DNA of 32,105 nt from Elusimicrobiota bacterium. Its GTDB lineage: Bacteria; Elusimicrobiota; Elusimicrobia; JACQPE01. Made by a program: the position numbers and the translations under genes. The stretch spans positions 1 through 32,105 of the forward strand of contig JACPAN010000025.1 of assembly GCA_016180815.1 (NCBI GenBank), in the 5' to 3' direction. Below the pieces are notes generated by a model. That model searched no databases. It was not told the origin of the DNA and was given only the letters and a program-made list of their open reading frames with translations. This document shows positions 1 to 32,105 of the stretch, in pieces; within the stretch, counting starts at the first letter, position 1, and each line of letters opens with the position of its first letter.

Positions 1-21
1 GGCACAAGAGCCAAAAAAGGT

Positions 22-98
22 TGGTGGCCCCAACGGGATTCGAACCCGTGATCTTTGCCTTGAGAGGGCAACGTCCTAGGCCGCTAGACGATGGGGCC
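22..98 (-). tRNA. tRNA-Glu (anticodon CTC)
   Basis: Read on the minus strand the segment folds as a complete cloverleaf. The acceptor strands GGCCCCA/TGGGGCC pair, the anticodon stem is TTGCC/GGCAA around the loop CTCTCAA, and the T arm carries GGTTCGAATCC. The anticodon is CTC, so it decodes GAG (Glu). The 3' CCA is encoded (positions 24-22). A run of six T on the minus strand (18-13) lies just beyond the 3' end and may serve as termination signal together with the tRNA fold. The cNMP-domain gene lies 60 bases upstream on the same strand. Confidence 0.96.
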
Positions 99-158
99 AC
101 GAAAAAAGAAAGGATCGCCCAGGAACACCAAATTTTACCACGAGTATGGGCGCGAACT

Positions 159-608
159 TCAGGGCCCGATCAACTTGGACATCCGCCGCTTGGCGGCTGA
201 ACGCATGGCGGCCAATAGGGCCGGGGACTTGCCGACAAATCGCTCGAGGTCGGCCGAAGGGATACAAAAAATCTGGCAATTTTTAACGGCCGTAATCGTG
301 GCGGCGCGCGGGGCTTGGACCAAAAAACTCATCTCGCCGAAAAAGTCGCCCGGAGTGAGCTCACCCACTGCTTTTCCATTCCTTGAAACCAATGCCGACC
401 CTTTATGAAGAATATAAATATCGTCCCCAACTTCGCCTTCGCGGATCATGGCCTGCCCGTCCGCACAAGCCAGCAATTTGACATTAGGCAGGGTTTGCTG
501 AAGCTCGACCGGATCGAAACGCTGACCGGCGTACAGCCCGATGGCTCCGCCCAGCCAAATCCAATGCGCCGTCTCAATAGCCAACGACTGCGCGTCCGAA
601 TGCGCCAA
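159..608 (-). CDS. Small cyclic-nucleotide-binding-domain protein
   Basis: A 149-residue protein made almost entirely of one CAP/cNMP-binding fold. The stretch GEVGDDIYILHKGSALV is the usual beta-roll entry. GELTPGDFFGEMSFL followed by PRAATITA matches the phosphate-binding cassette (G-E then R-A-A-T). No DNA-binding helix-turn-helix follows, so it is a stand-alone sensor domain and not a CRP-type regulator. The ligand cannot be told from sequence. The start is TTG at 608, chosen because AAGGAGG (619-613) lies four bases upstream. The first ~25 residues are not part of the domain. The gene points towards tRNA-Glu and is divergent from the PAP2 gene; the 100-bp gap between them carries a small hairpin (CTGCTA 622-627 / TAGCAG 633-638). 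Confidence 0.8.
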   Translation of the reverse strand: MAHSDAQSLAIETAHWIWLGGAIGLYAGQRFDPVELQQTLPNVKLLACADGQAMIREGEVGDDIYILHKGSALVSRNGKAVGELTPGDFFGEMSFLVQAPRAATITAVKNCQIFCIPSADLERFVGKSPALLAAMRSAAKRRMSKLIGP

Positions 609-709
609 CTTCCCTCCTTGCCTGCTATAGACTAGCAGCGATTAATTGCCGCCACAATGGTCAATCGACGCAAGACGAAAATCGCCGGCTGTAAGGTAAA
701 CTAACGGTT

Positions 710-1366
710 ATGCCGACGCTGACCGCGCCCGGAGCCATAACGAACCGGCGGCTTTTTTTAGGGGAGTGTTTTGCGGCCGGCTTGATTTTTTTATCCGCCC
801 TGGCCGTTAATTGGTTTACAGGCTCCTATATCAATAAAATCGCGGTTAACTTTCCGCCGGCGCATGACCTTCTGTTTCAGTTTCTACCGCCGTTGGATTG
901 GCCGCTTGTTCATATCTGGGGATTCGTCGGCTTTTCCGCGACGTTGGCCATTGGGGTTTTTCTCTATGAACCAAAAAGCCGCTGGCCTTATTATGTCTGG
1001 ACGTTTTCACTGCTGATCGCCACCAGAGCCGTCTTCACCATGCTGACGCCCCTGGGCCTGCCCCATGAAGCGCCCGCCTTCGGGCACTACCCTCTACAGT
1101 GGGCCGCTCAACACTTCGACTTTCGCCACACCTTGTTTTTCTCCGGGCATACCGCGCTTCCTTTTATGGGGTACCTGATCTCCAGAACGCCATGGGTCAA
1201 ACGGGCCTGCCTGGGATTCTCCTTGCTGCTGGCCTTCGAGGTGTTGGCCAGCCGCCTTCATTATTCCATCGACGTGGGCGCGGCTTTCTTCATCACTTAC
1301 GGCGTTTACCGCATAAGTTGGCTGGGCTATCGCCGCATGCAAAATTTCTTAATTTCTTTCCTGTGA
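710..1366 (+). CDS. PAP2-like integral membrane phosphatase (sphingomyelin-synthase-like PAP2_C type)
   Basis: A 218-residue protein with about six hydrophobic segments, so an inner-membrane protein. Two motifs identify the family: SGHT near residues 145-148 and LHYSIDV near 183-189. These correspond to the C2 and C3 motifs of PAP2/lipid-phosphate phosphatases, with the His of SGHT and the His and Asp of HYSID as catalytic residues. The H-x-x-x-D spacing is that of the PAP2_C subgroup, which includes sphingomyelin synthases. The likely role is phosphoryl or headgroup transfer on a lipid; the substrate is unknown. Its TGA stop overlaps the GTG start of the FolB-like gene (GTGA), so the two are probably co-translated, although their functions look unrelated. 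Confidence 0.75.
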   Translation: MPTLTAPGAITNRRLFLGECFAAGLIFLSALAVNWFTGSYINKIAVNFPPAHDLLFQFLPPLDWPLVHIWGFVGFSATLAIGVFLYEPKSRWPYYVWTFSLLIATRAVFTMLTPLGLPHEAPAFGHYPLQWAAQHFDFRHTLFFSGHTALPFMGYLISRTPWVKRACLGFSLLLAFEVLASRLHYSIDVGAAFFITYGVYRISWLGYRRMQNFLISFL

Positions 1367-1674
1367 GAATCCGGCTCGTCGGCATCGGGCTCAAGCTTTA
1401 TATCGGCGACCTCCCCTGGGAAAAAACTCATCTGCAAAAAATCGACGTTACGCTTGAAATCAATGTGCGCGGCAAGCCGCCCGATTATTGGGCCGTTTCA
1501 AAGGCCTTGATCAAAAAATTCTCCGGCAGCCATTATGAATGGGTCGAAGATTTGGCCTTGGCCATGAAAAAATTCCTGAACAAAAAACTCGGGCTTCGCG
1601 GGACCCTGCTCTTGAGCAAATACCCGACGGTCCCGCTCTCGCCCCGAATTTTTCAGGTGGACGTCAGCCTGTAG
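1363..1674 (+). CDS. folB: Dihydroneopterin aldolase-like protein (FolB family)
   Basis: The GTG start at 1363 overlaps the PAP2 stop codon; the open frame continues upstream but those residues (a PAP2 shadow) do not resemble the family. The 103-residue product has the FolB layout: a first strand VGIGLKLYIG, then PWEKTHLQKIDVTLEI (compare DWE...QK...D.E of FolB), DYWAVSKAL in place of the DY.A(V/I) helix, a V-E-D-L-A helix and a late LSKYP matching the conserved Lys-Pro region. FolB converts 7,8-dihydroneopterin to 6-hydroxymethyl-dihydropterin in folate synthesis. The protein is shorter than usual (~120) and diverged. Its end overlaps the convergent queD by 22 bp. An epimerase (FolX-like) role is possible. 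Confidence 0.65.
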   Translation: MRIRLVGIGLKLYIGDLPWEKTHLQKIDVTLEINVRGKPPDYWAVSKALIKKFSGSHYEWVEDLALAMKKFLNKKLGLRGTLLLSKYPTVPLSPRIFQVDVSL

Positions 1675-2066
1675 GAAGCCCAGGACGCGGGGGTTTCCCA
1701 TAAACGCACTTCCACGACCGGGAAACCCAGTTTCCTCACAACCTCAAAGAGCAACCGCGACAAATGCTCGGCAGTGGGGTTGTCGTCCACGGTCACGATG
1801 GTAGAATCGAGCTTTTTCAACTCCGGCAACCACGGGTCTTTTTTATTAAGGATCATCCGGTGATCCCAATGATCGTCGACCCAACGCTTGATTTTCATTT
1901 TGATATCCGCGAAATCAACGACCATGCCGCGCGGATCAAGTTTGGTGGAGCCCAAAATGATTTCCAGGCGACCGTTATGGCCGTGCAAATGCCGACATGG
2001 ACCGTTGTAATTCAACAAACGGTGCCCATAGGAAAAATCGATGGTTTTCGTCACGCGATAAGGCAT
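1653..2066 (-). CDS. queD: 6-carboxytetrahydropterin synthase / 6-pyruvoyl-tetrahydropterin synthase family
   Basis: 137 residues, the usual QueD size. Zinc ligands are visible as His15 (FSYGHRL), His28 and His30 (CRHLHGH). Catalytic Cys24 sits in the C-x-x-x-HGH motif, which is the classical form and not the Glu-substituted PTPS-III form. NPTAEHLS and the late VRLWET (Glu) complete the active site. QueD makes 6-carboxytetrahydropterin, the second step to preQ0/queuosine; eukaryotic relatives make biopterin precursors. ATG at 2066 is preceded by GGGGAGG. It is the last gene of a minus-strand operon after the response regulator and the pteridine-reductase-like SDR (15-bp gap). No other queuosine genes are in the window, so a role in a folate or other pterin pathway is equally possible. 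Confidence 0.85.
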   Translation of the reverse strand: MPYRVTKTIDFSYGHRLLNYNGPCRHLHGHNGRLEIILGSTKLDPRGMVVDFADIKMKIKRWVDDHWDHRMILNKKDPWLPELKKLDSTIVTVDDNPTAEHLSRLLFEVVRKLGFPVVEVRLWETPASWASYRLTST

Positions 2067-2081
2067 AAACCCTCCCCTTTT

Positions 2082-2810
2082 TTAAGCAATCAACCGGCCG
2101 CCGTCAACGGTAAGCCAAGCGCCTGTCGAAAAATCCGCCTCTTCCAGAAAAAACCGGACCGCCTTGGCCACGGCCTCGGGCGTGCCCAATTTTTTGAGCA
2201 ATGTCGCCTGCCGGACTAATTGAATTTCCCGGCCGGTGAAATCGGGCGGCAGCAGCACGGGACCGGGCAGCACCGCATTAACCGCCACTTCGGGCGCCAG
2301 GGCCTTGGCCAGGGCCTGCGTCAGGTATAAAATCCCCGTTTTTGACAAACAATAGGGGATGTACTGGGCATAAGGCCGAAGCCCCGCCCAATCGCCGATC
2401 AACACCATGCGGCCTCCGTTTTTTTTCTTCATCGCCGGCCCCAGTTGTTGGGCCAGAAAAAAAACGCTTTTCAAATTGATGTCCAGGTGACGATCCCAAT
2501 CCTGCTCCCGAACGCCGCCGAAGGGCGTTTCTTCGTACACGCTTGCGTTAAAAACAACGGCGTTGAGCGAAGGCTCGAGACGAAACGCGTCGCGGCCCAG
2601 GCGGCTCACTTGGGGATGGCGGCTTAAATCAGCGCTTAAAACGCTGACTTTGCGCGCGCCCAGGTTGCGCAGCTTCGCCGATAAACGCCTGGCCTCCCCC
2701 ACGGAACGATTGGCATGAAGAATAATATGGTTTGCCTTGCGGCGAGCCAAAAGTTCGGCGATGGCCGCTCCCACCCGGCGGGCGCCGCCCGTGATCAAAA
2801 CGGAGAGCAT
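2082..2810 (-). CDS. Short-chain dehydrogenase, pteridine-reductase (PTR1/FolM)-like
   Basis: A 242-residue classical SDR. The N-terminal cofactor motif is TGGARRVGAAIA (residues 7-18). The TGxxRRxG form, with Arg following the glycines, is typical of pteridine reductases and FolM and suggests NADPH use. The catalytic YCLSK motif lies near residue 155, and a PGPV segment follows it as in other SDRs. The likely reaction is NADPH-dependent reduction of a dihydropterin or dihydrofolate, but SDR substrate prediction is weak. The neighbouring queD and folB-like genes support a pterin substrate. The start codon lies four bases after the stop of the response regulator gene, so translation is probably coupled. 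Confidence 0.75.
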   Translation of the reverse strand: MLSVLITGGARRVGAAIAELLARRKANHIILHANRSVGEARRLSAKLRNLGARKVSVLSADLSRHPQVSRLGRDAFRLEPSLNAVVFNASVYEETPFGGVREQDWDRHLDINLKSVFFLAQQLGPAMKKKNGGRMVLIGDWAGLRPYAQYIPYCLSKTGILYLTQALAKALAPEVAVNAVLPGPVLLPPDFTGREIQLVRQATLLKKLGTPEAVAKAVRFFLEEADFSTGAWLTVDGGRLIA

Positions 2811-2814
2811 CGGT

Positions 2815-3213
2815 TTACGGCAGGCCGATCAAGGCCTCGACCTTTCGGTAGAGTTTGCCGGCGTCCAAGGGCTTAATGATGTAATCGCTGGCGCCCATTT
2901 CAAAACTTTTATTGATATCTCCGGTTTGATTGACGGTGGTCAACATCAACACCGGCGTGGCTTTCAACACCTTCGATGAGCGCACCGCGCCTAAAACATC
3001 CCATCCGTCCATGCCGGGCATGCGGATATCCAACACGATCAAATCCGGCTTCACGGACAAAGCGATGGCGAACGCATCCGAGCCATTGGCCGCTTTAAGC
3101 ACGCGGTACCCTTTGTGCTGCAGGGCCAACACCGTGGTCTCCAGCAGCCCCGGCTCGTCGTCGGCCACCAAAATTGTTTTTTTGCCTTTGAACAGGCGCC
3201 TTAAGAATTCCAT
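2815..3213 (-). CDS. Single-domain response regulator (CheY-like receiver)
   Basis: 132 residues consisting of one receiver domain. Acidic-pocket residues are Asp18 and Asp19 (VADDE), the phosphoacceptor is Asp62 (LIVLDIRMPGMDG), followed by a Thr in MLTT and the conserved Lys of IIKP. There is no output domain, so it would work by protein-protein contact or as a phosphorelay intermediate. A short basic N-terminus (FLRRLFKGKK) precedes the domain. It is the first gene of a minus-strand operon with the SDR and queD, and no histidine kinase is adjacent. Only 30 bp separate its start from the divergent rpiB start, so any promoters must overlap there (an A/T-rich GATAATAGATAATAG tract). Confidence 0.9.
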   Translation of the reverse strand: MEFLRRLFKGKKTILVADDEPGLLETTVLALQHKGYRVLKAANGSDAFAIALSVKPDLIVLDIRMPGMDGWDVLGAVRSSKVLKATPVLMLTTVNQTGDINKSFEMGASDYIIKPLDAGKLYRKVEALIGLP

Positions 3214-3243
3214 TGAGCTTAGGATAATAGATAATAGAAATAG

Positions 3244-3711
3244 ATGCGAAAAGCGTCATCAATCATTGCGATCGGCAGCGACCATGCGGGGTGGGCGCTG
3301 AAAAATACTTTGCTCCGATTCTTAAGCCGGCGAGGATTTCGCGTGCTGAATTTCGGCTGCGACAACGATCAGACGCGAGTTGATTACCCGGACTACGCCA
3401 AAAGCGTGGCCCTGGCCGTTCACCGCAAAAAAGCGGACATGGGCGTGCTCTGCTGCGGCACGGGTATCGGCATGTCCATCGCCGCCAATAAAATTCCCGG
3501 CATCCGCGCCGCCGTGGTCTGGAATCAACGCTCCGCGACGCTGGCGAAAGAGCATAACGCGGCGAATATCCTTTGTCTTTCAGGGCGGCTCCTGTCGATA
3601 CCACAAGCCAAACGCAGCTTGCTCGCCTTCTTAAGCGCCGAGGTCTCAACGGAACCCCGGCACAAAAAACGCATTAAAAAAATCGCGGCGTTGGAGCGAA
3701 ATCATCAATGA
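3244..3711 (+). CDS. rpiB: Ribose-5-phosphate isomerase B
   Basis: 155 residues, the normal RpiB/LacAB length. GSDHAG (Asp13, His14) opens the phosphate-binding region, and CCGTGIGMSIAANK provides the catalytic Cys71 and the anion hole. KEHNAANILCLSGR matches the conserved HN-x-x-N-x-L-x-x-x-x-R segment. It interconverts ribose 5-phosphate and ribulose 5-phosphate in the non-oxidative pentose phosphate pathway. The transketolase gene lies two genes downstream in the same run, which fits a pentose phosphate unit. Its TGA stop overlaps the ATG of the next gene (ATGA). The extra ~10 C-terminal basic residues after the domain are unremarkable. Confidence 0.93.
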   Translation: MRKASSIIAIGSDHAGWALKNTLLRFLSRRGFRVLNFGCDNDQTRVDYPDYAKSVALAVHRKKADMGVLCCGTGIGMSIAANKIPGIRAAVVWNQRSATLAKEHNAANILCLSGRLLSIPQAKRSLLAFLSAEVSTEPRHKKRIKKIAALERNHQ

Positions 3712-4118
3712 ACAAATTCCTCGGTTTGATCATCGCCGCGCTGATCGCGCTCACCGCGCTTCCTTCGGCGGCCCAGACCTTGGCCGAAGCGAGCAAGGCC
3801 TACAACGAAAAACAGTATGAAAAAGCGTTGACGCTCCTGGAAACGCTGGCCCGGCAAGAACCGGACAACGCACAGGTTTTTCTGCTGATGGGTCATACGG
3901 CCAGGCGGCTTGAACGATGGGCCGCGGCCATCGCGGCTTTCGAACGCTCGGCCGCTCTTGAGCCCGATTCCGTGGCGAGTCACATCTCATTGGGTTTTTT
4001 GAATGAAAAAATAAAAAATCCCGAAAAAGCCAAAGCCGCCTGGAACAAAGTCCTCGATCTCGCTCAAAATGAAAAAACGAAAGAATTGGCCCGAAAACAT
4101 CTGAATAATCTGCCATGA
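3708..4118 (+). CDS. Exported TPR-repeat protein
   Basis: 136 residues. Residues 1-22 form a signal peptide (NKFLGLIIAALIALTALPSAAQ) with a likely cleavage after A-Q. The rest contains three tetratricopeptide-like repeats: AYNEKQYEKALTLLETLA, AQVFLLMGHTARRLERW and ASHISLGFLNEKIKNPEKAK. Such small periplasmic TPR proteins act as binding scaffolds; no enzyme activity is expected. It overlaps rpiB by four bases at the start and the lipoprotein gene by four bases at the end, so the three are very probably co-translated. The partner protein is not known. Confidence 0.8.
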   Translation: MNKFLGLIIAALIALTALPSAAQTLAEASKAYNEKQYEKALTLLETLARQEPDNAQVFLLMGHTARRLERWAAAIAAFERSAALEPDSVASHISLGFLNEKIKNPEKAKAAWNKVLDLAQNEKTKELARKHLNNLP

Positions 4119-4705
4119 AATTTTTTCCGCTGGCGGCCCTCTTAACCCTGACCTCCTGTTCGAGCCTGCCTAAAAGCGCGGCGCGGCCGAACTTTGATTT
4201 CGCAAGCATCCGGGCTGTGCAAATCAAAGCCAAAGACAGCATCGCCCCCTTAATTTCCAAAGAACTCTTGTTGGCCGGACTCACGCCATTGGCGCAAACG
4301 GCGACCGCGGGTCGCGCCGATGCGCTCTTGGTCGTGGCCGTGGCCAAAGAACATCCTGAAAAACGCTACATTGTCCGCACCGCGAAAAAACGCCTGACCC
4401 AGCAAACCACCGCCTCCAGCAATCAAACGCAGACCTCCAGCACCGTGCAATTTGAAGAAGATCCGGGTTATCCTCCGGTTCCGGTTTCCGGCTCCCAGCC
4501 CTATACCCAAGCCGTCTTCGGAGACGCCGACGCCCGGCTCGTGGCCACTTACGCCCAAGCCGCGCTGAGCGCGGAACTTCAACTGCCGAAAAGCGGCGAA
4601 GTGCTCTGGGCGGGAAGCTACAGCTACGAAGGCATCGATCTGGAGAGCGCTTTAGAAGGGGCCGTGCGCGGGCTTGTCCGGGATATCCCCATCGGCCGCC
4701 GCTAA
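4115..4705 (+). CDS. Putative outer-membrane/periplasmic lipoprotein of unknown function
   Basis: 196 residues with a lipoprotein signal: a hydrophobic stretch FFPLAALLTL followed by the lipobox LTSC, which would leave Cys15 lipidated. The mature part begins with a DFASIRAVQI strand and an amphipathic helix ISKELLLAGL, then a Ser/Thr/Gln-rich linker near residues 95-115, and ends with a region containing GEVLWAGSYSYEG. This outline is reminiscent of small lipoproteins of the DUF4136 kind, but I do not recognise a definite family. It overlaps the TPR gene by ATGA and is followed 17 bases later by transketolase. A joint envelope role with the TPR protein is inference from the overlap only. Confidence 0.7.
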   Translation: MKFFPLAALLTLTSCSSLPKSAARPNFDFASIRAVQIKAKDSIAPLISKELLLAGLTPLAQTATAGRADALLVVAVAKEHPEKRYIVRTAKKRLTQQTTASSNQTQTSSTVQFEEDPGYPPVPVSGSQPYTQAVFGDADARLVATYAQAALSAELQLPKSGEVLWAGSYSYEGIDLESALEGAVRGLVRDIPIGRR

Positions 4706-4722
4706 AAAGTAAAATAAGCAAA

Positions 4723-6576
4723 ATGGCCATCGCCGATAAAACAACGCTTTTGGCGACCTGCAGCCGCTGGCTCAGACATTATTCGATTAAAGCCACGAGC
4801 GAAGCCGGTTCCGGGCACCCGACCTCCTGCATGTCCGCCGCGGATTTAACCGCCGCCGTTTTTTTCGAAGCCATGCGCTTCGACGTGCAAAATCCCGGCC
4901 ATCCGGGCAACGACCGTTTTGTGTTCTCCAAGGGCCACGCGGCTCCGCTGTTGTACGCGGCCTGGTCCTTGGCCGGAGCCTTCCCCAAGGAAAAACTCCT
5001 GACGCTTCGAAAAATCGACAGCGATTTGGAAGGCCACCCCACCCCGCGTTTTCCCTATGCCGAAGTGGCGACCGGCTCTCTGGGCCAAGGGCTTTCCATC
5101 GGCCTGGGCATGGCGCTCTCCGGAAAATACCTCGACCGCCTCGATTATCGCGTCTATGTTTTGATGGGCGACGGAGAAGCCATGGAAGGCGCTGTTTGGG
5201 AAGCCGCGGCATTAGCCGCCCACTACAAATTGGACAATTTGATCGCGATCGTCGATGTCAATCGCCTGGGCCAAAGCCAGGAAACGTCGTTAGGCCATGA
5301 TGCCGAAGCTTACGCCAAGCGCTTCGCGGCTTTCGGCTGGCGCACGCGCGTCATCAACGGGCATGATTTTGACGAAATCCTGCCGGCGTTGGCCGAAGCC
5401 CAAACGCCTAGAGGGCAGCCCACGGCCCTGATCGCCAAAACCTTCAAAGGCAAAGGCGTGTCCTTTATCGAAAATAAAGACAATTGGCACGGCAAGCCGC
5501 TGAAAAAAGGCGAAGAGATGGAACGCGCCCTGGCGGAGTTGGGCGATATCCCCGATGATTTCCATCCCCCGATTCCCATGAAATCGCCGCAAAGCGCCCG
5601 TCCGGCTCAACCCCGCGGGGAAACGCCGGTTGCGCCTGCTTATCAACAGGGAGAGAAAGTGGCGACGCGCGAAGCCTATGGCGCGGCGCTAGCCGCATTA
5701 GGCGACGCCGATTCCAGGATCACGGCTTTAGACGGAGACACCAAAAACTCGACGTTTTCCGAGGTTTTTCTCAAACGCCACCCTCAGCGGTTTTTTGAAG
5801 GTTTCATCGCCGAACAAAACATGGTGTCCGCGGCCGCGGGACTAGCGACCCGGGGCAAAATTCCCTTCGCCTCGACATTCGGCGCTTTCTTCGCCAGGGC
5901 TTACGATCAAATCCGCATGGCCGCGATTTCGCGCGCCAATATCAAGCTGGCGGGCTCTCATTGCGGGGTCTCCATCGGCGAAGACGGCCCCTCGCAAATG
6001 GCGCTGGAAGACTTGGCCATGATGCGCGCTGTTCCGACGGCCACCGTTTTCTATCCGGCCGACGCCCAGGCCGCATCTCAGGCGGTCTTCGAGGCCGCAA
6101 AATTGCCGGGCATCGTCTACATCCGCACAACCCGCCCTAAAACTCCGGTCATCTATCAAGCCTCGGAACGGTTCCCTGCCGGCGGAGCCAAAGTTCTCAA
6201 ATCAAGCGGTCAAGATACCGGCGTCGTGGTGGCCGCGGGCATCACGGTCTATGAAGCGCTCAAGGCTTATGAAATCCTCAAAACCGAAGGTTTGCCGGTT
6301 CGCATCATCGATGCCTACAGCATCAAGCCCATCGATGCGCGCACGCTTAAAGAAGCGGCCAAGGCCTGCCGCGGGCGCGTGCTCACGGTCGAGGACCACT
6401 ATGCTGAAGGCGGACTCGGCGATGCGGTGCTGGACGCGCTCTCCGGCGAGGCTGTGACCGTTCACAAACTGGCGGTCCGGGGCTTGCCCAGATCAGGCGC
6501 TCCGGAGGAGCTCCTGGATGCGCATGGCATCAGCAGCCGCCACATCGTGGATTTTGTCCGCAAGAATTTCAAGTAA
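4723..6576 (+). CDS. tkt: Transketolase (full-length, single chain)
   Basis: 617 residues, carrying both the N- and C-terminal halves that in some bacteria are split into two genes. The thiamine-diphosphate domain shows GSGHPTSCMSAADL near residue 29, GHAAPLLYAAW and MGDGEAMEGAVWEA (Mg-binding GDG) with D-V-N-R-L-G-Q-S downstream. The pyrimidine domain shows ALDGDTKNST and FIAEQNMVSAAAGLA with the catalytic Glu. The C-terminal domain ends in VEDHYAEGGLGDAV. The length is closer to the animal-type/short bacterial form (~620) than to the E. coli form (~660). It transfers two-carbon ketol units in the pentose phosphate pathway and fits with rpiB upstream. It lies 17 bp after the lipoprotein gene and 20 bp before the ResB-like gene. 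Confidence 0.96.
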   Translation: MAIADKTTLLATCSRWLRHYSIKATSEAGSGHPTSCMSAADLTAAVFFEAMRFDVQNPGHPGNDRFVFSKGHAAPLLYAAWSLAGAFPKEKLLTLRKIDSDLEGHPTPRFPYAEVATGSLGQGLSIGLGMALSGKYLDRLDYRVYVLMGDGEAMEGAVWEAAALAAHYKLDNLIAIVDVNRLGQSQETSLGHDAEAYAKRFAAFGWRTRVINGHDFDEILPALAEAQTPRGQPTALIAKTFKGKGVSFIENKDNWHGKPLKKGEEMERALAELGDIPDDFHPPIPMKSPQSARPAQPRGETPVAPAYQQGEKVATREAYGAALAALGDADSRITALDGDTKNSTFSEVFLKRHPQRFFEGFIAEQNMVSAAAGLATRGKIPFASTFGAFFARAYDQIRMAAISRANIKLAGSHCGVSIGEDGPSQMALEDLAMMRAVPTATVFYPADAQAASQAVFEAAKLPGIVYIRTTRPKTPVIYQASERFPAGGAKVLKSSGQDTGVVVAAGITVYEALKAYEILKTEGLPVRIIDAYSIKPIDARTLKEAAKACRGRVLTVEDHYAEGGLGDAVLDALSGEAVTVHKLAVRGLPRSGAPEELLDAHGISSRHIVDFVRKNFK

Positions 6577-6596
6577 ACACCGGCGGCGATCGTTCC

Positions 6597-7706
6597 ATGA
6601 AAAATACTCTTAATCTATTGCGCTCCGTTCGCTTCAATGTCGCCCTCATCGCGGTTCTGGCCGCGTTGTTCGCCCTGGGAACGCTGATCCCCCAAGAAGG
6701 AAAGGTGCCTCATGAGGTCGAACAATTCATAGCCAGCCACGAACGCCTGGGCCCTCTGTTGCTCAAAATGGGCCTGTTCCATCTCTATCACACGCCGTTG
6801 ATCATGGGTCTATTGGGGTTATTGGGATTCAACATCTGGATTTGCCGCGTTTGGCCGCAGCTCAAAGATTTAATATTTGAAATTTCAAATTGGAGATCGC
6901 GCGGAAAATTTAATTTTCCGCGGGCCAAATGGGGTTCGCTCGTCAATCATATCGGCTTGGTGATTGTGTTGTCGGGCTCTCTCATAAAAGGCATCTGGGG
7001 TTTTGAAGAGTTCCTCATGATTCTGCCGGGCCAGGATAGAGCGATGGCCCGTTTTCCCGCGTCCACGGTGAGTTTGTTTGATTTCACCGTCGATTTTTAT
7101 CCGGGCACCACAACGCCTCGCGTCTTTGCAAGCGACATTCAGGTGGCGGCCGGGGGTCGGGTCAAACGTCAAACGCTGCGCGTCAACGAGCCTCTATCGC
7201 TTCATCATCTCATGCCCTTAGCTCCGGTGCGTTTGTATCAGGCTAGTTGGGGCGCGACCGGCATGTTCAACAGCGCGGAATTGGAACTCTCCACCGCCAC
7301 GCGCATCGCCCTGCGCATGAATGCGCCGGAGCGCATCCCTGAAACGCCTTTTTCCGTCACCGGGCGCTCGATGATGCCCGACTTTGCCGTTATGGGGAAC
7401 CGGGCGGATACCAAATCCCTGGATTGGAAAGAACCGGCTCTCTCCGTCGTCTTCGACCATCAAGGCGTTGCATCAAACCCCATCTGGCTCCTGTTGAAAC
7501 GCCCGGGCGTGGCTTTCGAAGAATTGCCGGACGGCAGCCTGCGCAGCGCACCGCCCCCGCCCTTTCGTCTGGCTTCCATCGATCCCGTTCTATTCTCGGG
7601 CATTCAAATCGCTTATGATCCCGGGTTTCCCGTCGTCATGCTGGGCGTTCTATTCATCATGGCCGGATTCGGGCTTTACCTGTCGGCTAAATTTAATACT
7701 CTTTAG
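6597..7706 (+). CDS. resB: ResB-like cytochrome c biogenesis protein
   Basis: 369 residues with the ResB/Ccs1 plan. The first membrane segment lies at about residues 12-32 (ending ALGTLIPQ), the second near 65-82 and the third near 115-135 (VNHIGLVIVLSGSLIKG). A large periplasmic domain follows and a C-terminal membrane segment begins after the conserved DPGFP (about residue 340). ResB works with ResC/CcsA to move haem across the membrane and attach it to apocytochrome c in system II. The partner CcsA/ResC gene is not in this window. The gene sits tightly between tkt and the pseudouridine synthase gene, a context that says nothing about its role. The length is shorter than Bacillus ResB (~540), as in many anaerobes. 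Confidence 0.85.
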   Translation: MKNTLNLLRSVRFNVALIAVLAALFALGTLIPQEGKVPHEVEQFIASHERLGPLLLKMGLFHLYHTPLIMGLLGLLGFNIWICRVWPQLKDLIFEISNWRSRGKFNFPRAKWGSLVNHIGLVIVLSGSLIKGIWGFEEFLMILPGQDRAMARFPASTVSLFDFTVDFYPGTTTPRVFASDIQVAAGGRVKRQTLRVNEPLSLHHLMPLAPVRLYQASWGATGMFNSAELELSTATRIALRMNAPERIPETPFSVTGRSMMPDFAVMGNRADTKSLDWKEPALSVVFDHQGVASNPIWLLLKRPGVAFEELPDGSLRSAPPPPFRLASIDPVLFSGIQIAYDPGFPVVMLGVLFIMAGFGLYLSAKFNTL

Positions 7707-7707
7707 A

Positions 7708-8715
7708 ATGAGCGCTCCGGTCACCATCAAAGTCGATCCCAAGCCCGATCACAGGCGCCTGGACCTTTACCTAGCCCGCCAAGGGCTGGGGTTCTCCCGC
7801 TCCGTGCTTCAACGCATGATCCGCCAGGGATGGATCAGCATCCGCGAAACCCCGGACAGCGCCCCTAAAATAATCACCTCCATCGGTTTTAGACTATCCG
7901 GCGGGGAAGAAATCATCCTTCAGCATCAAACGCCGCCGAACGTCGAACAACCACGCGCCGCGGCGCCGACCGTTCTTTATGAAGACTCCGGGTTGTTGGC
8001 CGTCAACAAACCGGCCGGGCTGCTGGTTCACCCGACCTCTTCGTTGGCTTTTGACTTGCCCCATCAAACTGCGCAAAACCTCGATCTTTTCAAGCGACCC
8101 AGCGTCCTGGGGTGGCTGCGCAAAAAATACCCGGATACCATGACTGTGCCCAGGAACGGAATGGTCCACCGTCTTGATGCCGGAACATCGGGAATTCTCC
8201 TGATCGCTAAAACAGCCCCGGCCTATTGGCATCTGCACAAACTCTTCGCCAAGCGGCAAATCGAAAAACTCTATGCAGCGGTTGTCGAAGGAGAACCTCG
8301 CTTCAAAGAATTCGCCGTCGATCAACCGCTGTTGAAAAGCTACCACAACAAACGCGTCTCCATGAAAGCCGGGGGTGCCGGAGGCAAAGAAGCTCAAACC
8401 TTGGTCAAAGTCATTAAGACCTACGGCTGGGCCTCTTTGCTCGAGGTTAGGCCCATCACCGGACGCACGCATCAAATCAGGCTCCACCTGACGTCGATCG
8501 GGCACCCGGTGCTGGGAGACCCGATTTACGGGATACGCAGAAAAAAAGAAGAAAAAAGCCTCCCTGTTTTTTCGCGCCTGATGCTCCATGCCCGTCAACT
8601 CCGGCTTGCCTGGCCGCCGGGAACCGGCGAAACCCTGACCGTCAAAGCCCCGCTGCCGGCTGACTTTAAAGCCGAATATAAGCGTTATTTGAAAGAATCC
8701 CCTCCTCTTTTTTGA
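7708..8715 (+). CDS. RluA-family pseudouridine synthase (S4 domain + catalytic domain)
   Basis: 335 residues from ATG 7708, one base after the resB stop; the frame is open further upstream, but those residues are an out-of-frame copy of resB. An S4 RNA-binding domain (DHRRLDLYLARQGLGFSRS) occupies about residues 12-70. The catalytic domain has VNKPAGLLVHP, the signature HRLDAGTSGILL with the catalytic Asp near residue 155, and late EVRPITGRTHQIRLHL and HPVLGDPIYG. It would isomerise specific uridines in rRNA or tRNA (RluD, RluC or RluA type). Which site is modified cannot be read from the sequence. A ~25-residue segment between the PAGLLVHP and HRLD motifs is longer than in RluD. Confidence 0.92.
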   Translation: MSAPVTIKVDPKPDHRRLDLYLARQGLGFSRSVLQRMIRQGWISIRETPDSAPKIITSIGFRLSGGEEIILQHQTPPNVEQPRAAAPTVLYEDSGLLAVNKPAGLLVHPTSSLAFDLPHQTAQNLDLFKRPSVLGWLRKKYPDTMTVPRNGMVHRLDAGTSGILLIAKTAPAYWHLHKLFAKRQIEKLYAAVVEGEPRFKEFAVDQPLLKSYHNKRVSMKAGGAGGKEAQTLVKVIKTYGWASLLEVRPITGRTHQIRLHLTSIGHPVLGDPIYGIRRKKEEKSLPVFSRLMLHARQLRLAWPPGTGETLTVKAPLPADFKAEYKRYLKESPPLF

Positions 8716-8738
8716 TAGAATGTTAATTGATTCATCAA

Positions 8739-8772
8739 TCCCGGCAACGAGCTTCGGGACGGATTATTTTTT
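8739..8772 (+). terminator. Possible intrinsic terminator between rluA-type gene and gmk
   Basis: TCCCG (8739-8743) can pair with CGGGA (8755-8759), extended by an inner GC/GC pair, and a T-rich tract ATTATTTTTT follows at 8763-8772. A smaller hairpin ATTGA-TTCA-TCAAT lies just before it (8726-8739). The stem is short and the T run is separated from it by four bases, so this is a weak call; it would separate the rpiB-to-rluA run from gmk-rpoZ-priA. Confidence 0.35.
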
Positions 8773-8816
8773 GCGAAATTCCTTAAAAGAGCGTTTATTT
8801 TTGTTTTTTGATTAGT

Positions 8817-9443
8817 ATGCCCAGAAACAAAAAAGGCCTGCTGTTCGTCCTTTCCGCGCCGTCCGGAGCCGGAAAATCAACGCTGGCCCGCGCTATTGTG
8901 TACAAAGACGCCCGTTTTATTCACCCCGTTTCTTATACGACGAGACCGAGCCGGCCCGGAGAAAAAAACGGGCGCGATTATCATTTTGTGAGCAGGGAAA
9001 AATTTGAAGAATTTTGGCGCCAAGGGCGTTTTTGGGAACGCACTGAAGCTCACGGCGCTTTTTACGGCACCCCGAAAGAGGAGCTTGAGCGCGCCTTGTC
9101 CCGAGGGCGATACGTACTATTGGCCATTGATATTAAAGGGGCCAGAGCCCTGGCTGAGGCCTACCCTCATGACACGGTGCGCATTTTTCTCCTGCCCCCC
9201 ACCCGCAACGCCTGGATCGCGCGTCTTAAAAAACGCCGGGAATCCGACATGGACCGGCGCATCGCCAACGCCGATATGGAACTGCGCGAATTGCCGCGCT
9301 ACGACTATGTCTTGATCAACGACGAACTCGGCCGGGCGACCAACGACTTTTTCGCCATTGTCCGCGCCGAGGAATTAAAAAGGCTCAAAACAAATCCCAA
9401 AGGATGGGTGGCCGCAAGCCTCAGCGCCCTGACTTACGGTTGA
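8817..9443 (+). CDS. gmk: Guanylate kinase
   Basis: 208 residues from ATG 8817 (a TTG nine bases upstream is also in frame; neither has a clear Shine-Dalgarno sequence). The P-loop SAPSGAGKSTLAR lies near the N-terminus, followed by the GMP-binding segment SYTTRPSRPGEKNGRDYHFV and the FWERTEAHGAFYGTP strand-loop. DIKGARAL and a lid region with RRESDMDRRIANA complete the kinase. It phosphorylates GMP to GDP with ATP. The order gmk-rpoZ-priA is one seen in many bacteria (often with the coaBC gene between), which supports both this call and the rpoZ call. The upstream gap carries the weak terminator candidate. Confidence 0.96.
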   Translation: MPRNKKGLLFVLSAPSGAGKSTLARAIVYKDARFIHPVSYTTRPSRPGEKNGRDYHFVSREKFEEFWRQGRFWERTEAHGAFYGTPKEELERALSRGRYVLLAIDIKGARALAEAYPHDTVRIFLLPPTRNAWIARLKKRRESDMDRRIANADMELRELPRYDYVLINDELGRATNDFFAIVRAEELKRLKTNPKGWVAASLSALTYG

Positions 9444-9452
9444 TGTTCATTA

Positions 9453-9499
9453 GGAGGACTGCAGGGGTCCCGCCTCCGGCGGGCCGGCGTCCTCCGGAG
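9453..9499 (+). promoter_or_regulatory. Structured leader (nested inverted repeat) before rpoZ
   Basis: Two nested inverted repeats lie in the 75-bp gap between gmk and rpoZ: an outer GGAGGAC (9453-9459) / GTCCTCC (9489-9495) and an inner CCCGCC-TCC-GGCGGG (9469-9483). The palindrome CTCCGGAG (9492-9499) directly precedes the ribosome-binding region. The outer left arm contains the anti-Shine-Dalgarno-like sequence complement on its right arm, CCTCC, which could also pair with the rpoZ Shine-Dalgarno AAGGAGG at 9507-9513. A role in translation control or partial termination is inference. Confidence 0.45.
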
Positions 9500-9518
9500 C
9501 TCTGTGAAGGAGGAATGT

Positions 9519-9890
9519 ATGTCCAAGAAAAAAGAAACGCCCGCTGAAAACGGCGCCGTGCCCCTTGAAGGATTACTGCTCGATACCCCCCGCCGGCGCT
9601 ATCCGATCGTGGATATTGCCGTTCAATGGGCCCATGTGCTCAAAAGGCGCCAGGAAAATATGCACTTGAAAAAGAACGAGATTTTGGAGAAAGCCTTGGC
9701 CGACGTTCTCTCCAAAAAAATCGACGCCGATTACATCGCCAAGGAGATCAAGGCCATCGAAAAGGAAGAGGAACAGGCCAAGGAAAAAGACAAAGAAGAA
9801 GCGCGGGCCAAGCTGAAACTCAAAACGGAGGATGACGAGGACGAGGCCCCTAAAAAGAAAGAGCGGGAAAAGGCTGAAAGCAAAAAATAG
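9519..9890 (+). CDS. rpoZ: DNA-directed RNA polymerase omega subunit
   Basis: 123 residues from ATG 9519, chosen because AAGGAGG (9507-9513) lies five bases upstream; an in-frame GTG at 9504 is inside the Shine-Dalgarno region. The core omega motif is recognisable: RRYPIVDIAVQWAHVLKRR (compare R-Y-x-L-V-x-x-A-x-x-R-A) followed by a helix NEILEKALADVLSKKI. Trp replaces the usual Arg of the Q-R-A triplet. The C-terminal ~50 residues are a very charged Glu/Lys tail (EEEQAKEKDKEEARAK...), probably disordered or coiled. Omega helps assembly of the beta' subunit. Position between gmk and priA supports the assignment. Confidence 0.85.
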   Translation: MSKKKETPAENGAVPLEGLLLDTPRRRYPIVDIAVQWAHVLKRRQENMHLKKNEILEKALADVLSKKIDADYIAKEIKAIEKEEEQAKEKDKEEARAKLKLKTEDDEDEAPKKKEREKAESKK

Positions 9891-9925
9891 CCCGCCGGCA
9901 GACGGAGATCCCCGGCCGGTTCTTC

Positions 9926-11983
9926 ATGAGCGCACCCCAAGCCGATTCACCGGCCCTGCCTCTTGATTTTTTCGAAACACCCGGCGCGAAGCTAAAAACC
10001 GATTCCTACGCCGCGGTCTCCTTTCCCATCGGACTTTTTCCTCCGAAACTTTTCGAATATAAAATCCCCGAAGCCCTTCGCGGGCAGGTTCAATCCGGGT
10101 CTTGGGTGTTGGCTCCGTTCCGGCGCCGGGGCCTTTGGGGCGCCGTCGCTGAAATCTATGCTGAGGCCCGCTTCGGCGGGCCTCACGGCGAAATCATCGA
10201 ATCCGTCACATGGCCCGACGCCATTCGCCTGAGAACCCTGGCGCTGGCTAAAAAAATGGCCCGCCATTATGCCGCAGGCTTGGCCCACGCGTTCAAAACA
10301 GCGTTGCCTTTTCCACGGCTCCTGCCTCAAGAAACGCGGCCATCCGCCGCCATCCAATCAACCGGCGCCGACCCCGAACTCAATGATGAACAACGGCAAG
10401 CCTTCGAGGCTTTGCTGCACCATGCCGGAGAAGGACGCCGACAGATTTATCTCTGGGGTCCGACGGGATCGGGAAAAACGTATGTGCTTTTAGCCTTCAT
10501 TAAAAAGCTGCTCGCTCAAAACCGTTCCGTCATTTACATGGTTCCGGAGATCGCGCTGACCCCGCAATTTCTGGAACTCTTTGAATCCGAGTTGACCCTG
10601 GGACCGGCCTTTGCCTGCTGGAATTCGCGCGTATCCGGCGCGCAAAAAAAGACCCTGTGGAATCGGATGTTGAGCGGGGAGATCCGATTCGTCCTGGGCA
10701 CACGCAGCGCCGTCTTTTTGCCCTTGACCGGACTAGGGGCCGTGATCATCGATGAAGAGCAAGACTCCTCGTTTAAACAGGAAACTCCGCCGCCGGCTTA
10801 TCACGCCCGGGACGTTGCCCTTTGGCGGGCCGAGGAAGAAGAAGCCCTGGCGGTGTTCGCCTCAGCCACGCCCAGCCTGGAATGCTATCACGCCATCGAA
10901 GCGGGCCTGCTGCCCGCCGTGCGCCTGGAACATCGTTTCGGGGGCAGCACCCTGCCCGCCGTGCGCCTGGAATCGTTAAGCGGCCCGGTCGACGGACTGG
11001 ATGCGGGCTTGATTCAAACGATTCGCGCCACCATCGAGACGAACCGGCATGTTTTGGTTTATCACAATCGGCGCGGGTTCAACCGCGTGCTGACCTGCGA
11101 GCACTGCAAAACAAGCGTTCTCTGCAATCAATGCCAATTGCCGCTGACCTTGCACAGGGAAGAGGCCGCGGTCACGCTGCGCTGCCATCATTGCGGCATC
11201 CGCAAAAAACCGCCGGAATCCTGCCCCCGTTGCCGAGCGCCGAAGGAACACCTCAAACCCAAAGGCGTGGGCACTCAGCGCATCGCGCAGGATATTGAGG
11301 AGGCGCTGGGCCTGAAAATTTTACGCCTGGACCGGGACACGGCTAAAACCTCCGCCCCCATTTACGCGGAATTTAAGGCCGGGCAATCAAAAATCCTGGT
11401 CGGCACAAAAATGGTGACCAAAGGCTGGAATTTCCCCCTGGTCACCCTGGTCGTGGTTTTGGATGCGGATAATGAGCTGGTCCTGCCTGATTTCAGGGCC
11501 TGTGAGCGGGCCTTTCAAACCCTTTGCCAGGTGTCCGGGCGCGCCGGACGCGGCCGTGATCCGGGCGAAGTTTTAATCCGCACCAGGAATCCGGATCATT
11601 ACCTTTTCCAAAGCCTGGTTGCCCATGATTTAAACCTCTTTTATCAACGCGAAATTGAAATCCGCCGCCGCATGCGCCTGCCGCCGGTTACGCGTCTGTT
11701 CACCATCGAACTCAAAGGCTCGAAACGGGAAAAGGTGGAAGAGGCGGCGCGATCAATGCTCGACGCTCTGCGGGCCAAGGGCCTTGAAACAAACATGGAA
11801 GCGATGGGCGCAGGGCCGAGTTTTTTCCAAAAAATCCGGCAAAACTGGCGCTTTCAAGTCGTTCTTCGCTCCAATGACCCCGGAGCAGAATTCCCCATGG
11901 ACGCCCTCGGACCCGTTGTTTCGCAATTTCGCAAATCCGGAGTCATGCTCAAATTTCATCCCGACCCGCAAAATCTTCTTTAG
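9926..11983 (+). CDS. priA: Primosomal protein N' (PriA replication-restart helicase)
   Basis: 685 residues. An N-terminal 3'-DNA-binding domain (YKIPEALRG...GSWVLAPF) is followed by a superfamily 2 helicase. Walker A is GPTGSGKT near residue 180 and Walker B is IDEEQDSSFKQ, which has Gln where the family usually has His (DEEH). Between the helicase lobes lie zinc-binding cysteines in CEHC, CNQC, CHHC and CPRC pairs. Lobe 2 shows VGTQRIAQDIEE, GTKMVTKGWNFP and SGRAGRG. PriA reloads the replisome at collapsed forks. Two 21-base identical segments (10910-10930 and 10952-10972, encoding LPAVRLE twice) lie 42 bp apart. Shine-Dalgarno is weak. It ends 48 bp before tRNA-Phe. Confidence 0.95.
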   Translation: MSAPQADSPALPLDFFETPGAKLKTDSYAAVSFPIGLFPPKLFEYKIPEALRGQVQSGSWVLAPFRRRGLWGAVAEIYAEARFGGPHGEIIESVTWPDAIRLRTLALAKKMARHYAAGLAHAFKTALPFPRLLPQETRPSAAIQSTGADPELNDEQRQAFEALLHHAGEGRRQIYLWGPTGSGKTYVLLAFIKKLLAQNRSVIYMVPEIALTPQFLELFESELTLGPAFACWNSRVSGAQKKTLWNRMLSGEIRFVLGTRSAVFLPLTGLGAVIIDEEQDSSFKQETPPPAYHARDVALWRAEEEEALAVFASATPSLECYHAIEAGLLPAVRLEHRFGGSTLPAVRLESLSGPVDGLDAGLIQTIRATIETNRHVLVYHNRRGFNRVLTCEHCKTSVLCNQCQLPLTLHREEAAVTLRCHHCGIRKKPPESCPRCRAPKEHLKPKGVGTQRIAQDIEEALGLKILRLDRDTAKTSAPIYAEFKAGQSKILVGTKMVTKGWNFPLVTLVVVLDADNELVLPDFRACERAFQTLCQVSGRAGRGRDPGEVLIRTRNPDHYLFQSLVAHDLNLFYQREIEIRRRMRLPPVTRLFTIELKGSKREKVEEAARSMLDALRAKGLETNMEAMGAGPSFFQKIRQNWRFQVVLRSNDPGAEFPMDALGPVVSQFRKSGVMLKFHPDPQNLL

Positions 11984-12031
11984 TTCCGGCTCCCGGAGCT
12001 TCGGCAGATACGGTAAAATGTTCGTCCGAAA

Positions 12032-12103
12032 GCCGAGGTAGCTCAGTGGTAGAGCGCAGCTCTGAAAAAGCTGGCGTCGGGGGTTCAATTCCCTCCCTCG
12101 GCA
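12032..12103 (+). tRNA. tRNA-Phe (anticodon GAA)
   Basis: The acceptor strands GCCGAGG/CCTCGGC pair, the anticodon stem is CAGCT/AGCTG and the loop is CTGAAAA, giving anticodon GAA for Phe. The T arm has GGTTCAATTCC. The D loop is short (GCTCAGTGGTAGAGC). The 3' CCA is not encoded; the discriminator A is followed by AAC. A TAAAAT hexamer at 12014-12019 is a possible -10 element. An inverted copy of the acceptor region follows directly downstream (see the repeat at 12095-12120). Confidence 0.93.
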
Positions 12104-12120
12104 AACCTTTTTGCCGAGGG
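12095..12120 (+). repeat. Perfect 11-bp inverted repeat spanning the 3' end of tRNA-Phe
   Basis: CCCTCGGCAAA (12095-12105) and TTTGCCGAGGG (12110-12120) are exact reverse complements separated by CCTT. The left arm contains most of the 3' acceptor strand of tRNA-Phe and the right arm repeats its 5' acceptor strand GCCGAGG. In a precursor transcript this hairpin would compete with the acceptor stem of the tRNA. Confidence 0.9.
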
Positions 12121-12139
12121 AACGCTTAAAGCGTTTTTT
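12121..12139 (+). terminator. Intrinsic terminator after tRNA-Phe
   Basis: AACGCT (12121-12126) pairs with AGCGTT (12130-12135) over a TAA loop, followed by a continuous T run to 12139. It is correctly oriented to end plus-strand transcripts from priA/tRNA-Phe and overlaps the last codons of the convergent PII-like gene. Confidence 0.55.
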
Positions 12140-12455
12140 CTCCGCGCTCGTTCGTCCGCACATTAACGGCTTCCACAACCTCGGTCACGAATATTTTTCC
12201 GTCGGTTTTGCTGCCGGTATGCGCCGCTTTTTGGATGGTGCCGACGACGCGGTCCGCAATTTTATCGGCCACGACGATGTGCAGGCAGACTAACCCCGTC
12301 CACTCAATGACATCCTCGGCGACAAGCCCCTTGGGGCTGCGGGGGTAGGCGCGGGCTTCGCTGACGGTGCAGCCGGGCAAGCCGGAAATTTCATGAAGCG
12401 CGCGCACGACTTTATAAAGGACGAACGGCTGAACATAGGCTTTGATTTCTTTCAT
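12126..12455 (-). CDS. PII-like signalling protein linked to metal efflux
   Basis: 109 residues, the size of GlnB. The C-terminal half keeps two nucleotide-binding loops of PII proteins: TGSKTDGKIFV corresponds to the B-loop TG-x-x-GDGKIFV with one changed Gly, and VRTNERGEKTL corresponds to the C-loop VRTGERGE-x-x-L. The T-loop region (SEARAYPRSPKGLVAEDVIEW) differs from GlnB/GlnK and lacks the uridylylated Tyr motif, so classical nitrogen regulation is unlikely. It follows czcA by 21 bp with a GGGGAGG Shine-Dalgarno sequence. PII-like proteins encoded beside RND metal pumps are a known group (called PII-NG). A role in sensing nucleotide state or modulating the pump is inference. Confidence 0.85.
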   Translation of the reverse strand: MKEIKAYVQPFVLYKVVRALHEISGLPGCTVSEARAYPRSPKGLVAEDVIEWTGLVCLHIVVADKIADRVVGTIQKAAHTGSKTDGKIFVTEVVEAVNVRTNERGEKTL

Positions 12456-12476
12456 CCAAACCTCCCCTCAAAAATC

Positions 12477-15400
12477 TCAAATTTCGATCTCCCGCTCCGT
12501 TTCCACTTTCACGTCAAAAAGTTTGTACACGGCCGGCATCACCACCAAGGTCAGCAGCGTGGAGCTGACCAAGCCCCCGATGACGACCGTGGCCAACGGC
12601 CGCTGAACCTCAGCCCCGGCCGAAGAAGAAATCGCCATCGGCAAAAACCCGAAACTGGCGGCCAACGCCGTCATGAGCACCGGACGGAATCGAATCATGG
12701 CGCCTTCGATAATGGATTCCTCCAAGCCCAACCCCTCCTGGCGCAGTTGGCGAATGTAACTGACCATGACAACGCCGTTTAGCACGGCAATGCCGAATAA
12801 CGCGATAAAACCGACCCCGGCCGAGATGGAAAACGGCATCCCCCTTAAAAACAGAGCCAGCACGCCGCCGGTAGCCGCCAGCGGAATGTTTAAATAAATA
12901 AACGCCGCGGGACGGGCCGAACCGAACGCCAAATAAAGAAGGAGAAAAATCAACCCCAAGGCCACGGGCGTCGCAACCAAGAGCCTTCGCCCGGCGCGCT
13001 CCAAGTGCTCAAATTGACCGCCCCACTCGATGTAGTAGCCCGGCGGCAATTCGACGGTTTCTGCCACGACTTCTCTCGCTTCAGCGACAAAACCTCCCAA
13101 GTCCCGGCCGCGAACGTTGATTTCAACCGAAACCCGGCGGCGCAAATTCTCGCGGCTGACCTGGGCTGGGCCTTCTTCCGCGATAATATCGGCCAATTGA
13201 CCCAAAGGGATCATGCGGCCCGAAGGATCGGCGACAGGGATATTTACAAAATCTTCGATTCGCATATCGGCGGCATTGGCGAAACGCGCCTGCAGATAAT
13301 AACGCCGCTGCCCCTCCAGCACCTGGCCGAGCACCTTGCCGCCCATGGCTTCCACGACGCTTAAAACATCCGCGGCATTGATTCCGTAGCGGGCGATCCG
13401 TTGGCGGTCGATTCTAACGCGCAACACAGGCAGGCCGCTGATTTGTTCCGCCTTGACGTCGGAAGCGCCCCGCACCGAGCTCACCGCCCGGACCACGCGC
13501 TGAGCCAACGCTTTCAACTCATCGAGATCGTCCCCGAAAATCTTGACGGCGGCGTCTGAGCGCACGCCGGCGATCAATTCCGAAACGCGCAGCTCAATGG
13601 GCTGAGAATAAGAAAAAACGGCGCCGATCACGCGCTCTTTCAGACGCTTGTCCATAGCCGCGATTAAGGATTCTTTATTTTTGGCCGTCATCCACTCGGA
13701 ACGCGGGGTCAAATTGACGATAATATCCGAAATTTCAATGCCCATGGGATCGGTGGCGATTTCAGCGCGCCCGGTTTTCGACACCACGCTGATGACTTCC
13801 GGAAATTCGCGCAGCACGCCTTCGATCTTCGTCGTGTTATCCAAGGACTGATTCAGGGATACGGACGGCAGCCTCCATGCTTGAAGCGCAATGGCGCCTT
13901 CATCAAGCTTGGGAATAAATTCAAAACCTAAGGAAAAAAAAAGCCCCGCAGAAGCCAAAAACAGGGCCCCGGCAATGCCCAATGTGCGCTTGGGATATAA
14001 GAGGGTCCAACCCAGCACCGGGCGATACAGCAACTTGCTCCGTTCGACGAGAATGGTATCGCTCTCCTTGATATGGCTGTAAAGAAACAACGCGCTGACC
14101 ACCGGAACAAAAGTCAGGGTCAAGATCAAGGCCGCCACCAAGGCAAAAATAACGGTCATGGCCATGGGTCGAAACATCCGGCCCTCGATGCCCTCCAGGG
14201 AAAGAATCGGCAAATAAACCGTAGCGATGATGCCGACGCCGAAAATGACCGGGCGCGCCACGTCCAGAAAAGATTCGCGCATGACGGAAATGCGCTCGGC
14301 TAACGTCAGAATTCCCGTCTTTTCAACCTGGCGCTGGGCTAAACGCCGCACAGCATTTTCTACCAAAACTACCGCGCCGTCGACCAACAAGCCGAAATCC
14401 ACGGCCCCAAGGCTCATCAGATTGCCGGAAACGCCTGCGTACAACATGGCCGTGAACGCAATCAACATCGCCAAAGGAATAACGCTGGCCACTACAAGCC
14501 CGGCCTTCAGGCTGCCCAATGTCAAAAACAAAACGCCGATGACAAGAAGTCCGCCCTCGATCAAATTTCTGACTACGGTGATCACGGTCCGATCCACGAG
14601 CTCGGCCCGGTCGTAAAAGGTATCAATGATGACCCCGGGAGGAAGGGCCAACGCGATTTCGTCTATTTTTTCCTTGACCCGCTCCACCACGGTCCGTGAA
14701 TTCTCCCCCAACAGCATCATCACAATGCCGGTGACCGCCTCGCCACGGCCGTCGCGAGTCACCGCGCCTTGGCGCACCATGGGAGCCAAGGCGACCGAAC
14801 CCAAATCTCGAACATAAATAGGAAAACCGTCTTTGCTGGCCGCCACGATGATGGAAGCGACGTCGTCGAGCCGCTCCACCAACCCTTCCCCCCGGATCAA
14901 ATATTGCTCCTGATTTTTTTCGATATAAGCGCCGCCGGCGTTGGCGTTGTTTTTTTCAAGGGCTTCAAAAACCTGGCTCAACGAAATGCGCAAAGAAATC
15001 AACTTTTTGGGCTCGATTTGAACTTCATAGGTCTTCAACTCGCCGCCGAACGCGTTGACTTCGACCACGCCGGGGATGGACTTTAGGCGCGGGGCGATTT
15101 CCCATTCCAACAACGAACGCAGCTCCATCAAGGAATACCCTTTGCCCATGACTTCAAACTGTAAAATCTCCCCCAAACCCGAGGAGATAGGCGCCATCTC
15201 CGGATGGCCCAAGCCTTCCGGGATTTCGTCTTTGGCGTGCTCGATGCGTTCCGAAATCAATTGTCTGGCCCAATAAATATCGGTGCCGTCCTGAAAAATA
15301 ACGGTGACCGCGGATAAGCCGAATTTAGACAACGACCGGATTTGCGTAACCTTGGGGATCCCGCTCATGGCTGATTCAACGGGAAATGTGATCAGCCGCT

Positions 15401-15581
15401 CGACTTCCAAAGGACCCAAGCCCGGGGAATTCGTCAACACCTGGACCTGGACATTGGTGACGTCGGGAACCGCGTCGATCGGGAGATTTTTAAGGGCGAC
15501 CCAGCCGACTAAGGCCGCCAAAACAGCCGCCGCGATCACCAGGGCGCGCCATTTCAAAATAAAATCAATAAAGCGTTCCAT
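12477..15581 (-). CDS. czcA: Heavy-metal RND efflux transporter (CzcA/CusA family)
   Basis: 1034 residues, full length for the HME subfamily. The N-terminus has LPIDAVPDVTNVQVQV and the pair FPVESAMSGIP/GTDIYWARQL typical of CzcA and CusA. The proton-relay segment DFGLLVDGAVVLVENAVRRL lies near residues 390-410 in membrane helix 4. Twelve membrane helices and two large periplasmic loops are visible, and the end is RPLATVVIGGLVSSTLLTLVVMPAVY. It exports divalent or monovalent metal ions with the czcB adaptor and czcC outer-membrane factor. The three-Met copper pathway of CusA cannot be confirmed by eye, so Co/Zn/Cd type is favoured weakly. The gene begins 178 bp after czcB, with the gap occupied by a large palindrome. 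Its Shine-Dalgarno sequence is weak. Confidence 0.95.
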   Translation of the reverse strand: MERFIDFILKWRALVIAAAVLAALVGWVALKNLPIDAVPDVTNVQVQVLTNSPGLGPLEVERLITFPVESAMSGIPKVTQIRSLSKFGLSAVTVIFQDGTDIYWARQLISERIEHAKDEIPEGLGHPEMAPISSGLGEILQFEVMGKGYSLMELRSLLEWEIAPRLKSIPGVVEVNAFGGELKTYEVQIEPKKLISLRISLSQVFEALEKNNANAGGAYIEKNQEQYLIRGEGLVERLDDVASIIVAASKDGFPIYVRDLGSVALAPMVRQGAVTRDGRGEAVTGIVMMLLGENSRTVVERVKEKIDEIALALPPGVIIDTFYDRAELVDRTVITVVRNLIEGGLLVIGVLFLTLGSLKAGLVVASVIPLAMLIAFTAMLYAGVSGNLMSLGAVDFGLLVDGAVVLVENAVRRLAQRQVEKTGILTLAERISVMRESFLDVARPVIFGVGIIATVYLPILSLEGIEGRMFRPMAMTVIFALVAALILTLTFVPVVSALFLYSHIKESDTILVERSKLLYRPVLGWTLLYPKRTLGIAGALFLASAGLFFSLGFEFIPKLDEGAIALQAWRLPSVSLNQSLDNTTKIEGVLREFPEVISVVSKTGRAEIATDPMGIEISDIIVNLTPRSEWMTAKNKESLIAAMDKRLKERVIGAVFSYSQPIELRVSELIAGVRSDAAVKIFGDDLDELKALAQRVVRAVSSVRGASDVKAEQISGLPVLRVRIDRQRIARYGINAADVLSVVEAMGGKVLGQVLEGQRRYYLQARFANAADMRIEDFVNIPVADPSGRMIPLGQLADIIAEEGPAQVSRENLRRRVSVEINVRGRDLGGFVAEAREVVAETVELPPGYYIEWGGQFEHLERAGRRLLVATPVALGLIFLLLYLAFGSARPAAFIYLNIPLAATGGVLALFLRGMPFSISAGVGFIALFGIAVLNGVVMVSYIRQLRQEGLGLEESIIEGAMIRFRPVLMTALAASFGFLPMAISSSAGAEVQRPLATVVIGGLVSSTLLTLVVMPAVYKLFDVKVETEREIEI

Positions 15582-15597
15582 TTAACGCTCAACTCTA

Positions 15598-15760
15598 AGG
15601 GCTTGGAAAGGAATAATATGCGCATTTGGCTGAGGCGCTTTTGAGGCGAGACAAAGCCGAATTTTTCGACGCGTGCTTGAAAAGCACGTTAGAAAAATTC
15701 GGCAAAGTCGCAGCCCAAAATCGCCCAGCCAAATGCGCATATTATTCCTTTCCAAGCCCT
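15598..15760. repeat. 163-bp near-perfect palindrome (MITE-like or hairpin element) between czcB and czcA
   Basis: The outer arms 15598-15632 and 15726-15760 are exact reverse complements over 35 bp. An imperfectly paired section follows inside, then a second exact 12-bp pair (15656-15667 with 15692-15703, core GCCGAATTTTTC) and a 7-bp tip hairpin CGTGCTT-GAA-AAGCACG (15672-15688). The element has no ORF. The trinucleotide TAA flanks the GGGC...GCCC core on both sides (15596-15598 and 15760-15762), which could be a target-site duplication. The right end supplies the last base of the czcB stop codon. No second copy is present in the window. Confidence 0.93.
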
Positions 15761-16709
15761 AATGGGAATGGCCGCCCATTTCCTCTTTAGCCAGTTCGGA
15801 CTTCAACAAAAAGCTGCCCTTGACGGCCACCTCATCGGAAACCTTCAACCCGCTGGTAACTTCCACATAGGAACCGGAACGTTCGCCGATCGTGACGGCG
15901 TTGGGAGCAAAAACGTATCGGCCCGGGGTTTTTTTCGAAGCGACAAAAACAATGGTCCGGCCTTCGTACTTTTGAATCGCGGATTCCGAAACAGCTAGCA
16001 CGGAACGCACGCTGACCCGGATCCGCCCCACAATAAACATGCCGAACTTCAACCGGCCGCCCTGGTTCGCGATATCCGCGCGCACTCGAATGGTCCTGGA
16101 ATGGGGATCGACGCGGGGGGAAATATACGTCACGATCCCGTCGAACGTCTCTTTCGGAAAAGCGGTGGCGCTGAAACGAACCGCCTGGCCTTTCTTAATC
16201 CTAGCGATGTCTTTTTCATATACGTCCAAGCTGCAGCGTAAACGCGAGATATCGGCCAAGGTGGCTACGGGAACCGCCGTGTCCAAATGGCTACCCGGAG
16301 CCACGAACAGCCCCACGACAACGCCGGGACGCGAGGCGGTCAACGCCGGGCCTTCGGCGCCGTCGGCGCCCGGACGATACACCAAAATGACATCGCCGGC
16401 ATCCACCGTATCGCCGATCGAAACCAAAATATCCGCGGCCGTGCCGGAAACCTGGGGCCGCAATTGAACCACTCGGTCGGTATCCGACGCAATTTCACCC
16501 AACGCCTCGACTTCGATGGCGAAGGAGCGGCGCGCGGCTTTTTCCGTTTTAATCCCGGCGGACAAGTATTGCTCTTGGGTCAACGACACGTTCGGCTCTT
16601 CATGATGACGATCTCCTTCGTCATGATCCCTCCCGCCGGACGCCAATAACGAAAAACTCAAACACGCCGATAAAACGCCGGCGGCTTTCAATGACGGGCC
16701 CCGCCTCAT
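15759..16709 (-). CDS. czcB: RND efflux periplasmic adaptor (membrane fusion protein, CzcB/CusB-like)
   Basis: 316 residues. The N-terminus has a hydrophobic leader with a lipobox-like LSAC, so it may be lipidated on Cys16. A His/Asp/Glu-rich segment (RDHDEGDRHHEE) follows, and the last residues are GGHSH; both are candidate metal-binding ends. The adaptor core shows a barrel-sandwich half LRPQVSGTAADILVSIGDTVDAGDVI, its second half RPGVVVGLFVAPGSHLD, the beta-barrel VYEKDIARIKKGQAVRF and SPRVDPHSRTIRVRADI typical of MFPs. The coiled-coil hairpin is nearly absent, making it shorter than CusB (~400). It connects the CzcA pump to the CzcC channel. Its start overlaps the czcC stop by four bases; the stop touches the palindrome. 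Confidence 0.9.
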   Translation of the reverse strand: MRRGPSLKAAGVLSACLSFSLLASGGRDHDEGDRHHEEPNVSLTQEQYLSAGIKTEKAARRSFAIEVEALGEIASDTDRVVQLRPQVSGTAADILVSIGDTVDAGDVILVYRPGADGAEGPALTASRPGVVVGLFVAPGSHLDTAVPVATLADISRLRCSLDVYEKDIARIKKGQAVRFSATAFPKETFDGIVTYISPRVDPHSRTIRVRADIANQGGRLKFGMFIVGRIRVSVRSVLAVSESAIQKYEGRTIVFVASKKTPGRYVFAPNAVTIGERSGSYVEVTSGLKVSDEVAVKGSFLLKSELAKEEMGGHSH

Positions 16710-17971
16710 GGCGTGAGATCCCGGGCGACCGCCTGTTCCAATAGCGCCAAGCTCACATGATGATTGCGCAATGACGCCAGATACTCGAGGGTGGCGGCCA
16801 CGAATTCGCGCCGGGCCGCGATAAAAACGAGCAGGTCATCCTCCCCGTCCATATACTGTTGCTCGGCCAAACGCATCGCTTCCGTCCCTTGGTCCAAAGC
16901 ATCGCGCCACAACCGCACCTGCTGCCCCGCCAATTCCCAATTCCAAAAAGCCTCCAGAACGTCCTGCTCGATCGAAGCCTCGACGTCGCGGCGGCGCCAC
17001 TCAACGGCTTGCTCATTGGCCCGCGCCTCGCGGCGGCGGCCCCCATATTGATTAAACAGAGGAACTTGCAAAGCCGCGCCCGCCCCCCAGCTTGGGCGGC
17101 TATCGTCCCGCGCGCCTCTTTGCCAGATAAAATTGGTCGTTAAATCAGGTCGCCAAAGATCGGCCCCGGCCAGCCGGCGGGCGATCCGGGCTCCCTGGGT
17201 TCGCGAATGAATTTCACGCAATTCCGATCGCAGGGTTGCGGCTTCCCGCGCCAGCCCAACGGCGTCCAGCGTCAATTGAATCTCCTCCGGATGCTCGGAC
17301 AATTCAACGATCCGGCCGATGGGTTCGCCCATCAGGCGATTGAGTCTGGCGCGGGCCGTTTTGACGTCGCGCTCCGCCAGCAAAACGTCGTTGCGGGCGC
17401 GTTCGGTCTCAAGACGCGCCCGGGCCACATCCGCGGCGTTGACTTGCCCCGACTGAAAACGGTCTTGAATGCGCGCCAAGAACCGCTGCTGAAATCGATG
17501 ATTCTCCTTGGCAAAAATCACGCGGTCCTCGGCCAGCGCCGCGTCCCAATAATGTTCCTTCACGCCCCGGCGAATTTCGGCCCTCAAAGCCTCCAGGCGT
17601 TCCTTGGCCGCCTCATAATCGAAACGGGCCAACGAGCGCTTCAGCGCCAGTTTGCCCAGGCTGAACGTTTGGCTGACGCCGATTTCCTTAACCGCGTCCG
17701 CTGTTTCGGTTGTTCCCCGTTCGGCTCCCTCCAGAGAAAAACCGACTTCTGGATTATTGGCCGCGCCCGCGACCGCGGTGACGGCGCGCAACGCCTCCAG
17801 TTCACGCTCCGCGGCGCGCAGAATGAAATTTGATGAAACGGCCCTCTCGATGGCGGCCTCAAGCGTGAGCGTCAACGCGGTTTTTCCGGAAGTTTCAGCC
17901 CACGCTCCGACCGCCATCAATCCAGCCGTCCCCAAAACAATCATATTCCGGGAACACCCTCCCTTGTTCAT
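16706..17971 (-). CDS. czcC: Outer-membrane efflux protein of the TolC family (CzcC-like)
   Basis: 421 residues from ATG 17971; an in-frame GTG nine bases earlier is an alternative start. A signal peptide covers about residues 1-25 (NMIVLGTAGLMAVGAWA). The remainder has the internally duplicated TolC arrangement: LTLEAAIERAVSSNFILRAAERELEAL, then FSLGKLALKRS, RFQSGQVNAADVARARLETERARND, and in the second half LQVPLFNQYGGRRREARA and QYMDGEDDLLVFIAARREF. It would be the outer-membrane channel of the metal pump. It is the first gene of the czcCBA-PII operon and is transcribed away from the methyltransferase gene. The 77-bp divergent gap has no strongly recognisable promoter or metal-regulator site, and no regulator gene is adjacent. 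Confidence 0.9.
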   Translation of the reverse strand: MNKGGCSRNMIVLGTAGLMAVGAWAETSGKTALTLTLEAAIERAVSSNFILRAAERELEALRAVTAVAGAANNPEVGFSLEGAERGTTETADAVKEIGVSQTFSLGKLALKRSLARFDYEAAKERLEALRAEIRRGVKEHYWDAALAEDRVIFAKENHRFQQRFLARIQDRFQSGQVNAADVARARLETERARNDVLLAERDVKTARARLNRLMGEPIGRIVELSEHPEEIQLTLDAVGLAREAATLRSELREIHSRTQGARIARRLAGADLWRPDLTTNFIWQRGARDDSRPSWGAGAALQVPLFNQYGGRRREARANEQAVEWRRRDVEASIEQDVLEAFWNWELAGQQVRLWRDALDQGTEAMRLAEQQYMDGEDDLLVFIAARREFVAATLEYLASLRNHHVSLALLEQAVARDLTP

Positions 17972-18048
17972 ATAAAGCACCGTCTCTCATGCTCGGCGTC
18001 TACCCAAGGTTTAGCAGGGAAAGACGGAAAAATCTAGAATCAAACCCT

Positions 18049-18906
18049 ATGCCGGAGACTCCGATTTTTAACCCTGGGCGCTTCACTCAGGAATCAAAAG
18101 AAGCCTGGAACCGGGCCGCCCGAAATTATGATGAAAAAATCGCCCGGCGTTTCTTCGAACGCTTTGCCCTGGCCATGGCGGATTGGGCCCGCCTCAAGCC
18201 CGGCGAAAACATCTTGGACGTGGCCTGCGGCTCAGGGATCGTGAGCTTCGCGGCCGCGCAACAAATCGGCTCATCGGGTTCGATCCTAGGCATCGATCTC
18301 TCGAATGAAATGATTCAATTGGCCCAGGAGCGGGCCAAGGGCATGAATGTTCAACAAATTTCGTTTAAAGAAATGAACGCGGAATCCCTGCCCCTCCCCC
18401 CGAATTCCTTCGACGCCGCTTTATGCCAATTGGGATTGATGCTTTTTGCCGAACCCAAGAAAGCCCTGCTCGAAATTAAAAAAGTCTTAAAGCCCCAGGG
18501 GCGCCTGCTGGTTTCGGTGCAAGGAACACCGGATAAAATGATTTTTACCAGCATCGTGCAGAAAACCATGGTCAAACACGCGCCCTGGCTTAAAATTCCC
18601 GGAGCGCCCACGCTCTACGCCTTCGGGCCGGCGGGCGTGTTAACGAATGCTTTCAGCGAGGCGGGCTTCGCGAACGTTGAAGAAAAACGCCTTGAAGGTA
18701 TTTTTGAATTCGACAGCTTCGAAGAATACTGGACCACGCTCATCGCCGGCGCCGGAAAAACAAAGGGAATGCTCGAAAGCCTCCCTAAAGACACTCAGGT
18801 CGTTGTTGAAAAGGACGTGCGGACACTGGCCGCTACCTACCAAAAAAATGGACGCTTGGCTCTGCCTTATGAGCTGGTGATGGCCAAGGGCCTCAAGCCC
18901 GCCTAA
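18049..18906 (+). CDS. Class I SAM-dependent methyltransferase (UbiE/Methyltransf_11-like)
   Basis: 285 residues from ATG 18049. The frame is open 60 bases further upstream, but that part lies in the divergent promoter region and is not methyltransferase-like. The fold is shown by motif I ILDVACGSGIVSFAAAQ, motif II GIDLSNEMIQLAQERA, then NAESLPLPPNSFDAALCQLGLMLF and LLEIKKVLKPQGRLLVSV. An N-terminal helical segment with WNRAARNYDEKIARR is common in UbiE-like enzymes. The substrate is unknown. The gene stands alone: divergent from czcC and convergent with korB, which ends 18 bp away. A quinone or small-molecule methylase is possible, but the context does not help. Confidence 0.85.
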   Translation: MPETPIFNPGRFTQESKEAWNRAARNYDEKIARRFFERFALAMADWARLKPGENILDVACGSGIVSFAAAQQIGSSGSILGIDLSNEMIQLAQERAKGMNVQQISFKEMNAESLPLPPNSFDAALCQLGLMLFAEPKKALLEIKKVLKPQGRLLVSVQGTPDKMIFTSIVQKTMVKHAPWLKIPGAPTLYAFGPAGVLTNAFSEAGFANVEEKRLEGIFEFDSFEEYWTTLIAGAGKTKGMLESLPKDTQVVVEKDVRTLAATYQKNGRLALPYELVMAKGLKPA

Positions 18907-18924
18907 AGAATCCGCGTACGATCC

Positions 18925-19800
18925 CTACTTTAATTCAGCGAGCAACGACTCGAACTGCTGATCCGTTAATCCGGATGAGCCGTTCCATTCGGCGGGGAAG
19001 GTTGACCCTTTAAGCTTTTCGGCGTCCAAGGTCGGGCGTTCGGTCTTCCATAAAACGCCCAATGGAATTTTTTCATTGCCCATGGAGGCTTTCTCCATGG
19101 CTGAGTTAAAATTCGCCGGATCATGGCTCTCGTCTTCCAGCTTAAAAACGCGCTTGCGGAAATAATCATAAGTATTGAGCTTATTGAATGTGACGCAAGG
19201 AGAAAAAACATCAATCAGGGAAAAGCCCTTATGGCTGATGCCCTGGCCGATGATTTTGGCCATATGGTTAGGGTCTCCGGAAAAGGCACGGGCCACGAAC
19301 GTGGCTCCCGCGGCAATCGCCAGAACAACGGGGTTAATCGGCTCTTCCAAAGAGCCCTGAGGCGTGGTTTTAGTGACATGGCCCTTCTCTGAGGTCGGCG
19401 AGATTTGGCCCGTGGTCAATCCGTACACCTCATTGTTCATCACAATATAAGTGATGTTTAAATTCCGACGCATGGCATGGATGAAATGGCCGATGCCGAT
19501 GCCGTAACCGTCGCCGTCACCGCCGGTTACGACGACATGAAGGTTGGGGTTGGCGAGTTTGACGCCGGTGGCCACGGGGATGGACCGGCCGTGCAGGCTA
19601 TGAAAACCATAAGTGCGGATAAACCCGGGAAGATTCGATGAGCAGCCGATGCCCGACACCACGGCCACGTCCTTAGGAGCGATGCCGGTCTGGGTCAATC
19701 CCTTGATCAGACCCGATAGAACCGCAAAATCCCCGCAACTGGGGCACCAATCCGGCTTGGTCTCCGAACGAAATTGAGCTTCAGTGATGGAGGCCGGCAT
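18925..19800 (-). CDS. korB: 2-oxoacid:ferredoxin oxidoreductase, beta subunit
   Basis: 291 residues, the size of two-subunit KorB-type enzymes. DWCPSCGDFAVL near residue 17 matches the Cys motif (W-C-P-G-C-G) that helps hold a 4Fe-4S cluster, with Ser and Asp replacing the usual Gly and His. The thiamine-diphosphate site shows GGDGDGYGIGIGH and VMNNEVYGLTTGQISPTS. With the alpha subunit it decarboxylates a 2-oxoacid (2-oxoglutarate or pyruvate) to the acyl-CoA, reducing ferredoxin. ATG at 19800 overlaps the korA end by 20 bp, so the two are translationally coupled. No separate ferredoxin-like delta subunit is present, as is usual for the KorAB form. Confidence 0.93.
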   Translation of the reverse strand: MPASITEAQFRSETKPDWCPSCGDFAVLSGLIKGLTQTGIAPKDVAVVSGIGCSSNLPGFIRTYGFHSLHGRSIPVATGVKLANPNLHVVVTGGDGDGYGIGIGHFIHAMRRNLNITYIVMNNEVYGLTTGQISPTSEKGHVTKTTPQGSLEEPINPVVLAIAAGATFVARAFSGDPNHMAKIIGQGISHKGFSLIDVFSPCVTFNKLNTYDYFRKRVFKLEDESHDPANFNSAMEKASMGNEKIPLGVLWKTERPTLDAEKLKGSTFPAEWNGSSGLTDQQFESLLAELK

Positions 19801-21544
19801 CAGTCACTCCATAAGGCGTCAACAGCGTTTCTCGATTCTTCGCTTTTCCCGCATACGCGCGTTCGATCACTTCCCAGGTGTTCTCCAAATAAAAAGGCTC
19901 CCCGTCGTATTTCAGGCAATGATAAGGGATGTCGATGCCCGTTTCCTGGCGGATCAAGCGGCCCATTTGGCCCGTAAAATTCGCCTCGATCAACAATGTT
20001 TTTTTAGCTTTTTTCAAAACAGAAGCGACTTCCTCGGCGCGAAAAGGCCAAACGCTTCTGATGGCCAAGGCATTGATTTTTTTCCCTGTTTCCCGGCCGC
20101 GCTCAACCAAAGCGGACAATAGGTTATACATGGAGCCCCAGCCGATCAACGTTAATTGGGCGTTCTGGTCCCCTAGCAACACATTAGGGGGCATTTCCCG
20201 CATCACCCCGTCCATTTTGCGCATACGTTTTTCCATCATTTTTTTGCGGATGACGGGATTCGTCTCAACATCCGAAATCAAAAATCCGCGCTCATCATGC
20301 TCGTCCGATCCCGCCGTAAAAATAAAGTAATCGTCCATGCCCGGTTTGGCGCGCGGCGAAACACCCGTAGGCGTGAATAGATAACGCTTGAATTTATCGC
20401 CGTTGGTTTTAGCCCATTCGCCCCTATCGATAGGCAACCGCTTTAATTCACCGGCATCCAGCGTCTCATTGTGTTCCGATAAAAGAAGATCGGAGATCAT
20501 CAAAACCGGCATTTGATAACGGTCCGCCAGGTTCAATGCCGCCTGCGCCATATTAAACGCATCCGCGACATCAAGTGGGGCGATCACGGCCCTGGGATAA
20601 TCACCCTGGCCGGCTCCCAACACCTGAAATAAATCTCCCTGTTCTGTTTTCGTGGGCACCCCGGTCGAGGGACCGGCGCGGCAGACATTGATGACCACCA
20701 GCGGCGTTTCCGTCATGGCCGCCAGGCCCACCGCTTCCGTCATCAAAGCGAAACCGCCGCCTGAAGTCGCCACCATGGAGCGCGCCCCGGCGAAAGAAGC
20801 GCCGATGGCCATATTGATGACGCTGATCTCATCTTCGGGCTGCATCACCGCAATACCCAATTTCTGGGCGTGATCCGCCATCCAATGAAGAACGCCGGAA
20901 GCCGGGGTCATCGGGTAAGCCGCGTAAAAACGCACGCCGCCCTGCGCTCCGCCTAATGCCAGGGCTTGATTGCCGGTCATCAGGCAATAGGATTTCTCGG
21001 TCATCGGCATTTTAAAGCGCCCCGCGAATTCTTCGGCCCGGCCCGCGCCTTCTCTGGCCGCCTTTAAATTCGCCTCCTGCACTTCTTTGGATTTTTTCCC
21101 GAAGGTTTCCAAAATGGCTTTTTCTAATTTCTCCAAAGGAAGGCCGCACAGCTTCAGCGCCGCGCCCAAAAAAACCACGTTTTGCATGAGCGGGTTGGGA
21201 ACGATTTCCGAAATCGGCATGCCGATGCCGGTGATTCCGGCTGGGCATTTCGCCCGGTCCGAATTAAAAAGAAGAACGGCTTTTTGATTGGCCCAAGGCT
21301 GATGCCGGGTGACGGCATCCGTATTTAAAGCCATCAAAATATCCCAACGATCACCGTTCAACCAAGCTTTTTTGTCCGACACGCGGACCTGCGCGTAAAC
21401 GTAGCCCCCGCGAATCGCGGATTGATAAGAATTGTAAATATAGACATGGAGTCCGGAGCGGGCCGCGATTTTACCCAGCATCTCGGAGGTGGACTGCACG
21501 CCGTCGCCGGCGGCTCCGGCGATCCAAATATCAACAACCGGCAA
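19781..21544 (-). CDS. korA: 2-oxoacid:ferredoxin oxidoreductase, alpha subunit (gamma-alpha fusion)
   Basis: 587 residues from TTG 21544, chosen because AAGGAGG lies at 21559-21553, eight bases upstream; an in-frame TTG at 21568 would place that Shine-Dalgarno sequence inside the gene. The N-terminal ~190 residues are the gamma domain (IAGAAGDGVQSTSEMLGKIA, YNSYQSAIRGG). The alpha part starts near TGNQALALGGAQGGVRFYAAYPMTPAS, which binds the pyrimidine side of thiamine diphosphate, followed by EDEISVINMAIGASFAGA and CRAGPSTGVPTKTEQGDL. The C-terminal domain has LIEANFTGQMGRLIRQETG. Oxygen-sensitive metabolism is implied. A canonical sigma-54 promoter lies 80 bp upstream (21625-21641). Confidence 0.93.
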   Translation of the reverse strand: MPVVDIWIAGAAGDGVQSTSEMLGKIAARSGLHVYIYNSYQSAIRGGYVYAQVRVSDKKAWLNGDRWDILMALNTDAVTRHQPWANQKAVLLFNSDRAKCPAGITGIGMPISEIVPNPLMQNVVFLGAALKLCGLPLEKLEKAILETFGKKSKEVQEANLKAAREGAGRAEEFAGRFKMPMTEKSYCLMTGNQALALGGAQGGVRFYAAYPMTPASGVLHWMADHAQKLGIAVMQPEDEISVINMAIGASFAGARSMVATSGGGFALMTEAVGLAAMTETPLVVINVCRAGPSTGVPTKTEQGDLFQVLGAGQGDYPRAVIAPLDVADAFNMAQAALNLADRYQMPVLMISDLLLSEHNETLDAGELKRLPIDRGEWAKTNGDKFKRYLFTPTGVSPRAKPGMDDYFIFTAGSDEHDERGFLISDVETNPVIRKKMMEKRMRKMDGVMREMPPNVLLGDQNAQLTLIGWGSMYNLLSALVERGRETGKKINALAIRSVWPFRAEEVASVLKKAKKTLLIEANFTGQMGRLIRQETGIDIPYHCLKYDGEPFYLENTWEVIERAYAGKAKNRETLLTPYGVTDAGLHH

Positions 21545-21624
21545 AAATTTTGCCTCCTTCTTTCTCAAACTGATTGTAACTCTTGACTTATCCTGCCGCC
21601 AGGGGCAATTTACCTAATTCTTTT

Positions 21625-21641
21625 TGCAACAAAAGTGCCAA
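21625..21641 (-). promoter_or_regulatory. Sigma-54 (-24/-12) promoter of korAB
   Basis: On the minus strand the sequence reads TTGGCACTTTTGTTGCA, which matches the consensus TTGGCACG-N4-TTGCW at every strongly conserved base. The invariant GG and GC are exactly ten bases apart. Transcription would start near 21614, giving a ~70-base leader before the korA start at 21544. An activator site is not obvious upstream; that region is occupied by tRNA-Ser on the other strand. Confidence 0.75.
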
Positions 21642-21720
21642 CCAAAGACACCTCCCGCTACCGAATAAAACCCGCTTATGGGATAATAAACATCGTCTCG
21701 CTGAATTTTCATTGTTGTTT

Positions 21721-21808
21721 GGAGAGATGGCCGAGCGGTTGAAGGCGCAGGTCTCGAAAACCTGTAGGGTCTTTATGGCCCTCGTGGGTTCGAATCCCAC
21801 TCTCTCCG
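21721..21808 (+). tRNA. tRNA-Ser (anticodon CGA)
   Basis: The acceptor strands GGAGAGA/TCTCTCC pair, the anticodon stem CAGGT/ACCTG encloses loop CTCGAAA (anticodon CGA, codon UCG), and a long variable arm (TAGGGTCTTTATGGCCCTC) is present as expected for serine tRNAs. The T arm carries GGTTCGAATCC. CCA is not encoded. DNA of a different character begins directly downstream, which suggests use of this tRNA as an integration point. Confidence 0.96.
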
Positions 21809-21857
21809 CATTGCGTTACTCGTTTCAAACCCTTGGTTAGCTTTACCGCCTTTCTTT

Positions 21858-22292
21858 GTGGCCGGATATTTACGCCAACCTGACAAAGCGCGAGAAAGAG
21901 GTTTTTCTTTAAGAACGCCGCTTCCCGATCTAGTCATAAAACACCAAGGCCGCTGGATGCGGGTCGAGGTGGGGCTCTCAAAAAAAAGCCGCAAACGCTA
22001 CGCCAGGATGTGGGACAGACTCAAACCCGCCAGCCGCGAGCCGGCAATGGGAATTATCTATGTCTGCCTTAACCAACACCTCAAGACAAGAATCCTAACC
22101 ATTGCCAAGGATGCTTACTATCCAGGAATCCTGGCGGCTTCGATTGAAGAGACCCTGGCCAGTACCCATGAAATGACGTTTTCCAATTTTGAAGGCCGCT
22201 GTTTAAGACTGTTGAAAGCCCCCGCTGGCAAGACTTTGGCGATGGCATATCCAGGGGCCGCACATTTTAACGGTTCGTATGGTCTAAAATAA
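21858..22292 (+). pseudogene. Truncated ORF, possible remnant of a plasmid replication-relaxation/mobilisation protein
   Basis: 144 residues from GTG 21858 without a Shine-Dalgarno sequence. The reading frame is open upstream through the tRNA-Ser, so the N-terminus looks cut off. The segment LPDLVIKHQGRWMRVEVGLSKKSRKRYARMW has the pattern P-D-x-x-(I/V)...(V/L)-E-V...K-S...R-Y seen in the C-terminal half of replication-relaxation family proteins of mobile elements; this resemblance is from memory and is weak. A beta strand MGIIYVCLN follows. Position beside a tRNA and before an AlbA_2 regulator gene supports a mobile-element origin. It might instead be a short functional gene of unknown role. 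Confidence 0.45.
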
Positions 22293-22314
22293 GCTGTTCC
22301 CTTCATTGGTAAAC

Positions 22315-23754
22315 ATGAATAAAAAAGAATTAAGGCGGCTCGTGGCCAAAGGCGAAGGGCCTCAGCTTGAATTTAAGCGTTCCACGGGCGAATTAAAGGA
22401 AGCCCTGCAAACAGCCTGCGCTTTTTTAAATGGAGAGGGCGGCCAAGTGCTTATCGGCGTCAAGCCGGACGGAGCCATCACGGGCCAGCAAGTCGCCGAC
22501 AAGACCCTGCGTGAAATCGCCCAAGCCATAGATGGCTTTGAACCTCCGGCACGCATCAGAACGGAGCGAGTTAGCTTAAAAAAAGGCCTTGAAGTCCTTG
22601 TTTTGCACGCCGACAGTATTTACGATTCCATTCCTTTTTCCTTTGCAGGGAGAGCCTATGAACGCATTGAGAGTACCACTCGGGTCATGCCCCAGAAGCG
22701 CTATGAGCAACTTCTCCTTGCGAGGATGCATAGCAAGCGTCGTTGGGAGAATCAGCAAGCAGAGGGAACGAGCATTCGGGACATTGACCGGGAAGAGGTT
22801 TATCGGTTCGTGAAAGAGGCGCGCTTTGCGGACAGACTCATAGGGCCAGCAGGCAGGGACTTGGGAGCTATTCTTGGACGACTCGGAGTAGCGGAAAAGG
22901 GAAAGATTTTTCGAGCAGCCGTAGTTCTATTTGGAAAGCGCTTTCTTCCGGATTTTCCTCAATGTGAACTTCGGATGGCCCGCTTTCGCGGCAAGGATAA
23001 AACAGAATTTCTGGATCAGCGGCAAATTCGGGGGCCAGCCTTTAAACTACTCGGAGAAGCTTACCTTTTCTGCCAACGCCACTTCCCTTTGCCAGGTCGC
23101 ATTGAGATGGGAAGCATGGTGCGAGTGGACCGCCCCCTTATCCCAACGGAAGCAATACGCGAAATACTGGTTAATGCCTTGATACACCGGGACTATACCA
23201 TTGCGGGCGGAGCCATATCGCTTGCTATTTTTGATGACCGGGTTGAAGTCTGGAGCGCCGGCACTTTACCAGCGGGCATAACCCCTGCCGCCTTATCCCG
23301 CGAGCATCAATCAATTCAACGCAACCCTATTATTGCCGAAGTTTTCCATCGCGCTGGGCTTATAGAAAAGTGGGGACGAGGAACAAACCGCGTGATTGAG
23401 CAGTGCCGTAAACATGGCATCCCTCCACCCAAATTTCACGAAATAACCGGCGCGACAGTCGTTAAGTTTAGAGTCAATGTTGGACGTACCATACAAGTCA
23501 CCGAACAAGTCGCCATACAAGTCACCGAACAAGTCGTTGCGCTCTTAAAGGCTGCCCATGAGCCGCATTCCAGCAAAAAACTTCAAGAAATTATCAAATT
23601 GAAAAATCGCCCCCACTTCCAAATGGCCTACCTTGAACCTCTTTTGGCTGCTGGCTGGCTTGAAATGACCATTCCCGGAAAGCCCAACAGCCGCCTTCAA
23701 CGTTACCGCACAACCGCGTCTGGCGCCACGGCGCTTACAAGAAATAAATTTTGA
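22315..23754 (+). CDS. AlbA_2 (Schlafen-like) domain ATP-binding regulator
   Basis: 479 residues from ATG 22315 (a TTG nine bases upstream is in frame). The N-terminal AlbA_2 domain is shown by GPQLEFKRSTGELKEALQTA and FLNGEGGQVLIGV near residues 14-48. The middle has a HATPase_c_4 module: TEAIREILVNALIHRDY (N-box), DDRVEVWSAGTLPAG and RNPIIAEVFHRAGLIEKWGRGTNRV. The C-terminal part is a predicted winged helix preceded by a duplicated I-Q-V-T-E-Q-V-A linker. Proteins with this architecture are annotated as putative transcriptional regulators or RecG-like helicase relatives and are common in mobile and defence-rich regions; exact function is unknown. Base use is poorer in GC than its neighbours, consistent with transfer. 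Confidence 0.85.
   Translation: MNKKELRRLVAKGEGPQLEFKRSTGELKEALQTACAFLNGEGGQVLIGVKPDGAITGQQVADKTLREIAQAIDGFEPPARIRTERVSLKKGLEVLVLHADSIYDSIPFSFAGRAYERIESTTRVMPQKRYEQLLLARMHSKRRWENQQAEGTSIRDIDREEVYRFVKEARFADRLIGPAGRDLGAILGRLGVAEKGKIFRAAVVLFGKRFLPDFPQCELRMARFRGKDKTEFLDQRQIRGPAFKLLGEAYLFCQRHFPLPGRIEMGSMVRVDRPLIPTEAIREILVNALIHRDYTIAGGAISLAIFDDRVEVWSAGTLPAGITPAALSREHQSIQRNPIIAEVFHRAGLIEKWGRGTNRVIEQCRKHGIPPPKFHEITGATVVKFRVNVGRTIQVTEQVAIQVTEQVVALLKAAHEPHSSKKLQEIIKLKNRPHFQMAYLEPLLAAGWLEMTIPGKPNSRLQRYRTTASGATALTRNKF
23489..23536 (+). repeat. Perfect 24-bp tandem duplication within the AlbA_2 gene
   Basis: Two identical adjacent 24-base units (23489-23512 and 23513-23536) encode I-Q-V-T-E-Q-V-A twice, at the linker before the winged helix. 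Each unit also contains two near copies of ACAAGTC. The duplication is in frame, so copy number could vary by slippage without breaking the protein. Confidence 0.9.
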
Positions 23755-24190
23755 GAAAATTCAGGAGACGCGGAGATAAGTTAGCTGTCCCCAGAATTTC
23801 CACGTGGGCGACACGGCTCGCCAGGATTCTAAGGTAGAGTCGGCCGGAAGTCTCCAAGACCGCATTCTGGCGGCCGTTCGCAACGGCCCATTATCGAAAG
23901 CCCATTACCGGACCAGCTTACCCCAATCATTCGAAGAGTCTCCAAATTGTGGAATGACAATGCAGTTCTCTTTTTACCGACGCGCTTGCCTTTGGATGCA
24001 GTTACTGGCACATTTTGTTCCAGAAAATCTGGGATAATCAGCTTCTTGCGGTTGGGTAAACGCGCAGCTCGAAACCAAAGCGGTCTTTTATCCAGATGGA
24101 GGAGTGGGGGGATTTTGAAATCTGTCCCGTCCTCTTCGAATAAAAAGACTTCGAAGCCGAGCCGCGCGCTGAAATGCCAAAATCTAACCC
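23755..24190. other. 436-bp stretch without a convincing intact gene
   Basis: No complete gene with a start, ribosome-binding site and family resemblance is visible on either strand. The left end carries AGCTGTCCCC (23783-23792), a near copy of AGCTGTTCCC at 22292-22301 on the other side of the AlbA_2 gene. The right two thirds contain a long start-less minus-strand frame (see the separate entry). It looks like degenerate islet DNA up to the esterase start. No tRNA-Ser 3'-end repeat marking an attachment site was found. Confidence 0.6.
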
Positions 24191-24194
24191 ATGA
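23829..24194 (-). pseudogene. Start-less minus-strand open frame, possible gene fragment
   Basis: The minus frame is open for about 121 codons from just after a TAA at 24197-24195 to the TAG at 23829. The first conventional start is a GTG at 24011, halfway along. The upstream part reads like real protein (ARLGFEVFLFEEDGTDFKIP, then RPLWFRAARLPNRKK), with alternating hydrophobic and charged residues. The C-terminal part is less protein-like. I do not recognise a family. It is most simply a 5'-truncated remnant whose beginning was replaced at the junction with the esterase gene. Confidence 0.3.
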
Positions 24195-25180
24195 TTAAAC
24201 AGGGGCATCTCATTATCCACCGCCATCAAAGCCGTGTCCTGCGCGGGAATCCTTTAAAAGACCCAACGGAGCGCAACCTTCATATCTACCTGCCTCCGGG
24301 CTATGATTCCAGCCGCCGCTACCCGGCTCTTTTGGCGGTCGTCGGTTTTACGGGAACAGGCGGGCAGCTCTTCAATATCGATCCCTTGGGCGAAGGCTTG
24401 AAATTGCGCCTCGACCGTCTGATCATTTCCGGGAAATGCCCGCCGGTCATCGTCGCTGCGCCGGACTGCTTCACGCGCTTGGGCGGCAATCAATACATCA
24501 ATTCTTCGGCCACCGGGCCTTACGAAGATTATCTGTTGAAAGAAATCATCCCCTTCGTCAATGAGCGCTACTCGACCGGGCATTGGGGCGTGTTCGGAAA
24601 ATCCTCGGGCGGTTACGGGTCCATCGTCCTGGGCATGAGGAACCCGGATGTGTTCAAAGCGTTGGCCGATCATTCCGGGGATTCGAATTTTGAGCTCTCC
24701 TATATTCCCGACGTCTCCAACGCCTTGGACGCGTTCCGTAAAGCGGGCGGCCCGACGAAATGGCTGAAAATTTTTTGGGCCGACCCTAATCGTCACCGGG
24801 GAATCCATATGCGGCCGTTGAATATCCTGGCCATGGCCGCGCATTATTCCCCGAATCCCAAATCGCCTCATCTGGGCATCGACTTCCCTTTTGATCTTGA
24901 CACCGGCGTTTTCCGGCCCGATGTTTGGAAGCGCTGGCAAAACTGGGATCCGGTGCGCATGGTCAAGCGATACGCCAACAATCTGAAAAAACTTCGTCTG
25001 ATTTACATCGACTGCGGCACAAAAGACGAATTCAACCTTCATTGGGGGGCGCGGGCTTTAGCCGCCGAGATGAAACGCCGCGGCATCAAGCGCCGCCATG
25101 AAGAATTCAACGACGGGCATATGAGCATCAACTATCGCTACGATATCAGCCTGCCGCTTTTGGCCAAGGCGCTGCGTTGA
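24191..25180 (+). CDS. Putative esterase, alpha/beta hydrolase (esterase D / enterochelin-esterase-like)
   Basis: 329 residues. RNLHIYLPPGYDSSRRYPALLAV is the typical entry of the putative esterase family (PF00756-like). The nucleophile motif is G-K-S-S-G near residue 139 (WGVFGKSSGGYGS), an acidic residue is offered by DCGTKDEF, and the catalytic His by NDGHMSINYRYD near the end. There is no signal peptide, so it is cytoplasmic. The substrate is unknown; relatives cleave acyl, feruloyl or S-formylglutathione esters. ATG at 24191 lacks a clear Shine-Dalgarno sequence. The stop overlaps the radC start (TGATG), so the two may be co-translated. It marks return to normal chromosomal base composition after the islet. 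Confidence 0.85.
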   Translation: MIKQGHLIIHRHQSRVLRGNPLKDPTERNLHIYLPPGYDSSRRYPALLAVVGFTGTGGQLFNIDPLGEGLKLRLDRLIISGKCPPVIVAAPDCFTRLGGNQYINSSATGPYEDYLLKEIIPFVNERYSTGHWGVFGKSSGGYGSIVLGMRNPDVFKALADHSGDSNFELSYIPDVSNALDAFRKAGGPTKWLKIFWADPNRHRGIHMRPLNILAMAAHYSPNPKSPHLGIDFPFDLDTGVFRPDVWKRWQNWDPVRMVKRYANNLKKLRLIYIDCGTKDEFNLHWGARALAAEMKRRGIKRRHEEFNDGHMSINYRYDISLPLLAKALR

Positions 25181-25893
25181 TGAATACGACAATCGCAGCG
25201 CCGCTGAAGTCTTCATCCGCCGGTCATCGCCGGCGGCTGCGCCGGCGATTGGAAAACGGCGGCTTAAACGGTTTCCAAGATTATGAAATCCTGGAAATTC
25301 TCTTGACCTATGCCATCGCCAGGAAAGACACCAAACCGCCGGCTAAAGCCCTGCTCCAAGAATTTAAAAGCTTGGCCGGGGTTTTCGACGCCGGCCCCAA
25401 GGAACTTGAGCGCGTTCCCGGAATCGGGCCGCGCGCCGCTCAATTGCTGGGCCTAATCAAAAACGTGGCCGGCGCTTATTTAAAAAATCGCATTGAAAAA
25501 CAACATTTGCTCAATAATCCGGCCGGCGTCGCGGATTATTGCCGCCTGACGCTGGCGGGCAAAGGCCACGAACTGGTGCTCGCTCTTTTCCTTGATGCGC
25601 GCAACCGCTTGATCGCGGAAAAAACCGTGGGCCAGGGAACCATCGACCAAGCTCCTGTCTATCCGAGACGAATCGTGGAGGAAGCCCTATCCTGCCGCGC
25701 CTCAGGGCTGATCCTGGTGCACAATCACCCCAGCGGGCAGCCCGACCCTTCGCTGGAAGACAAGGCATTGACCCGAAAAATCGCCCGGACCGCGCAAGCG
25801 CTTGATTTGCGTTTTCTCGATCACATCATCGTGGGCCGGGAGGGTTACTTCAGCTTCCGGGAATCGAACTTTTTTGAAGAAACTTCAGCTTAA
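25180..25893 (+). CDS. radC: RadC family JAB-domain protein
   Basis: 237 residues from ATG 25180. The N-terminal part contains a helix-hairpin-helix (ERVPGIGPRAAQLLGLIK, near residues 70-90) preceded by the conserved L-x-D-x-E-x-L-E-x-L-L-like segment (FQDYEILEILLTYA). The C-terminal JAB/MPN domain carries the metal-binding motif HNHPSGQPDPSLED with His, His and Asp as zinc ligands. RadC-type proteins are conserved but their biochemical role remains unclear; earlier repair claims were withdrawn, and links to transformation and mobile DNA exist. The start overlaps the esterase stop. The last 44 bp overlap the convergent HAD gene. Confidence 0.93.
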   Translation: MNTTIAAPLKSSSAGHRRRLRRRLENGGLNGFQDYEILEILLTYAIARKDTKPPAKALLQEFKSLAGVFDAGPKELERVPGIGPRAAQLLGLIKNVAGAYLKNRIEKQHLLNNPAGVADYCRLTLAGKGHELVLALFLDARNRLIAEKTVGQGTIDQAPVYPRRIVEEALSCRASGLILVHNHPSGQPDPSLEDKALTRKIARTAQALDLRFLDHIIVGREGYFSFRESNFFEETSA

Positions 25894-26494
25894 ATAACGT
25901 TCGCAAATCCCAAGTCGTAACGGCTCCGGTCATCCGGCGTCTGAAAGAGATAAAGGGGACGCCGGCGGCGCGAGCGGCTTGTTGATCAAAAATCGAATCG
26001 CCGATCATTAACGCATCCTTGGACGAGACGCCCAGTTTTTGAAGCGCCTCGTTGACCATCTCAGGATGCGGTTTATGATTTTTAACATCGTCGCCCGCGA
26101 TCACAATATCTAATAAAGAAAAAAGCTTGGCCTGCTTAAGCACCTTCAAGGCGATGCGGCGGTTGGAATTGGTGACGCAGGCGATTTTTATTTTTTTCTT
26201 ATCCAAAGCGCGAAGCAAGGACAGCGCGCCTGGGATGGGTCGAATAAGCGGGATGTGCTTTAAGAAAAGACGGCTGTAAAGACGCTCCAGATCGTCCGGG
26301 TTTTCCCGGCCCTGCATATAGTTTTCGCTGTCCGCAGATGTCCCCTGCCCGAAATCCGCCTTGAAGCGGCGAAAAGAAACTTGAGGATAGCCCAGTTGCC
26401 GCAAGGCTTCGTTGACCGTGGCCCGCCAGGCGCGCAAACTATCGATCAAGACGCCGTCCATGTCGAAGAGCACGGCCTTAAATTTTAATTTCAT
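25850..26494 (-). CDS. HAD-superfamily hydrolase, phosphoglycolate-phosphatase-like
   Basis: 214 residues. Motif I is FDMDGVL with nucleophile Asp11 and Asp13, motif II is VTNSNRR, the Lys of motif III is in KNHKPHPEM, and motif IV is MIGDSIFD. A helical cap lies between motif I and II (subfamily IA). Such enzymes dephosphorylate small metabolites such as phosphoglycolate, beta-glucose-1-phosphate or nucleotides; the substrate cannot be told. The gene is divergent from the sigma-54-like gene and its 3' end runs 44 bp into radC. A GTGAAA-N17-TATAAT promoter lies upstream, and the 20-bp dyad at 26500-26519 falls in its leader. Confidence 0.88.
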   Translation of the reverse strand: MKLKFKAVLFDMDGVLIDSLRAWRATVNEALRQLGYPQVSFRRFKADFGQGTSADSENYMQGRENPDDLERLYSRLFLKHIPLIRPIPGALSLLRALDKKKIKIACVTNSNRRIALKVLKQAKLFSLLDIVIAGDDVKNHKPHPEMVNEALQKLGVSSKDALMIGDSIFDQQAARAAGVPFISFRRRMTGAVTTWDLRTLFKLKFLQKSSIPGS

Positions 26495-26499
26495 ACCCC

Positions 26500-26519
26500 A
26501 TGTCCAATTTTTAAGACAT
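26500..26519. promoter_or_regulatory. 20-bp dyad, copy 1 (candidate activator-binding site)
   Basis: ATGTCCAATTTTTAAGACAT has inverted ends (ATGTC / GACAT) and matches the copy at 30082-30101 at 16 of 20 positions, with identical spacing. It sits 41 bp upstream of the sigma-54-like gene and in the HAD gene leader. It is a candidate site for the Fis-type DNA-binding domain of the NtrC-like regulator encoded in this operon. Confidence 0.6.
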
Positions 26520-26547
26520 TACTGATTTTTTCCGGAATCGGGGTTAA

Positions 26548-26576
26548 ATTATAGAAGGGATGGAGAAACCTTTCAC
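26548..26576 (-). promoter_or_regulatory. Sigma-70-type promoter of the HAD gene
   Basis: On the minus strand GTGAAA (26576-26571) and a perfect TATAAT (26553-26548) are 17 bases apart. Transcription would begin near 26541, giving a leader of about 46 bases that contains the 20-bp dyad. The -35 element overlaps the start of the divergent sigma-54-like gene. Confidence 0.45.
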
Positions 26577-27633
26577 TTTAAAAACAGCGCTTCGGTCGTC
26601 TCTGAACGCCATCGGACGGACCGCCCTGGGCGTGCGCCTGGGCGCAATCATCCGGTTGCCTGAAAACCGGTACGAACAGCAGCTCAACCGGCTGGAATCC
26701 GAAATCTTATTTCAAGAATTGCTTCGGCCCGGGGCGGGGCTGCCACCGGTATTAACCCGCAGGCGCTTTGCCCATTGGCAGGCGCCCGGATTCCTCTTTT
26801 CCGAACAAACCGCGGCCGCGGAAAGCTCCTTTGACTGGAACTTAATCGATAATCATGACGAAACCGTCACCCTCATCCGGCATTTGGGCCGGGAACGTTT
26901 TGAACGCTTCTTCCTTTATGAAGAACAGGGGCTTCCCCTCCCTTATATAGCGGCCACCTGCAACCTGACCCAGGAACAAGCCTCGGACATCCGGCGTTTC
27001 ACGGAAGAAGTCCTCACCAAAAGCCCCGGATTCATCGCTGCCCCAGGGCCCGGAGCGCACCTGCCGGTTAAAATCATCGCGCGTATCGATAAAAACAACG
27101 ACGGCACGCTTTCCCTAGGCGTTTTTTCAGCGCGCTACGCCCGGGGCCGCTATCTGATCAACCATGAGGCGCTCGCCGCGCTGCGAAAAAATCTACCCCC
27201 GCACAAACGGCGCACGCTCGAACGCTTGATCGCGGCGATCGAACTCGCCAATAAAAAACAGACGGCGCTCGAAGCTCTTTGCCTGGGCTTGATCGAAACG
27301 CAAAAAACTTTTTTTCTTTCCGGTGAAACGGAAAAGCTTCAAGCGCTGACCCAACGGCAACTCGCCCGGCAATCAGGCGTTCACCCCAGCGTTTGCTGCC
27401 GTCTTTTAAACCATCGAGCCGTTCAAACGCCTCAAGGCCAAGTCGTGCTGTTAAAAGATTTGGCGCCGGGCCGGGGCCGCCTGATCCGGCGCAAAATCGC
27501 GGAATTTGCGGCGCAAACAAGCAATCTCACGGGACGCCGCATGGCCGATCGCCTGGCGCAAGCCGGCTTTGGACCGGTCACCGTCCGTCTGGTCAATCAT
27601 TACCGCGCCTTATTGAGGAAAAAGCATGCTTAA
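26560..27633 (+). CDS. rpoN: Divergent RNA polymerase sigma-54 factor
   Basis: 357 residues, clearly shorter than RpoN (~480). The N-terminal helix pair (IIRLPENRYEQQLNRLESEI) resembles a degenerate region I with little of the usual Gln/Leu richness, and the acidic region II is almost missing. The core-binding region ends in GRYLINHEALAALRK and RTLERLIAAIE...TQKTFFLSGE. The helix-turn-helix is LTQRQLARQSGVHPSVCCRLL (near 263-283), followed by VQTPQGQVVLLKDL. The RpoN box, normally ARRTVAKYR, appears as VRLVNHYR near residue 342, keeping R-x-V-x-x-Y-R. It would recognise GG-N10-GC promoters and need an AAA+ activator. The adjacent kinase and NtrC-type genes support this strongly. The end overlaps the kinase gene by eight bases. 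Confidence 0.85.
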   Translation: MEKPFTLKTALRSSLNAIGRTALGVRLGAIIRLPENRYEQQLNRLESEILFQELLRPGAGLPPVLTRRRFAHWQAPGFLFSEQTAAAESSFDWNLIDNHDETVTLIRHLGRERFERFFLYEEQGLPLPYIAATCNLTQEQASDIRRFTEEVLTKSPGFIAAPGPGAHLPVKIIARIDKNNDGTLSLGVFSARYARGRYLINHEALAALRKNLPPHKRRTLERLIAAIELANKKQTALEALCLGLIETQKTFFLSGETEKLQALTQRQLARQSGVHPSVCCRLLNHRAVQTPQGQVVLLKDLAPGRGRLIRRKIAEFAAQTSNLTGRRMADRLAQAGFGPVTVRLVNHYRALLRKKHA

Positions 27634-28708
27634 CGCGCGATCGGAACGACGGCGCCTGGAGGATAAGTTTTTCATCGCCGCTTTTGAAGAATCACGGGAA
27701 GCCATTGTGGCGCTCGACGCCGGGAAAAAAATTTATACGGTCAGCCGCGGCGCCGAGGAAATTTTGGGATTGACTCGTCAGGAGCTCGTGGGCCGGCTTT
27801 GGGGCGACTTCATGGCCGGCGGCGAAGCCCAACGCCTCTTCGGCGAAGGCGCCCCCGGCGTTTTGAGAAATTACGCCACCGCGCTGCGCATCAATAAACA
27901 ACAAAACATGCCCGTCCAACTGACGCTCGAAGCGTTGATCGAACCGGGACAAAACCAGCCGCTGGGCTACTTGATCTGGGTCATGCCTCCGGCGGGACCC
28001 GATTTGAATCTTGAACATAAAATCCTCCGAGAAACTTTTTTAAGGCTTCAACGTTTGGGCACCTTGGGCCAAATCGCAGCCTCATTCGCGCATCAGATGC
28101 GCTCGCCGCTTCAAATCATCCAGTCCAGCGCGGAATTCGCCCTGGAATTTTGCTCGCCCTCTCCTAAACTCAAAGAAAACCTGGACAGCATCGCAAAAAG
28201 CACGGAACGGTTGAGCAAAATGACGGCCGCGCTCTTAAATATGGCCAAATCCGGCGCTTGCCGGCTGGAACGCGGATCATTGGTGAATGTCATTGAGGCG
28301 GCTCTTCTGCCCATTGAACCGGCGGTAAAAAAACAAAACATCAAAATCATCAAAGACTTCGGGCCGGCGCCTGAAATCCTTCTGGACCCCTATATTCTTC
28401 AAGGGGCCCTGTACAATGTGCTGGCCAATGCCGTGGAAGCCATGCCCTCAGGCGGAACTCTGACTATCGGCCTTAAATCAGAAAATCAACAATTGATCCT
28501 GAACATTCAAGATACGGGTCCGGGCATCGATGCAGCGATTCTGAATCAAGTGGGTCAGCCGTTCTTGAGCACCAAAGAAACGGGGACGGGGCTGGGCGTC
28601 TATATCGCCAAACAAATTTTTGAGCAGCACAACGCCCGGGCCGCCTGGTCCAGCGAACAGAGCCGGGGGACTTCGGTCATCGTCGCTTTTCCGGGGCTTC
28701 AACCATGA
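27626..28708 (+). CDS. Soluble PAS-domain sensor histidine kinase (NtrB-like)
   Basis: 360 residues with no membrane segment, so a cytoplasmic sensor. A PAS-like domain covers about residues 12-120 (EAIVALDAGKKIYTVSRGAE, LGLTRQELVG). The dimerisation/phosphoacceptor domain has FAHQMRSPLQIIQSSAEFAL, with His near residue 155. The ATPase domain shows N-box LYNVLANAVEAMPSGG, DTGPGID, and GTGLGVYIAKQIFEQH. It would phosphorylate the next gene product. Its start overlaps the sigma-54-like gene and its stop overlaps the regulator start by ATGA, so all three are translated as a unit. The signal sensed by the PAS domain is unknown; no cofactor-binding residue can be named with confidence. Confidence 0.93.
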   Translation: MLNARSERRRLEDKFFIAAFEESREAIVALDAGKKIYTVSRGAEEILGLTRQELVGRLWGDFMAGGEAQRLFGEGAPGVLRNYATALRINKQQNMPVQLTLEALIEPGQNQPLGYLIWVMPPAGPDLNLEHKILRETFLRLQRLGTLGQIAASFAHQMRSPLQIIQSSAEFALEFCSPSPKLKENLDSIAKSTERLSKMTAALLNMAKSGACRLERGSLVNVIEAALLPIEPAVKKQNIKIIKDFGPAPEILLDPYILQGALYNVLANAVEAMPSGGTLTIGLKSENQQLILNIQDTGPGIDAAILNQVGQPFLSTKETGTGLGVYIAKQIFEQHNARAAWSSEQSRGTSVIVAFPGLQP

Positions 28709-30096
28709 CGACTATCCTCGTTGTGGACGACGACGCCCAGCTTGTTGAAACGCTTCAGCGATACCTTGAAGCCAAAGGAAGCCGGACGCTGGGGGCGTCC
28801 AGCGGACGGCAGGCCGCCCGCATCCTCGAACAGCAAGCGGTCGATTTGATGCTTCTCGATCTGACCCTCGACGACGGGCCGGGACTGGGGCTTCTTAAAA
28901 AAATCCGGGAAACGGAAGAAGCGATCCCCGTGATCATTCTGACCGGTAACGCGGATATCCAAAGCGCGGTAACGGCCATGAAAATGGGCGCGGCCAATTA
29001 CATCACCAAGCCGATCGCCAATGAAGCTTTATGGATGGCGATCGAAAAAGCGCTGAAAGAAAAAAACATGTTGTTGGAGTTGACCGCGCTCAAAGAGCAG
29101 CTTAAATCCACGGCCGAACGCGAGCTGTTCCTGGGCGAGGCGCCGGCCATCCGGCGTGTTTTAGATCAGGCCAAAAAAGTTGCGCCCACGGACTTGACCG
29201 TTTTAGTGGAAGGCGACTCAGGCTCGGGCAAAGAAATGCTGGCCCGATTGATTCATCGATGGAGCCGCCGCAACGAAGGGCCGTTCGTCGCCCTGGATTG
29301 CGGCGCGATTCCGGAGGGTTTGATTGAAAGCGAATTGTTCGGTCACGAACAAGGCGCTTTCACCGGAGCTGATTCAAAAAAATTAGGCCTGTTTGAAACC
29401 GCCTTCCAAGGAACATTGTTCCTGGATGAAGTCGGGAATTTGAGCCCGGGCGCTCAGGCTAAACTGTTGCGGGCCATTGAGACAAAGATGATCCGGCGCC
29501 TGGGGGGCAAAAAAGATATCCCGGTGGATGCGCGCATGATCGCCGCCGCTAATCAAAATTTAGCGGCGGCCGCAGGCAACGGACTGTTCCGCGAAGATTT
29601 GCTGTATCGCCTCAATCAATTCGCGGTAAAACTTCCGCCCCTGAAAGCCAGGCGCCAGGACATCCCCCTGTTAACCGGACATTTCATCAACGAAGCCAAT
29701 CGCAGCCTCGGCAAATCCGTGCGCCGGTGTTCCGCAGAAGCATCGGCTTGGCTGATCAAACAGCCATGGCCGGGCAATATTCGCGAATTAAAAAACGCGA
29801 TCACACGGGCCTGTTTGCTGGCGGATACCATCATCGAGCTCAAGCATTTCGAAGGGCTTCAACAAACCGACGATGTTAAACCCGCCAACAACGCTCAAAA
29901 AAACGAACGCGCGGCGCGCAAAACAACCGCCCTAAAATCATCTTTAAACGCCCGGGAAACGGACATCATTATGTCCGCGCTTAAAAAAACAAAAAACAAC
30001 AAACGGCAAGCGGCGCGCCTGCTGGGCATCAGCCGGAGCGTGCTGTATTACAAGCTCGACCGGCTGAATCTTGGCAAGCATATGTCCAAAGATTAG
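28705..30096 (+). CDS. NtrC-family sigma-54-dependent response regulator
   Basis: 463 residues in three domains. Receiver: acidic residues Asp8-10 and phosphoacceptor Asp52 (LMLLDLTL), with Lys in YITKP. AAA+ domain: Walker A GDSGSGKE near residue 170, the sigma-54 contact loop GAFTGA fully intact (GHEQGAFTGADSKK), Walker B GTLFLDEVG and arginine finger region FREDLLYRLNQF. C-terminal Fis-type helix-turn-helix: NKRQAARLLGISRSVLYYKLDRL. The intact GAFTGA loop means it should activate sigma-54 polymerase. It is preceded by its kinase and its own sigma factor. Its stop codon lies inside a 24-bp perfect palindrome that may be its binding site. Confidence 0.95.
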   Translation: MTTILVVDDDAQLVETLQRYLEAKGSRTLGASSGRQAARILEQQAVDLMLLDLTLDDGPGLGLLKKIRETEEAIPVIILTGNADIQSAVTAMKMGAANYITKPIANEALWMAIEKALKEKNMLLELTALKEQLKSTAERELFLGEAPAIRRVLDQAKKVAPTDLTVLVEGDSGSGKEMLARLIHRWSRRNEGPFVALDCGAIPEGLIESELFGHEQGAFTGADSKKLGLFETAFQGTLFLDEVGNLSPGAQAKLLRAIETKMIRRLGGKKDIPVDARMIAAANQNLAAAAGNGLFREDLLYRLNQFAVKLPPLKARRQDIPLLTGHFINEANRSLGKSVRRCSAEASAWLIKQPWPGNIRELKNAITRACLLADTIIELKHFEGLQQTDDVKPANNAQKNERAARKTTALKSSLNARETDIIMSALKKTKNNKRQAARLLGISRSVLYYKLDRLNLGKHMSKD

Positions 30097-30112
30097 GACA
30101 TGTCCTAATCTT
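30082..30112. promoter_or_regulatory. 20-bp dyad copy 2 merged with a 24-bp perfect palindrome (candidate enhancer)
   Basis: ATGTCCAAAGATTAGGACAT (30082-30101) is the second copy of the dyad found at 26500-26519. It overlaps a perfect 24-bp palindrome, 30089-30112, whose left half is AAGATTAGGACA. Two overlapping TGTCC/GGACA dyads thus share one arm. No T run follows, so a terminator is unlikely. The site lies 54-84 bp upstream of the sigma-54 -24 element of the Kelch gene, a normal distance for an enhancer-binding site. Confidence 0.65.
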
Positions 30113-30163
30113 AAAAAATACGCTCTTTTTCTCTCAATAAACGCCTTTATTTTCTTCTTTGGC

Positions 30164-30180
30164 TTGGAAAAAAAATTGCT
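30164..30180 (+). promoter_or_regulatory. Sigma-54 (-24/-12) promoter of the Kelch/FN3 gene
   Basis: TTGGAAAAAAAATTGCT keeps the TTGG and TTGCT blocks of the consensus with GG and GC exactly ten bases apart; the inner C-A-C of the -24 block is replaced by A. Transcription would start near 30191, and GAGGA (30194-30198) lies eight bases before the ATG at 30207. The dyad enhancer candidate is directly upstream. Confidence 0.6.
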
Positions 30181-30206
30181 GAAGAATATTAAAGAGGAAG
30201 AAATAA

Positions 30207-32105
30207 ATGGCGGTTGGGCGATGGCTCTTGATCTTGGTCTTGTTGGGAACCCGGGATTCCCAGGCCGCGGCGCCGACGAATCTTAACTGGACCGCGGTTT
30301 CCTCCGACACCGCATCCACATCGTGGAGCGGCAATGCGGACCCTTCGGCTGCTTATGTGGCGGCTATTTCCACCGTCTCGGGATTTGTCCCCGTAAAATC
30401 ATCAGGAACTACGGCGCTCGATCAGCAAACCACCAGCTATGTCAATCTTAACCCCAACACAACCCATTATTTCAAAGTCAAAATTTCAACGGACTTGGAC
30501 GCGGATTATGCGGCCGCTATCGCCACGGTGACGGCCATTGAAACGCCGCAGCGCATTTACATCGAAGAAATATCAACGACGTCTTTGGTCGTTTCCGCGT
30601 ACGCGCCGTCTCCGGGATTCACCAATTTAGGCCAAGATTCAGCCGGCATTAACGTCGCTTCAGCCGCTACGTATATGGGCTGGATTTCTTCCAATGCCTG
30701 GGCAACGAAAGACGGGATGCCTTCTTCGCGCCGGGCCGCGGCCGTGGCGATGGTTGACGGAAAAATCTATGTCATCGGCGGCCACGATGTCGGTCCCGGC
30801 ATCACCGGCCGCAATGATGTTTATAACCCGGCCACAAACACTTGGCAAACAAAAACCGCCATGCCCACGGCCAGACGCAATGCCGCGGCCGCGGTTGTGG
30901 GCGGAAAAATTTATGTCATGGGCGGCGAAAACCCCGGTTACCTGACAACCAATGAAATGTACGACCCTGAAACCGACGCCTGGGAGACGAAGACATCCAT
31001 GCCCACCAGCCGGTCGAACCTCATCGCCGAAGCTGTCGACGGCAAAATTTACGCGATCGGCGGGGTCAACGGCCCCTATCGAAACGAAACCGAGATGTAC
31101 GATCCTCAAACCAATGCCTGGACCAATAAAACAGTCATGCCAACCGCCAGGATGGGCTTGGGCAGCGCCGTCGTCGACGGCAAAATTTACGCGATCGGCG
31201 GTTTTAACGGCGGCTTTTTGTCCACGGTGGAAGAATATGACCCCCAAGCAAATTCCTGGTCCGCAAAAACATCCATGGACGGCGGCCGGTACCAATTAGC
31301 CGCCGCCGCTCTGGGCGGAAAAATTTACGCTCTGGGCGGCTGCGATGTCAGCGGCGATTGCAGCGGCGCCACATTAAGCACGCATACCGTTTATGATCCC
31401 CAAACCAATGCCTGGATGACCGGCCCGATCCTCCCCAGCAACAGAAAGCAGCCCGTGGCTGCGGCCGCGGCCGGGAAAATTTATGCCATCGGCGGGTCGA
31501 TCGGCGGCGTTGGGGGAGAACAAAATACCAACGAAGAATACGATCCCGGGGTGGCAAGAAAAATTTCAGGGCTTTCCACCGGGAGCTTGCACAGCTTTAA
31601 AGCCAAAACGCGAAACAGCGCGGGCCGGGAAACAGCGGAAACCGCGGCGTTATCAAGCTACACCGCGGTTTTTGCTCCCGGCCTTGTATCCACGGGAACT
31701 TATGTCGCCTCATCTTCTTCCAGCCTCGACTTTTCCTGGACCGAAAACGGCAACGCTCCGGGCACCTCGTATTACGCCTGGATCAGCACGGGCTCTTCGG
31801 CTCTGGCGTCAAACTGGATGCTCCAAGTGTCCACAGGATTTACGGGGCTTCTCGCCAACACGACTTATTTTGCCTATGCCAAAGCCCGAAATGCTGATCT
31901 CATGGAAACCCATTGGACTGCGCTGGGCTCCACCGCCACCTTGGCCAATCCTCCCATCACCGAAGTCTCCACCTTCAGCGCGGTCAACGTCTCCTCGCTC
32001 GCCTTGCAATGGCAGGCCAACGCCAACCCTGCGGGCACAGCGTTCATCGCGGAAATCTCATCCGTCGCAGGATTCGCCATCTTGGCCGGATCATCCCAAA
32101 CCGTA
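30207..32105 (+). CDS. Large secreted protein with six Kelch repeats and fibronectin-III-like modules (3' end beyond window)
   Basis: The frame runs without a stop from ATG 30207 to the window edge (633 codons). A signal peptide covers about residues 1-21 (RWLLILVLLGT...SQAAA). FN3-like modules follow: LNWTAVSSDTASTSWSGNADP, then PNTTHYFKVKIS. Residues ~160-445 hold six Kelch repeats, each with W-x-x-K-x-x-M-P, G-K-I-Y-(A/V)-(I/M/L)-GG and (E/V)-x-Y-(D/N)-P, enough for a six-bladed propeller. After it the FN3-like pattern resumes (GLSTGSLHSFKAKTRNSAG; LLANTTYFAYAKARNAD). Such proteins bind ligands or carbohydrates at the surface. GAGGA precedes the start by eight bases. A sigma-54 promoter and dyad lie upstream. 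Confidence 0.92.
   Translation, partial: MAVGRWLLILVLLGTRDSQAAAPTNLNWTAVSSDTASTSWSGNADPSAAYVAAISTVSGFVPVKSSGTTALDQQTTSYVNLNPNTTHYFKVKISTDLDADYAAAIATVTAIETPQRIYIEEISTTSLVVSAYAPSPGFTNLGQDSAGINVASAATYMGWISSNAWATKDGMPSSRRAAAVAMVDGKIYVIGGHDVGPGITGRNDVYNPATNTWQTKTAMPTARRNAAAAVVGGKIYVMGGENPGYLTTNEMYDPETDAWETKTSMPTSRSNLIAEAVDGKIYAIGGVNGPYRNETEMYDPQTNAWTNKTVMPTARMGLGSAVVDGKIYAIGGFNGGFLSTVEEYDPQANSWSAKTSMDGGRYQLAAAALGGKIYALGGCDVSGDCSGATLSTHTVYDPQTNAWMTGPILPSNRKQPVAAAAAGKIYAIGGSIGGVGGEQNTNEEYDPGVARKISGLSTGSLHSFKAKTRNSAGRETAETAALSSYTAVFAPGLVSTGTYVASSSSSLDFSWTENGNAPGTSYYAWISTGSSALASNWMLQVSTGFTGLLANTTYFAYAKARNADLMETHWTALGSTATLANPPITEVSTFSAVNVSSLALQWQANANPAGTAFIAEISSVAGFAILAGSSQTV

Follow-up and report, generated by a model that had tools for sequence, protein, structure and literature searches.

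Among the described systems closest to the element reported here are the long-stem bacterial MITEs of the Correia/NEMIS, RUP and ERIC type, which are short and gene-less, carry terminal inverted repeats, duplicate their target, lie between genes and form a long stem in transcripts (PMC2229807). For RUP, IS630-Spn1 is the presumed source of mobility (PMC2229807). Caulobacter CIR elements consist of two stem-loop arms and a linker and are without terminal inverted repeats (PMC2229807). REPINs are dispersed hairpins with compensatory changes that are moved in trans and are linked to RAYT transposases (PMC3116915), and mobile, gene-less hairpin elements, some of them double, occur in mitochondria (e.g. 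PMC2800124).

We analysed a stretch of 32,105 nucleotides from an Elusimicrobiota bacterium (contig JACPAN010000025.1; hereafter the window), in which a near-complete palindrome GGGC...GCCC with TAA on either side lies between czcB and czcA. This hairpin is very probably a non-autonomous, MITE-like transposable element. Because the two TAA triplets (15596-15598 and 15760-15762, read from the sequence) represent the target-site duplication, the element proper spans 15599-15759 and measures 161 bp. A preliminary description of this DNA had correctly recognised a TAA-flanked hairpin, and its length of 163 bp has to be corrected since it counts one flanking A/T pair. The terminal inverted repeats are 34 bp long and perfect (15599-15632 on the plus strand and 15726-15759 on the minus strand), and with the flanking A/T pair the outer arms (15598-15632 and 15726-15760) are 100% complementary over 35 bp. 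They enclose a core of 87 positions that is conserved across the phylum (hairpin A, 15637-15723, plus strand). Within it, a 12-bp stem (15656-15667 with 15692-15703) and an apical 7-bp stem (15672-15678 with 15682-15688) occupy 15656-15703 of the plus strand. The palindrome lies where the preliminary description had placed it. The minimum free energy of 15580-15780 is -123.8 kcal/mol, compared to -54.1 +/- 4.4 kcal/mol in dinucleotide shuffles (z = -15.9; 0 of 200 shuffles as low). The tip of the arm is found at two places in the window, both in the arms of the element, with 0 expected. The ends of this copy read GGGCTTGG with TAA, and IS1182-type ends (CTAGGAGCC) do not occur on it. A scan of the window with Rfam 15 returned three tRNAs only, with no covariance match at gathering score for the element. 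Elsewhere in the window, downstream of a tRNA gene (21721-21808), positions 22306-23754 encode a Schlafen/AlbA_2 protein whose C-terminal domain is Fic-like.

The flanks of 35 delineated copies of the family were compared, and 28 of them have identical 3-bp flanks (TAA or TTA). Where both flanks are TAA or TTA, they agree in 28 of 29 copies, which is more than a preference for a palindromic target alone would give. The terminal inverted repeats have a mean of 1.3 mismatches in 30 within a copy (35 copies), and 9.3 of 30 positions differ between copies. In order to search for empty sites, we joined the flanks of copies with one TWA (TAA or TTA) and compared them with related genomes. Clean empty sites with a single TTA were obtained for L156 of genome G157, compared with G158 and G156, and for L074 of genome G010, compared with G228. 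For copies in G177 and G166 the flanks are uninterrupted in other species, but with small indels at the junction. The preliminary description had proposed a non-autonomous mobile element and had regarded the lack of an empty site anywhere as evidence to the contrary; the empty sites at these two other copies, together with dispersed copies and TWA flanks, support the proposal. The element is short, carries no transposase gene, has terminal inverted repeats and a TAA/TAA duplication, and belongs to a set of dispersed copies with empty sites at other loci, as is typical of MITEs. We propose that a DDE transposase acting in trans would recognise the ends and insert the element at TWA targets.

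Using the whole element as query, blastn gave 12 matches in its own genome, with both strands of the palindrome counted, and many matches in two genera of the same family. The covariance model of the core found at least 16 places in the same genome, where per-genome copy numbers are lower bounds, since no more than 18 or 13 candidates were scored in each genome, and, as the model also matches a second hairpin of the element (hairpin B), not all matches are separate elements. Within the class the model matched 63 of 235 genomes, from 39 of 64 genera, and within the phylum 84 of 341, from 50 of 100 genera, or about a quarter of the genomes searched. The preliminary description had expected a fixed regulatory hairpin to occur at this site and nowhere else; the palindrome is not confined to the czc site. 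No match to the family was found among plasmids, phages and viral contigs. Several contigs end within or beside copies, so the family breaks metagenome assemblies. A narrow, keyword-bound literature search returned no description of the family, and we have filed these apparently undescribed nested-hairpin mini-transposons as a new, unusually structured MITE superfamily.

Full-length members of about 265-275 bp are composed of a terminal repeat of 30-40 bp, hairpin A, a linker (e.g. CCCTTCGGGG), hairpin B and a terminal repeat. Since the hairpin A model also finds hairpin B in these elements, on the opposite strand, the full element is an inverted duplication of a hairpin within an inverted repeat, in which the terminal repeats surround a pair of homologous, inverted hairpins. 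The alignment of the window copy with L012 (G002) runs at 92% across the left repeat and hairpin A and then jumps to the right repeat. The window copy has thus lost hairpin B. Relatives range from about 56 to 384 bp, compared to 161 bp in the window, and there is no coding signal. Sizes in genome G201 (56, 163, 225, 270, 327 and 384 bp) reflect loss or gain of hairpins, some of them nested inside A and B. Four loci of that genome (L202, L207, L208 and L210) have extra palindromes nested in hairpins A and B, resulting in elements of 383-384 bp with a tree-like fold. Tip-only hairpins of about 40-56 bp occur at L011 (G000:C15:26193-26222), L093 and L212 and are apparently elements minus both hairpins. 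Solitary terminal-repeat tips (TAAGGGCTTGGAAAGAAATAAGGTATG) with no partner within 1.5 kb were seen at L081, L091, L070 and L092 in G010 and at L069 and L083 in G029. Several of those in G010 seem, by eye, to lie directly before a start codon, and they are possibly relics reused as ribosome-binding leaders.

The core is shared by three main classes of tips, namely GGG with TWA (the class of the window copy), TAGTG and CTAGGAGCC. For the CTAGGAGCC class an autonomous partner with the same ends is present in G168, where a PF01609/DUF772 transposase of the IS1182 family lies between CTAGGAGCCTGTCCGACATAA ends (NF033551, 380 bits; cut-off 270). G168 also contains the core-bearing element L150, in which one arm has 21 bp of the IS1182 ends and the other arm a close variant, and two further IS1182-like loci have similar tips. 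This match of ends points to mobilisation of the CTAGGAGCC class in trans. For the GGG/TWA class no autonomous element was found among 52 tip matches in G201, nor were such ends found at PF01609 genes (8, then 29 genomes) or PF13340 genes (24 genomes); the transposase search covered PF01609, PF13340 and Y1. Some genomes with many copies are without any PF01609 gene. Two core copies in the genome of the window, L007 and L008 (G000:C10 and C14), have other ends (CTCTACTGTG), which loosely resemble the ends of IS4-like elements in G016 (CACTACTGT) over 8-9 bp only. On a tree of the cores, which has 86 columns, low resolution and many open forks, at least 19 changes of tip class are required, with a minimum possible of 3 and a shuffled mean of 24.6. 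Well-supported branches alone force several of these changes, so cores and ends have been reassorted.

The covariance model was built for the 87-position core from 19 sequences, and the window's core, which is one of the 19, scores 106 bits (E 4.6e-30). In the 19 cores 98.2% of cells are paired and 15 of the 30 pairs have changed on both sides; none of the shuffles and slid registers come near the cores on pairing, double changes or covariation score. Internal mismatches are conserved as well, and one G-U pair is fixed in the 19 cores and present in 66 of 78 of a wider set. When that pair is set aside, the core's own strand has 51 G-U cells and 23 A-C cells, in an alignment that is fitted to the model and has related rows; this comparison leans to selection at the RNA level and is not decisive. 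The hairpins may keep their pairing despite sequence drift either because pairing is selected or because the arms are homogenised through fold-back copying, or both, and the conserved mismatches argue that fold-back copying alone is not the whole story. One member of the family, L205:352-514 (G201:C95), is a perfect 163-bp palindrome, which suggests that one half was copied back onto the other.

These observations also allow a different emphasis, in which the core hairpin functions as a structured module of folded DNA or RNA to which a host or transposition factor binds. Selection would then act on the folding of the core and not on its sequence, and the transposon ends would serve as an exchangeable vehicle. 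The phylum-wide core with its conserved mismatches and nearly fixed G-U pair, the excess of G-U over A-C cells and the many tip-class changes on the core tree would all fit. However, Rfam gave no match to the core in the window, the excess of G-U was counted in a model-fitted alignment of related rows, the core tree is built on few columns and leaves many forks open, and fold-back copying also gives covarying palindromes, as L205 suggests. We consider this reading a tentative one. It is likewise somewhat doubtful, though conceivable, that the core is a self-standing module, recognised in its folded form, that has repeatedly swapped its ends (GGG/TWA, TAGTG and IS1182-type CTAGGAGCC) and persists across the phylum while its carriers turn over.

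A palindrome of REP/REPIN type, which a Y1 (RAYT) transposase would have spread with no duplication of the target, is a much poorer candidate. Compensated hairpins have been described for REPINs (PMC3116915) and Y1 genes are present in 7 of the 8 genomes tested, but the 3-bp duplications and the single-TTA empty sites are not those of REPINs. Moreover, no Y1 gene is flanked by elements, with the exception of L131, where a core copy and a partial Y1 match are about 1.3 kb apart, and G010, with its many copies, gave no Y1 match. With a 3-bp target duplication and no Y1 association, we consider REPIN/RAYT membership very improbable. The least credible reading is that of a fixed regulatory hairpin that evolved in place and sets the czcB:czcA ratio, for although a very stable fold between adaptor and pump genes would suit such a role, the same element lies with TWA flanks at unrelated sites in its own and other genomes, other czcB-czcA gaps are short and without it, and no terminator T-run is present; these dispersed copies refute an in-place origin and leave room for a role co-opted later.

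Returning to the mobile element and its position, the operon is on the minus strand in the order czcC (16706-17980), czcB (15759-16709; a CzcB-like adaptor of the HlyD family), the element, and czcA (12477-15581; a CzcA-like RND pump, ACR_tran). In this orientation the junctions are CCCA[TTA]GGGC...GCCC[TTA]GAGTTGAG, and removal of the element and one TTA gives a reconstructed empty site CCCATTAGAGTTGAG...ATG. The czcB-czcA gap, 177 nt with the element, is then 13 nt. No close ortholog of the operon was found in the genomes searched, where CzcB relatives are about 30-41% identical, so the empty allele is a reconstruction and not a direct observation. The orthologous empty site that the preliminary description had suggested looking for was therefore not available, and the 13-nt gap does fit homologous operons, in which most czcB-czcA gaps are about 0-33 nt. 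One homologous operon (L054) has a long gap of 306 nt that, by eye, seemingly holds a tRNA gene. It had also been claimed that the element supplies the last base of the czcB stop codon. This holds for the G of TAG, but the empty site supplies the same G and the stop is still TAG, so CzcB is unchanged; the element would have landed just behind the czcB stop.

In the polycistronic czc mRNA the element would form a stem of about -120 kcal/mol between the adaptor and pump genes, and the preliminary description had suggested that it could set their ratio through processing or termination. No T-run follows the outer stem in the direction of transcription, where the minus strand reads on TTAGAGTTGAG, and a terminator scan returned short stems only. 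As there is no T-run after the stem, termination is less likely than processing or a change in stability, and we infer that the hairpin would most likely serve as a site of RNase III-type processing or for mRNA stability, and not as a terminator. An open frame of 52 codons (15582-15740, minus strand) has its start codon in the terminal repeat, preceded by AAGGA, and stops immediately upstream of the czcA ATG. We considered a small protein starting at the terminal-repeat ATG. Frames are often open across whole elements, but other frames have as few or fewer stops across the family, so we attribute open frames to composition, do not call the 52-codon frame a gene and regard it as a chance frame. 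Ribosomes on it could melt the stem, and any effect of the element on czcA is one that we infer.

The family represents a large, apparently undescribed group of structured mini-transposons from a phylum that has received little study. It includes copies with empty sites, and one of its tip classes is matched by an insertion sequence. The family raises the question of why the core stays paired, with its mismatches fixed, while its sequence and the transposon ends change. At least one copy lies inside an operon and provides a natural experiment on the effect of a long stem on the expression of neighbouring genes.

Compared to known systems, the likeness to the double-hairpin and repetitive hairpin elements of mitochondria, which are also mobile and gene-less, is one of shape only, and those elements occur in other genomes. 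We know of no link between them and DDE-type ends. The two stem-loop arms and the linker recall the CIR elements of Caulobacter, whereas here both arms are inside a closing stem. Dispersal as hairpins, compensatory changes and movement in trans are shared with REPINs; unlike these, the family makes a 3-bp duplication and shows no RAYT association here. Members with CTAGGAGCC ends resemble IS1182-family MITEs in sharing 21 bp with IS1182 ends of the same genome, whereas the window copy has GGG ends, a TWA duplication and no partner found. Short length, lack of genes, terminal inverted repeats, target duplication, intergenic position and a long transcript stem are shared with Correia/NEMIS, RUP and ERIC. 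Unlike these, the family has longer perfect arms and a TWA target, the terminal stem of its full-length form encloses two inverted hairpins, and one core is found on different tip classes across the phylum.
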